Shown here: positions 1 through 64,000 of the stretch, one piece after another
Position numbering within the stretch: position 1 is the stretch's first letter
Layout: each line of letters starts with the position of its first letter
Assembly (NCBI GenBank): GCA_903833215.1
Contig: CAILEM010000082.1
Location: forward strand, 1 to 64,000
DNA length: 64,000 bases
Direction of reading: 5' to 3'
Source of the DNA: an uncultured Armatimonadota bacterium
Lineage (GTDB): Bacteria > Armatimonadota > Fimbriimonadia > Fimbriimonadales > Fimbriimonadaceae
Made by a program: the position numbers and the translations under genes
The notes under the pieces: generated by a model
What the model was told of the DNA's origin: nothing
What the model saw: the letters and a program-made list of their open reading frames with translations, nothing else
Databases searched by the model: none

Positions 1-290
1 CGAAACAGCTCAAGGCACGAAGCAGCTTCATCGAATGAGTTTTGGAAGGTGTCAAACATCAAACTTCCCCGAGAGTCTTCCATACGGACCTATTATCATA
101 CTCAGGTCAGGTCAGATTCGGTATTCACCACTGTTAGGAAAGCCATCCGAAAGGGCCCAAGCCTGGAGGAGCGCCGCAAAAAACGAACTACTTCGATCCT
201 CAGGGAATGCAGTTCTAAGATTGCGCCCGCGACGGGTTCCGCAATGAATCAAGTTCCGTAACCCGAAGGTCTACATTGAATCTTGGGTTA
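1..290. other. Leading stretch with no supported gene
   Basis: Only two short overlapping reading frames of 70 codons occur here and neither shows a recognisable motif, signal or start context. I see no tRNA, terminator or repeat. The stretch lies downstream of the minus-strand esterase gene. Confidence 0.4.
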
Positions 291-1010
291 TCACTTCTGG
301 GCCATGATCTGCTTGAATCCAGCCTCTATCGCGTCGGCTAGGAGTCGGTAACCCTCTGCTGTTGGGTGTGTCCCATCTTCAGTCATGGTGCCTGGGTCAA
401 ACCCCACACTTGGATCTACTACTTCGATCTGCTTACCTTTCGCCTGCCACACCTTCGCAACCGCGTTGGCTGCGTCGTGAGTGGCTGTAATTAACCGCTT
501 GCCCCCGTTGCCAGTCTTCCACAGGCAAAGCGCCCAGACGATCTTAACGTTTGGAGCTACCGAGTAGATTTGGGCCAAACAATCGTTGTAGCGCTTCTCC
601 ATCTCGGGTTCATCCTTACCGTCGTTGGTGCCGAGGTGGAAGATGATCAGATCGGGTTTCCCTCGCTCCACAAACGCTGATGCTGGATGCTTTGGGCGGC
701 CAGCGACGACCGTACCCCCAACAAAGTCAAGTGTGGTCCAACCCGAATGGCCTTCATGCCGAGGTGATCTCATCCCCTCAGACTCGGTGGTTTGAGTCCC
801 GACGAAATGGAATTGATACCGGGGATAGAGATCTAGGTCAAACAACTCTCGATAGGCACCCTGCACCATTCCACTCCCAACAGTGATGGAATCGCCCATC
901 GGCATTATCTGAAGCATCTTCCGTGATGAGGCCCCGCCTCCACCGCAAGAGCAACAGAGTCCGCAAGCAAGCAGACCAGCAGCCGGTAGCAACGGATAGA
1001 ATAATCTCAC
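291..1010 (-). CDS. SGNH/GDSL-family lipoprotein esterase
   Basis: Predicted exported esterase of the SGNH hydrolase family, which removes acyl groups from sugars or lipids; its substrate cannot be read from sequence. The N-terminus is a hydrophobic signal ending in a Cys-rich stretch (LLACGLCC), read here as a lipobox, so it is probably a lipoprotein. Block I holds the nucleophile in MGDSITVGSG (Ser41), block III has GTND near residue 129, and block V has DGTHPTAEGY, supplying Asp and His. The 239-residue length fits one SGNH domain. It stands alone near the polysaccharide locus, so deacetylation of a surface glycan is a reasonable but untested guess. Confidence 0.85.
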   Translation of the reverse strand: MRLFYPLLPAAGLLACGLCCSCGGGGASSRKMLQIMPMGDSITVGSGMVQGAYRELFDLDLYPRYQFHFVGTQTTESEGMRSPRHEGHSGWTTLDFVGGTVVAGRPKHPASAFVERGKPDLIIFHLGTNDGKDEPEMEKRYNDCLAQIYSVAPNVKIVWALCLWKTGNGGKRLITATHDAANAVAKVWQAKGKQIEVVDPSVGFDPGTMTEDGTHPTAEGYRLLADAIEAGFKQIMAQK

Positions 1011-1041
1011 TCCGCTATTTTCGCTGGTTTCGAGTCGAATA

Positions 1042-1436
1042 TTCTATGGCAAGGGAACCGCAAAACCTTCATCCGCCATCCCGGAGTGACTTTCCATGCG
1101 CGACTTTCTAGCGACCACCATTACACTTGCACAGCCATGAATGCTTGTGTTCGACTTGCCCTCTGTAGGAGTCAATGGTCCGACGACCGAAGGTAAGCCC
1201 AATCATATCAGTTTTCAAGAGGCGACCTCCCGCGTGTGAGTCGTTGGTGTTACAGCGATCGGCAGACAGGCCGAAGTCTTTTCGATTCTCAGTCTTTTGG
1301 TAGTCACTACAGTCCTGATCCCGCACTCACATAAGCAAGTCGAGGTGTAGCATCTCTTGTCGTTTCCAGAATGCGATTCAACAAATCGTCGACCGAGCCC
1401 TGCCCAAAAGTACTCAGTCACCACTACCGCCGACAA
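1042..1436 (-). pseudogene. Decayed zinc-ribbon-repeat gene (frameshift and stop codons)
   Basis: This is a broken relative of the intact three-repeat protein at 11715-12311. One frame (1436 to 1215) encodes CLCECGIRTVVTTKRL, matching the second repeat of the intact protein. A second frame (1326 to 1108) encodes GGRLLKTDMIGLTFGRR and HKHSWLCKCNGG, matching its third repeat. Beyond the first stop codon the same frame continues as KVAHGKSLRDGG, another stop, then RFCGSLA, which aligns with KIASGKLLRNGG and RSCGCLA of the intact gene. At least one frameshift and two nonsense codons are therefore present, and several zinc-ligand cysteines are lost. Function is almost certainly gone. Confidence 0.75.
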
Positions 1437-1642
1437 GCCAGGATGCCTCAGGCTGGCCGCGAAGCCACCGCAGGGGATCCTTCACAAATCGTCCTCTCCC
1501 GGCGGTACATTTGGGCAACCAGAGCTAGAGGAAGGGATGGCATGACCCGCCCAAGACGGCGTGATCTCCGACCTGAGCGTTTTTCCCTCCGCCCTTGTGG
1601 CGGCCCGGCAGTGGGCCAGAGGATTCGCATACGCGGTTAATG

Positions 1643-3361
1643 CTAGCCACGCCGCGCGGTGAAAAGCGAACTAACTGCAGCCGTTATTTTAAAGACGAAC
1701 CAGTACAATATGAGCATTTGCGCAAGGTCTCGTACTATCCAGGTGAGATAGTAGATCTCAGAGTCGTGACTATTGAGAGAAAGAAACGCACCACAGATCG
1801 GATAAATATTTACTAATGCAGCAGGAGAGATACAAATAAATCTCCTCGGATCCAAAGAACCCTTCCGGCTCTTGTAAATCACGATGAATGAGTCAAACGT
1901 CGTGAACATGACTAGGCCGGCCAAGGCGAAAAGGGGAAAGAAGAGCAGGCCGTGAAGCAATAAGCCGACAACAAGAACATTTCCGGTTCTTCTAGCGACA
2001 AGATCTGGAGTTGCATACCGTTCGTCGTAAAAATAGTCAGCGAATGACTTCTGGTTGTACGCTAAATCCTTATTGACGCTTAAGCCCAACGCGGTAGTTA
2101 TTGGCGCTGGAAAGATCTGGATTACTTTTGTTACAGCAAGATTCTCAATATCTCGCTGCTCAACGGGCGAAATATCTTTCCCCCAATCAAGCATGAGATC
2201 GAGGAATTTAATGTCTATGAATCTTGACAGGATCTCATTGTGGACATAAATATCATTACCTTTCTTAGTCTCGAGGCGAGCCCGTGCATTCTCAAGCTCG
2301 CTTTTCTTCGACATGCTCTCGACGGTCGTCTGAATTAGCTGTACTGCCGTGGTCTTATGTCTGGTCGCCCTAGCTACGACAACTGCAGTTGCTAGGTCAG
2401 CTACCACCGGCATAAGTAGCATTGCAATTACGGAAAATATGAGGACGCGCCGGAGCCCCTTTCCGGTTATGGGCCTGATCCCTAGAATAGCCCCAAGCAA
2501 CGCCCACACACCGAGGTTAACTATCGGCAAAGCCATGAGCGCTCTACCGTTCAGCCCCATGCCCAGGACAACAACGATGCCGAATTGTAAGAGGAGAAAT
2601 GGTTTCGAGCGACTGTTCCCTTCCTCTTCGCTGAATAAATGGCGGGCGAGAATCAGGAATGGGGCGAATTGGAGGGGCATAAACCCTTGGGCGAGACGTG
2701 TGAGCGTTACATCATCATGGTGCACCTTTTCAAACAACACACCAGTTGCAAGCATGTACACGGTTGCTAGTGCTCCGACTGCGCCCATCATCCACAGCTG
2801 CTGATCTGTCGGGCTACGAAAGACGCACAGCGGCTCAAAAACCCTGGTGCTCAAGATGTGGCTCATCCTAGCCAGCGTCTTGGAGCTTGAATAGATGAGG
2901 TATGAGATGGCAAGTGTAAACCCGCCGACCGCCGCGAGCGCAAAACTTTGGGCCGGCACTGCGAGGTTGTAGGTTAGCGGCTGCAACTCCTGTGTCTTGG
3001 CCAATAGCGGCAAAATCATGTAGCTCGCCACGTACAACATGATTGAGATGACTGGTATCGGGTGTTGCTTAGCCGTCCCAGTGCGAAATACCAACCAAAT
3101 CACAATGAACGGGCAGGTCAAACAGATCAAAACGCAAAGAAAATTGGCTAGGGTCGACTCAATACCGAGTTGCACTATCCCTGACAGAAACATCACTCCA
3201 ACGCCGAGTTGTTGCAGTCGAAGCCAAACCCTGCGCGAGACGGGCAAATCGGCCGTGGACACCTGTAAACGCTGAATTGGGGCCATAGTCTTCATATCAG
3301 ATTTGGTCGACTTCGTTTTGAGTCTGAGATCGCGCGTCATGGCAATACTCAGACGACACAA
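1643..3361 (-). CDS. Polytopic membrane protein, polysaccharide polymerase-like
   Basis: A 572-residue protein with about eleven hydrophobic segments, in two blocks (roughly residues 50-330 and 450-560) split by a large hydrophilic loop of about 110 residues. This topology resembles Wzy/O-antigen polymerases and oligosaccharide-repeat-unit polymerases, which join glycan repeat units at the outer face of the inner membrane. The position next to Wza and Wzc homologues supports that role, but the family has little sequence conservation and I see no diagnostic motif. The start is unsettled: GTG at 3361, ATG at 3340 or ATG at 3295 are all possible and none has a clear ribosome binding site. Confidence 0.7.
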   Translation of the reverse strand: MCRLSIAMTRDLRLKTKSTKSDMKTMAPIQRLQVSTADLPVSRRVWLRLQQLGVGVMFLSGIVQLGIESTLANFLCVLICLTCPFIVIWLVFRTGTAKQHPIPVISIMLYVASYMILPLLAKTQELQPLTYNLAVPAQSFALAAVGGFTLAISYLIYSSSKTLARMSHILSTRVFEPLCVFRSPTDQQLWMMGAVGALATVYMLATGVLFEKVHHDDVTLTRLAQGFMPLQFAPFLILARHLFSEEEGNSRSKPFLLLQFGIVVVLGMGLNGRALMALPIVNLGVWALLGAILGIRPITGKGLRRVLIFSVIAMLLMPVVADLATAVVVARATRHKTTAVQLIQTTVESMSKKSELENARARLETKKGNDIYVHNEILSRFIDIKFLDLMLDWGKDISPVEQRDIENLAVTKVIQIFPAPITTALGLSVNKDLAYNQKSFADYFYDERYATPDLVARRTGNVLVVGLLLHGLLFFPLFALAGLVMFTTFDSFIVIYKSRKGSLDPRRFICISPAALVNIYPICGAFLSLNSHDSEIYYLTWIVRDLAQMLILYWFVFKITAAVSSLFTARRG

Positions 3362-4679
3362 ACGCGGGAGTAGCGATGCAGCATGTCATACCAGGCCTCG
3401 CATATCTGCCAACCGGCTTACCACGCGAAGAACCCAGCCATTAGCCAGAAGACTTTCTTCATCGCAAAGTATACCGATGCGTGCGTGCTTAAGGCCGTCG
3501 CGATATCCTTAACAGGGCCTTCGGAGGGCAAACACTACGCTAGATCAGTCCACTTTATACAGATACGCACTACATAAATGACCAGCAGGCACAGCATAAA
3601 TCAGATAGGTCATATACGAATTGAACGTGCAATCGACAGTTCGCCAAGTTCTTAACCAAAGGCAAGCACATATCCATAGCTTCATGAGCAGGACCACCCA
3701 ATTAAGTGGCTACATGGGTAAGTAATGATGAGGCTCTCCCTTTGCGACACGACCTATCGGTTTCCGTGGGGCGATTTTTGCAGCGTCAATCCAGATTGGA
3801 AGCAAACCATAAGAATCCATAGGATTCGATCCGCAGTTTGCCCGGGGCAATGACAACGCGATTACACAATGGTAGCCACCCGTCACCGCCTCCAAGAAAT
3901 CCCACGACCTGCGCTCCACCTTCTATTGCTCCCAGCGCAACCTAAACCAAATGTGTTGATTTGCCTGAAGTCGAAAACAGAATCAACATATGGTCTTGCA
4001 TTGCAATCGCGCCCACCACGTGTGAAAAACTTTGTCAAATCTGGCTTCGTTGCCGACGCAGGTCAGGTGAGGCGGATCGGATAAAGCCATTGTTGGAAAA
4101 CGACCACGATCATCACGAAAGCTCCCCGTCCACTCTCCGGCGATATGCATCGCATCAGCCATGCTTGTCACCGTATCCAGTCACAGGGCCATCTCCACCT
4201 CTTGTACAGATTATCGTCAAGCGCTCAGCAACGATCACCGTCTCTCGCAGCATTTCCTTACAACTTCTGCACAACTGTAGTCACGCCGAGGCCTCCCGAA
4301 ATGAATACTGAAGAACGTCCGAAATCACAGACCAATACCATCCACATCAGGATCAAACATACAGTCCTCCAATTATAAACTTCCAGCAGACCTCGATAGG
4401 TTGTACCACCTTCAGGTGGTCACAATGACACATTCCCGTTGTATCTGATGAAGCAGATCAATGGCGAAAACGCAATTCATAAAGTCAATGGAACCCATAA
4501 TCCAGTTCCTATTAAGTGCCTTTGGATAAAGCCCGCGTCAAGCCTAGCAATTCGACTTTGTACCTAATAGACCTCAATCGGCCCAAAGCTCTTTGTGGTT
4601 CACAGTTTTCTTGAGGTGCATAGGTATTATTAGCGGCACGAGCCGCACTTCGTGGCCTTTACGGAGTCCCCAAGAAACA
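3362..4679. other. 1.3-kb stretch without a convincing gene
   Basis: Frames here are all short (at most 116 codons), overlap on both strands and carry no motif I recognise. A small perfect inverted repeat, ACCACC-TTCA-GGTGGT, lies at 4405-4420. The stretch separates the minus-strand polymerase-like gene from the plus-strand export gene and must hold the promoter of the latter. It may contain decayed coding sequence, as the region left of the polymerase does, but I cannot identify any. Confidence 0.4.
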
Positions 4680-5828
4680 ATGAGTCTATTCGCGTCACTT
4701 GCCTACATACTCTTGCCTGGTATTTTGGTGCACTCGCAAGCAACCTCTCCTCAAGGGGCTTACCGGCTTGAACCTGAAGATGTAATTTCGATTACGGTGC
4801 TTCGGCATCCAGAGTTCACTTCCGAATACATCATTCCGCCCAATGGAACGCTCGACATGCCGTTTGGCGGAACAGTAAAGGTTACTGGCCACACGGTTTC
4901 TGACCTGGCGGTGGAGTTGACAACAATGCTGAAAAAGCGATTGTTGAAGCCAGAAGTTTCGGTGTCGTTGAAATCACTCCGTATTCGGCGGTTTTATGTT
5001 GTGGGCGACGTAAAGTTATCGGGCGTATACGACCTAAAACCCAATTGGGGTGTTGCTGAAAGCCTTAGCATGGCTGGCGGCTTGCTGCCAGATATCCAGC
5101 AGAAAGATGTACAGGTCACCCTTGAGCACGTCGCAACAGGTCAGAAGCTGACTCTGCCACTTGATGAAGCCCTTCGAAAGTCCACGGATCCTGACCTGAA
5201 GATCCAGACTGGAGATGTACTTCGGTTGGAGTCCATCGCAACCTTCCCAATCTACGTGACGGGCAAAGTCAAGCTTCCCGGTATGTATCGTATGAGGATC
5301 GACTCTACCGACCTGATGGCTGCAATCGCCCAGGCAGGTGGCGCGGCGGACGATGCATCGATTCGAAGGGTACGAGTCATTCATGTGGATGGAGCAGAGG
5401 AAGTTGCCGACCTAGTTCCCGCTCTGCGCAACGGTGATTCAACGAAGCTCCCCAAACTGCGATCAGGAGACATGATTGTCGTCCCAGAGCTGACTGAAAA
5501 ATTTGCCGTCCTTGGCTACGTCACCAAACCAGGTCCGTTCGCCATTCCTAATGGCGAGACGTACCATCTTGCCGATGCGGTTGCCCTTGCTGGCGGAACC
5601 GTTGAAAGGGGCCGTATCGCACGTATTGCACTTCTCAGACTGGTCAATGGCAAAGAAGACAAACGAGTTTATGACCTTGGGAAATTCATTCACAAGGGTG
5701 ATGCTTCGCAGAATCCAGTTTTGCTTCCCGGTGACGTCATCTACGTCCCTGAGACAAACAAAGTAGACATCAAGACCATCCTTACCGGCTTACAAACCGC
5801 AGCGATCACCTACTTCTATACCAAGTAG
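4680..5828 (+). CDS. Wza-type polysaccharide export protein (SLBB domains)
   Basis: Outer-membrane/periplasmic polysaccharide export protein of the Wza/BexD family, which forms the channel for capsule or exopolysaccharide. I place the start at ATG 4680, giving the signal peptide MSLFASLAYILLPGILVHSQA; the upstream in-frame extension looks noncoding. The polysaccharide-export domain follows (YRLEPEDVISITVLRHPEF, about residues 30-110). Soluble ligand-binding beta-grasp repeats come next, marked by FYVVGDVKLSGVYDL, IYVTGKVKLPGMYRM and FAVLGYVTKPGPFAI. No lipobox is visible, unlike E. coli Wza. The next gene, its co-polymerase/kinase partner, starts 3 nt after this stop, so the two are surely cotranscribed. 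Confidence 0.92.
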   Translation: MSLFASLAYILLPGILVHSQATSPQGAYRLEPEDVISITVLRHPEFTSEYIIPPNGTLDMPFGGTVKVTGHTVSDLAVELTTMLKKRLLKPEVSVSLKSLRIRRFYVVGDVKLSGVYDLKPNWGVAESLSMAGGLLPDIQQKDVQVTLEHVATGQKLTLPLDEALRKSTDPDLKIQTGDVLRLESIATFPIYVTGKVKLPGMYRMRIDSTDLMAAIAQAGGAADDASIRRVRVIHVDGAEEVADLVPALRNGDSTKLPKLRSGDMIVVPELTEKFAVLGYVTKPGPFAIPNGETYHLADAVALAGGTVERGRIARIALLRLVNGKEDKRVYDLGKFIHKGDASQNPVLLPGDVIYVPETNKVDIKTILTGLQTAAITYFYTK

Positions 5829-5831
5829 AAG

Positions 5832-8147
5832 TTGGCCAATTCCACTCAACCCATGAAGACCCCAAAACCATCTGAAGGTATTTCCATTCAGGCAAGCGAT
5901 GCCCTTCTGACTGACGATTCGTCGGAGTTAGGCTTTCAAAATTTTACGGCACTTATACGCCGGAGAGCTTCGGTAATTGGCCTTACAACCGCCATAGTGT
6001 TTTTCTCAATTGCCTTCTTTACCATGATCCAGATGCGGGTCTTTGAGGCAACCACGAAACTCGTCGTTGCCCCTAAGGGCTCAGGCTCCGGTGGTGGGGC
6101 AGACGACAGTATCCTCTCCAGTCTGGCTTCACTCCGACAAGGTCGAACGGTCGAAACTCAGGTTGAAATTATCAACAGCCGCGACCTCTTGGATACCGCG
6201 TTTAAGAAATTCAGCGCAAGCGAGCAAAAGGAAGGATTTAAGTCGAACACAGTCCTGGACAGAATTCTTCCGAAAAGTTCAACCGAAGCCGAAACGCCTA
6301 CAGCACCGTTGTGGTCATACGATATCAAAAGCCGACCAGACACTGACGTCATCACAATTACGGCGAGGTCTTATCGTAAGCAGCTTGCCGCGGATTTCGC
6401 AAATGCCATTGCAGATACCTATCTAGAAGAAGACAAACGTCGTAACAGTCGAGCAACGTCTTTGGCGAGAGAATACGTTGAGCGCGAAAAGGAAATTTCG
6501 CAAACCGAACTTTCAGGTGCCACAAAAAATCTACAGAGATTCAAGGAGAAGACCGGGCTCATCGCGCCAGAGCAGCAAGTCAGCGAGCTTGCCCATATTG
6601 AGGTTGAGCTTCAGAGTTCTCTTGATACCGCTCGGTCCGACGCCCTAGCTGCTGAAAAGCAGTTAGCAAATGGCAGACAGCGACTTCGAACCCTAAGTCC
6701 TGAAATTGACTTTCAGAAGACCATCGCTGAGAATCCTGAGATCACTCTTATCCGAGCGCAAATCGTCGAATTGCAGGGCAAGTTAACCGATCTATTGACG
6801 GAATTCACCAAGGATTCTCCTGAAGTAACGCAGGCTCGCCAACAATTGGAAGCCGAGAATCAGGCACTTCGGCGACTCTCGCGCACAGTAGTTGTTGATC
6901 AAGTCAAAGCGTCAAACCCTCTTGTCGAAAAACTGGCCGAAGACTTTGCCGATCAAACTGCCGAACTCATTTTGGCAAAGGTCAAAGTGGACTCCCTTCA
7001 GAGCCAGCTCACCAGCACGAAGCAGTTCCTTCGCAAGTATCCGCAAGAAGAACGTGAATTCGCAGAACTCCAACAGCACGTAGACGTTCTCACGCGAACC
7101 TTCAACATGTTGTCGGATCGCTACTACGCACTTCTTATTGAAGAGCGGTCGAGCTTACCGAGTGGTTTCGTAGCTGAGAAAGCCCGAACACCACGATTCC
7201 ACACGTCTCCGAAAGTCGGACTTAGCCTCGTTTTCGGAATGCTGTTTGCATGCGCTTGCGGCTTAGGCTTAGCATCCCTGTTCGAAAAGCTTGATACGAA
7301 ACTTCACCAGCCAGAAGACGCAGAGCGAATCACCAACTTGCCCGCTCTTGCCTTCATTCCTGAAGCAACTTCGACTGCAGAAAGGTTGGTCATCGGTGAA
7401 GCTCAGCCAAGCCACTCGTTTATCGAAAGTTTCCGCCTGCTGAGAAACAACATATCATTTGCAGCACCCGACAGAGAGATGAGCCTTATTGCTGTGACCA
7501 GTGCTGGCAAGGGAGAAGGAAAGTCTACGGTGTCCTTTAACCTCGCCGTTGCTATGGCCATGGACGGCAAAAAGGTGCTCTTGGTCGACGCTGACCTTCG
7601 ACGTCCAACGATTCATAAGTGGGCAGGCGTTGCCAACGAGCCTGGACTTACCTCGGTCACTCGCGGGATCATGACGACTGAACAAGCCATGCATACCACC
7701 CAATGGGAAGGTCTCAAGATCCTTTCCTCGGGTGCACTGCCTCCTGACCCAACCGAGTTCTTGAACTCTCAGAAGACTCGAGGAATTTTTGCCAGCATGC
7801 GGTCGGAGTTTGATGTGGTCATCGTCGACGCTCCTCCTTGTACAGGATTGAGCGACATGCAGGTCATCAGCACCATGGTTGACGGCGTCGTCGTCGTGGT
7901 ATCGCTCGACGCCACTTCGAGGCCAATGATTCACGCAACGATGCGATTGCTGCGACAGGCGGGCGCACCATTGATCGGTATGGTGCTCAACCGAATGAAG
8001 CACTCGAACCGTGGCTACTACGGCTACTATGGCTACTACGGGTACTACGGCTACTATGGCTACAGTGCTTACGAAGAAGACGATCCTGCCGACGGCACGA
8101 AGAAAGTCAAACGACGCAAGAAGAGCAATGGTGGCGGCAAAGCATAG
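5832..8147 (+). CDS. Wzc-type polysaccharide co-polymerase and bacterial tyrosine kinase
   Basis: Inner-membrane polysaccharide co-polymerase fused to a BY-kinase that autophosphorylates its C-terminal tyrosines to cycle chain-length control and export. The Wzz-type N-terminal domain and first membrane segment lie at about 35-65, a long coiled-coil periplasmic region at 200-430, and the second membrane segment near 465-485. The kinase has Walker A (SAGKGEGKST), Walker A' (LLVDADLRRP) and Walker B (VVIVDAPP). The tail holds a Gly-Tyr-Tyr run from a 9-bp tandem repeat, then an acidic and a Lys/Arg-rich end. The TTG start at 5832 follows wza by 3 nt; ATG at 5853 is an alternative. A strong terminator follows at 8219. 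Confidence 0.93.
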   Translation: MANSTQPMKTPKPSEGISIQASDALLTDDSSELGFQNFTALIRRRASVIGLTTAIVFFSIAFFTMIQMRVFEATTKLVVAPKGSGSGGGADDSILSSLASLRQGRTVETQVEIINSRDLLDTAFKKFSASEQKEGFKSNTVLDRILPKSSTEAETPTAPLWSYDIKSRPDTDVITITARSYRKQLAADFANAIADTYLEEDKRRNSRATSLAREYVEREKEISQTELSGATKNLQRFKEKTGLIAPEQQVSELAHIEVELQSSLDTARSDALAAEKQLANGRQRLRTLSPEIDFQKTIAENPEITLIRAQIVELQGKLTDLLTEFTKDSPEVTQARQQLEAENQALRRLSRTVVVDQVKASNPLVEKLAEDFADQTAELILAKVKVDSLQSQLTSTKQFLRKYPQEEREFAELQQHVDVLTRTFNMLSDRYYALLIEERSSLPSGFVAEKARTPRFHTSPKVGLSLVFGMLFACACGLGLASLFEKLDTKLHQPEDAERITNLPALAFIPEATSTAERLVIGEAQPSHSFIESFRLLRNNISFAAPDREMSLIAVTSAGKGEGKSTVSFNLAVAMAMDGKKVLLVDADLRRPTIHKWAGVANEPGLTSVTRGIMTTEQAMHTTQWEGLKILSSGALPPDPTEFLNSQKTRGIFASMRSEFDVVIVDAPPCTGLSDMQVISTMVDGVVVVVSLDATSRPMIHATMRLLRQAGAPLIGMVLNRMKHSNRGYYGYYGYYGYYGYYGYSAYEEDDPADGTKKVKRRKKSNGGGKA
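8013..8063 (+). repeat. 9-bp tandem repeat encoding Gly-Tyr-Tyr
   Basis: Five near-identical units GGCTACTAC/T, plus a partial sixth, lie in frame inside the kinase tail. Each adds two tyrosines, the expected autophosphorylation sites. Units differ only at the last base, apart from one G for C. Such a repeat can change copy number by slippage without breaking the frame. Confidence 0.9.
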
Positions 8148-8218
8148 GCAATCCCGTATTGTCTACAACGAACACGGCCAAAAGGCGCCAAACGTGCTTC
8201 GACTCCAATTGAAATGTC

Positions 8219-8254
8219 CAGGGCCTTTTAGATCTGCTAGAGGGCCCTGTTTTA
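8219..8254 (+). terminator. Rho-independent terminator after the kinase gene
   Basis: Perfect 7-bp arms CAGGGCC (8219-8225) and GGCCCTG (8243-8249) are followed directly by TTTTATT. It lies 72 nt after the kinase stop and ends the wza-wzc transcript. Confidence 0.85.
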
Positions 8255-8425
8255 TTGCAGTCCTTTGGGTTGATCTGCGAACGGTGTCCTCACGCTCACT
8301 CAATATCTCGGCAAAGAACTTCGCGGCTAAAATCGTTTGTGTCATACTAGGCCAGACTTCATCCCATCCGGCCGTAATCCACCCCAAAAGCCGGGCTAGG
8401 CTCTTCTGCTGCTTGAATATGCATT

Positions 8426-9541
8426 ATGAGTGAAACACTAACTTCGGAGGATCCCAGGACTGCTACTGCTTTACCTCCTGTTGATATCTCCTCGTCGGAT
8501 CTCTCAAATCTCGATTTACTGAGAACAATCGCGGTCGGCCTCGTCTTTGCACGACATTTGCTGGACGTTGCACATAACCCGACAAACGCGATTTTTTACC
8601 CTCAGGCTCTAGGGATTCTGGGTGTTCTGTTGTTCTTCGTGCATACCACGCTCGTGTTAATGATGTCGATGGACAGACACGGCAGCTTAGGTAAAGGGTT
8701 CACTTGGGCAGCTTTCTCTTCTTTCATGGTGCGGCGCGTGTTCCGCATCTATCCCCTGAGCATCATTACAGTCTTAATTACCTTCTTCGTGCTATTTCCC
8801 CTGTCGCTTTACCCGCACACAAGTCCGACAATAAGGCAATTAGTTTCGAATCTACTTCTGACACAAAACCTAACACATTCTAGGTCGGTCATCGGACCAC
8901 TTTGGAGCCTACCGCTCGAAGTCCAGATGTACCTTTTCCTACCGTTTCTCTACATAGCGGCAAACAGGTGGGGCTATAGGTTCCTAATGCTTGTAGTTTG
9001 GCCCGTGAGTGTGGTTTTGGGGCTCATCACCTACCGGTTCCACCTAAACCAGCAGATTACCGCCTATGCACCGTGCTTTATCCCGGGCGCAATTGCCTTT
9101 GATCTGCTCAGACGACGAGAGCGCCGTGCCCTTCCATTTTGGGTGCTCCCGGCGGGAATATTCGTTTTGGCCATACTGTATATGGCTGCTGTGAAGCGCT
9201 ACTCGGCCATTTACGTATTTGGCTTTCCAGTCTGTCTAGCACTGGGGTTGCTCCTCACGCACGTCAAGGAGATACCACCGCGCTTTGCGAAGCTTAAAAT
9301 ACTCTTCAAGACGATCGCCAAGTACAGCTATGGGTTCTACCTATTCCACGACATATTTATCTCTATTGTGTTCTACCACTGCCCTTGGCTCCCGTTGGCA
9401 GCAAGGCTGCCTGTCACACTTCTCCTAACTGGGATTACTTCATACATCGGTTACCAGCTGATAGAGGCGCCTTTGATCAGAGTGGGATCACGAGTCGCTT
9501 CGTCAGTAGATTCGCGGTGGCACCCAGCGCGCATCAGCTAG
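8426..9541 (+). CDS. Acyltransferase 3 family membrane protein (OafA/YrhL-like)
   Basis: Integral membrane acyltransferase of family 3, which moves acetyl or other acyl groups onto sugars of surface polysaccharides. After a hydrophilic N-terminus of about 25 residues it has around ten hydrophobic segments. It carries the family's early LDLLRTIAVGLVFARH motif, with His at the end of the first helix, and a MVRRVFRIYPL motif near residue 105. The 371-residue length is typical without an added SGNH domain. It lies downstream of the wzc terminator, so it probably has its own promoter, but its place in the locus suggests the exported glycan as substrate. Confidence 0.88.
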   Translation: MSETLTSEDPRTATALPPVDISSSDLSNLDLLRTIAVGLVFARHLLDVAHNPTNAIFYPQALGILGVLLFFVHTTLVLMMSMDRHGSLGKGFTWAAFSSFMVRRVFRIYPLSIITVLITFFVLFPLSLYPHTSPTIRQLVSNLLLTQNLTHSRSVIGPLWSLPLEVQMYLFLPFLYIAANRWGYRFLMLVVWPVSVVLGLITYRFHLNQQITAYAPCFIPGAIAFDLLRRRERRALPFWVLPAGIFVLAILYMAAVKRYSAIYVFGFPVCLALGLLLTHVKEIPPRFAKLKILFKTIAKYSYGFYLFHDIFISIVFYHCPWLPLAARLPVTLLLTGITSYIGYQLIEAPLIRVGSRVASSVDSRWHPARIS

Positions 9542-9715
9542 GGGCTAAGTGGTCCGGTCTCGCTTAAGTCGGACCAAGTTCCGTATGCGGTTCCTAGTAG
9601 GATTCAGGCGCTCACCCGCTGCAAGTGTCCGGATGCCTTCCGCGGCCTGGTCGTCGCTGGTTTTCGCGCTGGCCACTCGGGACAGACGGGGCCTGAGGAA
9701 TATTGAACGTAGGAC

Positions 9716-10522
9716 TCACTTCCGAAGGACTCTCGAGAGCCAACCCTGCTTTTGCACTGATTGCACGGCTTTTGGTAGCTTGGGTAAGACGTCTCCCCGT
9801 ATGACGGCCTCGGCACTTGCCCGCGTGAGGATCTCTAGGTACTCGCTGTCCAGCACCCCTTTGAGCGAGGCCTTTGCCACGCCTAACACTGGCTCCCGTC
9901 TGGCTTTGTGGCAATCGGAAGACAGGAAGTGTGCCCAATGCCGCTTGAGAATCTCCAGGGCCACTGTATTAGCCCTGGTGCCATATCTTCCTGACAGCGA
10001 GCGGGCGTTCACCTGACACGAGATATTCCTCTCTAGGTAAGGCACCAACCGATTGGGATCGTCTTGAAAATACGCGCAACGCTCGGGATGAGCAAGGATC
10101 GGGACGATGCCGCGCACTTGGATCTCGTACAGGATGCTGTCGAAGTCATTGGGCAGCGATCCCATTGGCAAATCGACAAGCATATGCTTTCCCTTCCCTG
10201 CCAGAGTTAGGGACCTACCTGCATCAAGCGCTTCGAAGATCGCCATTGTTGGATAGATCTCGCCACCCGGATAGATTTTGGATTTGAGACCGACCTTGGC
10301 CACTTCTTGTGACAGGTCTTGAACTCTTTCGGCGACGTCGCTGAGCCGCCTATAGTCTCCCCGATCAATAAAGTGAGGTGTCGCAATGAATGCAACGGTC
10401 CCCCCTTCTTCTTCGCTCTTGATTAGGGCAAGCGCTTCTTCAAGAGTGGCGACACCGTCATCGACTCCTGGGATGATGTGACAGTGAATATCAATCAACC
10501 GTTCCACCGAAGGGTCGTGCAA
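9716..10522 (-). CDS. CpsB/YwqE-type PHP-domain protein-tyrosine phosphatase
   Basis: Metal-dependent phosphatase of the PHP superfamily that reverses the autophosphorylation of BY-kinases in capsule systems. The metal-binding motifs are clear: DIHCHIIPGVDDG (residues 11-23), ATPH (47-50), the AHPER segment in the middle and SSDCHK near the C-terminus. The 268-residue length agrees with CpsB/CapC/YwqE. It is coded opposite to, but close to, the kinase gene, the pairing expected for a kinase-phosphatase cycle controlling polymer export. The frame on the other strand over this gene has no motif and is a shadow. Confidence 0.92.
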   Translation of the reverse strand: MHDPSVERLIDIHCHIIPGVDDGVATLEEALALIKSEEEGGTVAFIATPHFIDRGDYRRLSDVAERVQDLSQEVAKVGLKSKIYPGGEIYPTMAIFEALDAGRSLTLAGKGKHMLVDLPMGSLPNDFDSILYEIQVRGIVPILAHPERCAYFQDDPNRLVPYLERNISCQVNARSLSGRYGTRANTVALEILKRHWAHFLSSDCHKARREPVLGVAKASLKGVLDSEYLEILTRASAEAVIRGDVLPKLPKAVQSVQKQGWLSRVLRK

Positions 10523-10552
10523 GTATCCGCGAAAGATTATTCATGGGGAAGC

Positions 10553-10558
10553 TATATT
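10553..10558 (+). promoter_or_regulatory. -10-like box TATATT just before a start codon
   Basis: TATATT ends 5 nt before the ATG of the gluconolactonase-like gene. Transcription from it would begin at or near the start codon, giving a leaderless or nearly leaderless message. No clear -35 is visible. Confidence 0.45.
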
Positions 10559-10563
10559 AGAGC

Positions 10564-11442
10564 ATGTTCCATGTACTCCTTGGCCTTGCGATTCTCTCAG
10601 CCACCCACCTCGACTCACCCGTCATTGCCTCTGGCGCCACGGTTCAGAAACTTGGAGGAGGCTTCGCGTTTACGGAGGGGCCGGCAAATGACGCTCTGGG
10701 AAACGTCTACTTTACCGATCAGCCAAACGACCGGATCATGAAATGGAATATCGATGGCACCGTTGAGGAGTGGTTGAAGCCGAGCGGAAGATCCAACGGA
10801 ATGGCCTTCGACAAAAAAGGGAACCTCATCACATGCGCGGATGGCCAGAACGAGTTGTGGTCCATCTCACCAAAGAAGAAAATCACGGTTCTTGTTAAGG
10901 AACGCAACGGAAAATTGCTTAACGGCCCGAATGACTTGTGGATTCGGCCAGATGGCGGAATGTATATCACCGATCCCCTTTACGCTCGACCGTACTGGAA
11001 GCGATCTCCTGAAATGCAGCAATCGGGCCAGCACGTCTATTTTCTCTCGCCAGACCGGAAGACATTGACACAAGTGACGAGCGACCTGAAAACACCCAAT
11101 GGAATTATTGGCACACCTGAAGGGCGATTCCTGTATGTCGCCGATTTGGGCGCAAACGTGACGTTTAGATATCGAATTCAGAAGGACGGTTCGCTGGCTT
11201 CCAAGCAGTTGTTCTGCAAACTTGGGTCGGACGGCATGACGCTGGACGCGAATGGCAATCTCTATCTTTCGGGCAAAGGCGTTACCGTTTTCGACCGGAC
11301 AGGCAACCAAATAGAGCACATCGATGTTCCCGAGGCCTGGGTAGGACATGTCGCGTTCGGCGGAAAAGATCACCAACTACTCTTTATCACCGCAAGCCAA
11401 GGCATCTACGGCCTTCAAATGAAGGTCCGCGGCGTTTACTAA
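10564..11442 (+). CDS. SMP-30/gluconolactonase-like secreted beta-propeller
   Basis: Six-bladed beta-propeller of the SMP-30/gluconolactonase/LRE family, whose members hydrolyse sugar lactones in a calcium-dependent way. A hydrophobic N-terminus (about residues 1-23) looks like a signal peptide. Typical strand motifs are FTEGPANDALGNVYFTD, NGMAFDKKGNLITC, LNGPNDLWIRPDGGMYITD and TPNGIIGTPEGRFLYVAD; the Glu of the first and the Asn/Asp residues of the later ones are the usual metal ligands. At 292 residues it is complete. A role in oxidative catabolism of sugars released by the fucosidases elsewhere in the window is possible but only inferred. Confidence 0.88.
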   Translation: MFHVLLGLAILSATHLDSPVIASGATVQKLGGGFAFTEGPANDALGNVYFTDQPNDRIMKWNIDGTVEEWLKPSGRSNGMAFDKKGNLITCADGQNELWSISPKKKITVLVKERNGKLLNGPNDLWIRPDGGMYITDPLYARPYWKRSPEMQQSGQHVYFLSPDRKTLTQVTSDLKTPNGIIGTPEGRFLYVADLGANVTFRYRIQKDGSLASKQLFCKLGSDGMTLDANGNLYLSGKGVTVFDRTGNQIEHIDVPEAWVGHVAFGGKDHQLLFITASQGIYGLQMKVRGVY

Positions 11443-11714
11443 GGACTCACACCGTGACTGCGATGGAGCCCAATTTCCAACTTCTAGATTCGATAGATGT
11501 CAAGAGTTTTTACGTAGATGGCAATTCATTTGTCGCAAGGGCTAGTTTACAGTCCTTTCCTCCCGAAAACAGGAATCAAGTTGGAATACGCGGGCACAAA
11601 AATGTGCCGCGCTATAAACTAGCCTGGCAAAGTAGCAGCCCATTCGACCCAAACTAAACGCGAGTAAGCTGGCAATCGGGCTGCCAGGTGAGATTAGTCC
11701 AGAAGTTCTTTATG
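11443..11714. other. Hairpin-rich intergenic stretch
   Basis: No supported gene; a 67-codon frame at 11454-11657 has no motif and runs across the hairpins. Arms GGCTAGTTTA (11540-11549) and TAAACTAGCC (11615-11624) pair perfectly and enclose GGCACA-AAAA-TGTGCC (11593-11608). A further CTGGCA/TGCCAG pair lies near 11670-11690. The inner hairpin may act as a terminator for the upstream gene, though it lacks a following T run. Confidence 0.4.
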
Positions 11715-12311
11715 CTAAGAGTTGCGGCCGTCTCTCGATTTGGATAACTTTGCCAGGCAACCACAGGAGCGGGTGCCACCATTGCGAAGTAATTTCCCAC
11801 TAGCGATTTTTGTCCCACCACACTCACAGTTGCATTGCCATGAATGCTTGCCATCGACCTTTCCAGCATAGGAGGTGACTGTGAGCTTCCCGAACGTCTT
11901 ACCAACCATATCTACTTTCAATAGTCGGTCCCGAGAGAGTTCGTTCGCAAAGCAGCGGCAAGAGGTCGATTTTCCGCTGGTCAGCCGCGCCGTAGGCACC
12001 TCGCTCGTGTTGCCGCACTCGCAGAGGCAAGTCCAGTTATGGTCACCTTTACCTTTGCCAGCATATGCGACGACGACTAATCTGCCGAACTTCATGCCCA
12101 GCAGTGACGGCGGGTTGGGTCTGGCTCCCCCAGGTAGACAACCGCAACTCTTGTTCCGCCCGAACGAATTAGCACCAATTTCGGTTGTTTTGCCGCAATC
12201 ACACTGTACAGTCAACCGGAGTTTTCCATGAACGTCTCGGTCGGGGGCATGCCCAACAAACGTTAGGCAGTGTCGCTGCTCGCCCGGTATTAACTTTCGA
12301 CCCTTCGCCAT
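11715..12311 (-). CDS. Protein of three CxC(xC)G...SCxC zinc-ribbon-like repeats
   Basis: A 198-residue soluble protein made almost wholly of three repeats of about 50 residues. Each begins with a conserved stretch (GMKFGRLVVV, GKTFGKLTVT), continues to a Cys cluster (VQCDCGK; TCLCECGN; QCNCECGG) and closes with SCGCL or SCRCF. Putative ligands are Cys37/39/56/58, Cys95/97/99/118/120 and Cys160/162/164/183/185. The pattern suggests zinc binding and contact with nucleic acid or protein, but no function is known to me. Similar repeats occur in phage and environmental bacterial proteins. A broken homologue lies at 1042-1436, so the family has been duplicated or reacquired here. Confidence 0.75.
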   Translation of the reverse strand: MAKGRKLIPGEQRHCLTFVGHAPDRDVHGKLRLTVQCDCGKTTEIGANSFGRNKSCGCLPGGARPNPPSLLGMKFGRLVVVAYAGKGKGDHNWTCLCECGNTSEVPTARLTSGKSTSCRCFANELSRDRLLKVDMVGKTFGKLTVTSYAGKVDGKHSWQCNCECGGTKIASGKLLRNGGTRSCGCLAKLSKSRDGRNS

Positions 12312-12350
12312 CCAACAAGGATGTTACCAAGTAAGCGATGATAGGGCAAA

Positions 12351-12584
12351 ATGGATCCGATGGATTTCGATTTGGAATGCCACGCAGCAGTTCTCGAAGC
12401 ACTGAAAGAGCATCAACTGATGCAGCAAGTGCAATTGAATGCCACTCCAATTCGAACCGAAGGGATGTTCGACCCGAAAATGCGGCAGCCTAACTCAGTC
12501 CTCGTACTGTGCTGGATCGTATTAAGCCTGATTTCACTGATCGTCACGCTAGCATTCTGGATCGCATTGCCGGGAAGCCCTTAA
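12351..12584 (+). CDS. Small single-pass membrane protein
   Basis: A 77-residue frame with a hydrophilic N-terminal half (DFDLECHAAVLEALKEHQ) and one strongly hydrophobic segment near the C-terminus (about residues 49-71). This ordered arrangement favours a real gene over noise. It starts 39 nt from, and divergent to, the zinc-ribbon-repeat gene, so the two promoters share one short gap. No family is recognised and no ribosome binding site is obvious. Confidence 0.5.
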   Translation: MDPMDFDLECHAAVLEALKEHQLMQQVQLNATPIRTEGMFDPKMRQPNSVLVLCWIVLSLISLIVTLAFWIALPGSP

Positions 12585-12681
12585 CTATCAACCAAAGGAA
12601 GCCCGATAAAGCAACGACGCGGTCATTCTTCGTGATTAGCCCAACTGCAAGTGAGGCCTCTCAGGTAGGAACAGGGAGGTT

Positions 12682-13275
12682 GTGAGTATCATTGTCCCGA
12701 TGTCTTCACAAGCCTTTGTTCCTGGTGTGTTTTTGGACCGTGATGGAGTCCTGATCGAAAATAAGGAGAATTACGTTAGGACTTGGGAGGATGTAGAGGT
12801 CTTTGAGCAGGCGCTGGTTGCTTGTCGAGAAATCTCGGAAGCTGGATTCCCAATCATTGTCGTCACCAATCAATCGTCGATTGGACGCGGCATTCTGACC
12901 TACGAAACCGTGTTAGCCATCCATAACCGCGTCATCGATGTTTTTCGCGCAGCCGGTGCCAACGTTCTATCTAGCTATATCTGTCATCACAGCCCCACTG
13001 AGGACTGCGATTGCCGAAAGCCAAAGGCAGGGATGCTCTTCCAGGGTGCAAAAGAGCATAACATCGATTTGGAGCGTTCCTTCATGGTTGGGGATGCGTT
13101 AACTGACATGCAAGCCGCCCGTACCGCGGGTGCGCAAGGGATCTTGGTCAGAACAGGTCGGGGTTCGACTCAGGAGGCACTTATGGACGGCGAAACTGAC
13201 AATGGCTGGATCGTATGCAACGATTTACTTGAGGCATCTCGGTACATCGTTGGTCGTAAGGACCTGCTGGTATAA
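12682..13275 (+). CDS. gmhB: D-glycero-D-manno-heptose 1,7-bisphosphate 7-phosphatase (GmhB-like)
   Basis: HAD-superfamily phosphatase that removes the C7 phosphate of heptose 1,7-bisphosphate. The nucleophile motif FLDRDGVL lies at residues 17-24, the threonine motif is VVTNQSSIGRG, the zinc-binding cluster is CHHSPTEDCDC, and the late motif is MVGDALTDMQAARTAG. The 197-residue length is normal for the family. The start is uncertain: GTG at 12682 sits only a few bases after GGGAGG, and ATG at 12700 is somewhat far from it. It lies upstream of hddA and gmhA, and the three enzymes together give the heptose 1-phosphate that is later activated with a nucleotide. Confidence 0.9.
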   Translation: MSIIVPMSSQAFVPGVFLDRDGVLIENKENYVRTWEDVEVFEQALVACREISEAGFPIIVVTNQSSIGRGILTYETVLAIHNRVIDVFRAAGANVLSSYICHHSPTEDCDCRKPKAGMLFQGAKEHNIDLERSFMVGDALTDMQAARTAGAQGILVRTGRGSTQEALMDGETDNGWIVCNDLLEASRYIVGRKDLLV

Positions 13276-13608
13276 TTTCGGCTCAAGCAACCTCTACTTT
13301 TCTATTTTTCGTGGTGACATCCATGACTTTCCTAACAAATTTGTCATTTGTTAATTAGGTCGAAATAGTAAACGCGATTAGGGTTGCGCTTTATATGGGA
13401 GTTTTTGCTTGATCATAGTGAGAAACTCCTTTTTGATGCTTATGACGAAAGAGATATATCCGAGCTCGGCATTATTGGGTGTTTCTGATGGCCCCCACCC
13501 TTTCCTTCCCATCTTAGCGACAAATTACAGGCTCCAAGATGGCATGACAGAACTTGGAAGAATTTCAAGTCGGGTATCGACTAACGAGAAGTCGAAAGGG
13601 CACCAAGA
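13276..13608 (+). other. Spacer between gmhB and hddA
   Basis: This 333-bp gap holds a terminator-like hairpin but no gene I can support. The 67-codon frame starting at 13409 lacks motifs and runs into the hddA start. The 3' part must contain the leader of hddA, with GAAAGGG at 13594-13600 as its likely ribosome binding site. Confidence 0.5.
13398..13434 (+). terminator. Rho-independent terminator between gmhB and hddA
   Basis: GGAGTTT (13398-13404) pairs with AAACTCC (13423-13429) and is followed by TTTTT. It lies about 120 nt after gmhB, so hddA-gmhA are probably transcribed separately, or the hairpin acts as an attenuator. Confidence 0.7.
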
Positions 13609-14607
13609 TTGATCATTTCTCGAACTCCGTTAAGGATTAGTTTCTGTGGAGGCGGCACCGATTTGCCAGCCTTTTACACCGGAGCCGAAGAAGGCGCCGT
13701 TGTTTCAACCGCCATCAACAAGTACATCTATATTAACGTTAATCGAAAGTTTGATCACACCATTCGAGCAAGCTATTCGGTTACCGAAATGGTTCAGAAC
13801 GCAAAAGAGCTCAAGCACGACCTCATTCGAGAGTGCCTTGATTTACTTGGAATTCACGCCGGAATTGAAATCACTTCGATTGCAGACATTCCTTCACAAG
13901 GCACCGGACTAGGAAGTTCAAGCTGCTTCACAGTAGGCCTACTGAACGCCCTTTATGCCTACACCCATCGTCGAGCTGGTCAGGAGCGACTCGCTCGCGA
14001 GGCTTGTGAGATCGAGATCGAGCGACTCAAAAAGCCAATCGGCAAGCAGGACCAGTATGCGTCTGCATACGGCGGATTGACCTACTATCAGTTCAATGGC
14101 GATGGGACAGTGTTCGTGGAACCCATCCACTGCAGCCCGCGCGCCAAGGCCCAATTAGAGAGCCGACTCTTTTTGATGTACACCGGGGTCGTACGATCCG
14201 CAGACGGCATTTTGGCCGAGCAGAGTCAGAACTCTCGTGATGATGTCGAGGTCCAACGAGTGCTTCGAAAAATGAAGTCTCAAGCTGATGAATTGCGCGA
14301 TGCCTTAAATGACGACAATCTTGATTCGTTTGGAGACCTTCTCCATGAGGGATGGTTGCTCAAGCGACAGGTTGCGAGTGGCGTTTCAACGTCTAAAATC
14401 GATGAGTGGTATCAGACGGCTCGAAAGCACGGCGCGATCGGCGGCAAGCTCTTGGGAGCTGGCGGCGGCGGCTTCTTGCTTTTCTACGCCTATCCTGAAC
14501 ACCAGGAACAGATCAAGGCATCGTTGCCGGAATTGGTCCACATGCCCTTTAAGTTCAGTCCACAGGGATCAAGAATTGTCTATGTGGAAGAGAACGATTA
14601 CGTATAG
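13609..14607 (+). CDS. hddA: D-glycero-alpha-D-manno-heptose 7-phosphate kinase (GHMP family)
   Basis: GHMP-family kinase that phosphorylates the anomeric carbon of heptose 7-phosphate, the step that commits the sugar to the GDP-activated D,D-heptose route used for S-layer and polysaccharide glycans. Diagnostic features are the N-terminal RTPLRISFCGGGTDLPAF, the ATP-binding loop GTGLGSSS at 98-105, and the C-terminal GGKLLGAGGGGFLLFY motif. The start is TTG at 13609, well spaced from GAAAGGG. At 332 residues it is full length. gmhA follows after 21 nt, so the two form one unit. Confidence 0.92.
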   Translation: MIISRTPLRISFCGGGTDLPAFYTGAEEGAVVSTAINKYIYINVNRKFDHTIRASYSVTEMVQNAKELKHDLIRECLDLLGIHAGIEITSIADIPSQGTGLGSSSCFTVGLLNALYAYTHRRAGQERLAREACEIEIERLKKPIGKQDQYASAYGGLTYYQFNGDGTVFVEPIHCSPRAKAQLESRLFLMYTGVVRSADGILAEQSQNSRDDVEVQRVLRKMKSQADELRDALNDDNLDSFGDLLHEGWLLKRQVASGVSTSKIDEWYQTARKHGAIGGKLLGAGGGGFLLFYAYPEHQEQIKASLPELVHMPFKFSPQGSRIVYVEENDYV

Positions 14608-14628
14608 AGCCCTTAAGCGAAACAATCA

Positions 14629-15228
14629 ATGGATAACAGTACCGGTAACCTCACCCAACAATTTTCTGAATACGCGAACGACCTATCAGCAGCCCTGAGC
14701 GAATCCGTTCTGGCGGCGCTTGCGGCAGCAACCTCTCGAGTAGAAAGTGCTTATCATTCGGGAGCTACTGTATTTATCGCCGGCAACGGTGGAAGTGCAG
14801 CAACAGCTTCCCATATGATGGCTGACTTCCAAAAGACAACTCTTGGCAAAGAGATTGGCATCACGAAGCGCATCCGAGCAATTGCCCTTTCTGACAATGG
14901 GCCCGTCATTACCGCCTGGGGTAACGACTTCGGATACGACTTGATCTTTGCCGAACAGTTGAGGACACTCGCAAAGCCTGGCGACCTCATGATTGTGATC
15001 AGCGCTAGCGGCAATTCACCTAATATCGTTGCCGCTCTTGAAGTTGCCAAGCAGGTTGGTGTGGAAACAATTGGCTTCCTTGGCTTCCAAGGTGGCAAGT
15101 CAAAGGCTATGTGTGATGTTCCCGTCGTTGTTGAAAGCACGAACTACGGAATCATCGAAGATGCCCACTCGGTATTCATGCACATGATGACCGCTGCCCT
15201 CCGTCAGGTCGTTCAAGCTTCCAAATAG
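14629..15228 (+). CDS. gmhA: Sedoheptulose 7-phosphate isomerase
   Basis: SIS-domain isomerase converting sedoheptulose 7-phosphate to D-glycero-D-manno-heptose 7-phosphate, the first step of heptose biosynthesis. Motifs typical of GmhA are AGNGGSAATASHMMADF (residues 51-67), the second sugar-phosphate loop SASGNSPNIV, and the C-terminal EDAHSVFMHMM with zinc/active-site residues. The 199-residue length matches the family. It lies 21 nt after hddA and is closed by a strong terminator. Confidence 0.94.
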   Translation: MDNSTGNLTQQFSEYANDLSAALSESVLAALAAATSRVESAYHSGATVFIAGNGGSAATASHMMADFQKTTLGKEIGITKRIRAIALSDNGPVITAWGNDFGYDLIFAEQLRTLAKPGDLMIVISASGNSPNIVAALEVAKQVGVETIGFLGFQGGKSKAMCDVPVVVESTNYGIIEDAHSVFMHMMTAALRQVVQASK

Positions 15229-15234
15229 AGCGCA

Positions 15235-15275
15235 ACACAAAATCAGCCCGACCATCGTGTCGGGCTATTTTGTGT
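15235..15275 (+). terminator. Rho-independent terminator after gmhA
   Basis: A long near-perfect hairpin: ACACAAAAT and GCCCGAC at 15235-15251 pair with GTCGGGC and ATTTTGTGT at 15259-15275. The run of A in the 5' arm and T in the 3' arm makes it usable in both directions. Confidence 0.9.
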
Positions 15276-15332
15276 CCGAAATTGCGAAGTTTCAGCGCAA
15301 CGCGCGAAAGCTAAGCTACGATTACATCTACG

Positions 15333-15764
15333 ATGATGAACAGCCTAGTCTTTTCGACAGAGGGTACGTGGGATACCACAACCCTGCTTAACAATGCCGA
15401 AGAGGTATTCGCCACACGACTCTTCTTCAGCCTTCGACGTAAGCGAGGGTGGATTGGAAATGACCAGGGCGGCGAGCTCACTGCCTACGTTGTCACTCAA
15501 GATGAGCCGGATGAGGAAGTAGGAATCTTCCCTGGATCGCTCGAAATTCAGGTACCTCGCCACAACATCCTCGTTACGAACCAAGATCCCCACTTCGCAT
15601 TTGAGAGCACGCAGATCTACTATCAAGAGATTGACGTCACCGTCAGCGTGGCGGAACTGTATCTTGAAATCGATTCTGACGAGAATATCGTCCAGTGCTA
15701 TATGAGCCTATTCCAGGGCCATGGCATCGGAAGCGGGAACGCTGAAACCTTTACGATCCTGTAA
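15333..15764 (+). CDS. Hypothetical acidic protein
   Basis: A 143-residue soluble, acidic protein with no signal peptide, membrane segment or motif that I recognise. Alternating hydrophobic patterns (LEIQVPRHNILVTNQ, TVSVAELYLEID) suggest a mainly beta fold. It is the first gene of a pair with the Gly/Ser-rich protein that starts 16 nt later. Two adjacent ATG codons (15333 and 15336) are possible starts. Function unknown. Confidence 0.7.
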   Translation: MMNSLVFSTEGTWDTTTLLNNAEEVFATRLFFSLRRKRGWIGNDQGGELTAYVVTQDEPDEEVGIFPGSLEIQVPRHNILVTNQDPHFAFESTQIYYQEIDVTVSVAELYLEIDSDENIVQCYMSLFQGHGIGSGNAETFTIL

Positions 15765-15780
15765 ACGTGGAGAATAAGTA

Positions 15781-16413
15781 ATGCATCGAAAGACTGTCTT
15801 TGTTCGCCTTCTTGCTGCGATCTTAATGATCGCGATCCTCTTGGTGCCCATCGAGTCGTTTGCCCAACGCCGTGGCTCGTTTGGCGGTGGCGGTGGCGGT
15901 CGGTCCTTTGGTGGATTTTCTGGAGGCAGCCGAAGGTCCTCAGGCGGATCGTTCGGTGGCGGATCCCGTCAGTTTGGCGGAATTAGCGGTGGATCTCGAT
16001 CGACCCAAAGCCCTCGTGGTTCGTTCGGACGAAGCAACACCTCCTCAAGTTCCAGCGCACGAAGTTCGAGTTCCTTCGGTCGCCCGAGGACGTTTACGTC
16101 AACACAATCACGCGGAGGATCGCCATTCAATAGACCATCCTATTTAGGATCAGGATTCCACTCTTACGGTGGTGGCTATTATTACGGCGGCTACCCAGTT
16201 CGCTACTACGGCGGCGGATATGGCAGCTATTGGTTCCACCCAGCTTGGTACTACTACATGCCGTTCCACCCCGCGTTCTTCTACAGCCAGCCTTACTATT
16301 CGGGCGGTTACTATCAACCAGGTGGGTTCAGCATCATGCGGCTGTTCATCGCCATCCTGTTTTTCATGTTCATCTTCTGGCTGTTTAGCAGGATGTTCTC
16401 AAGAAGATATTGA
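15781..16413 (+). CDS. Exported Gly/Ser/Tyr-rich low-complexity protein with C-terminal membrane anchor
   Basis: A 210-residue protein with a signal peptide (about residues 1-28, MHRKTVFVRLL then a hydrophobic core ending SFAQ). A Gly/Ser/Arg-rich low-complexity region follows (29-120), then a Gly/Tyr-rich region with YGGGYY-like blocks, and a very hydrophobic C-terminal segment (about 183-202) before RMFSRRY. This is a tail-anchored surface or periplasmic layout. Similar composition occurs in bacterial cell-wall or matrix proteins, but no family assignment is possible. It follows the upstream gene by 16 nt and ends at a bidirectional hairpin. Confidence 0.78.
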   Translation: MHRKTVFVRLLAAILMIAILLVPIESFAQRRGSFGGGGGGRSFGGFSGGSRRSSGGSFGGGSRQFGGISGGSRSTQSPRGSFGRSNTSSSSSARSSSSFGRPRTFTSTQSRGGSPFNRPSYLGSGFHSYGGGYYYGGYPVRYYGGGYGSYWFHPAWYYYMPFHPAFFYSQPYYSGGYYQPGGFSIMRLFIAILFFMFIFWLFSRMFSRRY

Positions 16414-16420
16414 AGCCTCA

Positions 16421-16460
16421 GTTGTCCAATACCGGCAGGAAGCTACTGGTATTGGACAAC
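16421..16460. terminator. Palindrome shared by two convergent genes
   Basis: Perfect 13-bp arms GTTGTCCAATACC (16421-16433) and GGTATTGGACAAC (16448-16460) surround a 14-nt loop. The right arm encodes the last residues of the minus-strand VanW gene, whose stop codon lies in the loop. No long T run follows either side. Confidence 0.65.
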
Positions 16461-17180
16461 CCGATTCATTGCAGGATATGTATCAAGCGAGATCAATTCT
16501 CGTTCCTCACCCATGACGCGGTAGACAGCGACTTCGCAGCCTTCCTTGCCGGAATTCCTGACTCTTGACTGGCCAGACTGCTTCCCAATGCGAAACGTCT
16601 GATAGTCCTGCGTCTGGCGAATTTCTGAGACCACTTGTGGCTTGACCGGGATTCCCTTCGGTCCGATCACGGATATCACCAACATGTCTCCCTCCTGTGA
16701 TCCTTGAATTCGAACCGCAAAGGGGTAAGGATTCTGAAACTTAAGGTCGATGTTGCTGTACGCAACAGCGGCATCTCGTCCCGGCTGCACATAACCGGGA
16801 GCAAACCGATGTCGATGGCGCTCGACAATCTTCAGTCCCGCCATCAGCGCAGCATTGTAGAGGGTCGTTGACGTCTGGCAGACGCCTCCGCCCCAATCGG
16901 ATATGAGTTGCCCGTTGTAGCTGACTGGGGCCCTGCGGTACCCCTGATCCTGCGAAAAGGTTCCCACGCGACGATTGAAGGAAAACTCGCCTCCTGGTCG
17001 AATCTCTGCCCCCTGAAGCCGGTTTAGCGCGAGCAATGAGTTGTGCCGCTGTGAGTGACTTCGACCCTCCAAAGACGTTCCGTACGAGGCCAAGGTCTTG
17101 TCTCTGGGTAGGTTTGAGAACGCCAAGGAGCCCATCATCACAGCAAGAGCGATGACAAAAAGTGCCAGGATCGCCTTCAT
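16443..17180 (-). CDS. VanW family protein
   Basis: Exported or membrane-anchored protein of the VanW family, found in vancomycin-resistance operons and widely elsewhere; its biochemical role is unproven. An N-terminal hydrophobic segment (about 3-23) acts as signal or anchor. The family signature is present: RPGGEFSFNRRVG (about 61-73) and GGGVCQTSTTLYNAAL (about 96-111), followed by RHRFAPGYVQPGRDAAV. Its ATG overlaps the macroglobulin stop codon (ATGA), so the two are translationally coupled. The link with a macroglobulin suggests an envelope protection or peptidoglycan role. That is inference. Confidence 0.9.
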   Translation of the reverse strand: MKAILALFVIALAVMMGSLAFSNLPRDKTLASYGTSLEGRSHSQRHNSLLALNRLQGAEIRPGGEFSFNRRVGTFSQDQGYRRAPVSYNGQLISDWGGGVCQTSTTLYNAALMAGLKIVERHRHRFAPGYVQPGRDAAVAYSNIDLKFQNPYPFAVRIQGSQEGDMLVISVIGPKGIPVKPQVVSEIRQTQDYQTFRIGKQSGQSRVRNSGKEGCEVAVYRVMGEERELISLDTYPAMNRVVQYQ

Positions 17181-20100
17181 TTGACCTCCAATAGGGTCTC
17201 AGCACCTGACGCACGCTCTTTCAGGTCATACATATTTGAGAGGGTCGTCGGCAATGCGTGGGCCATGCCAAGACCTTCGGCTCGCATCGTGTAGGTGAGT
17301 GTCTGCTTTCCCTCGCGAAGGTTGCGTACAAAGAACGCCACCTTTTCATCACGAACCACAAAGCGGTCCCACCAAAAGCTCCATTCCTCTCCCTCGCTCA
17401 ATTCTTCCCTGTCGGTTACTCGGCAGTTGCTCGGAGTTGGATCCTCGATCAGGATAAATTGGCGTGCCTTGCTCGATTCCACCGTCAATTCGACTCGAAC
17501 GATATCACCGCTCTCCGCCCACTTTACGGGCCTCTTCGTCGGCATTAGCATCATCGAGCCATCTTCGAGTTTTCGAGCTTCCATCCGGAAGTATTTCCTC
17601 TCGATCTTTAGCCCAGGAATCGGCTGAGACGATGCGATTTGTGGCTGAATTTCGGTCGCCTGCATATCCATCGCGACATAGCATGTGCCTGTCCCGGTTT
17701 TCTCGACGCGGAACGTGTTCGGCCCAGAGTGTAACTCCGCGAGTGGGACATACAAGGATGTCGCCTGCGAGTCCGACTTACTGGAGTCTATATGGGCCTG
17801 CTTTACAAGAACTCCATTCACCAAAACCTTCACGTCCATCTTGCCGACAATTTCATGTCTCGCCGAAAGGTATCGGGTCACTCCGATGAGGGAATACGAC
17901 GTATCTCGAGTGGAATCCCACATATCTCCCTTTCGATGAGCCATGAGATACCGCACGATGCGGGGAGCGATCGGGTCGGAAGGTCGAACGGTCATAACTG
18001 CCGTAAGCGCTAACGCTGAGCTCTCTGAGCCCCAATCAGAATCCGAATTATCCCAGTACGCGCCGGTTGGGCCCTGATGGGCAATCTCAATCAATCGATC
18101 CATCATTCGGTCCCGTTCTGCTGTGAAATCTGCCCCCATCTCGTTCGTGGCCAACACGAGAGTTGCGCGGTCAGCTGCAGAGGTCTTCCGAGTTCGAATG
18201 CCTGAATATGCTAACTTTGCGTCCTTAACTTGCCCATATCTGGCCAAAGCGTAAATCACGTAGCACTTGCCACGCATGTCATCTGAGGCCCATTCTTTAC
18301 TTTTGGCCCGTTTTGCGCACCACGTAATAGCCTTGTCGAGATTCACCTTATGGACTGGAAAACCAGCTTGTTTGCAGCGATCCAAACCATCCAGAACAAG
18401 AGCCGTCATAAAGGGATCTGATTTGTCGTTTTGCCACCAACCCCAGCCGCCATCCTCATGTTGCATTCGACCCAGGCGAACCATGGAATCGGCAGCGATC
18501 TTTGGAATCTGCTGATCCAAATTCGGATGCGGAATACCAAGTTCCCTTACAGTCTTTGCCACGAGGATGCTGGGCATAAACCGGCTCATGGTCTGTTCGA
18601 CACAGCCATATGGAAAGCCGATGAGACCGTCGAGTGAATTCACCAGGTTGCCAGCGATGCTTCCTGCCACGCTAATTTTGACCCTGCCTGTTGTTCGATC
18701 CAGCTTGTTGCTCAAATCGATGTTATAGTCCTTGGCCTCCGTGAATTCATCAGCCCAGGTGTTGGATACCGACACGCCATGTGCGTACACGGGAAATCCC
18801 TGTTCCACTCCATCGCTTGCTCCCCCATCGATCCACGCTTTTGCAGTCACTACTGCGCGGCCCGGATTTCCAGTTTTGATTCCAAAGTTCAGCGATGTTG
18901 GTCGATCTGCCGCAACGCGAATGGTCTGTTTCAAATCCCCTGAGAGATTGATCCCAGTCGCCAAGACTTCGAAGTGAACATCCTTGTCCGAGCCCGTGTC
19001 GTTGGTCACAATGATCGTCATCTGGCGATCGTCTGACTGGACCAAAAACTCAGGCATTTCAAGTCGGACCATGAGTTTCTTCCGGGCTCGAAACCTGGAA
19101 ATAGCTTTTCCAACTGAGGTGCCATCGGTTACGCCGATAGCAGTCGTCCGCCACTCGGTGAGGTTGTCGGGAAGCGGCACAGATACCCTGGCCGTCCCGG
19201 TGGCGTCAGTTTGCACTGTCGGAAGCCACGCCGCCGTATCAAGAAACCTCTTTCGAATTGCGACGTTGGCACCGCCCTTATCGCCACCATCAAGGTAGAC
19301 CTCCGAGAACGAGTAGCTCGTCGTTACTGAGTTCATCCGTTTCGGATAAAACGATTCGAATACGTTGAAGTTATCTTCGCGGATGGCGTAAATCGACTCA
19401 TCGACAACCCCGAGTGAGACTTCGGCCGGGACAGGATGTCCTTGAAAGTCCGCGGTATGGACCGTGAGCTTCGCAACACCGCCAGGCTCGAATTCGGGTT
19501 TGTCACTTTCGACCGACACCCTCAAGCGCTGGTTGCCTGGTTCAACCGTGAGCCTTGAATCTCCCTCAAAGAACTTCTTCTTGTGAACGTATGCCACGCT
19601 CACGAAACAATTGGGAATGAAGTTGGCCTTAACGGGTATCTCGACTGTTGTGGCATCCGCCGTTAAGGCAACCACCTTTTTCCAAAGTACGGAGTCGGAC
19701 TGCACGGTTACGAGTGCTGAGCCACCCGGCACGATGGTCCGAATGAGAACCTTCGCAGAATCCCCAATTCGATATTTCCGCTTGTCCAAAACGACTTCGA
19801 GCCTTGACTGGTCAGCCTGAGAATTCCATTTCCCACCCAAAATATAAGAGTGTTCATCGGTCACGATGACTTTCCCGCTGTCGTCTTTACTGTACGCCTT
19901 CAGCCGAAGTGTGCCCTTCCCTTCTGCCTTAACCGCCACGTGGACAACACCATCGGGGCCCGTGATCGCATGATACGTTGATCGAGGAATCAACTTTGAC
20001 TTGTTTCCAACCCATTCCTCGTTACTTGCTTGAATCGTTACAGATCGACCGGCGACCGGCGAGTGCATCGCGTCGTAACCCGTCGTTCGGAGTTGCAGAT

Positions 20101-21874
20101 CAACAAGGTCACCCGGGGAAACGAGATAGTTTTGACAAGTTGCCGTCAAGTTATAGGCACCTCTCACAACGTGCACCGTTCCAGCGCCGTCCGTATACTT
20201 TTTGGAAGGGTCAGTCACGCCAACGTTTACGCCGAAATCAAGATCGCTGAGCAGGATCGAATGATCGTTGGGCTGACGGGTCTCAAATTGCACCACCGCC
20301 TCGCCTTTAGTGTTCGTCGTCACGTCGATTGCCTTTGAATATTCCCCACCCGAATACGAGCTTCGCCCTCTTGAATCGAAATCGTCGTCCGGATCGGAAC
20401 TCGCTGCAGGTGATTGATAGATCGAGCCCTTGACGGTTGCCCCAACCACAGGACCACCATAGTAGTACGTGCACTTGATTGCGAACTCGGCCTTCTCGCC
20501 AATCACGTAGTAGGGCTTCAGCGGCCGAATTTGAACCGACATCTCCGGTTTGCGGTAAGCCATCATGTCGACAAAGTGCGAACCTCGTCCACCGAAACCC
20601 TGCGCTACGATTCTATAAAGACCAGGACCGGCCTCTTTGCTGGTCTTGAAGTGACCGCTAAACGATCCATGGTTTGAGACAGTCGCTGTCAGTTTTGCAA
20701 TTGGTTCATCGTCGGTGTCATTGATTTGGATTTCGACATTTCCAGAGACAGGCGGCAAGTATTCCGAGCCAGACTTCCTTCGCACGATGCCCTTGAATTG
20801 GACTTCATCGCCGGGTCGGTAGATGGGTCGATCGGTGTAGAGAACGAATTTGGCTTTTCCGGAATTCTCCGAATCCTCATTCGTATAGACGCCAACCATT
20901 CCCACGGAGTTTTCGTGTTCAGCCACGAGACAGGCTCGAGAAGCATCCTGATCGGGAGAAGATGCATACGTCGTCTCTGCCAGCCCATCGGTGCCACAGA
21001 GAACTGTGCGAACTTCCCTAAGCGCATTTTGAGACCAGACTTTTGCACCCGGAATTGGCTTGCCGGTGCTGAGATCGGACACGTATGCGAGCGCCTGACC
21101 TTTGGCTGTCTTTGTCACCAACGCCACATGGGTTACGTTGATATAAGCTGCCGCCTGACTCCCATTGCCGCTACAGCGGACCCAATAGATCCCTTCCGCC
21201 AAATTGCTGAGATTCAAGGGCTCGACAAACGCTCCCTCCGAATCCTTCTTCTTCACCTTATGCCTAAACTCCAACTCCTTCTTGGAGTACTTCTCGAAGT
21301 CGGCAGGAATAGTGAAACCTTCCCGAGTCCTTAAGGCAGAAACCGCCTTACCGAATTGACCGGAATGCAGCAGTTCCTTGAACGCGACACGATCGATTTC
21401 CACATTAATGGTGTCGCCAGTGCGAAAGCCATGGAGTTCGACTTGCGGTTCATCGCCGGTCAACCACACTCGCTGACTCGCGTACATTTTCAGGTACGGC
21501 TCATTGGGTTCGAGGCGAACGTCAAATTGAGTTGCACGCCCTTCTTTCACAGTGACGCGCTTGGCCTTGGCGTGGTGTTCCTGTGCGAATACGTGGATTT
21601 CATATTCGCCAGCACGCACATTGCGGAATCGGAAATGCCCTTTGCTATCTGCCTCGGCGATACGGTCCCGTATGGAATCGTCGTCTGGGACCGACAACGT
21701 GACTTCAGCACCGGCTAAGGGCTTTCCCGTTTCAGAGAGAATGACGGTGCCCTCAAGCTTCCCGATGGGGACTTCTTGGGTGACGCCATAGCCAAATAGC
21801 ACGACGCAGAACAGGATTCCGACAACCAAGCTGAGAAGGCCCACGAGGGAACCCAAACTTTGGATTCGTTTCAC
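17177..21874 (-). CDS. Bacterial alpha-2-macroglobulin with GCVEQ thioester
   Basis: Large periplasmic protease-trapping protein (about 1565 residues). I place the start at GTG 21874, which follows GGAGG at a proper distance and overlaps the upstream stop codon; the further 25-codon extension lies inside that gene. After one N-terminal membrane segment comes a carboxypeptidase-regulatory-like beta-sandwich (KLEGTVILSETGKPLAGAEV). Macroglobulin domains follow (YTDRPIYRPGDEVQFKG; SLGVVDESIYAI), then the A2M domain (LPDNLTEWRTTAIGVTDG), and the thioester domain with GCVEQ near residues 1090-1094 and GGWGWW beyond. The Cys and Gln needed for the thioester are both present. Bacterial homologues usually sit beside penicillin-binding protein 1C; here the partners are VanW and a membrane protein. 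Confidence 0.92.
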   Translation of the reverse strand: MKRIQSLGSLVGLLSLVVGILFCVVLFGYGVTQEVPIGKLEGTVILSETGKPLAGAEVTLSVPDDDSIRDRIAEADSKGHFRFRNVRAGEYEIHVFAQEHHAKAKRVTVKEGRATQFDVRLEPNEPYLKMYASQRVWLTGDEPQVELHGFRTGDTINVEIDRVAFKELLHSGQFGKAVSALRTREGFTIPADFEKYSKKELEFRHKVKKKDSEGAFVEPLNLSNLAEGIYWVRCSGNGSQAAAYINVTHVALVTKTAKGQALAYVSDLSTGKPIPGAKVWSQNALREVRTVLCGTDGLAETTYASSPDQDASRACLVAEHENSVGMVGVYTNEDSENSGKAKFVLYTDRPIYRPGDEVQFKGIVRRKSGSEYLPPVSGNVEIQINDTDDEPIAKLTATVSNHGSFSGHFKTSKEAGPGLYRIVAQGFGGRGSHFVDMMAYRKPEMSVQIRPLKPYYVIGEKAEFAIKCTYYYGGPVVGATVKGSIYQSPAASSDPDDDFDSRGRSSYSGGEYSKAIDVTTNTKGEAVVQFETRQPNDHSILLSDLDFGVNVGVTDPSKKYTDGAGTVHVVRGAYNLTATCQNYLVSPGDLVDLQLRTTGYDAMHSPVAGRSVTIQASNEEWVGNKSKLIPRSTYHAITGPDGVVHVAVKAEGKGTLRLKAYSKDDSGKVIVTDEHSYILGGKWNSQADQSRLEVVLDKRKYRIGDSAKVLIRTIVPGGSALVTVQSDSVLWKKVVALTADATTVEIPVKANFIPNCFVSVAYVHKKKFFEGDSRLTVEPGNQRLRVSVESDKPEFEPGGVAKLTVHTADFQGHPVPAEVSLGVVDESIYAIREDNFNVFESFYPKRMNSVTTSYSFSEVYLDGGDKGGANVAIRKRFLDTAAWLPTVQTDATGTARVSVPLPDNLTEWRTTAIGVTDGTSVGKAISRFRARKKLMVRLEMPEFLVQSDDRQMTIIVTNDTGSDKDVHFEVLATGINLSGDLKQTIRVAADRPTSLNFGIKTGNPGRAVVTAKAWIDGGASDGVEQGFPVYAHGVSVSNTWADEFTEAKDYNIDLSNKLDRTTGRVKISVAGSIAGNLVNSLDGLIGFPYGCVEQTMSRFMPSILVAKTVRELGIPHPNLDQQIPKIAADSMVRLGRMQHEDGGWGWWQNDKSDPFMTALVLDGLDRCKQAGFPVHKVNLDKAITWCAKRAKSKEWASDDMRGKCYVIYALARYGQVKDAKLAYSGIRTRKTSAADRATLVLATNEMGADFTAERDRMMDRLIEIAHQGPTGAYWDNSDSDWGSESSALALTAVMTVRPSDPIAPRIVRYLMAHRKGDMWDSTRDTSYSLIGVTRYLSARHEIVGKMDVKVLVNGVLVKQAHIDSSKSDSQATSLYVPLAELHSGPNTFRVEKTGTGTCYVAMDMQATEIQPQIASSQPIPGLKIERKYFRMEARKLEDGSMMLMPTKRPVKWAESGDIVRVELTVESSKARQFILIEDPTPSNCRVTDREELSEGEEWSFWWDRFVVRDEKVAFFVRNLREGKQTLTYTMRAEGLGMAHALPTTLSNMYDLKERASGAETLLEVK

Positions 21875-23250
21875 ATTGCCTCCGGTGAAATACGCTTCCA
21901 AGAAACGGCTACGATGCCGATGGCAGCAATGGCCATAGCGAGTGCCCACCAGCCAAAGCTGTGCAACTTCTCTTGGCGGGTTAGGTCCATGGCATCGCCA
22001 ATCCAGTCAACAGCAACGGCATTCGCTGCTCCTGCAGCGATAACAACGCCAAGAGTGGCAAGCGACCACATGCGCCGATATGCAAGAACAAAACCGCTGA
22101 AGCCTAAGCCAACTACCACACCCGAAGCCCCTTTCGCCCCCAGGACAACGATCGAGAGAACCGGGAGGCACACGAGAACAAACCCCCATAGAATGCTGGC
22201 GACGGAGTCCTGTGCCGCCTTGATCTCAACTTTTCGCGAACTCCAATCTGCATACAGAACGGGAATCAAGGCGCCGATTGCTATTCCCGTGACGCCGTAG
22301 TGCTGACCAAGGTCAATTGCCCTCGACGAATCTGGCGAGGCGTCCCGCAGGACACGATAAATCACCAAGCCCATTACTGGCCCCATCGTCGCAACTGCTC
22401 TTCCATTCCCAAGTAGTAAGAGCACAACCATTCCTTCGAGGACGGCAGCCGCCATCCCAAACCCACGAAGCATCGAAAAGCCGATCGTTCCCAAAGCAAG
22501 CCAAATGACGGTGGCTAGCCCAACACGAAATGGCAGTGGCTCGGAATCCACCGGCATCAACCAGTGGACCACGAGGGCTGAGACTGAGGCGATTCCCAAG
22601 ACGATCCATAAGTCCCCTCCAACTGCCCATCTCGATACTGCATAGCCTGCTCCAGCTGCCAACACAGCGACGAGTGCCGGGTCGAGACGAGTCTTGTCGC
22701 GAGGAAGGGCCTTTTTGATGGCAACAAATACAACTGCCGCCACTGTCAGCACAATGCCAAGGGCAACGCCGATCACGGCATGATTGCCCTTTTGCTCTCC
22801 CGCCTTTCCAAGATAATCCGTCATCGTGATCAGCCCTCCAGCCAGCCCCGCAATTACTGCACCTTGGAATGAGCTAAAGAAGATCGATCCGATGGAGACC
22901 GAAAACGCAAACACGAGGCATACTCCGGGGAAACTATCCGCGCGTACGAGGTGGGGCATGCATGCACCCGCCGCGGCAAGCGCAATGGCGACACCACCTG
23001 ACAAATCGCTAAAAACAGCTGAGAGTAAGCAAACTCCAACCCCCGCAACGGCGCTGAAAATCACTGCACGCTGATCATCGAGGTGCCCGAGTTTGATGGC
23101 ACAAAACGTTGACGCCGCCACAAACGCCAGATAGGAAATCACGGCCCAGGGGCTTGGCCATCGGAATCGCTTTCCTGGCGATGGATTGCCGGAAATCAAA
23201 ATACAGAGCACAGCTAGAGCCAGCGCCAAACACGGATGAAGCGATGTCAT
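21871..23250 (-). CDS. Polytopic membrane protein of unknown function
   Basis: A 459-residue protein with about twelve to fourteen hydrophobic segments spread over its whole length, few long loops and many Ala, Gly and Val residues. I recognise no transporter signature. It is the first gene of a three-gene unit: its last codons and stop (GCA ATG TGA) overlap the GTG start of the macroglobulin gene, and its 3' end supplies that gene's ribosome binding site. This tight coupling suggests that it acts in the same envelope process. Confidence 0.75.
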   Translation of the reverse strand: MTSLHPCLALALAVLCILISGNPSPGKRFRWPSPWAVISYLAFVAASTFCAIKLGHLDDQRAVIFSAVAGVGVCLLSAVFSDLSGGVAIALAAAGACMPHLVRADSFPGVCLVFAFSVSIGSIFFSSFQGAVIAGLAGGLITMTDYLGKAGEQKGNHAVIGVALGIVLTVAAVVFVAIKKALPRDKTRLDPALVAVLAAGAGYAVSRWAVGGDLWIVLGIASVSALVVHWLMPVDSEPLPFRVGLATVIWLALGTIGFSMLRGFGMAAAVLEGMVVLLLLGNGRAVATMGPVMGLVIYRVLRDASPDSSRAIDLGQHYGVTGIAIGALIPVLYADWSSRKVEIKAAQDSVASILWGFVLVCLPVLSIVVLGAKGASGVVVGLGFSGFVLAYRRMWSLATLGVVIAAGAANAVAVDWIGDAMDLTRQEKLHSFGWWALAMAIAAIGIVAVSWKRISPEAM

Positions 23251-23453
23251 TTTTCCCTCGATACCCGCCCTTGCCCGGACGGTCGAGGCGGGTGATCAGC
23301 GTAAGGACGTGCAACTAGCTTCAGCGTATTCCAAGATTTTTGATTTTCTTTTTAATGCCCGTTTGGAGGTTCAAATAGCTGTCATAGATAGTACGGACAG
23401 AGTCAAAACACCGTCGCGGGGTACCCTTTAGTCTTAAGGGAGAAACTAGAGCA

Positions 23454-24518
23454 TTGACTACGGCACAAATCCAACAGCTACTCGCCAACGAAGAATCGCT
23501 CCTCACACACGTCGCAACAGCGATTCCGAAGGAAACACTCCACCTACCCGGCCCCGACTTCATTGATCGGATCTTTCAGCCGACGGATAGAAACTCTCAA
23601 GTTCTCCGCTCGCTGAACAGCCTCTATGGCCATGGTCGGCTCGCAAACACTGGCTACCTCAGCATTCTGCCGGTTGACCAAGGTATCGAGCACAGCGCAG
23701 GCGCAAGCTTTGCGAAAAACCCAATCTACTTCGATCCAGAGAACATCGTTAAACTGGCAATCGAAGGCGGATGCAACGCAGTCGCATCGACGCTCGGCGT
23801 CCTAGGCGCTGTCAGCAGAAAATACGCCCACAAGATCCCATTCGTTGTAAAGGTAAACCACAACGAGTTGATGACCTATCCAAACAAATTCGACCAGGTG
23901 ATGTTCGCCCAGGTTGAGCAGGCTTGGAATATGGGTGCTGTCGCGATCGGCGCGACCATCTACTACGGCAGCGATGAAGCCACGAGACAGATTCAGGAAG
24001 TTTCGCAGGCGTTTGCCCACGCACACGAACTCGGAATGGCCACTATCTTGTGGTGCTACCTCCGAAATCCAGCGTTCAAGTCAGATAAGGACTACCATGT
24101 ATCGGCTGACCTTACCGGTCAAGCCAACCACCTCGGCGCAACCATCGAAGCTGACATCCTCAAGCAGAAACTGCCAGAGAACAACGGCGGCTACAAAGCG
24201 ATGAAGATTGCGGCAGGCGACTACGGTAAGTTCGACGAGCGAATCTACACGAAGCTGTCAACCGAAAACCCAATCGACCTAGCCCGATACCAGGTCGCCA
24301 ATGGTTACATGGGTCGAATCGGTCTCATCAATAGCGGTGGCGCTTCAGGTTCCAATGACCTTGCTGACGCAGTTAAGACGGCTGTCATCAACAAGCGAGC
24401 TGGCGGAACCGGTCTCATCAGCGGACGCAAAGCATTCCAAAAGCCAATGGCAGACGGCGTCGAATTGCTCAATGCAATACAGGATGTCTATCTCGACGAG
24501 AACGTCACCATCGCCTAA
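23454..24518 (+). CDS. fbaB: Class I fructose-bisphosphate aldolase (FbaB/DhnA type)
   Basis: Schiff-base aldolase of the archaeal/DhnA type that cleaves or forms fructose 1,6-bisphosphate. Characteristic stretches are [44 protein letters not shown] and [11 protein letters not shown], near the E. coli FbaB sequence as I know it. The 354-residue length is typical. The start is TTG at 23454, about 10 nt after a GGGAGAAA-type ribosome binding site. The stop overlaps the next start by one base (TAATG), coupling it to a CvfB-like gene and then a fucosidase. Confidence 0.93.
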
Positions 24519-25348
24519 TGGTAACTATAGGCAGCTATAACGAGCTGGAGCTCGTTCGGAAGGTGGACTTCGGAGTCTACTTATCCGACGGTGAAACTGA
24601 CGTATTGCTGCCACTACGGCAGATCCCTCCGCGCGCAAAGCAGGGGGATCTGCTTAACGTTTTTATCTACACCGACTCAGAAGATCGCATCATCGCGACG
24701 ATGCTAACTCCCCACGCTGTTGCGGGTGGTTTTGCGTTGATGAGAGTTCTAAGCGTCGGCCCTTTCGGCGCGTTTGTCGACTGGGGTCTTGAAAAGGACC
24801 TGCTTGTTCCCCATTCCGAACAACGCTATCCGCTAAAGGAAGAGCGAGCCTATGTTGTTCGGGTTCTGCTCGACAAGCTTTCCAATCGCGTCATCGGCAG
24901 CACCAAACTCAGCAAGTTCCTTTCCAAGGATACTTCTGGCCTCAGAGAGGGCCAAAAGGTCGAAGCGCTGTTTGTGCAACACACCGATGACGGAACGATG
25001 GCCGTCGTCGACAATACATACGCCGCCGCCCTCTTTCCAGACGAGATTTTCAAGCCCACGCGAATCGGAGACCGCCAGACCGCATATATCAAGAAGATTC
25101 GCGAGGATGGCCGCGTAAGCCTGTCGCTGAGCCCCCAAGGATACGAGGCGATTGCCGCAGAAGCACCTGGGATTTTGGGATTATTGAAGCGAAACGGTGG
25201 ATTCCTGCCCTACAGCGACAACACACCGCCGGAAACCATCCGTGCTGTTTTTGGGATGAGCAAAGGCTCGTTCAAGAAACTAATCGGTGGGCTCATGAAA
25301 GAAGGCAAAATCGAAATTAGCTACCATGGCATCCGCCTGAAAGAGTAA
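24518..25348 (+). CDS. CvfB/YitL-like S1-domain RNA-binding protein
   Basis: Soluble protein of the CvfB family, regulators with S1-type OB domains and a C-terminal winged helix that bind RNA. The domains run in order: a first S1-like fold (about 1-65, VDFGVYLSDGETDVLLPLRQIP), a second (about 70-135, VLSVGPFGAFVDWGLEKDLLVP), a third (about 145-210), and a winged helix (225-276, TIRAVFGMSKGSFKKLIGGLMKEGKI). The 276-residue length agrees with family members. It overlaps the aldolase stop and the fucosidase start by one base each, so the three are cotranslated. Its RNA targets are unknown. Confidence 0.9.
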   Translation: MVTIGSYNELELVRKVDFGVYLSDGETDVLLPLRQIPPRAKQGDLLNVFIYTDSEDRIIATMLTPHAVAGGFALMRVLSVGPFGAFVDWGLEKDLLVPHSEQRYPLKEERAYVVRVLLDKLSNRVIGSTKLSKFLSKDTSGLREGQKVEALFVQHTDDGTMAVVDNTYAAALFPDEIFKPTRIGDRQTAYIKKIREDGRVSLSLSPQGYEAIAAEAPGILGLLKRNGGFLPYSDNTPPETIRAVFGMSKGSFKKLIGGLMKEGKIEISYHGIRLKE

Positions 25349-26307
25349 TGCGATTCAGCCCCTCTAAGGTTCGAACTCCCGAGCTAGAGTTGTTCGAATC
25401 GCTGAAGTTTGGAATGTTTATCCACTTCGGCTTGGCCACCTTTAGCCAGGATGAGTACGCCGACAGGCAAGCCGACATCGAACTCTATAAGCCGACGTCC
25501 CTCGACCCAGACCAATGGGTTCACACCGCGAAAGAAGCCGGGATGAAGTACGCGGTCCTCACCGCTCGGCACCAGCAGGGGCATTGCCTTTGGCCCTCGA
25601 AGTTCACCGAATTCAGCGTAGCCAACAGCCCTGTCCAACGTGACGTCGTGGGTGAGTTTGTCGCGGCATGCCACAAGCATGGTGTCCTTCCTGGCTTGTA
25701 CTACCTGCTTGGGTGGGAGTTGAAACACCAAAGTCAACTCGACCCGCCGAGATACTCCGAATTCTTGATCAACCAGCTTGCGGAGTTGCTCTCGAATTAC
25801 GGCCCAATTTTCGAGTTGTGGCTCGACATCCCGTTTGATCTCGGCCCAAACACCCAGGAGATTCTGCAGAAGCTCTACGAGCATATCAAGTCGATCCAAC
25901 CCGGTTGCCTTGTCATGCTGAATTGCAGTGAATGGGAAGGCGAATCCATTCGTCGTCGGAAGGCGACCTATAACTTCAAGGATATCGATGGCCCGGAGAT
26001 TTCTATTTGGCCCGCGGACCTTATTGACGGCGAGCGGACTCCCCCACCTGTGGCCGGACACGATCCCAAAATTGAATTCGAAGGGGCGACCTACTATTTG
26101 CCAATGGAGGTCTGCGACACCATCGGTAAGTATTGGTTCCACATTGACGGCGATGCACCCAAGAATACAGATGAGTTGGTTGCCTTGTACCAAGCAACGG
26201 TTGGTCGTGGAGCTAATTTGCTGCTCAATGTGCCGCCTGATCGTACGGGCCGCATACCACAGGAGTGCATTGACGCCCTTGCAGACCTGGCGAAGTCGAT
26301 CTCTTGA
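25348..26307 (+). CDS. GH29 alpha-L-fucosidase-like protein, cytoplasmic and short
   Basis: Retaining alpha-L-fucosidase fold (GH29), removing terminal fucose from oligosaccharides. The typical start of the barrel is present (FESLKFGMFIHFGLATF), as is the LWLD segment with the expected nucleophile Asp. The usual substrate-contact motif HHDGF is changed to RHQQGH, so specificity may differ. There is no signal peptide and, at 319 residues, no C-terminal beta-sandwich, unlike the two larger GH29 proteins in this window. It overlaps the CvfB-like gene by one base. It probably acts on imported oligosaccharides in the cytoplasm. Confidence 0.85.
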   Translation: MRFSPSKVRTPELELFESLKFGMFIHFGLATFSQDEYADRQADIELYKPTSLDPDQWVHTAKEAGMKYAVLTARHQQGHCLWPSKFTEFSVANSPVQRDVVGEFVAACHKHGVLPGLYYLLGWELKHQSQLDPPRYSEFLINQLAELLSNYGPIFELWLDIPFDLGPNTQEILQKLYEHIKSIQPGCLVMLNCSEWEGESIRRRKATYNFKDIDGPEISIWPADLIDGERTPPPVAGHDPKIEFEGATYYLPMEVCDTIGKYWFHIDGDAPKNTDELVALYQATVGRGANLLLNVPPDRTGRIPQECIDALADLAKSIS

Positions 26308-26325
26308 TCGGATCCAGCGCTCCAC

Positions 26326-26736
26326 ATGCCTTGGCAGAGATTCCAAGGTGACAACCCGTATAATTCAGACATCGAACGATCACACCGTAGTTGGTTCTTG
26401 ATGTACCTCGGCATAGGTTTTGCCTCGGGGCTTGCTTCAGTCAGCCTTTGGCCCATCCGAATTTTGGCGGAGGCGCTTGCGGTTGGGGCAGCAGTTTGCT
26501 TCTGTGGTGCAGCATTGGCTCTTCCTGGCCTCCTCAAGGAACGCTTTTCAAGTTCCCGCTACGACCTACGGGAACTCAATAGGTTGCATGAACGCGAAGA
26601 GCTAGAGCAGATTGAGCTTGCAGAATCAGCTGAGTTTGACAGTGTGCACTGTCTCGCCTGCGGCACCGTCTACAACATGCAAATGCCACTATGCCCTCAC
26701 TGTGGTGCCGCACCAGGTCGCGGTCCTTGTGGGTAG
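26326..26736 (+). CDS. Small membrane protein with C-terminal zinc ribbon
   Basis: A 136-residue protein with two adjacent hydrophobic segments (about 24-44 and 48-68), an acidic helical linker (ELNRLHEREELEQIELAESAEF) and a terminal zinc ribbon CLACGTVYNMQMPLCPHCG, whose paired CxxC motifs would bind one zinc. It starts 18 nt after the fucosidase and could belong to that transcript. No family is recognised and the function is unknown. Confidence 0.7.
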   Translation: MPWQRFQGDNPYNSDIERSHRSWFLMYLGIGFASGLASVSLWPIRILAEALAVGAAVCFCGAALALPGLLKERFSSSRYDLRELNRLHEREELEQIELAESAEFDSVHCLACGTVYNMQMPLCPHCGAAPGRGPCG

Positions 26737-26831
26737 CCCCATTCGGAGCCCACGATTCTATGTCGCACATTTCGTGTCGGACTTGGCCCTTCTCTAGCGC
26801 CAGTCAGAGGCTATTTACAGCGGTTACATCC

Positions 26832-26837
26832 CATAAT
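26832..26837 (+). promoter_or_regulatory. -10-like box CATAAT just before a start codon
   Basis: CATAAT ends 5 nt before the ATG of the GH95 gene, with no ribosome binding site between. It fits a leaderless or nearly leaderless transcript. Confidence 0.45.
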
Positions 26838-26842
26838 CGCCT

Positions 26843-29284
26843 ATGTTGTCATTGTGCGCAGCAATCGCTTTGAGTTCAGGTGCCGAGTTGCCGCTAAAGA
26901 TTTGGTTCGATAAGCCCGCAGAAAGTTTTCAGTCTTCCCTTCCCGTTGGAAATGGACGGCTCGGAGGAATGCTTTTTGGAGGTCCAACTTCTGACCGGAT
27001 CGTCCTTAACGAGATTTCGATGTGGTCGGGGCATAGGTCAGACCAAAACCGAATCGCAGCCTGGAAGAACCGCGCGCACATCGTCGACTTGCTCAAACAG
27101 GGGAAGAATGTCGAAGCCGAGTCGTTGATGAACGACACCTTCACGTGTGATGGCCCAGGTAGCCAGGAGGGTGGACCTTATGGAACTTACCAAGTTCTGG
27201 GAGACTTGCTTCTAACCGACAAGAACCCATCCGAGACCTTGAGCTCCTACCGGCGAGAGCTAGACCTCAGTAACGCGGTTGCCAAACTCAGTCTGTCGTC
27301 GGCTGCTGGTACTGAGACGCGAGAACTCATCTCATCAGCCCCTGACCAAGTCTTGGTTTACAGGCTCAAGAGGGATGGAAAGTCCCGTCTCAATTTCGAT
27401 GTAAAGCTGAGCAGACCCGAGCGCGCCCAAATTGAGCCTGACGGAGACAACGGACTGAGAATGTTCGGCACCTTGAGTCCAGGAACCGATGCGCAGAGCA
27501 AACCCATCTCGAAACCTGGGCTCGGCTATATGGCTCGCCTGCGCGTCGTCGTTTCCAAAGGCGGGATCGTGCGGTTCGCCGACGGTCACCTGAGCGTCTC
27601 CAACGCCAAAGAGGCGTTGATCTTTGTAGCAGCCGGCACCGAGTATGACGGCCCAATTGCAGGTCTCCACATGGGAAAGGCCTATAAGGAAACGACTCTC
27701 CGCCAAGTCGAATCAGCAAGCAAGAAATCGTGGAGGCGCTTATTTACCGCTCACGTGAAGGACTACCAGCGCTTCTTCAACCGAGTTGACCTTGGGCTGG
27801 ATGGCACAAATCGCACCGACCTCCCAACCCCACAACGCTTGGAGGCTTACTGGAAGAGCCACGACGACCCAGGTCTTGCCGCACTTTACATGCAGTTCGG
27901 GCGATATTTGCTCATCAGTTCTTCAAGAGAAGGCGGATTGCCTGCCAACCTGCAAGGCCTATGGGCGGACACGGTTCAGACGCCTTGGAACGGTGATTAT
28001 CATCTCGATATCAATGTCCAGATGAACTACTGGCTCGCGGAATCTACCAACCTTTCGGAATGCCATCTCCCCCTCACGGGGCTCATAGAAGCACTTGTTG
28101 ATCCTGGGCAGAGGACTGCCAAGGAATATTACAACGCACCCGGGTGGGTCGCTCACGTAATCACCAACCCGTGGGCATTTACCGCGCCGGGTGAGAGCGC
28201 GTCATGGGGTAGCACATGCACAGGGTCAGGTTGGCTTTGTGAGCACCTGTGGGAGCATTGGCTGTATTCAAATGACCGCAATTACCTTAAGCGCATCTAC
28301 CCCATCCTAAAAGGCGCTTCTGAGTGCTTTATGTCGATGCTGCTGGAGGAGCCGAAGCACGGTTGGCTTGTTACTGGGCCATCCAACTCACCTGAAAACG
28401 CGTTTCGCCTTCCCGATGGTGGCGTTGCCCACACTTGCTTGGGGCCAACGATCGACGAGCAGATTCTGCGGGAACTCTTCGCCAACACGGCTGCTGCTGC
28501 ACGAGAACTCGGCAAAGATAAGGAATTCGCCGATCATCTGGATGCCACCGGCAAGAGGTTGGCACCCAATCAAATCGGACCGGATGGACGCTTGCAGGAA
28601 TGGCTCGAACCGTATGAAGAGGTTGAGGTCCACCATCGACACACCTCCCACTTATATGGGCTATTCCCTAGCGACCAGATTACGCAGTTTGGAACTCCAG
28701 CGCTGGCCGAAGCAGCACGAAAAACCCTCGTTACCCGTGGTGATGAAAGCACCGGGTGGAGCATGGCGTGGAAGATCTGCTTCTGGGCGAGGCTTGGCGA
28801 CGGAGACCACGCAGAGTCTCTACTACATCGACTTCTGAAGCCAACCGGCGCCAAGGGATATAACATGACCAACGGGGGCGGAACCTATCCAAACCTGTTT
28901 GACGCCCACCCGCCTTTCCAAATCGACGGCAACTTTGGCGCAACCGCTGGCATCACCGAAATGCTCCTGCAGAGCCACCGTGAGCGCCCTTCAGAGCCGT
29001 TTACAGTTAGTTTGCTGCCTGGATTGCCATCGTCATGGAAATCAGGCGCAGTGAAGGGATTGAGGGCCAGAAATGGCACGGAAGTCGACATCGAATGGAG
29101 CCACGGCAAACTGGCCTCAGCCAAGATTCGGCGAAAAACGGGCGCATCAAATGTGATTCGCCTGCGCACCACCGTTCCCGTCACGGTTTGGATTGACGGC
29201 AGCGAGGTTCAAACCCGGCCCGAAGGAAAAGGTGTCGTTTCTTTTGAGCTATCCAACTCGGCGGAAGCTTTGATAAAGTCATAG
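26843..29284 (+). CDS. GH95 alpha-L-fucosidase
   Basis: Inverting glycoside hydrolase of family 95, acting on alpha-1,2-linked fucose (some members act on galactose). The N-terminal domain opens with the family motif [15 protein letters not shown], and LNEISMWSG follows. The (alpha/alpha)6 barrel holds [27 protein letters not shown] with its substrate-contacting Asn, TGPSNSPEN, and PFQIDGNFG with the catalytic Asp region. The 813-residue length is complete. The first 14 residues form a short hydrophobic signal without a basic start, so export is likely but not certain. An acetyltransferase gene begins 1 nt after its stop. Confidence 0.93.
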
Positions 29285-29285
29285 C

Positions 29286-29861
29286 ATGGTTGGGAAAATA
29301 AGACTGGCTCAAATTGAGGACGCGGAACAGATTTCGGCGATCTATTCGAGATATGTCCTTGAGACTCCCGTTTCATTTGAATCCGTGCCGCCTTCCTCGG
29401 TCGAGATGGCAGCGAGAATCGCTCAAATCCTCGAAATGTATCCCTGGCTCGTCTATGAGATCGACGGCGTCATCGCTGGCTACGCTTACGCCAGTCAGCA
29501 CCGGGCCAGGCATCACTATCAGTGGTCAGTCGATGTCACCGTCTACATACAAGACCAGTTCCAGCGGCAAGGCATCGGACGTGCCCTCTACTCGCCGCTG
29601 CTCGCAATTCTCCCGTTACAAGGCTATGTTTCCGCCTACGCGGGGATCACTCTGCCCAACGCCGCAAGCGTGGGCTTGCACGAGTCGATGGGCTTTAAGC
29701 CAGTCGGTGTTTACGAAAATGTGGGGCACAAACTCGGACGGTGGCATAACGTCGGTTGGTGGCAAAGGCCACTTGCCGCCCCCATGGGAGCACCGCAAAA
29801 TCCACTGGAGTTGTCAGCAGTACAGGATCTCGCTGAGTGGAAAGCGGCTTTGGCAGTCTGA
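29286..29861 (+). CDS. GNAT acetyltransferase, phosphinothricin-acetyltransferase-like
   Basis: GNAT-fold N-acetyltransferase closest in pattern to the phosphinothricin/methionine-sulfoximine group. Visible features are the N-terminal IRLAQIEDAEQISAIY, the substrate-side GYAYASQHRARHHYQWSVDV, the acetyl-CoA loop QRQGIGRALY (about 96-105) and the late LHESMGFKPVGVYENVGHK. These enzymes acetylate small amino-group substrates, often for detoxification. The gene begins 1 nt after the GH95 stop, so it is cotranscribed, though a functional link with fucose use is not evident. Confidence 0.9.
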   Translation: MVGKIRLAQIEDAEQISAIYSRYVLETPVSFESVPPSSVEMAARIAQILEMYPWLVYEIDGVIAGYAYASQHRARHHYQWSVDVTVYIQDQFQRQGIGRALYSPLLAILPLQGYVSAYAGITLPNAASVGLHESMGFKPVGVYENVGHKLGRWHNVGWWQRPLAAPMGAPQNPLELSAVQDLAEWKAALAV

Positions 29862-29934
29862 AGCCACCTCTAGGGCAAGATGACCTTACATCATCGCAAG
29901 CTACTTGGGACTCGCCGTTGTCCTCTGCAGTCAC

Positions 29935-30222
29935 ATGGATGCCAGCACGCCCGAGCAGGAAGCACGTATCGTGAAGTCATTCGAAGTCTGCCGGTCGGAG
30001 CATACGGAGGCATGCCAAGCTATTCATCGCTGGCATTTGCGGGAAGCTGATCTGTTTGATCTCAACTTTGGGCTTGACGATTACGAGGTGATTCGCCAAG
30101 AAGACATGCGCGCCATTAACGATCGAAATCTGTGGTTTGCCCAAACATCGGTTTGGATCTTTGGGATTTCGTGGTCGTTAATGGCGCTGCTATCGATCTA
30201 TCTGCATCTCAAGAAGAGCTAG
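29935..30222 (+). CDS. Small protein with C-terminal membrane segment
   Basis: A 95-residue frame from ATG 29935 (a TTG at 29905 would add ten residues). It has a charged, Cys-containing N-terminal part (SFEVCRSEHTEACQAIHRWH) and a hydrophobic C-terminal segment (about 71-90) ending LHLKKS. The layout suggests a tail-anchored small protein. Its 3' end overlaps the convergent beta-propeller gene by 14 bp. Function unknown. Confidence 0.55.
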   Translation: MDASTPEQEARIVKSFEVCRSEHTEACQAIHRWHLREADLFDLNFGLDDYEVIRQEDMRAINDRNLWFAQTSVWIFGISWSLMALLSIYLHLKKS

Positions 30223-31510
30223 CCCCTTTCTGTTGAGGACTGTAGTGCGGAAAGCCGTAGTTGCCGGTATCGCCGGTTACGTTTCGTGGAGCGGTTCCGT
30301 CCATCGCGAACTCGTAAATGGATCGAGGTTTGTTCGGCATACGCAGTGCAGCAAGGATGTGTTGACTGTCAATGCTCCAACTGGGCTCATGCACGTCTCC
30401 TCGATACTGAAGCGGCTTGAATGTTGGGTCATTTGAGGTCGGATAGGTTGCCAGCCCTGCAATTTGCAATTCACCTTTTTCCATTTTTCCAACAACGATC
30501 GCAATCGCTTTGCCGTCGGGGCTGATAGCCGGTGATGTGAAGACGATGTCGCCTTTGCTAGCACCCAGAATTACAGGATTGCCCTCGAACGCAAAAATAC
30601 CAAGGCCATTAATGAATGGTTTCGTAATTTTCTTACCATCTTTAGGTTCTGGTGGCTTTCCATCGGGCCACTGGAAACCTTGGACGCAATAGACAATATT
30701 CCCGTCCTTCGGATTGATGGCAAACTCAACGTGCTCGCCCGCGATGAGGACCTTGGGAGGCGGCAACTTGCCTTCGGCGCGTTGCATATCCTGAATAACC
30801 AGAACCTCTCCCGCTTCGCGGCGCATAACCGCGCAGATGTACCGCTGGTTTCCGCACCACTGCCCCTCTCGGAAGCTCGTTCCAAGCGTTCCGTAAGCAC
30901 CTTCAAACTGGCCCGCGGTACCACTTTCATCTCCGCTCTTCGCCTGCGTGATCTCTTTTGATGTGGGAGGAAGGACTTGGACGGTGGCGGAAGTCGCAGG
31001 ATCAAACTCCTGTACAACACCGCCCGTAGTCAACAGCGCTTTCGCAATGTTGTCTGGCTCCTCGATCGGTTGTGCAGGAAACCTCAGGTTGCCTCGAGAT
31101 CGGGTTGTACCAATCGTTCTTTGCTCCGACTCCTTTTCTGAGCTCGGCGACCAACGAAATACGTTGAAGTTGTGGTCTACCCGATCGCTGGCGAAATAGA
31201 GGAAATTGCCTTTCGGAGACCAAGTGGCGTCTCGATCAATTGAATTGGCGGTATGACCGGGATCCTTATGGACCTTTCCATCGGGAGAAATCAAAACGAC
31301 TTGTTGCCCCTGAGGGAGATACTCGATTGCCGAAATCCAACCGGCAGTGTCCGACTTGATGAGTCCACCCAAGTCAGATCGGACCTTCAAGAACCACATG
31401 AGTCCAACTGCGAGCGACCCGACCCCAACAATGAGAGCGAGAGTTCTATAAGCGAGAATCCTGTTGATCTTCGGCAGGATAGTTTGTGAATTCTTTTCGG
31501 GGGTTCCCAT
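30209..31510 (-). CDS. Membrane-anchored TolB/WD40-like beta-propeller protein
   Basis: About 433 residues from ATG 31510 (GTG at 31531, inside fmt, is an alternative). One membrane segment (about 24-43) anchors a periplasmic beta-propeller built of TolB/PD40-type blades, seen as DATWSPKGNFLYFASDR, EFAINPKDGNIVYCV, SPAISPDGKAIAIVVGK and EPSWSIDSQHILAALR. Such proteins usually bind partner proteins in the periplasm; the partner here is unknown. It follows fmt directly, so it is the last gene of the prmC-def-fmt unit, and it converges on the small gene to its left. Confidence 0.75.
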   Translation of the reverse strand: MGTPEKNSQTILPKINRILAYRTLALIVGVGSLAVGLMWFLKVRSDLGGLIKSDTAGWISAIEYLPQGQQVVLISPDGKVHKDPGHTANSIDRDATWSPKGNFLYFASDRVDHNFNVFRWSPSSEKESEQRTIGTTRSRGNLRFPAQPIEEPDNIAKALLTTGGVVQEFDPATSATVQVLPPTSKEITQAKSGDESGTAGQFEGAYGTLGTSFREGQWCGNQRYICAVMRREAGEVLVIQDMQRAEGKLPPPKVLIAGEHVEFAINPKDGNIVYCVQGFQWPDGKPPEPKDGKKITKPFINGLGIFAFEGNPVILGASKGDIVFTSPAISPDGKAIAIVVGKMEKGELQIAGLATYPTSNDPTFKPLQYRGDVHEPSWSIDSQHILAALRMPNKPRSIYEFAMDGTAPRNVTGDTGNYGFPHYSPQQKGASSS

Positions 31511-31518
31511 ATTTGCTT

Positions 31519-32427
31519 TCAAATTAAACACGAACCAGGCCGAATACGTGCCCCATTCGCGAAATCCTTACCGGACATCCTCTTTTTACCTTCTGGTTGC
31601 ACTTCATGAAGCTCCAATGCGCCTGAACCAAATGCGATCGTTAAAGGTGATACTGAAACAACCACACCTGGCTCACCTGACGCTTCCGAAAGCCGCATGC
31701 TGCTTAGCTTGATGAGCCCCTGAGATGTGCGAATAAATGCTCCCGGCGCGGGAGTAAACGCTCGAAATCGATTGTATTCAACGATGGCGGGCTTTGTGAA
31801 GTTTAGCTCAGCTTCGGCCTTTTCAATTTTTGGAGCGTTGGTTGCTAACTCGTTGTCTTGGGGAATGCTTTCGTAATCTCCGACCACAATTCTTGGCATC
31901 CATTCAACAGCCATTTCGGCAGCGATGATTGCCAGCCGGTCTTGCAGTTCGCCGTAGGTCTCATCTTGCCCGATCGGTGTTCTCACGACCTCGATCATGT
32001 TCCCGGTGTCCATGCCCTTATCCATCTGCATAAGGGTGATTCCTGTTTCGGGTGCACCCTCAAGGATGCATCTTTGAATCGGTGCGGCACCGCGGTATTT
32101 CGGGAGAATGGAGCCGTGGAGATTGATGCCTCCGCGCTTGGCACTGTCGAGTACCCTTTGCGAAAGAATCTGTCCATAACTCGCCACGACGAGCGCGTCG
32201 GCGTTTTCAGCCTCCAGACGACTCACAAACTCTGGTGATCTCGATTTTTCTGGAGACTCTACAGCTAACCCAAGTTCCAGGGCAACTAACTTGATGGGCG
32301 AAGGCTGGAGCCGCATACCACGGCCACTTTGACGGTCAGGTTGGGTAACTACGAGCGAAACACTACCCGCGAGAGCACGTAGTGTGGGAATTGCGAAAGT
32401 GCCTGTGCCAAAAAAGATCAATCCCAT
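31519..32427 (-). CDS. fmt: Methionyl-tRNA formyltransferase
   Basis: Cytoplasmic enzyme that formylates the initiator Met-tRNA using 10-formyltetrahydrofolate. The catalytic segment NLHGSILPKYRGAAPIQ holds the Asn and His, and MDKGMDTGNMI contributes the Asp. The N-terminal Rossmann start IFFGTGTFAIPTL and the C-terminal OB-like tRNA-binding domain (EPGVVVSVSPLTIAFGSG) are both present. The 302-residue length is normal. It begins 18 nt after def, the usual partner that removes the formyl group later. Confidence 0.96.
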   Translation of the reverse strand: MGLIFFGTGTFAIPTLRALAGSVSLVVTQPDRQSGRGMRLQPSPIKLVALELGLAVESPEKSRSPEFVSRLEAENADALVVASYGQILSQRVLDSAKRGGINLHGSILPKYRGAAPIQRCILEGAPETGITLMQMDKGMDTGNMIEVVRTPIGQDETYGELQDRLAIIAAEMAVEWMPRIVVGDYESIPQDNELATNAPKIEKAEAELNFTKPAIVEYNRFRAFTPAPGAFIRTSQGLIKLSSMRLSEASGEPGVVVSVSPLTIAFGSGALELHEVQPEGKKRMSGKDFANGARIRPGSCLI

Positions 32428-32445
32428 ATAGCCTTGATACCAAGA

Positions 32446-32982
32446 CTACTCTGCGGGATCATCATTGGACTCGGGGTTCATCCAATGAAGCGTCTCGGCG
32501 ATGACCTTGTCTATAAAGAGAATGCCTTCTAGATGATCAATTTCGTGTTGGGCAATTCGAGCGGGCATGCCCTCAAGTTCGTAAGTTAGTTCTCGTCCAC
32601 GCCGATCGGTCGCCTCAACTTCGACATAAAGGGATCGCTTTACGTCACCGTAGAGCCCAGGAATGCTCAAGCAGCCCTCTTGACCGATCTGCTCGCCTTC
32701 GGCTTTGACGATCTTGGGGTTGATGAGGGCAGTAGGGCGCATTCCTTCGGGATGGATAACGATGACACGTTGCAGAATTCCAACCTGAGGTGCGGCCAAG
32801 CCAACCCCGTTTGCCTTCCGCATGATTCGCATCATGTCATCGATCAAAGTCAGCGTCTTCTTGCTGATCTTGGTCACTTCGGGCGCGACTTGACGAAGAA
32901 CCTCTGCGGGGATCTTTACAACGGGGCGTTCCCGGTTCTGCACATACAGAAAGCGGTATTCGTCGGGCACGACGATTTGCAT
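32446..32982 (-). CDS. def: Peptide deformylase
   Basis: Metalloenzyme that removes the N-formyl group from nascent proteins. All three family motifs are present: GVGLAAPQVG, EGCLSIPG with the Cys metal ligand, and QHEIDHLEG with the two His ligands and catalytic Glu. At 178 residues it is full length. It lies between prmC and fmt with 18-nt gaps on both sides. A GGTGGA sequence directly before the ATG is the probable ribosome binding site. Confidence 0.96.
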   Translation of the reverse strand: MQIVVPDEYRFLYVQNRERPVVKIPAEVLRQVAPEVTKISKKTLTLIDDMMRIMRKANGVGLAAPQVGILQRVIVIHPEGMRPTALINPKIVKAEGEQIGQEGCLSIPGLYGDVKRSLYVEVEATDRRGRELTYELEGMPARIAQHEIDHLEGILFIDKVIAETLHWMNPESNDDPAE

Positions 32983-33000
32983 TCCACCGATTATGTATCG

Positions 33001-33876
33001 TCAAACGGCAGTTTGGTCTACTAAATCTTCGTTCTCGTTCGTGCAAACGACGACTCTAGGGATTCCGGCCAGGTCTCGAACCGTCTGAGCGTGAGTCCAA
33101 CCAGCATCAGCAAACAGTTCCTCAACGGTTTTTGCTTGCTCATATCCGACCTCCATCAAGAGAAATCCTCCCGGATGAAGTCGTTGTTTCGCTTCCATAC
33201 TTAGCCGCAAGTAGAACTCCAAACCAGTGTCTCCAGAATAGAGTGCCTGGTGTGGCTCAAAGCCTTTCACCTCTTTGGCCAACGGTTCATTGAGCCCGAT
33301 GTATGGCGGATTCGTTACGATCACATCGAACTTCCGTGAGTCCATGCCGGCAAATCCATCCGCACAAATCCAAGTCACATCTGCGTTAAGATATTGTCCG
33401 TTTTGCATAGCAATCTCCAGCGCTTTTTGAGATAAATCGCTTGCCGTAACATTCCACGTAGGGGCTTCAAGCTTGAGTGTAATTGCGATACAACCCGATC
33501 CCGTGCCGAGATCTAAGATATTTGGCTGAGGAACATTGAGGCTCCGCATTGTCGAGAGCGCCGCTTCCACCAATATTTCCGTATCTTGCCTCGGGATAAG
33601 CACACCTGGCCCAACGGCGAATCGACGCCCATAAAACTCCCGATATCCAAGAATGTAAGCTAGAGGCTCCCCATTCAATCGCCGATCCAGAACGGACTCA
33701 CCAGCAAGCTCTGGAAACGGCTCCTCAGCATGGGCAAGGAGCCACGGTCGGTTGACGAGTAAAACATGGCCGGCGAGGAGTTGGGCCTCGAGTCCGGGAG
33801 AATCGACTCCGTTTGACGCCAACCGCAACTTGGCAGAGTCGATCCAAGACCGAACGCTTATGGTGCCGTCTTCCAT
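33001..33876 (-). CDS. prmC: Release factor glutamine methyltransferase (HemK/PrmC)
   Basis: SAM-dependent methyltransferase that modifies the Gln of the GGQ motif in peptide-chain release factors. The N-terminal helical domain (about 1-90) precedes the SAM loop LDLGTGSGCIAI, and the substrate motif is VTNPPYIGLN, the NPPY signature of N5-glutamine methylation. The 291-residue length is typical. Its ATG overlaps the hflX stop codon by one base (TAATG), and def follows, making a translation-related operon. Confidence 0.95.
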   Translation of the reverse strand: MEDGTISVRSWIDSAKLRLASNGVDSPGLEAQLLAGHVLLVNRPWLLAHAEEPFPELAGESVLDRRLNGEPLAYILGYREFYGRRFAVGPGVLIPRQDTEILVEAALSTMRSLNVPQPNILDLGTGSGCIAITLKLEAPTWNVTASDLSQKALEIAMQNGQYLNADVTWICADGFAGMDSRKFDVIVTNPPYIGLNEPLAKEVKGFEPHQALYSGDTGLEFYLRLSMEAKQRLHPGGFLLMEVGYEQAKTVEELFADAGWTHAQTVRDLAGIPRVVVCTNENEDLVDQTAV

Positions 33877-35144
33877 TACTCGATGGCGTATCGAGCCAAT
33901 TTCTGCCGCATCTCATCGACAACCTCGGCTTCGATGTAGATACCGTTTTCCTGATACTCCTCTTTGAGCACACGTCCGAAGTCGTAGCACTCCTGAACGA
34001 GGTTCTGATGAGCATAAGGAATGAGAACTTTCATCATTCCAAGAAGTTCCTGCACAAGTCGCTTGATGGCCGTCTGTAGATCGGCCATACCTTCTCCTGT
34101 CGCTGCAGAAATCGCGACTGAGTTGGGCCACTCGGCGACAATGCGACGAAGCTCGGTCTTGTCGGGCACGACATCGATCTTGTTAAACAAAGTCAACATC
34201 GGCTTGTCGTGCGCGCCTAAGGTTTCCAGAGTTGAGAGCACGGCATCGCGTTGAACCTCCCATGCTGGATTGGAGAGATCGACTACGTGAATGACGAAAT
34301 CGGAGAACGTGACCTCTTCCAACGTGGACTGGAAGGCAGCAACAAGATGCGTCGGCAAATGCCGAATGAAACCAACCGTGTCGGTAAGGAATAGGGCATA
34401 GCCGTCGGGCAGGTCGATCTTGCGTGTGGTTGGGTCCAGCGTCGCAAACGGCATCGCATCCACGAGAACATCTGTCCCTGCCATGCGATTCATTAACGTC
34501 GACTTTCCGGCACTGGTGTAACCGACAATCGAGGCAAACGGAAATGGGTGTTTGCGTCGACTCGTCCGCTGCTGATCCCGAACGCGCTTGACCTCTTCAA
34601 TTTCGTCTTTGAGCGTAGAGATCTTGTCACGCGCCAAGCGCTTGTCGGATTCGAGCTTGGTTTCACCGGGACCGCGCATACCGATACCACCTTTTTGACG
34701 TTCGAATTTGGTGTACACCGACATCAGCTTGGGAAGCATATAAGTAAGTTGAGCTAGCTCAACTTGCAGCATTCCCTCTCGGGTTCGCGCTCTCCTAGCA
34801 AAGATGTCGAGAATAAGTTGGGTTCGGTCGACGACTCGGCATTGGAATTGTTCTTCTAGATTCCGTTGCTGCATTCCGCTGACCTCGCCATCGATCAGGA
34901 CTACTTCGGCCTTGCATTCTTTCGCAAGAAGGGCGATCTCTTGGACCTTTCCCTTTCCGACAAATGTGCCTTTGTAGGGTCGACTGAGGCGTTGCCGAAT
35001 CCCTGCGACGGGCGTGACATTGGCGGCCTCGCACAAGCCAACGAGTTCATCTTCGACGGTCTGATCTTCAGAATCGTCTTCGTTGATGTAGACGAGAACT
35101 GCAGTCTCGTTTGGTATTTCTAAATTTGAAAGAGTTTTTGCCAT
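33876..35144 (-). CDS. hflX: Ribosome-associated GTPase HflX
   Basis: GTPase that binds the 50S subunit and rescues stalled ribosomes. The N-terminal HflX domain ends in the signature GGIGMRGPGETKLESDKR. The G domain has Walker A GYTSAGKST, switch region ATLDPTTRK, DTVGFIRHLP and NKID. The 422-residue length agrees with the family. It is the first gene of the hflX-prmC-def-fmt unit, with a one-base overlap to prmC, and its promoter must lie in the 85 bp before 35230, next to a strong hairpin. Confidence 0.95.
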   Translation of the reverse strand: MAKTLSNLEIPNETAVLVYINEDDSEDQTVEDELVGLCEAANVTPVAGIRQRLSRPYKGTFVGKGKVQEIALLAKECKAEVVLIDGEVSGMQQRNLEEQFQCRVVDRTQLILDIFARRARTREGMLQVELAQLTYMLPKLMSVYTKFERQKGGIGMRGPGETKLESDKRLARDKISTLKDEIEEVKRVRDQQRTSRRKHPFPFASIVGYTSAGKSTLMNRMAGTDVLVDAMPFATLDPTTRKIDLPDGYALFLTDTVGFIRHLPTHLVAAFQSTLEEVTFSDFVIHVVDLSNPAWEVQRDAVLSTLETLGAHDKPMLTLFNKIDVVPDKTELRRIVAEWPNSVAISAATGEGMADLQTAIKRLVQELLGMMKVLIPYAHQNLVQECYDFGRVLKEEYQENGIYIEAEVVDEMRQKLARYAIE

Positions 35145-35186
35145 CCGCTTAGGTTCGAGTGCGTCCGGACGGCGATATGTTCCTCA

Positions 35187-35221
35187 AACCGCTGCGGCAA
35201 ATGAATAGTGCCGCAGCGGTT
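35187..35221 (-). terminator. Hairpin after the barrel-protein gene
   Basis: Perfect 13-bp arms AACCGCTGCGGCA (35187-35199) and TGCCGCAGCGGTT (35209-35221) with a 9-nt loop. It lies 9 nt past the stop of the minus-strand gene ending at 35230. The T tract is weak (GGTTTGAGG), so termination may be partial. Confidence 0.7.
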
Positions 35222-35229
35222 CGATACGA

Positions 35230-35787
35230 CTACAGCTTGAGCAGCGAATAAGTCGCCGATAAAGTGATGCCGTCGAAACTAAGGCCGTTCGCTTTTGTAA
35301 AATAGTTATATGCGGCGGTGATCTTGAGTTTCTTGGACAAGATCACTCCAGCTTCGGCTCCGGCCGTTCCGCCAAACTGCTTTGCAGAGGCGTGCTGTCC
35401 GGTAGCGAAGTCTGTGATGCTGTAATCAAAGTAGGCAATGCCTACGAAGGGTCTGAGATAGGGCAGGGTCTTCGAGTTATTGTCCGCCCCAAAGTGCATT
35501 TCATAGCCATACGTGAGTGGCAACATGAACAGCTTGTTGCCGTTGCCTCTTGCCGAGATGAAATGGTATTCGGGTGTGATTGCACCTTGTTCGGGTCGTT
35601 TAGAAGTCGCCCCCCCAAGTCCGAAACTCATAAATTGATCTCCAAGATCCTGTCGGATATTGGCGCTCGTTGGTTTGTAAACGCCTACGGAGATTCCAAC
35701 GCCAACTTCTGACGACGATTGTTGTGCACTCACAGACGAGACGACCGCGGTCAGTGCGGCTAATGCGATCAATGGCTTCATAGTCAT
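35230..35787 (-). CDS. Predicted outer-membrane beta-barrel protein
   Basis: A 185-residue exported protein with a clear signal peptide (MTMKPLIALAALTAVVSSVSAQ). After it come alternating, aromatic-rich strands typical of small OmpW/OmpX-like barrels (PEYHFISARGNGNKLFMLPLTYGYEMHF; RPFVGIAYFDYSI) and a final strand GITLSATYSLLKL. Eight strands would fit the length. It follows the creatininase gene by 18 nt. The ligand or role is unknown. Confidence 0.75.
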   Translation of the reverse strand: MTMKPLIALAALTAVVSSVSAQQSSSEVGVGISVGVYKPTSANIRQDLGDQFMSFGLGGATSKRPEQGAITPEYHFISARGNGNKLFMLPLTYGYEMHFGADNNSKTLPYLRPFVGIAYFDYSITDFATGQHASAKQFGGTAGAEAGVILSKKLKITAAYNYFTKANGLSFDGITLSATYSLLKL

Positions 35788-35805
35788 GAGACTCTCCTGG
35801 GCAAG

Positions 35806-36549
35806 TTACAGCCCTCGGAGAAAATACCCGTTTGCAATGGTCTGGAGTTCAGATGTCACTGCCAACACCGCAGCATCGAACAAGATTTCGCCTTTCTGTG
35901 CGGTAGCAAGTGTCGCGTAGCCAAATGAACCCTGTTCGGTGATCTCGTCAAAGTGGTGAACAGCACCGACAAGACGCGGTTCTGCGACCAGGCCATCGTC
36001 CCGCAACTTCTCTTTGCGAACGAGCCCAGGATGCAGATGCATCATGAGACTCGTCTCGGCCTCACATGCGTGGCGAATCTGCTTCAACGGGCCGGTCAAT
36101 ACCTCGGCGACCTTTGCCTCGATGAAATCGTAATAAGCGGCGTTACCAAACGTCACCTCAGGGTGCGCAGCCTTGAGGACTCGCACCACTCGCCCGTTGG
36201 GCTCCTTATTTCCCCCATGGCCATTCAGTACATAGAATTTGTGAAATCCGTGGGGCAACAAGGATTTGACGACGCTTTCTATGGCTCCCTCGTATGGATC
36301 AAAGTCAGCGCTCAAAGTGCCAGAGAAACGAAGGTGATGACCGCTGGCACCCAACCACAAGGTCGGTGTCAGCAGAACCTGGGAAGCCAGTTCGCGTTCT
36401 ACAGCCTCGGCGACCGAAGTTACAAGGAGTGTATCCGTGAACAGGGGCAAAGCCGGACCGTGCTGTTCCAGCGAACCGGTGGGGATAAGAACCACACCGC
36501 TTCGGTCGAAACCATCCACTTCTAGCCAGGTCGCGTCTTGGAGCTTCAC
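35806..36549 (-). CDS. Creatininase family amidohydrolase
   Basis: Metal-dependent amidohydrolase of the creatininase/MftE family. Metal-binding segments are visible: PTGSLEQHGPALPLFTDT (Glu, His, Asp), NGHGGN and HACEAETS. Members act on creatinine, on formamide intermediates of cofactor synthesis, or on peptide precursors; sequence alone cannot decide. The 247-residue length is typical. The start is GTG at 36549, preceded at 8 nt by TGTAAT, a likely -10 box. Confidence 0.9.
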   Translation of the reverse strand: MKLQDATWLEVDGFDRSGVVLIPTGSLEQHGPALPLFTDTLLVTSVAEAVERELASQVLLTPTLWLGASGHHLRFSGTLSADFDPYEGAIESVVKSLLPHGFHKFYVLNGHGGNKEPNGRVVRVLKAAHPEVTFGNAAYYDFIEAKVAEVLTGPLKQIRHACEAETSLMMHLHPGLVRKEKLRDDGLVAEPRLVGAVHHFDEITEQGSFGYATLATAQKGEILFDAAVLAVTSELQTIANGYFLRGL

Positions 36550-36557
36550 AGCGCTAG

Positions 36558-36563
36558 ATTACA
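36558..36563 (-). promoter_or_regulatory. -10-like box TGTAAT before the creatininase gene
   Basis: On the minus strand TGTAAT lies 8 nt before the GTG start, again leaving no room for a normal leader. A preceding TGC could act as an extended -10. Confidence 0.4.
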
Positions 36564-36577
36564 GCAAGGCGTCTGAT

Positions 36578-37954
36578 TTACGCGTCGGGATAGAGATTTC
36601 GAATGAGCATCTTGATCGAGGCTCGCAAATCCTTATCCTGATGCATCATTTCGGAGATCTTGGTGTAGCCATGCATCATCGATGTGTGATCCCGGTCACC
36701 AAACAATCCGCCGATGTGTTTCCATGAGTCGCCTGTGATCTCTCGGGTGATGAATACGGCCACATGGCGCGCATGAACGATGGGAGCCTTTCGCGAGACG
36801 CCACGGATCTCATCAGATGGGATGCGGTAATACTTGCCGACCGCGTCAACGATTTGGTTAAACCCAGGCTTCGCAAGCAGGCTCGCTCGGTAATACTGCT
36901 CAATCATGATTTGCGCCAAATCGAGCGAGATCGGAAGATTTTCAACACTGGCTTGAGCCACAAGCTTGGTCAGGGCGCCCTCAAGTCGACGAATATTTCC
37001 CGGAACATTCTCGGCAAGAAACATCGCAATGTTGTGATCAAGTTCAACTCGTTCTTGAGCGGCCTTCGTGAGCAAAATTGCGCACCGGGTCTCGGTGTCG
37101 GGCATCTGGATATCGGCCACAAGCCCGGATTCAAACCGTGATCGCAGTCGCTCGTCCATCAGGTACAGGTCCTTCGGTGCACGATCCGAGCTCAGAACAA
37201 TCTGCTTGCCCAATGAATGAAGGTAATTGAAGGTGTGGAAGATTTCTTCCTGAGTCTTATCCTTTCCGACCACGAACTGAATGTCATCAACCAGCCACAC
37301 GGCAACCGATCGTTGCGCTCGACGGAACTGATCAATCTTCCCATTTTGAAGGGCGTTAACGAACTCTTCGGCAAACTGCTGGGCACTGATGTACACCAGA
37401 GAAGTCTTGGGGTTGACATCCAAAATCTGCCTGGCTATCGAATGCAGCAGATGGGTTTTGCCAAGGCCAGAAGCACCGTAGATGAACAGCGGGTTGTATT
37501 TCGTGCCAGGGTCGTTGGCGACTGCTTTCGCACCTGCGAAGGCCAAGCGATTGCTTTGTCCTTTGACAAATGTCTCGAATGAAAATCTCTCAGATGGTCG
37601 AAAACGGTTATTGATTTCGGAAGGAATCGGCAGCGGAGCCACACTCGACGAGGGAGATGTCTTCTTCTCTTGAGCTTGTAGGATCAGTTCGATCACCACA
37701 TGGCCACCCAACTCATCAGAAAGCAAGCTTTGGATATTGCTTAAATATCGCTCCTTTACCCACTCCAAAACAAAGCGCCCTGGGACGTTGACCATAGCAA
37801 CACCACCTCTCATTGCAACAGGCTCAAGCGGGCGAATAAATCGCTCAAACCAGGCCGAAGGAATTTCTGGCCCTAACCTCTTTAGGACATTTGACCAAGC
37901 TTGCTGAAGGTCTGTCCCTTGGGAGGAGTTGTCGTCACTGAATAGATTTGTCAT
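36578..37954 (-). CDS. dnaA: Chromosomal replication initiator DnaA
   Basis: Initiator ATPase that opens the chromosomal origin. Domain I lies at the start (LQQAWSNVLKRLGPEIPSAWFERFI). The AAA+ domain has Walker A YGASGLGKTH (near 160-167) and Walker B WLVDDIQF. The C-terminal helix-turn-helix domain IV ends in the DnaA-box signature FGDRDHTSMMHG. I choose ATG 37954 (459 residues); the in-frame GTG at 38002 lies inside a perfect TATAAT box and is probably upstream of the transcript start. The gene is not followed by dnaN; a creatininase gene lies downstream instead. Confidence 0.96.
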   Translation of the reverse strand: MTNLFSDDNSSQGTDLQQAWSNVLKRLGPEIPSAWFERFIRPLEPVAMRGGVAMVNVPGRFVLEWVKERYLSNIQSLLSDELGGHVVIELILQAQEKKTSPSSSVAPLPIPSEINNRFRPSERFSFETFVKGQSNRLAFAGAKAVANDPGTKYNPLFIYGASGLGKTHLLHSIARQILDVNPKTSLVYISAQQFAEEFVNALQNGKIDQFRRAQRSVAVWLVDDIQFVVGKDKTQEEIFHTFNYLHSLGKQIVLSSDRAPKDLYLMDERLRSRFESGLVADIQMPDTETRCAILLTKAAQERVELDHNIAMFLAENVPGNIRRLEGALTKLVAQASVENLPISLDLAQIMIEQYYRASLLAKPGFNQIVDAVGKYYRIPSDEIRGVSRKAPIVHARHVAVFITREITGDSWKHIGGLFGDRDHTSMMHGYTKISEMMHQDKDLRASIKMLIRNLYPDA

Positions 37955-37993
37955 GGTCTCATCGGGGCGACGATTCGCCCGGTTGGGGAACGG

Positions 37994-37999
37994 ATTATA
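37994..37999 (-). promoter_or_regulatory. dnaA promoter -10 box TATAAT
   Basis: A consensus TATAAT on the minus strand lies 39 bp before the preferred dnaA start. The hexamer 17 bp upstream of it (CGGCTT) is a poor -35. It also overlaps the alternative GTG start, arguing against that start. Confidence 0.6.
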
Positions 38000-38002
38000 C
38001 AC

Positions 38003-38236
38003 GCCAAAGCAGGTCGAAGCCGTCGACGAGTAGTGCCCTTGAATAGCGTGAATTGGCAGATATGGCTAACTCTAAGCCCTGAAATCCCTAACCATGATTC
38101 ATTTTCATCAATTTTCACGTTTTTTCGCGTATTGAATCAAATTTCTGTGATATGTATCCAAACGTCTACGGAGTTCTGGAACCTGCTAATTACACCAGAA
38201 AGTCTAAGACCGCGTGACGGAGTACTATGCAATGCA
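38003..38236. promoter_or_regulatory. dnaA-thiN intergenic region, AT-rich core
   Basis: Divergent promoter region between dnaA and the thiamine pyrophosphokinase gene. An AT-rich stretch at about 38088-38165 contains ATTTTCATCAATTTTCACG and a GTATCCAAA that matches 7 of 9 bases of a DnaA box. No cluster of good DnaA boxes is visible, so an origin here is possible but unproven. Confidence 0.35.
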
Positions 38237-38896
38237 ATGCCCGTAAAGCTTAACAAACCTCGTGTATTGGGCGTCCTTGCAGGCGAGGATTTTCCCGTTG
38301 AAAGACTGCTGTCATGGGCAAATTCGGCCGAAATTGTTCTCGCCGCCGACGGTGCAGCAAATCGCCTGATTTCTGTGGGCTTTATTCCGGATACAACTGT
38401 CGGGGACCTCGACTCAATCGCTGAGAGTACGAAATCTGCCCAACGAGAGTTGATACTAAACTCCGATCAAAACCACACTGACTGCGACAAGCTACTCTCT
38501 TTGGCTCAAGAACGTGGTTTTGTTGAGGTGACACTCGTAGGAATAGAAGGAGATCTGGTTGACCACTTGCTTGGCTCCATCGCAAGCGCAGCCAAGTCAA
38601 GTCAGCAGATAAGAATCATTTTAAGGCGCGGACTTGCATATATCCTGAAGGGCCCGTGTGATCATCACTTCGCCTTTCCTCCAAACACCCGACTATCTTT
38701 ACTACCCCTTACTTCGTGTGAGGGAGTGAATTTGCAGGGTGTCGAGTGGCCCCTGGATCAAGCTGAACTTTCACCTCTTGGAAATATGAGTCTCTCCAAT
38801 CGAGGATTGGGCAAAATCCAGTTCTCCATCAAGCTCGGAACGGCAGTCTTGTTCGTGGCTCACCCAGATCTAGAAGCTCCGCATTGGCATTCATAA
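38237..38896 (+). CDS. Thiamine pyrophosphokinase
   Basis: Enzyme converting thiamine to thiamine diphosphate with ATP. The catalytic-domain motifs are LAADGAANRLISVGFIPD and VGDLDSI, followed by TDCDKLLSLAQERG and the C-terminal substrate-binding beta domain (FAFPPNTRLSLLPLT). I start at ATG 38237 (219 residues), which matches the family's usual length; the 68-codon upstream extension is AT-rich promoter-like DNA. It is divergent from dnaA and ends at a bidirectional hairpin. Confidence 0.9.
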   Translation: MPVKLNKPRVLGVLAGEDFPVERLLSWANSAEIVLAADGAANRLISVGFIPDTTVGDLDSIAESTKSAQRELILNSDQNHTDCDKLLSLAQERGFVEVTLVGIEGDLVDHLLGSIASAAKSSQQIRIILRRGLAYILKGPCDHHFAFPPNTRLSLLPLTSCEGVNLQGVEWPLDQAELSPLGNMSLSNRGLGKIQFSIKLGTAVLFVAHPDLEAPHWHS

Positions 38897-38902
38897 GCAA
38901 CA

Positions 38903-38937
38903 ACACCCTGCTTCCGTGGGTTACAGAAGCAGGGTGT
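38903..38937. terminator. Bidirectional hairpin between convergent genes
   Basis: Perfect 12-bp arms ACACCCTGCTTC (38903-38914) and GAAGCAGGGTGT (38926-38937). It serves the thiamine pyrophosphokinase gene and the convergent FHA gene. Confidence 0.75.
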
Positions 38938-38970
38938 CGGTCAATGCCGTCCCGTTGGGAATCGCGTGAT

Positions 38971-39387
38971 CTAGGAGAACTGAATCACAAAGCGGGCATT
39001 GCCCAGAGCGAATTCTTGACCATCCGAAAGCTCCGATTCGTCGACCCTTTCAAAATCATCCTTAAGCACGAACGTTCCGTTGCTGGATCCTAAGTCGACG
39101 ACCTTCCAAGCTCCATCGGCATACACGATTTTGGCGTGCTTCCGACTAACATAAGCGCCTTCTGGTTGGGAAGCCAAGTCCACATCAATCGGCCCGACAC
39201 TCGGATCGAACCTCCCGATCGTTGCCGGAGGGTGAATCTCATAGGCAATGTCCGTTAGCACCCCGCCCCGCTTTAAAACAAGCGTTGCCTTAAGGGGTCC
39301 AACTGCACCACCGTCGGCAACCACCGATTCATCAACTACTGCTTCCTGATCGGCAACCGCCGTATGCTCTTGAATTTCATCCGTCAT
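38971..39387 (-). CDS. FHA-domain protein
   Basis: A 138-residue protein: an acidic, low-complexity N-terminus (about 1-30) followed by one forkhead-associated domain, which binds phosphothreonine peptides. FHA signatures are TIGRFDPSVGPIDVDLAS, VSRKHAKIVY and DLGSSNGTFV. No kinase lies beside it. Its ATG overlaps the symporter stop codon (ATGA), so the two are translationally coupled, hinting that it may respond to or regulate transport. Confidence 0.92.
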   Translation of the reverse strand: MTDEIQEHTAVADQEAVVDESVVADGGAVGPLKATLVLKRGGVLTDIAYEIHPPATIGRFDPSVGPIDVDLASQPEGAYVSRKHAKIVYADGAWKVVDLGSSNGTFVLKDDFERVDESELSDGQEFALGNARFVIQFS

Positions 39388-40820
39388 GTTTTTATCGCCC
39401 TCCTGCCCGCCACTTCGCCGAAGCCAAGCACAATCGCAGAAACAATCAAACCCGGGATAAGGGTCCCGAGTGTAAATTTCTGTCCTGATATCAAGACCTC
39501 ATAGTTGGGGTTCTGAGTTCTCTTACACCACAGTAACCACGAGAAACTCGTAATAAATGCCGCCAACATAGACATAGTGGCCCATAAAGCGGGCGCTTTC
39601 AAGCGCAATCGGGGCACGTAGATCGAAGTGACTGGCAAAAGCAGCGCACCGACGACGGCTCCGCTATAGGCGTACCAAAGGTCCAGAACAACATTCTTGA
39701 CCTCAAATGAGATGCCAATCGCGAGTGCGCACGAGGCTGCAAAACCAACACGGGACCAGTTTTTGATTTCAGAATCCTGCATGCCCGGCTTGAGTCTGGC
39801 CAAAAATTCGCGTCCGAAGGTCGCACCGCTGACCAAGGTGTAGCCAACCATTGCCGACAGAATCGTTCCCGTGAGGCCACAAAGGAACACTGCCTTCAAT
39901 CCGGAAGGCAGTATCTGGTTTCCGAGGAGTGGGAAGAACTCGAGTCCAGATAGAGACGGATTGAGGATGGAAATCGCGTAGAGCCCAGTGGTTATGCTCA
40001 GGATATCGAACAACATCCAAAATGCGACACACACGTACAAGCCCCTCTTTCCTATGGATGGGCTTCTGGAACTTGCCACGCGTTGATGAAAGCCTGGGTC
40101 CACGAGAGTCCAAGACGCCGCCACAAAAAAGCTGATGAATCCAAGCCACCCGACACCACCATCCCATTTCTTGAGAGATGGATCGAGATGCGACATCACA
40201 TCGCTGAACGGATAATGGATGAGGCACCAGCCAGCGATGACAAAGAACCCTATGTACATCATCGCAAAGGCAAGGAGACCAACTCGGACGTCAGCGAGCA
40301 ATCCACCTTTGTATAAGAATAGGGTCCCAAAGATAGTCGCAACGATGATCGCAGGCTGAATACCCCACCCTGTGACAAGGCGCAACATCGTGCCCAGCAT
40401 GAGGACATGGGCAGCGGGGACGGCGAGCATAAAAACGAATACGGCCCCGGTCAAACCGGCTCCCTTGCCCCATCGCTGATGGAGCCTTTCCGGAATGCTA
40501 ATCTGGTCGGCACCCCGAACCCGCTCCGCGAAGAACAGCGCGTAAACAATCGCGAAGATGTAGTAAGGCACGCCAAAGAGGAGCAGACCGCCAAGCCCAA
40601 AAGCCTTTACCGAATCGCCAACGGCGAGAATCCCGCCGTACCAAGTGCTGACAAGCGTCGCAACAAATGCGGGCATTGACAGGTTTCGCCCGGCTGCCAA
40701 GTACTGAAGCACGGAGTGATCACGAACCTTCGCCGAAAAGCCAAGGCCGAGGATCGCAACGATAAATACGACCAGCACGACACCGTCAAGCGGGCTCAGG
40801 TTAAGAGTTGGCGACGGCAT
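39384..40820 (-). CDS. Sodium:solute symporter (SSS family)
   Basis: Secondary transporter of the sodium/solute symporter family with about thirteen membrane segments over 478 residues. Typical features are the N-terminal LAAGRNLSMPAFVATLVSTWYGG and the segment SMVGYTLVSGATFGREFLARLKP. The substrate (sugar, proline, pantothenate or other) cannot be told from sequence. The FHA-domain gene overlaps its 3' end. CACAAT lies about 6 nt before the ATG and may be a promoter -10 box. Confidence 0.9.
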   Translation of the reverse strand: MPSPTLNLSPLDGVVLVVFIVAILGLGFSAKVRDHSVLQYLAAGRNLSMPAFVATLVSTWYGGILAVGDSVKAFGLGGLLLFGVPYYIFAIVYALFFAERVRGADQISIPERLHQRWGKGAGLTGAVFVFMLAVPAAHVLMLGTMLRLVTGWGIQPAIIVATIFGTLFLYKGGLLADVRVGLLAFAMMYIGFFVIAGWCLIHYPFSDVMSHLDPSLKKWDGGVGWLGFISFFVAASWTLVDPGFHQRVASSRSPSIGKRGLYVCVAFWMLFDILSITTGLYAISILNPSLSGLEFFPLLGNQILPSGLKAVFLCGLTGTILSAMVGYTLVSGATFGREFLARLKPGMQDSEIKNWSRVGFAASCALAIGISFEVKNVVLDLWYAYSGAVVGALLLPVTSIYVPRLRLKAPALWATMSMLAAFITSFSWLLWCKRTQNPNYEVLISGQKFTLGTLIPGLIVSAIVLGFGEVAGRRAIKT

Positions 40821-40850
40821 TCGGAGATTGTGACCTTATTCGAGACAGTC

Positions 40851-40892
40851 AGCGTAAACACCCGCCACAAATGTCTGGATGGTGTTTACGCT
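40851..40892 (-). terminator. Hairpin after purM
   Basis: Perfect 12-bp arms AGCGTAAACACC (40851-40862) and GGTGTTTACGCT (40881-40892) with an 18-nt loop lie just past the purM stop. There is no T run, so it may act by another route or protect the 3' end. Confidence 0.65.
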
Positions 40893-40903
40893 TAAAGAGC
40901 CTG

Positions 40904-41944
40904 TCAAAGAATCTGGACTTCATTGGATCCGGACTGAACTTCCCCAATGATCGCAGCGGATTCACCGGCATCGTTCAATCGCTGAACGACGGCGGGGGCG
41001 ATGAATCGATCTACGATCATCACCATGCCGACACCCATATTAAAGGCGCGGTACATCTCCGTCTCAGAAACATTTCCGGTTTGCTGAATCAGCTGGAATA
41101 TCGGTAGCGGCGTCCAAGATCGCTTCTCGATGACCACACGTACATCCGATGGCAGCACCCGCGGGATGTTGTCGTAGAGGCCGCCTCCCGTGATATGGGC
41201 CACCGCATAGACATTCTCAGTGTCCTGGAGGATCGGATGCACAGCGTTAAAATAGCATCGGTGGGGCCTCAGCATCTCCGCACCAATGGTGCGGCCAAGT
41301 CCAGGCAACGTGTCCCGTACCGACAACCCGCCGACTTCAAAAAGGGCTCGCCGAGCCAAGCTGTAACCGTTGGTGTGAAGGCCATTGCTGGCAATTCCAA
41401 TGACGGCATCTCCGGCTTGCATTTTGCCTCTTGGAAGCTTCTTGTCCTGATCAACAACGCCAACGATCGACCCGACCAAGTCGATCTCGTCCTCGGTGTA
41501 GACGCCGGGCATTTCTGCTGTTTCTCCACCGATGAGTGCTGCCCCAACTTCTTGGCAAGCCTCAGCCATCCCTTTGAGGATGTCCTCAAACATCAGGCCC
41601 TGCAATCGCGAACAGCCAAAGTAGTCAAGAAAGAACAGGGGCCGTGCTCCCTGACACAGAATATCGTTGACGCAGTGATTGACAATGTCACGGCCAAGAT
41701 TGGCGTAGTCACCAACCATCGCGGCAACCTTGGTTTTCGTACCAACTCCGTCAATCGAGCTAACGAGGAGTGGTTTTTCAAAATCTTGAAAATTTGCGCG
41801 ATAGAGCGCGCCGAATCCACCAATACCACCCACAACGTTTTCCGTGTGAGTCGCTTTGAGGGGGGCCATCACAGCCCGTAATGCCCTTTGTGCTTCGTCG
41901 ATGTCGACACCCGACGACCGGTACGTGAGCTGTTCGTCCGCCAT
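40904..41944 (-). CDS. purM: Phosphoribosylformylglycinamidine cyclo-ligase (AIR synthetase)
   Basis: Purine biosynthesis enzyme that closes the imidazole ring to form aminoimidazole ribonucleotide. Signatures are YRSSGVDIDEAQRAL, LLVSSIDGVGTKTKVA, GGETAEMPGVY and ITGGGLYDNIPR. I start at ATG 41944 (346 residues), matching the family's usual N-terminus; the 17-codon extension upstream looks unrelated. It lies 78 nt after dapB on the minus strand and may belong to the same operon. Confidence 0.96.
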   Translation of the reverse strand: MADEQLTYRSSGVDIDEAQRALRAVMAPLKATHTENVVGGIGGFGALYRANFQDFEKPLLVSSIDGVGTKTKVAAMVGDYANLGRDIVNHCVNDILCQGARPLFFLDYFGCSRLQGLMFEDILKGMAEACQEVGAALIGGETAEMPGVYTEDEIDLVGSIVGVVDQDKKLPRGKMQAGDAVIGIASNGLHTNGYSLARRALFEVGGLSVRDTLPGLGRTIGAEMLRPHRCYFNAVHPILQDTENVYAVAHITGGGLYDNIPRVLPSDVRVVIEKRSWTPLPIFQLIQQTGNVSETEMYRAFNMGVGMVMIVDRFIAPAVVQRLNDAGESAAIIGEVQSGSNEVQIL

Positions 41945-42022
41945 AGGTAAAAGCGTACCCGTAGAAGCTACCGCTCCAAGTGCACCTTCACCCATGGCTA
42001 GCGTTCCCTAACCGATTCCCGC

Positions 42023-42829
42023 CTAGAAAAGAATCTTGTCCAGCCCGACCGTGAGCCCACTTAGGGACTTCACTGTCTTCGCGCACAACTTGACGCCCCG
42101 CATAAAAGAAGCTCGATCCAGGGAGTCGTGCCGAATGGTGAGTGTCTCGCCAGGTCCGCCAAAAATGACTTCTTGATGAGCGAGAAGTCCGGGTAACCGA
42201 AGAGAGTGGACGGGCACACCGTTGACGATTCCGCCGCGGGCACCCTCGGCCTTGATTAATTGCTTCGGCAAAGGTGTTGGCGCACTCGTTCGCGAATTCC
42301 CAATCTTTTCAGCGGTGAGCATTGCCGTGCCACTTGGGGCATCTTCTTTGCGGTCGTGGTGGAATTCAATCACTTCGGCGTCGGGCAGCCACTTGGCCGC
42401 GATCTCGGCGAAGTGCATCATCAGGACCGCACCGATCGCGAAGTTCGGCACGTACATGCCCGGCGTCTCGTGCTGAATGCATAACTCACGAATCTGCTCG
42501 AGGTTTGCTTCGGAGATTCCTGTCATTCCGAATACGAATGAGATCTTTCGCTCAACCGCGGCCTTTGCGTGATCCAGAGCTACCGACTGATGAGAAAACT
42601 CGATTGTTACGTCCGGCTTTGTCCGGTCAAGGGCAGCCTCGAAATGCTCTTCAACGACGAGGTCAGGCCCAAGTCCTGAAATCAATTCACGGGTTTTCGT
42701 TCCGATTTCCGTGCGATCAATCGCGGCAACCAACTCTAAAGCTGGATCTGAACTTACCGCTTTGAGGACCTCGCGCCCCATACGACCCGCTGCACCAACG
42801 ACCGCAACCCGAATTCTTGTCTGTTCCAT
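42023..42829 (-). CDS. dapB: 4-hydroxy-tetrahydrodipicolinate reductase
   Basis: NAD(P)H-dependent reductase in the lysine and diaminopimelate pathway. The nucleotide-binding loop is VVGAAGRMGREV at the N-terminus, and the active-site stretch is EFHHDRKEDAPSGTA with the His pair and catalytic Lys. PNFAIGAVLMMHFA is the usual motif before it. The 268-residue length is normal. It supplies diaminopimelate for peptidoglycan, in line with a diderm cell wall. It lies 27 nt after a secreted-protein gene. Confidence 0.95.
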   Translation of the reverse strand: MEQTRIRVAVVGAAGRMGREVLKAVSSDPALELVAAIDRTEIGTKTRELISGLGPDLVVEEHFEAALDRTKPDVTIEFSHQSVALDHAKAAVERKISFVFGMTGISEANLEQIRELCIQHETPGMYVPNFAIGAVLMMHFAEIAAKWLPDAEVIEFHHDRKEDAPSGTAMLTAEKIGNSRTSAPTPLPKQLIKAEGARGGIVNGVPVHSLRLPGLLAHQEVIFGGPGETLTIRHDSLDRASFMRGVKLCAKTVKSLSGLTVGLDKILF

Positions 42830-42856
42830 CGATGCACACGTTTTACCGCCTATCGA

Positions 42857-43519
42857 TCAGAAATGCTTTTCCGTTCGCATTTGCCCGTTCTTCATCAGCA
42901 CGGGCTGGCCCCTGTCATCCAGATAGAGCTTGCGTATGTTGCCATCACGGATATCCCGAACTTCATGGGCTTCCACTTGGCGTCCGCCGACAACAATCCA
43001 TCGCTTTCCGATATAAGTCGTTTCAACGACTCGCCAGCGAGAATGTTCGATGTCAAAGACTGTACTTGTCACCGTCGTGCCAGGAAGGGGACGGGTTTTG
43101 CTGAACCACAAGTCACTGGCATCGGCTCTGCTGTATCCAGGAATCGGCATATAGATCCGCTCCGAAAACCGTGTCTTTCCGCGTTGTTCGGTCAGATGCG
43201 CGGCACCCGACTCATCGTATCGAACGACCAGCACTCTCTCCGTTCGCTTCTTTCCTTCTTGTAAGGTGATGGTCTCTTCCTCGCGTATGGGGAAGCCCTG
43301 GCCATCGATGACCTTGACGAGGACGACTTCAGTTTTTGAACCGGAGTCCTCCCTCGATCTGATCTGGAACCGGCTCGTGCGATGACCTTGGCGGTCAGTC
43401 GATTCCTTGTAGGTGCCATAGCCAACATTTAGGTCTCCGCTGAAGAGATCTAGTTTTGTTTCAGCTTGAAAGAAGCCGACACATATAGCTAGGACGGGGA
43501 TGATTGAGGCATTGAACAT
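42857..43519 (-). CDS. Exported hypothetical protein
   Basis: A 220-residue protein with a signal peptide (about 1-19, MFNASIIPVLAICVGFFQA) and a beta-rich body of short charged strands (RTSRFQIRSREDSG, GKRWIVVGGRQVEAHEVRDI, KLYLDDRGQPVLMKNG). The C-terminal pattern, a product that is modified by a cofactor-like value and reported back, resembles DUF3108-type periplasmic proteins only loosely. It lies between a flavoprotein gene (10 nt) and dapB (27 nt). Function unknown. Confidence 0.7.
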   Translation of the reverse strand: MFNASIIPVLAICVGFFQAETKLDLFSGDLNVGYGTYKESTDRQGHRTSRFQIRSREDSGSKTEVVLVKVIDGQGFPIREEETITLQEGKKRTERVLVVRYDESGAAHLTEQRGKTRFSERIYMPIPGYSRADASDLWFSKTRPLPGTTVTSTVFDIEHSRWRVVETTYIGKRWIVVGGRQVEAHEVRDIRDGNIRKLYLDDRGQPVLMKNGQMRTEKHF

Positions 43520-43529
43520 AGGGTGTGGA

Positions 43530-44510
43530 TCAATCCTCTTCTACTAGCAGAGCAGCCGTTCGCGTTCCGATCTCATACGCGTCTTCGACATGTCCGCCTA
43601 AAAGCCCATCACTTGCGACCAAAAGCCGAGAACCTTTACGATTTACGTGATCGAAAGTGGCATAGCTCTCAGGCTGGGAGTATTTCCAACGTTTGACCTT
43701 GGAAATGTGTGGCTCGCCAAACTCTTCGCCATACAACCTCTTTAAGTAGCCAGCAACCTGCCCGACAAGAATCTCATCTTCAAGGTCAAAGTGACTGAGA
43801 CTGTGAGCTGCGTTCATCTGCGCGGTGATAGCGCTGCATCCATCAGGAGCGCGGCCAGGTGACTTCGTCGACTCAAGACAAATCCATGTCAACGGATGGA
43901 CTTGCTCGGCATCCAGAAGCGCGTGGTAATTCGTGGGTGGAAGCGGTGTCTTGAAGCCAAGCAAAACCGAAATGCAGTGTCGGTAGCACACCTGCGTCAT
44001 CGGCCTTGTCTCTCCGAGACTCCAGAGTAGCAGAGCCGTTTGAGGCACGGGCGGAGTCAAAATGAGGGCATCAAATTCCTCACCAAGGATCTGGTAGTGC
44101 TTTCCGACGGTGTCAATGGAGTCCACCGGCGTACTTAAGCGGACGTCAATTCCTTCCGCCAAAAGTTCGGCCAATCTCTGGTTCCCTTGCTTGTAAGTGT
44201 AACGGGTTGCTCCCGCCGCATGCCCGGGAGAAACTCGCAGGCCCTTGTGAACATAAATCGGCTTCTCGATCTTTATCAAGTCGAGTGTGCTGAGTTCTTG
44301 CAGCATCACAGGCTCAATCTTCTTGCCGCGTGGGGCGATGCTCGTCGCACCCGAATCCCACAAGAAGCCATCCTGCTGCCTAGTAGAGACCCTTCCGCCG
44401 ACGGATGTGTGCTTCTCAAAGACAACCAGTTCGTGACCCGCCGATTTCAAGGTTCGCGCGGCGGCGAGACCACAAATTCCGGCTCCAACAATTCCGACCT
44501 TCAACGGCAA
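43530..44510 (-). CDS. FAD-dependent amine oxidase/renalase-like oxidoreductase
   Basis: Soluble flavoprotein with the Rossmann FAD-binding start VGIVGAGICGLAAARTL, followed by EKHTSVGGRVSTR and DSGATSIAP, the arrangement seen in renalase and NAD/FAD-dependent amine oxidases. The C-terminal FAD stretch LVASDGLLGGHVEDAYEIG completes the fold. At 326 residues it is full length. Its substrate is unknown. It leads the minus-strand unit with the exported protein, dapB and perhaps purM. Confidence 0.9.
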   Translation of the reverse strand: MPLKVGIVGAGICGLAAARTLKSAGHELVVFEKHTSVGGRVSTRQQDGFLWDSGATSIAPRGKKIEPVMLQELSTLDLIKIEKPIYVHKGLRVSPGHAAGATRYTYKQGNQRLAELLAEGIDVRLSTPVDSIDTVGKHYQILGEEFDALILTPPVPQTALLLWSLGETRPMTQVCYRHCISVLLGFKTPLPPTNYHALLDAEQVHPLTWICLESTKSPGRAPDGCSAITAQMNAAHSLSHFDLEDEILVGQVAGYLKRLYGEEFGEPHISKVKRWKYSQPESYATFDHVNRKGSRLLVASDGLLGGHVEDAYEIGTRTAALLVEED

Positions 44511-44662
44511 CCTACCACTTCGGCCTGACGGATCAGCATTCCCACGTCAATGTGCATTAGACAACTGCCATCGTACCGGCTCAGAAAGGGTCTACGTATA
44601 CAACGACGCCTAAGGCTCGCATCCTTGCGAATGAAAGTGCATCCCGAGTGCCGAGTCAAACG

Positions 44663-44668
44663 TACAAT
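44663..44668 (+). promoter_or_regulatory. -10-like box TACAAT, first 2TM gene
   Basis: TACAAT ends 7 nt before ATG 44676. The context CGTACAATTGTTTCCATGG is almost identical to that before the paralogue at 45274, so the promoter was duplicated with the gene. Confidence 0.55.
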
Positions 44669-44675
44669 TGTTTCC

Positions 44676-45248
44676 ATGGCGAGTTCCGGTCAAAGGTTCT
44701 ACGAAGAGGATGAAGCGGAGCAAATCCTAAACCTTGCCGCATCCCTTTCATCTCCGATGGGAAAGCTAAGCCATGAACGCCTTTTGCAGACAGCGGAAGA
44801 ACTAGGCATTCCGGCCGAAGCGGTGGAACAGGCCGAACGCCAGATCACAGCTGCAAAGAAGGATCGCGAGCATCGCGACCAATTCTACGAATTACAAAAG
44901 CGAGGGTTCCTCGGGAACGTGTGCTCCTATCTCGCCATTGTGTGTTTTCTAGCGTTCTACAGCCTCAACCATGGGATGTGGCCCGTTTGGATGATTTTGG
45001 TGATCTCGGGATGGGGCTTTGGAGTCGTCTCTCATGCCAGGTTGGCCCTCATTCGAAAAGGACGGGCCCATGAAGAGGCGTACCAAAAGTGGCTCAAAGA
45101 TGGCACTGTCTCGCAGGAACTAGATTCACCAATCACGATCCCGTTGCCACCTCCCCCAAGAATCGTTGTTGGCGTCCACATTGGCAACGGCGACCGGCCC
45201 CGCAGGCGAAAATTGCGATCAGAGAACCGTGATTCCAGCGATGGATAG
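44676..45248 (+). CDS. 2TM-domain membrane protein
   Basis: A 190-residue protein beginning at ATG 44676. It has a helical N-terminal part (FYEEDEAEQILNLAASLSS, then a SHOCT-like LSHERLLQTAEELGIPAEAVEQA). A 2TM domain follows with two hydrophobic segments (about 86-104 and 110-130; the second has MILVISGWGFGVVSHA), then a Pro-rich tail. The paralogue 25 nt downstream shares the N-terminal half nearly motif for motif but has a different C-terminus. Members of this domain family are of unknown function. Confidence 0.82.
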   Translation: MASSGQRFYEEDEAEQILNLAASLSSPMGKLSHERLLQTAEELGIPAEAVEQAERQITAAKKDREHRDQFYELQKRGFLGNVCSYLAIVCFLAFYSLNHGMWPVWMILVISGWGFGVVSHARLALIRKGRAHEEAYQKWLKDGTVSQELDSPITIPLPPPPRIVVGVHIGNGDRPRRRKLRSENRDSSDG

Positions 45249-45260
45249 TGCGAAACACCG

Positions 45261-45266
45261 TACAAT
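45261..45266 (+). promoter_or_regulatory. -10-like box TACAAT, second 2TM gene
   Basis: TACAAT ends 7 nt before ATG 45274 in the context CGTACAATTATTTCCATGG, a copy of the upstream paralogue's start region. Confidence 0.55.
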
Positions 45267-45273
45267 TATTTCC

Positions 45274-45917
45274 ATGGCAGGATCGGGACAGCAATTCTAC
45301 GAAGAAGACGATGCGGAGCAGATTCTTCGAATGGCCGCGTCGATGTCCTCTCCTATGGGCTCCATGAGTCGTGATCGGCTTATGGCAACTGCTGCCGAAT
45401 TAGGAATCACGCCAGAAGCGGTCGAGCAGGCTGAACAGCAACTGAGATCCCAACGTGCCATCGAATCGGAGCGTGCAGAATTTGACGCACTCAAAAAGCG
45501 TGAGTTCTTTGGGCACTTGATCTCCTACGTGCTCGTCAACTTATTTCTCGTGGCGGTAAACCTCCTCACCAGCCTGGCTATTTTTGGGCGATCTGGTCGA
45601 TTCTCGGATGGGGTCTCGGTCTCGGATTTCACGTGGCTGAAACCTTCTTCAAGAACAGCGAAAGCTACCAAGAGGAGTTCGAAAAATGGCGATACAAGCG
45701 CAGCATCAAAGCTTCAGGCTCAGCCACTCCCGCGATCGACATCAGAAATACAGAAGCCATTATCGAGTCGTACGTACACCGATCCCTCGATGCCGGACAC
45801 GTCCCGAACAAAATTGCCGCCATCAAGAGTTTGAGAGAGACAACTGGCCTGGATCTCCGCGACGCGAAGCATGCGGTAGATCAATATATCCTCAGGCATC
45901 CGAGTCTGTTGGACTAA
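45274..45917 (+). pseudogene. Frameshifted 2TM protein with L7/L12-like C-terminal domain
   Basis: Paralogue of the preceding gene (FYEEDDAEQILRMAASMSS; SRDRLMATAAELGITPEAVEQA). The frame from ATG 45274 is sound through the first membrane segment, then at about 45579 the expected sequence YFWAIWSILGWGLGLGFHV continues in another frame, which runs to 45917. A single missing base near GCTATTTTTGGG explains the break. The restored protein would be about 214 residues. It would end in KIAAIKSLRETTGLDLRDAK, which closely resembles the C-terminal domain of ribosomal protein L7/L12. The second frame is conserved-looking, so the lesion is recent, a sequencing error, or less likely programmed. Confidence 0.75.
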
Positions 45918-45934
45918 CAACGCACGCAATCACT

Positions 45935-45940
45935 TAAAAT
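45935..45940 (+). promoter_or_regulatory. -10-like box TAAAAT before the DtxR-type gene
   Basis: TAAAAT ends 6 nt before ATG 45947; no ribosome binding site lies between. Confidence 0.45.
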
Positions 45941-45946
45941 ACACCC

Positions 45947-46657
45947 ATGTCCGTCAAAGAGTTTTCCCTCCGCGTCCCCGCCAGTTGTCGGCCGGGTGAC
46001 GAGCACAAAACCCAACGTGCGTTTAGTGAAAGCGTTGAGGAGTATGTGGAAGGGATCTTCCGACTTCAGAACGAAGTGGATCGCGTGTCGACCGGCGAGA
46101 TCGCGGTCTACATGTGCGTCAGCGCCGGATCGGCGACTTCGATGGTGAAAAAGCTCGCTGAGTTGGGCCTCGTGGAGCATTTGCCCTACCAAGGCATACG
46201 CCTCACAGAATTTGGCGAGAAGGTGGCAAAGCAACTCACCCGAGCTCACCGAATTCTAGAGCGGTTCCTCGTCGATAACCTCGAACTCCCCTGGAATGAC
46301 GTTCACGAGCTCGCCTGTAAGCTTGAGCACTACATCTCAGAAGACATCATCGACCGCATCGATGCCAAGCTTGGACATCCAAAGACCTGTCCTCACGGCA
46401 ACTTGGTGAATGCCGATGATCCAGATCCCAGCATCCGGCTTCAAGACGCCAAGGCAGGCAAACTTCGCGTATTTCGGATCAGCGACGAGCGTGTCGAATT
46501 TCTTGTCCACCTTGAAGAGTTGGGGCTAAAGCCGGGCGTCGAATTTGAAGCCACTGGAAGTAGCCAAATTGACTCTTTGATCCACCTAAATATTGCTGGA
46601 AAACCGTTTACTGTCGGGAAACAGGTCTCAAGACACGTTTGGGTCGTTCCTGCTTAA
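45947..46657 (+). CDS. DtxR/MntR-family metal-dependent transcriptional repressor
   Basis: Iron- or manganese-responsive repressor. The N-terminal winged helix includes ESVEEYVEGIFRLQNEVDRVSTGEIAVYM and the recognition helix region SAGSATSMVKKLAELGLVEH. The dimerisation and metal-binding domain has HRILERFLVDNLELPW, HELACKLEHYISEDIIDRID and HPKTCPHGN. A C-terminal SH3-like FeoA domain follows (about 160-236). The 236-residue length is typical of three-domain members. The metal cannot be decided with certainty. No iron or manganese transporter is next to it. Confidence 0.93.
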   Translation: MSVKEFSLRVPASCRPGDEHKTQRAFSESVEEYVEGIFRLQNEVDRVSTGEIAVYMCVSAGSATSMVKKLAELGLVEHLPYQGIRLTEFGEKVAKQLTRAHRILERFLVDNLELPWNDVHELACKLEHYISEDIIDRIDAKLGHPKTCPHGNLVNADDPDPSIRLQDAKAGKLRVFRISDERVEFLVHLEELGLKPGVEFEATGSSQIDSLIHLNIAGKPFTVGKQVSRHVWVVPA

Positions 46658-46700
46658 GGATTCTGGAACTGCGCGACGGTAGACTCCGTTTGTTTTGTCC

Positions 46701-47435
46701 ATGCCTCACCTTAGCGTGGTCGTACCCGCCTACAATGAAGAAGATCGTTTGCCACGTACGTTGGCGCGCCTGTTTGAGTATTACGAGGCTCAGGACTACT
46801 CGTATGACGTCACTGTCGTCAGCGATGGGAGCAAAGACCGAACAGGGCAACTGGTCACCGAATTCGCTCAATCACACCCCAACTTTCGGCTGATCGAATA
46901 CATGCCAAATCACGGCAAAGGGTACGCGGTCCGAACAGGGATCTTGGCAGCACAGGGTGACCTCATCCTTTTCTGCGATGCCGACCTTGCCACGCCGCAG
47001 GAAGAAACTGAAAAGCTACTCCCTCACATGACCCAGGGTGCAGACGTCGCGATTGGGAGCCGTCCGATGCGAGAAAGTCAACTGGAGAAACACCAGCCGT
47101 TCATTCGGGAAATGTTTGGCCGAACCGCGAACAAGCTCATTCAGATCCTCGCAGTGCGCGGCATCCAAGACACTCAGTGCGGTTTCAAGATGTTTACCAA
47201 GAAGGCCGCCCACGACATCTTCAGTCGGTGCAAGCTGGACGAGTTTGGGTTCGACTTTGAATGTCTGATGGTTGCCCGAGATCTGGGTTATCGAATCGAT
47301 GAAGTTCCCATTCGCTGGCTCGATCAAGAAGGTTCCAAGGTTGTTTTGATGCGCGATGGCCCACGCGCCCTGCGGGATCTTGTTAGAATACGTGCCGCAG
47401 GCAAAAAGGGACGCCTGAAACTTCGATCAGACTAA
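46701..47435 (+). CDS. Family 2 glycosyltransferase (dolichyl/undecaprenyl-phosphate glucosyltransferase-like)
   Basis: GT-A fold glycosyltransferase that moves a sugar from a nucleotide donor to a lipid phosphate or glycan. The N-terminus LSVVVPAYNEEDRLPRTL, the donor-site VVSDGSKDRTGQ, the metal-binding FCDADLATP and the acceptor-side QCGFKMFTKKAA match the ALG5/DPM1-like branch. It lacks membrane segments. The following methyltransferase starts 4 nt after its stop, so the two are cotranscribed and probably modify the same glycan or lipid. Confidence 0.92.
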   Translation: MPHLSVVVPAYNEEDRLPRTLARLFEYYEAQDYSYDVTVVSDGSKDRTGQLVTEFAQSHPNFRLIEYMPNHGKGYAVRTGILAAQGDLILFCDADLATPQEETEKLLPHMTQGADVAIGSRPMRESQLEKHQPFIREMFGRTANKLIQILAVRGIQDTQCGFKMFTKKAAHDIFSRCKLDEFGFDFECLMVARDLGYRIDEVPIRWLDQEGSKVVLMRDGPRALRDLVRIRAAGKKGRLKLRSD

Positions 47436-47439
47436 CGCG

Positions 47440-48186
47440 ATGAACCCAGGCGAATACACGAAGATGTTCGAACTTGAGGACCACTATTGGTGGTTCGTCG
47501 GTCGTCGTCAGTTGGCACTCAAACTGCTCAAAGCCCATGCGACAGTAAGCAAGCCAGACGTTCTCGACCTTGGATGCGGAACCGGCGTTGTCTTGCGTGA
47601 ACTCTCCAGCTGGGCGTCGCCAACTGGGCTCGACATGAGTGATCTCGCTTTGGGATTTTGCGACCAAAGATCGTTAGGAAGACTTATCCAAGGTGATGGA
47701 TCGAAACTCCCGATTGCGGACAAACAGTTCGATGCTGTAATCGGCCTCGACATCTTTGAGCATATCGAAGACCATGAAGCGGCCTTTGCTGAGGCTTATC
47801 GCGTGCTCCGTCCCGGTGGGATTTTGGTACTGAGCGTTCCTGCCTTCAAAAGCCTTTGGGGCCCTCACGATATCGCTCTCATGCACTTCCGCCGATATCG
47901 CGCCAGCGAAGTCCGAGCGAAGCTCAAGGAGGCGGGTTTTGTCGTTCGTCGCTCCACCTATTCTGTTTTCTTCCTCTTCCCCATCGTCGTCGTATGGCGG
48001 CTCTTCGAAAAGCGCAAAACCGGGCCCGCGAAGGCCTCACTCGTTGGCGTTCCCAAATGGGCGAACTCAGCCCTCATCGCACTCCAGAACCTAGAGGCAG
48101 CGATCCTAACTTCCGTCAACTTGCCTTGGGGGAGTAGCGTCATCGCTGTCGCACAGCGCGTAGAAACCAATAGCGATAGCTCATGA
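47440..48186 (+). CDS. SAM-dependent methyltransferase
   Basis: Class I methyltransferase with SAM loop VLDLGCGTGVVLREL (about 41-55), GLDMSDLALGF, IGLDIFEHIEDHEAAF and the post-motif EAYRVLRPGGILVLSVPAF. The N-terminal YTKMFELEDHYWWFVGRRQL is characteristic of a group of glycan- or lipid-linked methyltransferases. A hydrophobic stretch (VFFLFPIVVVWRLF) near 180 may associate with the membrane. It follows the glycosyltransferase by 4 nt and overlaps mqnA by 4 nt. Confidence 0.92.
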   Translation: MNPGEYTKMFELEDHYWWFVGRRQLALKLLKAHATVSKPDVLDLGCGTGVVLRELSSWASPTGLDMSDLALGFCDQRSLGRLIQGDGSKLPIADKQFDAVIGLDIFEHIEDHEAAFAEAYRVLRPGGILVLSVPAFKSLWGPHDIALMHFRRYRASEVRAKLKEAGFVVRRSTYSVFFLFPIVVVWRLFEKRKTGPAKASLVGVPKWANSALIALQNLEAAILTSVNLPWGSSVIAVAQRVETNSDSS

Positions 48187-49013
48187 AATATACAGTCGGC
48201 AGCGTGCCTTATCTGAACGCAAAGCCTCTCGTCCGGATTTTTGAAGATTGGGGAGACCAGAGCCCAGTCAAAGTCGTTTACGAAATCCCCTCAAAACTGC
48301 CGACGCTTTTGGCTAAAAATCAGGCTCAGGCGATCATGGTCTCCTCCATAGAATCTCTTCGGCACCCTAACAAAAGGATCGCAGAAGGTGTTTGTATTGG
48401 TTCTCAGCAGGAGGTCCTCAGCGTTCGAATCTTTAGCAAGGTTCATCCCGAGAAGATCCAGTCAATCGCTCTGGACAGGAGTTCGATGACGAGTAATGCC
48501 CTCGCCAAAATCGTCCTCAAAGAACGGCATGGCGTTGACCCAATTGCTCATCCGATGTTGCCGAATATCTCCGACATGCTTGCTGAGCACGATGCTTGCG
48601 TTCTTATCGGTGATAACGGAATGCGTGAGCAAGGCGAGGGTTTGCACATCCTCGATCTCGGGTTGGAGTGGTATTACCTAACCGACCTCCCGTTCGTGTG
48701 GGCAGTCTGGCTGGGTGACGAAGGTCTCACGCCCGAGTTAGCAACCTGGCTCGCACTTGCCGAACTTGCCGGGCACACCCGAATTGAGCAGGTCGCTGCG
48801 GATGCACCCGGGCACACCGGGATGTCGTTCGAGCAGTGCGATTACTATCTGCGACGGATCATGCATTACCCAATGCGTGAGCGAGAACTCGCCGGCCTCC
48901 GCGAGTTCGGCAAGCTCCTGCTCGAACACGGGTTGATCGAAGAGGTCTTCACCCCCACCATCGTCAGCCCCGATTTTTCGAGCGCGGCCAATTTCTTGAA
49001 GTCGCTGGCATAG
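48183..49013 (+). CDS. mqnA: Chorismate dehydratase of the futalosine menaquinone pathway
   Basis: MqnA, which dehydrates chorismate to 3-enolpyruvylbenzoate, the first committed step of futalosine-dependent menaquinone synthesis. The N-terminal GSVPYLNAKPLV is the family hallmark; SSIESLRHPN, SMTSNALAKIVL and TDLPFVWAVW follow the family pattern. At 276 residues it is complete. No other mqn gene lies nearby. The ATG overlaps the methyltransferase stop (ATGA), so it is translationally coupled, though the pathway link is not clear. Confidence 0.92.
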   Translation: MKYTVGSVPYLNAKPLVRIFEDWGDQSPVKVVYEIPSKLPTLLAKNQAQAIMVSSIESLRHPNKRIAEGVCIGSQQEVLSVRIFSKVHPEKIQSIALDRSSMTSNALAKIVLKERHGVDPIAHPMLPNISDMLAEHDACVLIGDNGMREQGEGLHILDLGLEWYYLTDLPFVWAVWLGDEGLTPELATWLALAELAGHTRIEQVAADAPGHTGMSFEQCDYYLRRIMHYPMRERELAGLREFGKLLLEHGLIEEVFTPTIVSPDFSSAANFLKSLA

Positions 49014-49396
49014 AAATCGAACAGACGCCACAGCCACCGAACCCGCCATCCAACTGAGGTCCTTCGGTTAACCAATCCGGTTTACCGAAGGTAATCCTCT
49101 CCAAGAAGCGAAGGCATGCCCCGTCGACGGGGCTTGCCAGGAGTAATTCCCGCCTTGGCCGCCTTCCCTGAAAGGGATGCGTCTGGGCACGAAGAGTGTC
49201 AGGACGCGCGTCGAGCCACGTACCCTGACCCAGGGCAGGAACAATCCGAACGGCAAAAGACGGAACACCTTTGGCGTACGATACGGTTTCGTGCCTCATT
49301 CCAGGGTAGAACCGTCGCCGGTTCAACCCTTCGCTTTTTGGAGATCATCGCCTTTGGCGAATGGGAAGGGGTTGTTCTCCAATCTTCTTTGGGCGG
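49014..49396. other. Intergenic stretch with inverted repeats
   Basis: No gene is supported. TCTCCAAGAAGCGAAGG (49098-49114) and CCTTCGCTTTTTGGAGA (49328-49344) are inverted copies matching at 16 of 17 bases. Smaller palindromes include CCCCGTCGACGGGG near 49125 and GAACCGTCGCCGGTTC near 49309. The layout suggests a small non-coding repeat element between convergent genes. Confidence 0.5.
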
Positions 49397-50866
49397 CTAA
49401 TCACGCCATTCCATGGCCAATTCTTCACCAATTCCGAGGACGTCGGCGACCAATGCATCCATGTCTTCGAACCTTGTGCGGTGATTCACGATGGCGACCC
49501 GAATCACGTATTTTCCGGAGATCGTCGTACCGGATGGCATTGCCAATCCTCGCTCTTGAAGGCGCAGCAGGAGTTCTTCGTTTAAGGCGTTGAGGCGATC
49601 TCCGGAAATGGAGTCGGATCGATACCGGAAGCAGACGATGTTCAGCATCGTCGGAGCGACAAGTTCGAGACTAGGGTCAGCCTCTACTAAGCGGGTGAGA
49701 TGACGCGCCTCTTCGACGTTCATCTCAATCGCATCGGCAAAGCAGTCCATGCCGTACGCCTTGATGCACATCCAAGCTTTCAGCGCTTTGAATCCACGAC
49801 TGAGTTCGAAGCCTCTTTCTGAGATCTGAAGCCCCTCGGTCACAAAACCTCGATGGGAAGTAGCGAGATAGGCGGCGCCCTTTGCGAACGCCGCTCGATG
49901 CGCGACGGGATCTTTCACCAGTGTGCACGCAATCTCGAACGGCAGGTACATCCACTTGTGGAGGTCGAACACGACCGAGTCCACACGCTCCAGTCCGTCC
50001 ACCAGGGGCCGGAGCGCAGGCGAGACAGCAGCGAGTGCACCAAACGCGCCGTCGGCGTGAAGCCACAAACCCTCCGCATGACATAGGTCGGCCAACGCAT
50101 TGATATCGTCGATGGCACCCGTATTAACGGTCCCGACATTGGCGATCACACAGAACGGCTGAAATCCGTTGGCTCGATCCTCTGCAATGCGGCGACGGAC
50201 ATCCTCCACATCCACGCGATAGCTCGCATCAACTGGGCTCATGCGAAACGATTCACTGCCGAGCCCCATCAGTTCCGCTGCTTTCTGGACCCAGCTATGC
50301 GTTTCCGTCGAGCCGTAGAAGGTCAGCTTGGGCGCGTTGTGCAGACCGTTTGCCCGCACATCAAATCCAGCTTTTGCATGTCGTGCAACGTTGAGGGCAG
50401 TAAGGTTTCCCATGCTTCCACCGCTGCTCAATATTCCGCTGGCGTTGGCATCGTAACCCATCGCCTCCTTCATCCAATCGACGACCTGCATCTCGACAAA
50501 GTACGAGCCCTGATTACCACCCGCACAGTTCGGATCGACATCTGAGGCGAGCATGTCCGCCATCGAGGCTAACGGCAAACCTGGCCCCATCACCCAACCG
50601 TGGAATCGAGGATGCGGATTTCCAAGCCGGTAGGGTTTGACGTGCTCCAGGAAGTCCTCGTAGGCTTTGACCTCGCCCTGAGGCTCGCGTGGAAGCGATT
50701 CATGGCGTATAACATCCTTCGCTGCTTCCGACATCTCACGCCACACCGGGCCCTGCCGAAGCCCCTGGACACCATCGATCATCTCATCCACCATTCGGTG
50801 GGCCAAAGCGCGAAACGCTTGCCAATCGGTTGGGTCGAGGGTTGGCAAGTCGTTTCGGTTAAGCAT
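49397..50866 (-). CDS. PLP-dependent aromatic-L-amino-acid decarboxylase family protein
   Basis: Group II pyridoxal-phosphate decarboxylase. The N-terminal helices and HPRFHGWVMG are followed by ILSSGGSMGNLTALNVARH, the cofactor-side WLHADGAFGA, and DLHKWMY with the Schiff-base Lys. Known members decarboxylate tryptophan, tyrosine, DOPA or glutamate-like substrates; the choice here is open. The 489-residue length is typical. It is transcribed alone, with a hairpin just upstream that belongs to the next gene. Confidence 0.92.
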   Translation of the reverse strand: MLNRNDLPTLDPTDWQAFRALAHRMVDEMIDGVQGLRQGPVWREMSEAAKDVIRHESLPREPQGEVKAYEDFLEHVKPYRLGNPHPRFHGWVMGPGLPLASMADMLASDVDPNCAGGNQGSYFVEMQVVDWMKEAMGYDANASGILSSGGSMGNLTALNVARHAKAGFDVRANGLHNAPKLTFYGSTETHSWVQKAAELMGLGSESFRMSPVDASYRVDVEDVRRRIAEDRANGFQPFCVIANVGTVNTGAIDDINALADLCHAEGLWLHADGAFGALAAVSPALRPLVDGLERVDSVVFDLHKWMYLPFEIACTLVKDPVAHRAAFAKGAAYLATSHRGFVTEGLQISERGFELSRGFKALKAWMCIKAYGMDCFADAIEMNVEEARHLTRLVEADPSLELVAPTMLNIVCFRYRSDSISGDRLNALNEELLLRLQERGLAMPSGTTISGKYVIRVAIVNHRTRFEDMDALVADVLGIGEELAMEWRD

Positions 50867-50872
50867 GTGTCA

Positions 50873-50925
50873 GAGATTATCCCGTTTCGAAGCCGGACGC
50901 CTCCGGCACAGTACGGGACAATCTC
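50873..50925 (-). terminator. Large imperfect hairpin before the decarboxylase gene
   Basis: GAGATTaTCCCGT (50873-50885) pairs with ACGGGAcAATCTC (50913-50925) with one mismatch, and GCCGGACGCCTCCGGC forms an inner hairpin. It lies between the stop of the exported-protein gene and the start of the decarboxylase gene, both on the minus strand. Confidence 0.5.
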
Positions 50926-50940
50926 GGCGTAAACAGAACC

Positions 50941-51507
50941 TTAATTGGCGATCGAACCCGGCTTGGGTTGGACGACGCGCAAGAAGGAGTACTCGTGGCG
51001 AAACTTGTAGGCACCGCCAGCAAGTTTGGTTTCTCTCAACAAGCTCAGCTTTTCTTTTCCGATCGTCAAGGTCTGTCTGATCTCTACATCGGCCTTGTTT
51101 TCGGTTCCTTTGCCAAGCAATAGGATTTTGCCGGTACCGTCGGTTTTCAATCGATCAGCGCCTTCGATCACATAGATCGTCTTGGATTTATCATCCGCAC
51201 TTTCGACGGTGTATGTGGCACCCTTCAGGTCCACCGCGACGAAATCTTTGTCTTGGACGACCTTATTGGGGCCGTCGTCGTACACATAGCGGAACGTGAG
51301 ACCGCCACCCTCCTTGTTCCCTGATATGCGGAGCAACGTTGGAAGCCTGACAAGCGAGTTGTCCGAATAATCCTTGTACGTGAGCGTCCCGATGTAACTA
51401 CCAACCAGGGCTTGGTCGATATCGGGAAGCGGCTTTGACTGAAACGAGGTGATGAGAAAAGTGAGAGGAAGGATCACGAGTAAGGGATACGCACGGAAAC
51501 AAGACAT
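50941..51507 (-). CDS. Exported hypothetical protein
   Basis: About 188 residues from ATG 51507 (TTG at 51516 is possible), with a signal peptide near residues 1-24 (FRAYPLLVILPLTFLITSF). The body is a regular series of beta strands (GSYIGTLTYKDYSDNS, GGLTFRYVYDDGPN, GATYTVESADDKSKTIYVI), suggesting a lipocalin-like or similar beta-barrel fold. No family is recognised. A palindrome ATTGGCGG...CCGCCAAT spans its start region (51506-51530). Confidence 0.65.
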   Translation of the reverse strand: MSCFRAYPLLVILPLTFLITSFQSKPLPDIDQALVGSYIGTLTYKDYSDNSLVRLPTLLRISGNKEGGGLTFRYVYDDGPNKVVQDKDFVAVDLKGATYTVESADDKSKTIYVIEGADRLKTDGTGKILLLGKGTENKADVEIRQTLTIGKEKLSLLRETKLAGGAYKFRHEYSFLRVVQPKPGSIAN

Positions 51508-51530
51508 TGGCGGCAACCATTTCCGCCAAT

Positions 51531-51750
51531 TACCAGCCCCGTAGTCGCCGGTGATCGTACCGGCGAACGGCTCGACGAGTTTCTCTGTGCCTCCGTCCGA
51601 AGCGATCCAAATCGTCGCTTCACTTCGCGGGTTGCTGCGTCGGTACGATCACCGCCGACTACAGGGGTGGTCGGTGCTTGTCGTGTTCGTCTTCATTTCA
51701 CAGGCTGCTCGGCACCACGGGAACGCCGACTATGGGGGCTGCTGGTAATA
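51531..51750. repeat. Long imperfect palindromic element
   Basis: CCCCGTAGTCGCCGGTGATC (from 51537, continuing to 51562) is inverted at 51641-51667, matching at about 24 of 27 positions. The 78-nt loop holds its own hairpin AGCGAT...ATCGtCGCT. A third related arm, GCCGACTATGGGGGCTGCTG (51725-51744, then GTAA), resembles the inverse of the left edge TTACCAGCCCCGTAGTC. The edges thus resemble terminal inverted repeats. There is no gene inside. Confidence 0.6.
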
Positions 51751-51751
51751 G

Positions 51752-52954
51752 TCAGAACCTAATGACGAATTGAACGTAACCGAACGTCATTTGATTAGAC
51801 GCTCCGCCGACGTTTTGCACGAAGTTACCAGCGTTGAACATAGCAACTCCCGCTGAGAGGGTTGCGTTCTTCATCGGCGAGTAGATCGCCTCAAGGTCTA
51901 GCTCCCGACCAATCTCACGACCACTCAAGCCGGTTGGGTCAATGAATTTGCCACCGTCGCGAGCATTTACACCTCCGGTGGCGGCGTACCAGCCATCGGA
52001 CGCATCCCGAAGCGAGTAGGCATGGCCACTGGCACGGAAGGTCCAATTCGAGCAGGGTTTCGACTCAAGCGCAACCCCGACATGGTTCATGTTCTTCCAT
52101 CCCGTCATATCCGATAGGCCGTACGCGTTGTGGTTAGAAGGATAGAGATTATCGAAAGTTCGCGAGGTGTTGGCATCCCCGCCGCCGCTGGCGGCATCCG
52201 CTGTCACGCTGATGGTCGTCTTCGGTAACAGCGTTCGAGTGGCCTTGGCATGCCAAGCCCATGCTCGCTGGTCGCGGCCATTGTTCGTACCTGTCTGAAC
52301 GGCACCCTCCAAGTCGACGCGAACGGATCCTGCCTTTAGAGACATGAAATGATCCAAAGTCTGAATATCGATTCCAGCGGTTGCCCCAAGATCGTGCTTG
52401 GTGATAAGGCTCGTCGTGCCCCAAGTTCGGTCAACGTGGGTGATCGCCCCAACCCGCGCTGTTTCGGGCTTGTTGTTGGCGACTCCCAATCGTCCATCCC
52501 AGATGTCCCACTGGCCCGACTGTACTCTCGCAGCATCGAAGGAACGGGCGAGATTAAGCCACTCCGCAGAACCGATGAGGCGCTGTTCGCCAAGGTCGAT
52601 TTTTTGACGTCCACCCGTAAAGACGGCTTGCTTGGCATCGTATTGCAGATATGCAAGCGATAGGTCGCTGGCATCGCCGCTGCCGTTCAGGTTCTGGGTC
52701 CAAAACGCATCATGAGCGTATTGGTACTCGACTTTGGCGCTTGCTCTTGGGCTTAGGTCAAACAGTGAACCGACTCGAACTCTTGTGAAAAGATCGACTC
52801 GATTCTTTCCGGAAGGGCTAGAAAAGGTTGGATCGATGTGCCGCTCATACCGCTCCCGGTCTTCAAAATACGGGTGCATATACGACGGTGTTTCTGATTG
52901 AGTGAATGGCAAGTAAATGAAAATCATGGCGTTCAACGTTGAAGGCAGGTTCAC
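51752..52954 (-). CDS. Alginate-export-family outer-membrane porin
   Basis: A 400-residue beta-barrel of the alginate export family (AlgE-like), channels for anionic polysaccharide or related solutes. Diagnostic segments are VFTGGRQKIDLGEQRLIGSAEW, RTFDNLYPSNHNAYGLSDMTG and the terminal aromatic strand FGYVQFVIRF. Strands alternate along the whole length. The N-terminus is odd: from GTG 52954 or ATG 52927 there is a hydrophobic stretch but no basic residues, so the signal peptide is weak or partly lost. Its place beside fucosidases suggests uptake of plant or algal oligosaccharides. Confidence 0.82.
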   Translation of the reverse strand: MNLPSTLNAMIFIYLPFTQSETPSYMHPYFEDRERYERHIDPTFSSPSGKNRVDLFTRVRVGSLFDLSPRASAKVEYQYAHDAFWTQNLNGSGDASDLSLAYLQYDAKQAVFTGGRQKIDLGEQRLIGSAEWLNLARSFDAARVQSGQWDIWDGRLGVANNKPETARVGAITHVDRTWGTTSLITKHDLGATAGIDIQTLDHFMSLKAGSVRVDLEGAVQTGTNNGRDQRAWAWHAKATRTLLPKTTISVTADAASGGGDANTSRTFDNLYPSNHNAYGLSDMTGWKNMNHVGVALESKPCSNWTFRASGHAYSLRDASDGWYAATGGVNARDGGKFIDPTGLSGREIGRELDLEAIYSPMKNATLSAGVAMFNAGNFVQNVGGASNQMTFGYVQFVIRF

Positions 52955-53037
52955 TATGAATTCACGATCTATCCCGTCGCTACTCTTTGCGCTAGAAGCC
53001 GCAACTCGGAAGTCAGTTAATCGGTAATTCTACGGAG

Positions 53038-53090
53038 GTGAAGCCTCCAGCCGAAGCCACCGGCGGAGCCTGGAGGCTACCCAGAGAGTG
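53038..53090 (-). repeat. Inverted partial copy of the 146-bp repeat
   Basis: GGAGCCTGGAGGCTA and GCCTCCAGCCGAAGCC here are the reverse complement of the core found in the two direct copies to the right (TAGCCTCCAGGCTCC and CTCCGGCTGGAGGC). Confidence 0.6.
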
Positions 53091-53114
53091 CTCGGAATGC
53101 GAACGCAACGATTT

Positions 53115-53260
53115 CCTCCAAAAGTAGGCGGTTCTAGCCTCCAGGCTCCGCTATCGCTCCGGCTGGAGGCATCATCGTTGGGTGATGTTTGCGATGGTGG
53201 CTGAGGAAGCTGATCGGTTTTCTGCCTGACTACTTCGGCGTTGCCGCACACGACCGGCAC
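53115..53260 (+). repeat. 146-bp direct repeat, copy 1
   Basis: Begins CCTCCAAAAGTAGGCGGTTC and runs through ATCATCGTTGGGTGATG and GAAGCTGATCGGTTTTCTGC. Copy 2 lies exactly 174 bp downstream with only about ten differences. The core contains an imperfect palindrome, GCCTCCAGGCTCC...GGCTGGAGGC. Confidence 0.85.
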
Positions 53261-53288
53261 AAACATTGGCTGGCGTTCAGCAGCCTCA

Positions 53289-53434
53289 CCTCCAAAGGCA
53301 GGCGGTTCTAGCCTCCGGGCTCCGCTATCGCTCCGGCTGGAGGCATCATCGGTGGGTGATGTTTGCGATGGTGGCTGAGGAAGCTGATCGGTTTTCTGCC
53401 TGACAGCTTCGGCGTTGCCTCATACGTCCGGCAT
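53289..53434 (+). repeat. 146-bp direct repeat, copy 2
   Basis: Second copy of the element, offset 174 bp from the first. It ends just before the fucosidase gene. A 28-bp unrelated spacer separates the copies. Confidence 0.85.
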
Positions 53435-53506
53435 CACCTCTGGTGATATTCGAATCGCCAGCGCAAGGCTGTGAACCTCGGGCGAAATGGCGAGTCAAAA
53501 GATTCG

Positions 53507-54763
53507 ATGATGAGTCTGCTCGCAGCTTGCGTGCTCGCAACTGCACCCTCTTCCGACCACCTCGGCTGGTTTCGTGATGCCCGACTTGGCATGTTTATCC
53601 ATTGGGGTCCCGTGAGCCTTCGTGGCACCGAGATCGGATGGTCGCGGGGCGACTCGGTACCCATCGAGGAGTACGACAACCTTTACAAGCGGTTCAACCC
53701 GACCGGATTCAATGCCGACGAATGGATGACGATCGCCAAGCGCGCTGGCTTCCGCTATGTCGTTCCAACCGCCAAGCATCACGATGGGTTCTGCCTTTGG
53801 CCCTCACGTGAGACGAGCCACAACATCATGGCCTCGCCATTCCATCGCGACATCATGGGCGAGATTACGGGAGCGGCGAAGAGCCACGGGATGACGATGT
53901 GCTCGTACTACTCCATCCTCGACTGGCGAAGCCCCCTCTATGGAACCGGCAGTCCTGGTGGCACGACCATCAAGCCAATGCCGAACATGGCCCGACACAT
54001 GATGATCGTGCGAGAAGAAGTCGCTGAACTTATCAAGAACTACGGCATCAAGATGGTGTGGTTCGATGGGCAGTGGGAAAAGCCTTACACGCGAGACGAC
54101 TCGATTGGACTCAATAACTACCTGCGGGGACTGTCACCTGACCTGATCATCAACGACAGGGTCAACTCCCCCAAGCTCCAACCTGGCGACCCGGTTGGAG
54201 ACTATAAGACGCCTGAGCAGACCATCGGCAGCTACAACACCCAAGAGCCCTGGGAGACATGTATGACTCTCGGCGACCAGTGGGCTTACCGACCGAACGA
54301 CCATTACAAGACCGTCCCGCAGATTCTCAAGGTCTTGATTCAGACCGTGACAGGTGACGGCAACCTACTTTTGAACGTAGGTCCAGATGAAACCGGCCGT
54401 ATTCCCGCCATCCAGCAGAAGCTCTTGACCGGCCTCGGAGATTGGGTCGGAAAATACGGACAGAGCATCTACGGAACTCGCGGCGGCCCATTCAAGAACG
54501 GCGAATGGGGTGGCACTACCCGCAAAGGAAAGACTGTTTATGTCCACATCCTGAACTGGGGCAACGGCGAAATCCAATTGCCTTCACTTCCCGCACGCAT
54601 CACCAAGAGCCGAGTGCTTCAAAAAGGCATTCAAGTGATTTGCGTCAATAGCCCAACTGGCCTGACCCTGAAGCTAAAGGGCAATCCTCCTTCTGAACCA
54701 ACGACACTACGAATCGACCTCGACAAAGATGCTTGGTCGCTTGGCACGATTGAATCCAAATAA
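53507..54763 (+). CDS. GH29 alpha-L-fucosidase
   Basis: Retaining exo-alpha-L-fucosidase. The barrel starts with DARLGMFIHWGPVSLRGTEI, the substrate-contact motif is KHHDGFCLW, and the nucleophile lies in KMVWFDG. A full C-terminal beta-sandwich follows the barrel (from about residue 320), so it is complete at 418 residues. I start at ATG 53507, giving MMSLLAACVLATAP as a short hydrophobic signal; export is likely. The TrpB2-type gene follows after 59 nt and a third GH29 gene lies further on, forming a small fucose-use cluster. Confidence 0.93.
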   Translation: MMSLLAACVLATAPSSDHLGWFRDARLGMFIHWGPVSLRGTEIGWSRGDSVPIEEYDNLYKRFNPTGFNADEWMTIAKRAGFRYVVPTAKHHDGFCLWPSRETSHNIMASPFHRDIMGEITGAAKSHGMTMCSYYSILDWRSPLYGTGSPGGTTIKPMPNMARHMMIVREEVAELIKNYGIKMVWFDGQWEKPYTRDDSIGLNNYLRGLSPDLIINDRVNSPKLQPGDPVGDYKTPEQTIGSYNTQEPWETCMTLGDQWAYRPNDHYKTVPQILKVLIQTVTGDGNLLLNVGPDETGRIPAIQQKLLTGLGDWVGKYGQSIYGTRGGPFKNGEWGGTTRKGKTVYVHILNWGNGEIQLPSLPARITKSRVLQKGIQVICVNSPTGLTLKLKGNPPSEPTTLRIDLDKDAWSLGTIESK

Positions 54764-54822
54764 CGTGATCCTATCCCTTAGCCATTCCGAACTCACCGAT
54801 GAGGCCGGCGAACTTCGAAACT

Positions 54823-56121
54823 ATGCAACGACAATTCACACTCCAGCAATCTGATATTCCTACCCACTGGTACAACATCGTGGCCGACCTGCCCGTCGCG
54901 CCCGAACCGCCGCTGCATCCAGGCACGATGCAACCAGCCGGTCCCCAAGACCTTCAGGCGATCTTCTGCGACGAGATCATTGGCCAGGAAGTTTCTGGCG
55001 AGCGGTGGATTGAGATTCCAGAAGAGGTCCGCGACGGCATGGCCCAGTGGCGACCGACCCCGCTGTATCGCGCGCTCCGACTTGAAAAGGCGCTCGGCAC
55101 TCCGGCTCACATCTATTTCAAGTTTGAAGGTACGAGTCCGGTTGGAAGTCATAAGTTGAACACCGCACTTGCCCAGGCGTACTACAACAAACGGGCCGGA
55201 ATCAAGCGGCTTGCCACCGAGACCGGCGCGGGACAATGGGGCTGCTCGATGGCCCTCGCCTGCAATATGGTCGGGCTCGATTGCACCGTCTACATGGTGA
55301 AGGTGAGCTTTACCCAAAAGCCGTATCGCAAGTCGATGATGCAGGTCTTTGGGGCAGAAGTCTTTGCCAGTCCCAGCGAACACACCGCTTACGGACGCAA
55401 GGTACTCGCCGAAACTCCTGATTCTCCGGGTTCGCTTGGCATCGCCATCAGCGAGGCACTAGAGGACACCGTCACCCATCCCGGCGTGAAGTACGCCTTG
55501 GGAAGCGTCACGAATCACGTTCTGCTGCATCAAACCGTTATCGGACTAGAGGCAAAGAAGCAGATGGAGATGTCGGGCGACACTCCCGATGTGATCATCG
55601 GCTGCACCGGCGGCGGATCGAACTTTGCCGGTTTGGCGTTCCCCTATCTCGCCGACAAGATCGCGGGCAAAGAGATGCGGGTGGTCGCGGTGGAGCCCGA
55701 ATCTTGCCCATCGCTGACCAAAGGCGAATTCCGCTATGACTTCGGCGATACCGGACAAATGACCCCGCTGTTCAAGATGTATACGCTGGGCAGCGACTTT
55801 ATCCCACCTGGAATTCATGCCGGAGGCCTTCGCTACCACGGCATGTCCCCGCTCGTGAGCCTATGCAAGGACCAGGGCCTGATTGAAGCGGTTGCGTACC
55901 CGCAGGATACGGTCTTCGATGCCGCCGTCCAGTTTGCGCGAGCCGAGGGGATCATTCCCGCACCCGAGTCGTCCCACGCGATCAAGGCCGCCATCGACGA
56001 AGCGCTTCGTGCCAAAGAAGAAGGCAAAGAGCGGGTCATCCTGTTCAACCTAAGCGGCCACGGCCTATTGGATCTCGGCGCCTACGACCGCTATTTCGCG
56101 GGCGAACTCAACCAGGTGTAG
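54823..56121 (+). CDS. trpB: Tryptophan synthase beta chain, TrpB2 type
   Basis: PLP enzyme of the TrpB2 subgroup, which makes tryptophan from indole and serine and often works without a TrpA partner. The subgroup features are an extended N-terminus ([20 protein letters not shown]), the Schiff-base lysine in [26 protein letters not shown], and the phosphate-binding [13 protein letters not shown] prefer ATG 54823 (432 residues) over ATG 54799. No trpA lies nearby, in keeping with a stand-alone or salvage role. Its position between two fucosidase genes is unexpected. Confidence 0.92.
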
Positions 56122-56124
56122 TGA

Positions 56125-56164
56125 ATGAGACCCCCGCGCCCATGAATTGGCACGGGGGCCTCAT
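56125..56164 (+). terminator. Hairpin after trpB
   Basis: ATGAGaCCCCCGcGCC pairs with GGCaCGGGGGcCTCAT around an 8-nt loop, directly after the trpB stop. The stem is long and GC-rich but lacks a T run. Confidence 0.65.
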
Positions 56165-56227
56165 GGCGAACTTACGGGTTTCCCGACGTTCTAATAACCA
56201 TAGGGCGACTTATCGCCTTGTATTGCC

Positions 56228-57946
56228 ATGAGAACTCGATCGACCTTTGCCTCTGCTGTGTTCGGCGCTTCCCTTCTGATTGGGCACGCCTACGCCCAAG
56301 TTCCCTACCCAGATCGCCTCAAGTGGTGGGCCGATGCGCGTTTTGGCATGTTCATTCATTGGGGTCCGGTCAGCCTGAAGGAGACCGAGATCAGTTGGTC
56401 GCGGGCCAATACGAATCCGAAGTGCCCGAACCAGGGCCCTATCTCTGCTGAGGAGTACGACAACCTCTACAAGCGGTTCAACCCAACTCAGTTCAATGCC
56501 AAGGAGTGGGTGCGCATCGCCCAGAAGGCGGGAATGAAGTACATCGTGCTCACGGCGAAGCACTGCGACGGGTTCCTGCTGTGGAATTCAAAAGTATCCG
56601 ACTACAACATCATGCACACGCCGTTCAAGCGGGACGTTTGTGCCGAGCTTGCAAAAGCCGCCCACGAGGCGGGCATGCGCCTCGGTTGGTACTTCTCACC
56701 GATGGATTGGAAGGATCCCGACTGCCGAAATGCAGGCAATGCTGCGTTCGTCAAACGCATGCAAGCTGAGATCCGCGAGTTGCTCTCCAATTACGGGAAG
56801 ATCGACCTGCTTTGGTTTGACTATGACGGCCGAGATGCAGTTTGGGAGCCGAAGTCTACCTATGCCCTCGTGAAGAAGCTTCAACCCAAGATCGTGATCA
56901 ACAACCGTCTGGATCTCGGTCCAGGCAAAGAGGCGGGATCGCCTTTGAATATTGCACCCAATGCCGACTACTTCACCCCCGAGCAGTGGATCGGCAGCTT
57001 CAATGACCAGCGACCCTGGGAATCGTGCATGACGATGTCACAGAAGGCGCAATGGTCATGGGCTGGCGAAGCGGACAAATCCAAACCGCTCAATTCGATT
57101 TTGGATATGCTTACCGGCTGCGCCGGAGGTGATGGCAACGTCCTCCTCGACGTCGGACCGAAACCGGACGGGCGAATTGGGACGCCTCAGTTGCAGCGAC
57201 TGAAGGAGCTTGGTGTCTGGTGGTCCAAATTCGGAAATACGATCCGCGGCACACGGGGAGGACCGTACTTGCCTGGTGAATACGGCACGTCCACCCGCAA
57301 GGGCAACACGGTGTTTCTGCATGTCCACGATTGGGGAACTGGAGTCTTGCACCTTCCTCCTTTTCCCGCAAAGGTAGTACGTAGCCGGGTTTTGACCGGT
57401 GGCACTGCCAAGGTTAGCCAGTCGACATCGGGGATCACCATTAGCTTGCCTGCCTCGAATAGAGCGCCCTTCGACACGATCATTGCGCTTGACCTAGATC
57501 GGAGTGCTCTTAAGCTTCCTCCAATGCAGGTGCCCGCCGCAAAGTCTCTATCCTTGGGTGCGAAGGCAACCGCCTCAAACGTGTATCAGGGCCAAGGAGA
57601 GTTTGGGCCGGACAAAGCAATCGACGGAAAACTCGACACGCGCTGGGCGACCGACAACGGCACCCACCAAGCCTGGCTTGAAGTCGACCTCGGCAAGCCG
57701 CGTGCGTTTGACCACGTATCGATCGTTCAAGCGTATCCAGAACTCAAGCGAATCCGCCGATTCGCGATTGAGTATTGGACGGGTGACGTGTGGAAAGTGG
57801 CGTTCAATGGCGGCGACCCAGGAGCAAAGTTGGTTGTGAGTTTCCCACCCGTCACTGCCCAAAAGGTACGTCTGAATATCCTGAATGCAACCGAAGGTCC
57901 AACGATCTGGGAGTTCAAAGTCTTCGCTCCCGAAGCGATCAAGTGA
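56228..57946 (+). CDS. GH29 alpha-L-fucosidase with F5/8-type carbohydrate-binding domain
   Basis: Exported GH29 fucosidase with an added discoidin/CBM32-like module. A signal peptide (about 1-25, MRTRSTFASAVFGASLLIGH) precedes the barrel (DARFGMFIHWGPVSL) and the nucleophile segment LLWFDYDG. The usual HHDGF is KHCDGF, replacing the second His by Cys, so binding or activity may be altered. A beta-sandwich follows, then the F5/8 type C domain (about 430-572: NVYQGQGEFGPDKAIDGKLD, RWATDNGTHQAWLEVDLGKP). Length 572 residues. It is most similar to the GH29 at 53507, suggesting a duplication plus gain of the binding module. Confidence 0.93.
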   Translation: MRTRSTFASAVFGASLLIGHAYAQVPYPDRLKWWADARFGMFIHWGPVSLKETEISWSRANTNPKCPNQGPISAEEYDNLYKRFNPTQFNAKEWVRIAQKAGMKYIVLTAKHCDGFLLWNSKVSDYNIMHTPFKRDVCAELAKAAHEAGMRLGWYFSPMDWKDPDCRNAGNAAFVKRMQAEIRELLSNYGKIDLLWFDYDGRDAVWEPKSTYALVKKLQPKIVINNRLDLGPGKEAGSPLNIAPNADYFTPEQWIGSFNDQRPWESCMTMSQKAQWSWAGEADKSKPLNSILDMLTGCAGGDGNVLLDVGPKPDGRIGTPQLQRLKELGVWWSKFGNTIRGTRGGPYLPGEYGTSTRKGNTVFLHVHDWGTGVLHLPPFPAKVVRSRVLTGGTAKVSQSTSGITISLPASNRAPFDTIIALDLDRSALKLPPMQVPAAKSLSLGAKATASNVYQGQGEFGPDKAIDGKLDTRWATDNGTHQAWLEVDLGKPRAFDHVSIVQAYPELKRIRRFAIEYWTGDVWKVAFNGGDPGAKLVVSFPPVTAQKVRLNILNATEGPTIWEFKVFAPEAIK

Positions 57947-58330
57947 CCGCGAGTCCCAGTTGGGCGACATTTGCCGGCCCAAGGCAATCACCCTAGCACT
58001 AGGGCGACGCAGGCACCGAGCCCCAACGGGGCGAAATATATCAGCCCAGTGGCAATCGCCCTGGGATTCGGGCGACGCAAATATTGAGCCCCAGCGGGGC
58101 GACATATACCGGTCGGGGCATCGCCCCCGACCCTCCGGTTTACAATCGTCCGACAGTCGCTCAGTGATTGAACCGGAGCATTTGGGGCGTTGCCCTGCAT
58201 GTATTTGTCGCACCTCCGGCGCTTTTGGATTGGGTTGACTTTAACCAGGCGTTCAGCCTGGGCTGGTATAGAAAAGCCCCGCTGGGGCTACCTGACCTTT
58301 TTCTGGGCGTAGACTGTGCGAAAACTCAGT
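57947..58330. repeat. GC-rich repeats with GAGCCCCarCGGGGCGA cores
   Basis: No gene is supported. GAGCCCCAACGGGGCGAAATA (58018-58038) recurs as GAGCCCCAGCGGGGCGACATA at 58086-58106, 68 bp apart, each preceded by GGGCGACGCA. Related palindromes are CCCTAGCACTAGGG (57991-58004), TCGGGGCATCGCCCCCGA (near 58112) and AGCCCCGCTGGGGCT (58275-58289). The pattern is that of a dispersed intergenic palindromic repeat family. Confidence 0.65.
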
Positions 58331-58331
58331 C

Positions 58332-58384
58332 GAGATAATGGGATTCAAACCCACGACCTTCCCGATAACTATCGGGACGCTCCC
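58332..58384 (-). pseudogene. Partial tRNA-like copy with palindromic anticodon arm
   Basis: Minus-strand sequence matching the 3' half of the adjacent tRNA-Ala: AGGTCGTGGGTTTGAATCCC and ATTATCTC. The anticodon arm is replaced by TCCCGATAGTTATCGGGA, a 7-bp stem with a 4-nt loop, which leaves no anticodon loop. The D arm and 5' acceptor strand are missing. It cannot be a working tRNA. Confidence 0.7.
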
Positions 58385-58402
58385 CTGGGCAGACTTAAAG
58401 TT

Positions 58403-58478
58403 TGGTGGAGATAATGGGATTCGAACCCACGACCTCTGCAGTGCGATTGCAGCGCTCTCCCAACTGAGCTACATCCCC
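58403..58478 (-). tRNA. tRNA-Ala(CGC)
   Basis: A complete 76-nt cloverleaf with encoded CCA on the minus strand. The acceptor GGGGATG pairs with TATCTCC and includes the G3-U70 wobble, the identity element of alanine tRNA. The D arm is GCTCAGTTGGGAGAGC, the anticodon arm is CTGCA-ATCGCAC-TGCAG with anticodon CGC (codon GCG), and the T arm is GTGGGTTCGAATCCCAT. Apparent protein frames over this stretch are false. Confidence 0.95.
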
Positions 58479-58504
58479 ATATTTCGAGTTATTTATTTAT
58501 ACCG

Positions 58505-58570
58505 CGGAGGTCAGAACTCACGACCTTCCCGATTGCTATCGGGACGCTCTCCCAACTGAGCTACATCCCC
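58505..58570 (-). pseudogene. tRNA-like copy with intact 5' half and palindromic anticodon arm
   Basis: On the minus strand the first 26 nt are identical to tRNA-Ala (acceptor strand and D arm). The anticodon arm is then replaced by TCCCGATAGCAATCGGGA, and the T arm has decayed (GTGAGTTCTGACCTC) with no matching 3' acceptor. The anticodon substitution matches that in the other partial copy except for two loop bases. Confidence 0.7.
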
Positions 58571-58687
58571 ACGGACGACTTAACGATACCTTACCAATGA
58601 AGTCAAGATGGGGAAAACTTGAGGCGACGCTGGCAGACGCAATCTCGTCTTAAGGAGAAATTCGATCATGCAATTGGAGAAAATGCT

Positions 58688-59581
58688 ATGACAGGGAGAT
58701 CAGGCGTCGAGAGACAAATACGCGCAATTCATGAGGCGCTCGAGGGGAAGGACTTCGAGAACGTTGATGAAGCGAACGCTTACCTCGCCCAGCTGATGGC
58801 GTCGGGGGAGCCTATCGAGACAGATATTTCGAAACTCTCACCAGAACGGCGTGCTCAAGAGTTGGTCTACAGTGCCTTGGAAGCCGAGGACAGGAAGAAG
58901 CTTGAACTTGCCCGGGCCGCGCTCGAACTCGATCCTTTGTGCACGGACGCCCTCCTGATCCTTGCCCAGGACTATGAAGATATCGAAGAAGCGCGCCCGC
59001 TTGTCGAAAGAGCGGTCGAGGCGGGGCGCAAGTCACTTCCTCCTGAGTATTTCTCTGATCCGCAATACCTTGGCAGGTTCTGGTCGATCATTGAAACGAG
59101 ACCATTTATGCGGGCCCTCGCCTACGAGGCAGATATGTTCTACCTCCTAGGTGAACTCGAGAGGGCTATCGACGTGGGTTACGAAATGCTCGATTTGAAC
59201 CCGAATGACAACCAGGGAGTCCGATACGACTTGGCGGTTTGGCTCGTCACGGCGGGCCAAGACGCCGAAGCCCTTGATCTCATGAATAGTTACGGGAACG
59301 ACATTTCCGCCTCGTTCCCATACCTCAGGGCTCTCATAGCGTTTCGAGCCTCCGGAGATAACTCGCGTGCTAGAAAATTGCTAGGCAAAGCTTTCGACGC
59401 AAATCCCTATGTGTTGGACGTGATTCGTGAGGAAGAATTACCGGCGGCGCCAATGCATTACGGTGTGGGTGACTACAGTGAGGCGGTCACGATCGCCCGG
59501 TCGCAGATCCCGCTCTGGGCCGAGAACGGCAAATTCGTTCAGTGGATGTCTCGGGCGGCTAACCGGCGTTATCCTTACTAA
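58688..59581 (+). CDS. ST7-like tetratricopeptide-repeat protein
   Basis: A 297-residue soluble helical protein from ATG 58688, preceded by GGAG at a normal distance. It resembles the bacterial ST7-like TPR family: SPERRAQELVYSALEAEDRK, LARAALELDPLCTDALLILA, the segment GRFWSIIETRPFMRALAYEA, and LDLNPNDNQGVRYDLAVWL. These proteins are thought to be scaffolds; the partner is unknown. In other genomes such proteins are often found near SEC-C-type proteins, which the next gene resembles at its C-terminus, so a joint function is plausible. Confidence 0.8.
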   Translation: MTGRSGVERQIRAIHEALEGKDFENVDEANAYLAQLMASGEPIETDISKLSPERRAQELVYSALEAEDRKKLELARAALELDPLCTDALLILAQDYEDIEEARPLVERAVEAGRKSLPPEYFSDPQYLGRFWSIIETRPFMRALAYEADMFYLLGELERAIDVGYEMLDLNPNDNQGVRYDLAVWLVTAGQDAEALDLMNSYGNDISASFPYLRALIAFRASGDNSRARKLLGKAFDANPYVLDVIREEELPAAPMHYGVGDYSEAVTIARSQIPLWAENGKFVQWMSRAANRRYPY

Positions 59582-59715
59582 CCAGGAAAGATTTGCAGTG
59601 ACCTACCTGTTGACACGCCGACATGAACGACACAAAAGTCGATAGTGTCAGCCCCATTTGAACTTTGATCCGGCGATGGCCTCGACGCCCCCTTCCATAA
59701 TGTGCGAGTAAGGCT

Positions 59716-61029
59716 ATGGGTAACGGCGATGCACTGGTAGCGTTTGGCGAATGGCTGGGCCGTTCGGATTGGATGGAGGACTATCTTAGCTTCGAGGCTG
59801 AGTTTGCTGAGTTCTTCGAGGTTTTGACGGAGAGATCCTATGCGGAGATGTGGGACAGGTTGGACTTTCCCTATTCGCAGTCGCTCTCCTCTGTGTATTT
59901 GGAGGGCTACCTCGCTAGCCAGGTCGAGGGAACGATTCTTAAGGAATTTCGCGAGAGTGGGTATGTCGAGCTCAGCCAAGGTCAGCTTGGTTTTCTAAGA
60001 GCGATCTGGAAATCGACTCCATCGATCTATGAGGTTCATGAGTCAGTCGGCGGGTCCCACATTATCCTAAAGGATATGATTCGTGAAGGCGAGCTCATAC
60101 GAGTCCAAGAACGCTCTGCCTCGGCGAGTCTTGCTACCTGGGATTTATTGCTTACTCGCGTGATTTCGGTTCAAGGGGTCACGCAAATCACTGGAGGGAC
60201 GATCACCGTTCCCAGGGTGAGCTGGCCCTTCCTCTCTTCTGAGATAAAGCGTCAAATCAAAGTCCTCACGAAGGAACTACCCGCCGCAAAGCGTGGAGAC
60301 GCGCGGTCGCTGGCAGAAATTCGCGAAGAAGTCGCCACGGAACTGAATTGGTACGCACTCGCGTCGTGGCTCGTTGCCGCCACCCCCCAATTTGAGAGCG
60401 TGCCAAGAATGCTCAATCGAGATCACGACGATATCGCGTTCGTGTCGCTCGCCTATCCGATCAAGGTCAATCCAGAAGTCATTTCTCAAGCGTTTGAAGA
60501 CTCCGAAGACTTCTCCAACTCAGGCCTTAATGAGTGGACGTGGCTGATAGATATTCAGGGAGAGTCAATCGTCCACGGGAGCCTTCGGATTGTCGGCGAC
60601 CGCCTTCTCGCCGAATGCAACTCCGAAAACCGGGGAAAGCGACTGACCGAGCGCCTTTTCGAGTTACTGGGTGAGCACATCGGTACGCCTCTCAAACTAG
60701 AGACGTCTCTCGGACAAGCCTCTAAAATGGCGACGGAGCCAGTGCCAAGTCTGATGGAAACGCTTGGTCCCGAGGCGCGAGCTGAGCTTGCTGGGCAGAT
60801 ACAGAAGGTGTTGCTTGATCAGTATATGCGTACGATCGACAACGTCGTGCCCATGCTCGGCGCAAGCCCACGCGAACTCGTTCGAACGAAAGCTGGGCGC
60901 GAAAAGGTTGTCAATTGGCTGAAGCTTCTGGAAAACTCCCACGCGCACGCCCCGAAAGAACTCCATGGAGTGGAATTCGATACCACGCCGCTGTGGAAGG
61001 AACTTGGCTTGCTAAAGTTTCGAACTTGA
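59716..61029 (+). CDS. Unknown protein with SEC-C-protein-like C-terminal region
   Basis: A 437-residue soluble protein. The N-terminal half (about 1-220) has DALVAFGEWLGRSDWMEDYL, SIYEVHESVGGSHIILKDMI and REEVATELNWYALASWL, all of which recur in the shorter protein at 62105. The second half has a beta-alpha stretch (HGSLRIVGDRLLAECNSENR) and an end (PMLGASPRELVRTKAGREKV, then LWKELGLLKF). That end resembles the part of SEC-C-motif proteins just before their zinc tail; the Cys/His zinc motif itself is absent. No catalytic residues are evident. Function unknown; the context is accessory. Confidence 0.75.
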   Translation: MGNGDALVAFGEWLGRSDWMEDYLSFEAEFAEFFEVLTERSYAEMWDRLDFPYSQSLSSVYLEGYLASQVEGTILKEFRESGYVELSQGQLGFLRAIWKSTPSIYEVHESVGGSHIILKDMIREGELIRVQERSASASLATWDLLLTRVISVQGVTQITGGTITVPRVSWPFLSSEIKRQIKVLTKELPAAKRGDARSLAEIREEVATELNWYALASWLVAATPQFESVPRMLNRDHDDIAFVSLAYPIKVNPEVISQAFEDSEDFSNSGLNEWTWLIDIQGESIVHGSLRIVGDRLLAECNSENRGKRLTERLFELLGEHIGTPLKLETSLGQASKMATEPVPSLMETLGPEARAELAGQIQKVLLDQYMRTIDNVVPMLGASPRELVRTKAGREKVVNWLKLLENSHAHAPKELHGVEFDTTPLWKELGLLKFRT

Positions 61030-61152
61030 TCCGCGGAGCAGCGCCGCCCCGAGGGTTCATGCGTCGTTTAGTGTAGGCGATGGAATTCTATTCGGGTTTG
61101 CTCATTACATGTGAATCATAAATTTGAAATACGATCTCACTATCATCGATTG

Positions 61153-61177
61153 AGTCCGGCAGGCACACCTGCGGACT
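61153..61177. promoter_or_regulatory. Inverted repeat upstream of higB
   Basis: AGTCCGgCAGG-CACA-CCTGCGGACT (61153-61177) forms a near-perfect palindrome 65 nt before the toxin gene. It could be an operator for the HigBA complex or a terminator for the upstream gene. No T run follows. Confidence 0.4.
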
Positions 61178-61241
61178 TATCCGTAAACTTGGACCGATTC
61201 ATTACTTTTTCAGGCAGTAAGTGAAACTGCTCTACCTCTAG

Positions 61242-61646
61242 TTGGCGCATATCATGGTATACAGACCATCGGTGGCCGAACTAACGGATTTGGTCTGGGT
61301 TGGGTCGAGCAAGAAAGACCTTAAGGAATTCCCCGAAGATGTCGTGGATGATGTTGGCTTTGCGCTTGAAACGGTACAGAGAGGGCAAAAACCTCCCGAT
61401 GCGAAGGTGCTCCAAGGGTTCGGCGGTGCGAGCGTCCTAGAGATCGTTTCTGACTTCAAAACAGACACATTTCGGGCAGTTTACACAGTGAAGTTCGAAG
61501 GTCGGATTTATGTACTTCACTGCTTTCAGAAGAAGAGCACTCAGGGGAGCAAGACTCCTAAACTGCACCTTGATCAAATCCAGAGGCGACTGAAACTGGC
61601 AAAGGAGATTCACGAAGAATGGCAAAGATCGCGAAGGAAGACGTAA
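61242..61646 (+). CDS. higB: HigB/Gp49-type toxin (RelE superfamily)
   Basis: Predicted ribosome-dependent mRNA interferase of the phage-derived Gp49/HigB group. Typical stretches are VWVGSSKKDLKEFPEDVVDDVGFAL, GASVLEIVSDFKTDTFRAVYTV and IYVLHCFQKKSTQGSKTPK. The core is about 110 residues with a helical tail. The start is TTG 61242 or ATG 61254. The antitoxin gene overlaps its 3' end by 28 nt, in the toxin-first order usual for higBA. It lies between the 437-residue gene and its shorter paralogue. Confidence 0.9.
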   Translation: MAHIMVYRPSVAELTDLVWVGSSKKDLKEFPEDVVDDVGFALETVQRGQKPPDAKVLQGFGGASVLEIVSDFKTDTFRAVYTVKFEGRIYVLHCFQKKSTQGSKTPKLHLDQIQRRLKLAKEIHEEWQRSRRKT

Positions 61647-62005
61647 ACGATATGAGCTTCGAAGTCGGCAGCGGAAACATCTATGCCGACCTAGGCTATC
61701 CCGACCCTGAAGAGATGGCGGCAAAAGCAGAACTGGTGCGTGTAATCGGATCAACGATCGAAGCTGTTGGCCTAAGCCAAACATTGGCGGCAAAGATGAT
61801 GGGTGTCGATCAACCTACACTGTCCAAGCTGTTACGCGGGAGGGTGCGCAACTTCACGATCGACAGACTGAGCGGGATGCTCCGGTCTCTAGGTCGGAAT
61901 GTGACAATCAACGTCGGGCCAATGGTAGTCCAGAGGACTGATGTGTCTGCTGACATCGAGCGTGGTCACGTTAAAGTGCAAAGCGACGAGTTGGCAGTCG
62001 CCTAG
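61619..62005 (+). CDS. higA: HigA-type XRE antitoxin
   Basis: A 128-residue helix-turn-helix protein that should neutralise the preceding toxin and repress the operon. The N-terminal SGNIYADLGYPDPEEMAAKA is typical of Gp49-linked antitoxins. The DNA-binding domain is GLSQTLAAKMMGVDQPTLSKL (about 52-72), followed by LLRGRVRNFTIDRLSGMLRSL. A C-terminal tail of about 20 acidic residues could be disordered. The start lies inside the toxin gene, so expression is coupled. Confidence 0.9.
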   Translation: MAKIAKEDVNDMSFEVGSGNIYADLGYPDPEEMAAKAELVRVIGSTIEAVGLSQTLAAKMMGVDQPTLSKLLRGRVRNFTIDRLSGMLRSLGRNVTINVGPMVVQRTDVSADIERGHVKVQSDELAVA

Positions 62006-62092
62006 CAATTTGGCAAGATTCACAAGTTCTCTCTCCTCCATGGCCAGCCGTCACTTTTGTAACGGCCACCTAACGGCTGCGCAAAATCGTTG

Positions 62093-62098
62093 TAGAAT
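62093..62098 (+). promoter_or_regulatory. -10-like box TAGAAT before the short paralogue
   Basis: TAGAAT ends 6 nt before ATG 62105, again leaving almost no leader. Confidence 0.45.
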
Positions 62099-62104
62099 TG
62101 AGCC

Positions 62105-62800
62105 ATGGAATCGTATTCGGATGCGCTGGTTGCATTTGAGAAATGGTTGGTTACTTCGCGTTGGCTCATGGACCGACTCGAATTCCAGCGCGATTTCGAG
62201 GGCGTGTTCCAGGGCGGAACCGGCAGGGCGTTTGACGACTGTCTCGCCAATCTTAGCGATGAAGCCAGGAAGACGGTTGAGGCGTGCATGCTCGAGTTCT
62301 ACATCTCGCGAAGACCGGTCAACGACATGCTGCGGGAGTTCACGCCGCAGGCGAGTCATGGTATGTCTTACCAGCAGTTGATGTACCTCCTCTCGCTTGG
62401 CCACGCCAAGGCCTCGATCTATGAGGTCGCCTATTCCGACTCCGAGCTCGGCTTCATTCTCAAGGACCTCATTCGTGGAGGTTCTCCGACCCAAATTCCG
62501 CATGGCGCGGCGTCGAAAGTTTTAGTCAAAGGGGACAGACTGTTGACCAGAGTGGTGAAGAACAAGATTGGGATTGTGATCTCGGGTGGCTCCCTCGTGA
62601 TTCCGCCACAATTGTGGCCCCACCTATCCGCCAAGATCGAGGGTCAGTTGGTGGCACGCAGGCATGAATCACCAACCGAACAAGAGGTACGCGAAGATCT
62701 TGCCGAAGAAATGACCTGGTACACCCTCTCTTGCTGGCTCAACGCCTACTCCGGCCCGGGGGCGCCGCCACCAAAACTGATCGCCTTCGATCGAGGCTGA
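62105..62800 (+). CDS. Shortened paralogue of the 437-residue protein
   Basis: A 231-residue protein aligning with the N-terminal half of the protein at 59716: DALVAFEKWLVTSRWLMDRLEF, SIYEVAYSDSELGFILKDLI, LLTRVVKNKIGIVISGGSLVI and VREDLAEEMTWYTLSCWL. It stops soon after that last block, so the whole C-terminal half is missing. It may be a truncated copy or a natural one-domain form. Duplicate genes on both sides of higBA suggest that this pair was inserted or that the segment was duplicated around it. Confidence 0.75.
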   Translation: MESYSDALVAFEKWLVTSRWLMDRLEFQRDFEGVFQGGTGRAFDDCLANLSDEARKTVEACMLEFYISRRPVNDMLREFTPQASHGMSYQQLMYLLSLGHAKASIYEVAYSDSELGFILKDLIRGGSPTQIPHGAASKVLVKGDRLLTRVVKNKIGIVISGGSLVIPPQLWPHLSAKIEGQLVARRHESPTEQEVREDLAEEMTWYTLSCWLNAYSGPGAPPPKLIAFDRG

Positions 62801-62860
62801 TCGTGTTTTGCGACGATGCGAGATGAGGAAAACTCTCGTCGGTGATTTGATTGGGATCTC

Positions 62861-62887
62861 TATTCGTATCATTTTTTGATACGAATA
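62861..62887. promoter_or_regulatory. Perfect palindrome (likely operator) upstream of fic
   Basis: TATTCGTATCA (62861-62871) and TGATACGAATA (62877-62887) are perfect 11-bp inverted arms around TTTTT. It covers the region just upstream of the fic -10 box, where a dimeric repressor would block polymerase. It could also serve as a terminator for the preceding gene. Confidence 0.65.
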
Positions 62888-62892
62888 ATGAA

Positions 62893-62898
62893 TATAAT
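62893..62898 (+). promoter_or_regulatory. -10 box TATAAT of the fic gene
   Basis: A consensus TATAAT 12 nt before ATG 62911. The palindrome lies immediately upstream, over the expected -35 region. Confidence 0.65.
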
Positions 62899-62910
62899 CG
62901 AATCATCGAT

Positions 62911-64000
62911 ATGGCTTACATCCATCAAAGACCCGACTGGCCACTCTATGAGTATGATCTGCGGGCTCTGATGCCCGCCCTCTCAAACGTACTTGTGCAT
63001 CAAGGGAGACTCTTCGGTCGACTTGAGGCCCTGGGTTTTGACGACCTCCAAGATGCGAAACTCAACGCGATCGCCGCCGAGGTAGTGAAATCGAGTGAAA
63101 TCGAGGGCGAGATGCTTGATGCGGAAGAGGTGCGTTCATCGGTGGCTTGGCGCCTTGGAATGAGTCTGGGAGGCGTGCCAAGCGGCGACCACTTCGTGGA
63201 CGGCGTTGTTGAGATGGCTATGGATGCGAGTGAGCGTTCCGCAGCACGGCTCGACGAAGAAAGACTGTTCAATTGGCATGGTGCTCTTTTCCCAACCGGG
63301 AGGGGGGAATTCGGCCGGATTCGTGTTGGGCAATGGCGTGACGACGCAAACGGCCCGATGCAAGTTGTCTCAAGCGCCATGACACCGAAGGAGACCGTGC
63401 ATTTCGAAGCTCCTGCCGCTGCTCTTCTTCCCCAGGAGATGCGCAAATTCCTGGATTGGTTTGAAAGTGGGGACGAGGCCTCCGCCCTCCTGAAAGCTGG
63501 GATAGCGCATCTATGGTTTGTCACCATCCATCCATTCAGTGACGGTAATGGACGAATTGGGCGCGCGATTCTAGACATGGCGCTGGCGCGAGCAGACAAG
63601 CGGCCCTACCGATGCTACAGTGTTTCAGCCCAAATTCGTAAGGAGCGGAAGTCGTACTACGATGCCCTCAAGAAAGCTCAGAGCGGGAACCTCGACTACA
63701 CAGAGTGGTTAAGTTGGTATCTCGGCTGCCTAGATCGAGCGCTTGCTTCGGCTGTAGAAACTGTTTCGAGTGCAATGTCTAGAAATCGCTTCTGGCAACT
63801 CCACAAGGACCAAGATTTGAATGAACGTCAACGCATCATCGTGTCTCGCATGCTCCTAGGAATCGAGGGAAAAATGACGAAGCGCAAGTGGTCCGCAATG
63901 GGCAAATGCTCGCCGATGACGGCCTTCCGCGACATCGACGATTTGGTCCAGAAGGGCATTCTCGAAAGCGACGGCCAAGGTGGCAGAAGCGCTGCTTATG
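62911..64000 (+). CDS. Fic family protein (AMPylator), 3' end beyond the window
   Basis: Partial gene: 363 codons are visible with no stop. The N-terminus (YIHQRPDWPLYEYD, then VLVHQGRLFGRLEALGF) is the DUF4172-type domain found ahead of many Fic cores. Within it, SSEIEG (residues 61-66) matches the S/TxxxE(G/N) inhibitory helix, so the enzyme is probably self-inhibited (class II). The catalytic motif HPFSDGNGRIGR is complete at residues 207-218. A C-terminal winged-helix-like part follows (TAFRDIDDLVQKGILESDGQ), which may bind DNA and the palindrome upstream. Fic proteins transfer AMP or related groups to target proteins. Confidence 0.93.
   Translation, partial: MAYIHQRPDWPLYEYDLRALMPALSNVLVHQGRLFGRLEALGFDDLQDAKLNAIAAEVVKSSEIEGEMLDAEEVRSSVAWRLGMSLGGVPSGDHFVDGVVEMAMDASERSAARLDEERLFNWHGALFPTGRGEFGRIRVGQWRDDANGPMQVVSSAMTPKETVHFEAPAAALLPQEMRKFLDWFESGDEASALLKAGIAHLWFVTIHPFSDGNGRIGRAILDMALARADKRPYRCYSVSAQIRKERKSYYDALKKAQSGNLDYTEWLSWYLGCLDRALASAVETVSSAMSRNRFWQLHKDQDLNERQRIIVSRMLLGIEGKMTKRKWSAMGKCSPMTAFRDIDDLVQKGILESDGQGGRSAAY

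Follow-up and report, generated by a model that had tools for sequence, protein, structure and literature searches.

The window analyzed here is a stretch of 64,000 nucleotides from an uncultured Armatimonadota bacterium. It contains an operon that runs from position 23250 to 16443 on the minus strand and encodes a polytopic membrane protein (P1), an alpha-2-macroglobulin (A2M) and a VanW-domain protein, in this order. The three genes are joined by two 4-nt overlaps, and the features of the locus are as follows.

21871 to 23250, minus strand: P1, polytopic membrane protein of 459 aa; no Pfam or NCBIfam family; predicted membrane-pyrophosphatase fold without the catalytic motifs.
21871 to 21874, minus strand: 4-nt P1/A2M overlap GTGA, with a GGAGG ribosome binding site within P1.
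17177 to 21874, minus strand: Type I (thioester) bacterial A2M of 1565 aa with a GTG start; PYGCVEQ thioester, bait-region domain and N-terminal hydrophobic stretch (by eye).
17177 to 17180, minus strand: 4-nt A2M/VanW overlap ATGA, with a GGAGG site within A2M.
16443 to 17180, minus strand: VanW-domain protein of 245 aa; N-terminal helix, VanW domain (residues 44-171), G5-like C-terminal part, invariant Cys101 and His124.
16421 to 16460, no strand assigned: terminator-like 18-nt inverted repeat between convergent genes, without a T run, covering the VanW stop codon (RNA z -4.7).

All three genes were found where a preliminary description of this DNA had placed them (16443-23250). That description had also proposed 4-nt overlaps at both junctions and a ribosome binding site for the A2M gene inside the upstream gene, and both proposals held: GGAGG lies within P1 and ends 4 nt upstream of the A2M start. 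One detail had to be corrected, namely the ATGTGA reported at 21871-21874. The 3′ end of P1 reads ...GCA ATG TGA, where ATG is the last P1 codon, and the A2M gene starts with the GTG inside this sequence, giving the overlap GTGA (21874-21871). At the A2M-VanW junction the overlap ATGA occupies positions 17180-17177, with GGAGGTCAA just before it. The positions of these junctions are widely conserved. When 30 loci were read, the window's own included, the VanW start (ATG, GTG or TTG) was located exactly 4 nt inside the end of A2M in all 28 loci with VanW in reach (VanW is missing from L016 and L030, which stop at contig ends). Likewise, the A2M start was at -4 relative to the end of P1 in 24 of the 28 loci with P1 in reach, P1 being absent from L016 (contig end) and from L028 (no match); it should be noted that some loci have further candidate start codons close by. 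Codon positions 1, 2 and 3 differ from the nearest relative, L006, by 0.25-0.39, 0.15-0.25 and 0.64-0.68, which is the pattern of selected coding genes. The operon is flanked upstream by a divergent aldolase gene (start 23454) and downstream by a convergent gene with its end at 16413. Together with the inverted repeat, these flanks make it most likely that the transcription unit consists of exactly these three genes. A scan for consensus terminators returned 7 sites versus 7.7 in shuffled sequences, none of them at the operon end and the 18-nt inverted repeat not being listed, while a promoter scan returned one weak site versus a mean of 4.1 in shuffles. The convergent gene itself (15781-16413, plus strand) encodes a glycine/serine-rich protein without a Pfam match and ends 30 nt from VanW.

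The macroglobulin gave Pfam matches above the cut-offs to A2M_BRD, A2M, TED, bMG10, MG2 and CarboxypepD_reg, the TED match covering just 126 of 312 profile positions, and YfhM is among its matches in PDB sequences. The protein thus carries the bait-region and A2M/TED/bMG10 domains of a Type I A2M, as well as the CXEQ thioester motif in the form PYGCVEQ. PYGC-x-EQ is unvarying across 27 aligned A2Ms, with C1091, E1093 and Q1094 invariant. We therefore assign it to the Type I thioester A2Ms, for which covalent trapping of proteases is the predicted role. By eye, the N-terminus shows a hydrophobic stretch and no conserved lipobox. A C-terminal lysine anchor was considered and is not supported, since among 30 sequences (one of which, L030, is cut by its contig) the last residue is K in only 6 and R in 13. 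The nearest named relatives among the best 80 loci belong to the Armatimonadota (Fimbriimonadaceae and Chthonomonadaceae, by record titles). A second A2M of the genome (contig C90, L115:5126-10886), flanked by AMMECR1 on one side and by a thioredoxin/polysaccharide-deacetylase protein on the other, lacks the C-x-EQ motif.

The third protein matches the VanW Pfam domain PF04294 with 148.9 bits. Its score against the NCBIfam family vanW-gen is 54.6 bits, compared to a cut-off of 365, so that a glycopeptide-resistance accessory protein VanW was rejected; we prefer to read the protein as an enzyme that acts on the wall, not as a resistance gene. Cys101 and His124 did not vary in 27 close and 20 diverse VanW sequences. 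The predicted model has an N-terminal helix and a pLDDT of 94. Its C-terminal part is weakly G5-like (Foldseek E 7.7e-4 to 4fzq, but only Z 3.6 in structure alignment); the Pfam G5 match remained below the cut-off, and no Pfam peptidoglycan-binding domain was detected. G5 domains are sugar-binding. When the model was compared with the PDB, no row exceeded Z 6.1, the rows at this level being ribosomal proteins and the G5 rows reaching at most Z 3.6, although families absent from the PDB would escape such a comparison. A profile search against PDB sequences gave a best E of 0.02, for an IgA1-protease G5 chain. The parts of PMC12729407 consulted describe VanW as a second family of L,D-transpeptidases, identified in C. 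difficile and reviewed there as having a triad of Cys, His and a small residue; the family is mostly Gram-positive, and some members are without transpeptidase activity. By comparison with this triad, Cys101 and His124 may form the catalytic pair, and the protein is probably a cell-wall crosslinking enzyme. A second VanW, longer and carrying a G5 domain, is encoded in the same genome, along with one YkuD match.

No Pfam or NCBIfam family was found in P1. Its AlphaFold model, built with 12 sequences, is of moderate confidence (pLDDT 74, lower over the first 130 residues), and matches the membrane pyrophosphatases with a Foldseek E of 2.9e-5. The alignment with VIA covers 424 of the 459 residues (Z 26.6, rmsd 3.8), the next unrelated row being at Z 8.1. 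The model therefore predicts a membrane-pyrophosphatase fold. We claim this fold and not the function, since the hhalign comparison with pyrophosphatase profiles was not significant (prob 3.7% and 0.9%). Five pyrophosphatase motifs, each found in 16 to 24 of 24 pyrophosphatases from the relatives, were seen in 0 of 27 and 0 of 12 P1 proteins, and P1 was not placed among these enzymes by sequence. A true pyrophosphatase is also present in all 31 genomes searched. The conserved residues of P1 include R299, D313, Q316, H317, R425 and K428.

To describe conservation we used 101 genomes, namely the window's own (6.2 Mb) and 100 relatives, most of which are drafts. Matches were obtained for A2M in 74, for VanW in 100 and for P1 in 45 of them. 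All 45 P1-bearing genomes also have an A2M match, and in 43 of these P1 lies immediately upstream of A2M (coordinates read by eye), the exceptions being G078, which is split over contigs, and G073, with a weak match elsewhere. VanW follows A2M directly on the same strand in 49 of the 74 genomes with an A2M match (43 genomes plus G020, G024, G061, G089 and G096, and G032 as read from pieces of C293). The other 25 have A2M without an adjoining VanW, two of them (G054 and G006) being cut by contig ends. Family f2 stands out: it includes 16 genomes that have an A2M match, 15 of which lack the adjacency, the exception being G061, and in the single-contig genome G065 the A2M (593-596 kb) and the short VanW (1642 kb) are about 1 Mb apart. 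Most f2 genomes, including G065 (L118, L119), keep both the short VanW and the larger A2M, which were not seen side by side. The remaining non-adjacent genomes are G028, G044, G091, G092, G098 and G100, as well as G004 and G005, which have a paralogous A2M only. Among 20 genomes of the window's genus, the module A2M and P1 occur together in 10 and are both absent from the other 10, counts that are not independent because the genomes are related. For 20 module genomes, 7-8 kb was retrieved at each end, giving flanks of about 6 kb, and proteins of at least 120 aa were clustered by BLASTP (E 1e-8). The only clusters recurring in at least four loci were the end of A2M, VanW, and out-of-frame ORFs overlapping the VanW gene. 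The module thus has no other recurring neighbour gene in these flanks. In G028 (L120:2442-10650), the operon is interrupted between A2M and VanW by genes for a BlaI-type repressor and a BlaR1-like M56 protein, which hints at wall-stress control in that genome.

Beyond the relatives, named genomes were scanned with thioester patterns (conserved motifs), and the best 80 A2M loci, a partial sample in which the thioester is present by construction, were retained. VanW adjoins A2M in 22 of these 80. Only 65 of the loci leave enough contig to see a neighbour, so that 22 of 65 are linked and 43 have A2M without VanW at its side. According to their record titles, the linked loci include Armatimonadota, Abditibacterium, Bacillota/Firmicutes, Omnitrophota, Melainabacteria/Obscuribacterales and Geobacteraceae. 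Nearly all are MAGs by title and some titles may be wrong; L089, for instance, is titled Actinomycetota and groups with Armatimonadota on the A2M tree. The two surveys overlap, at least four named loci (L035, L036, L039 and L041) probably deriving from the same genomes as G003, G045, G048 and G037. The tree was computed with FastTree from profile-aligned columns of 80 rows, 23 of them with VanW, the window included (a gap-rich row, one of 81, was removed, and L047 was cut at residue 1474, leaving out its VanW part). On it, the VanW-linkage label needs 8 changes versus 20.1 in shuffles, some rows labelled as without VanW being cut by contig ends. Since at least six of the 8 changes are forced by starred branches, the linkage was gained and/or lost repeatedly. 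Together with the 25 relatives mentioned above, the many A2Ms without an adjoining VanW and the separation of the genes in f2 argue against an obligate pairing.

The gene upstream of A2M differs between groups. P1 or a P1-like ORF occupies this place in 10 of the 22 VanW-linked loci among the best 80, all within or beside Armatimonadota on the tree, with weaker scores for L042, L048 and L089 (31-39 bits) and L040 (69 bits). Pfam-confirmed AMMECR1 was observed beside A2M-VanW in one Armatimonadota locus (L045) and in 7 of the 10 loci placed elsewhere (L047, L050, L061, L063, L066, L067 and L090), the gene order in the Geobacteraceae locus L066 being VanW-AMMECR1-A2M. Four loci remain: two (L043 and L049) start close to the end of a contig, and for the other two (L051 and L053) phmmer returned no AMMECR1 match, this search having also missed L066. 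AMMECR1 is likewise located upstream of A2M in seven of eight VanW-linked loci from the phylum of L047, the eighth (L154) beginning near a contig end. Outside Armatimonadota, AMMECR1 thus mostly takes the place of P1, which was seen only in and near this phylum.

In some genomes the two genes are fused. In L047 (Firmicutes UBA6811), a single ORF of 1706 aa comprises A2M (37-1476) and VanW (1474-1703). Four of 149 genomes of this phylum contain such fused ORFs (G101, which is L047, G161, G200 and G235), the one in G235 being one open frame of 1748 aa on a fetched locus that ends before VanW. The three further fusions are 74-87% identical to L047, which makes an assembly error unlikely. A2M and VanW are separate neighbouring genes in G102, G190, G226 and G260; apparent fusions in G260 and G226 arose from stops that had been read through and were not counted. 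Lower-scoring A2Ms of the same group (G152, G132, G215 and G249) showed no VanW on the fetched loci.

Excerpts of PMC4498604 and PMC5764988 describe a thioester A2M encoded beside PBP1C, and the proposal there is a division of tasks, with proteases trapped by A2M and the wall repaired by PBP1C. The preliminary description had suggested a search for a pbpC homologue elsewhere in the genome. No A2M-pbpC pair was found: A2M matches occur on contigs C82 and C90 only, and the sole Transglycosylase (Transgly) match is on C9, where no A2M is nearby. Within the best 80 named A2M loci, PBP homologues were detected only in L076 (about 3.7 kb away, on the other strand) and L111 (adjacent), using phmmer with the PBP of this genome on loci many of which are short. 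The same description had proposed a search for conserved VanW-A2M adjacency across phyla, and the adjacency indeed recurs in several phyla (by record titles) and is not confined to one strain. Its further idea, that VanW and a polytopic membrane protein together make up a different envelope-defence module, needs changing as regards P1, in whose stead AMMECR1 mostly stands outside Armatimonadota. The term envelope-defence is best kept as a putative label, VanW being better taken as a wall-acting enzyme.

The reading that we prefer, and to which we give about an even chance, is that the operon is a translationally coupled unit for an envelope protection complex that is bound to the inner membrane and faces the periplasm. 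A protease cutting the bait region of A2M would expose the CVEQ thioester and become covalently bound, and VanW, as a cysteine L,D-transpeptidase or a near wall-acting relative, would re-crosslink peptidoglycan at the same site. P1 would serve as membrane anchor or partner, with AMMECR1 in its stead in other phyla. The whole unit would be analogous to the A2M-PBP1C pair, with an unrelated transpeptidase. Given this other transpeptidase partner and the tight coupling through 4-nt overlaps and fusion, the same division of labor is, by parsimony, the most likely one. The hydrophobic N-terminus of A2M (by eye) and the N-terminal helix of the VanW model suggest that both proteins sit on the cytoplasmic membrane, facing outward.

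Other readings share much of this evidence. That unrelated envelope genes are adjacent by chance is extremely improbable: 4-nt overlaps are common between adjoining bacterial genes, but the fusions, the recurrence in several phyla and the lack of any other recurring neighbour rule out a strain-specific or chance adjacency, and a crude estimate of 5e-32 for 22 of the best 80 loci, with assumed gene numbers and shared ancestry ignored, points the same way. VanW might instead be a non-catalytic, wall-binding part that places A2M at the peptidoglycan, as the G5-like C-terminal part and the existence of inactive VanW proteins (in the consulted parts of PMC12729407) would allow. We consider this unlikely in view of Cys101 and His124, which do not vary in either alignment (27 and 20 sequences). 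Co-translation and fusion would also suit an enzyme and its substrate, and YkuD enzymes fix proteins, among them lipoproteins, onto peptidoglycan (same parts of PMC12729407), so that VanW could attach A2M covalently to the wall instead of repairing cross-links. The A2M C-terminus has no conserved Lys, however, and a fused enzyme would need to attach itself, which leaves such attachment distinctly unlikely.

The BlaI/BlaR1-like pair within the operon of G028, together with M56-like ORFs near the operon in L035 and L166, would fit a module for cell-wall stress, with A2M as a sensor instead of a trap and bait cleavage signalling via P1 or VanW. Yet M56 matches occurred in only 2 of 46 other loci searched (the query's own locus aside) and no regulator recurs, and we regard a sensing role as very unlikely. 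Equally doubtful is an extension of the preferred trap-and-crosslink reading, in which P1, as a non-hydrolysing pyrophosphatase-fold protein, would harness a flow of ions, or the binding of lipid pyrophosphates, to drive or gate the machine, and acyl groups may be exchanged between VanW and the A2M thioester, tying A2M to peptidoglycan or to attackers at sites of damage, like a bacterial complement.

The arrangement is real and conserved, and we found no prior description of it in open-licence PMC papers: none paired VanW with a macroglobulin or with AMMECR1, AMMECR1 plus macroglobulin retrieved mammalian gene expression only, and macroglobulin plus Armatimonad retrieved tilapia work only. It would represent a variant of the theme of A2M plus a wall enzyme. 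The proposed role of bacterial thioester A2Ms rests largely on a single recurrent partner, PBP1C. If our reading is correct, the coupling or fusion of an unrelated transpeptidase family to A2M in several phyla would provide independent support for a link between trapping and cross-linking, VanW proteins outside Gram-positives would gain a testable role, and the pyrophosphatase fold would have found a new use in P1.

Compared to known systems, the A2M-VanW pairing looks like an alternative to the A2M-PBP1C pair. As in E. coli YfhM-PbpC (PBP1C), a thioester A2M shares an operon with a peptidoglycan cross-linking enzyme, here a predicted one (PMC4498604, in the parts consulted); the partner here, however, is VanW and not a PBP, a membrane protein is added, and the hydrophobic A2M N-terminus is without a conserved lipobox (by eye). 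The VanW-family L,D-transpeptidases LdtCd4 and LdtCd5 of C. difficile share with our protein the VanW Pfam domain and the invariant Cys and His, whereas the window's VanW has only 245 aa and no Pfam peptidoglycan-binding domain, is coupled or fused to A2M, and has a predicted activity. P. aeruginosa MagA-F, a Type II system, resembles the locus in that A2M is encoded with partners, one having a predicted membrane helix, and differs in its six-gene operon and in MagD being without a thioester (both from the consulted parts of PMC5764988). Finally, P1 resembles the membrane-bound pyrophosphatases (PF03030) in its model over almost its entire length, but differs from them in having no Pfam match, no catalytic motifs and no significant profile similarity.
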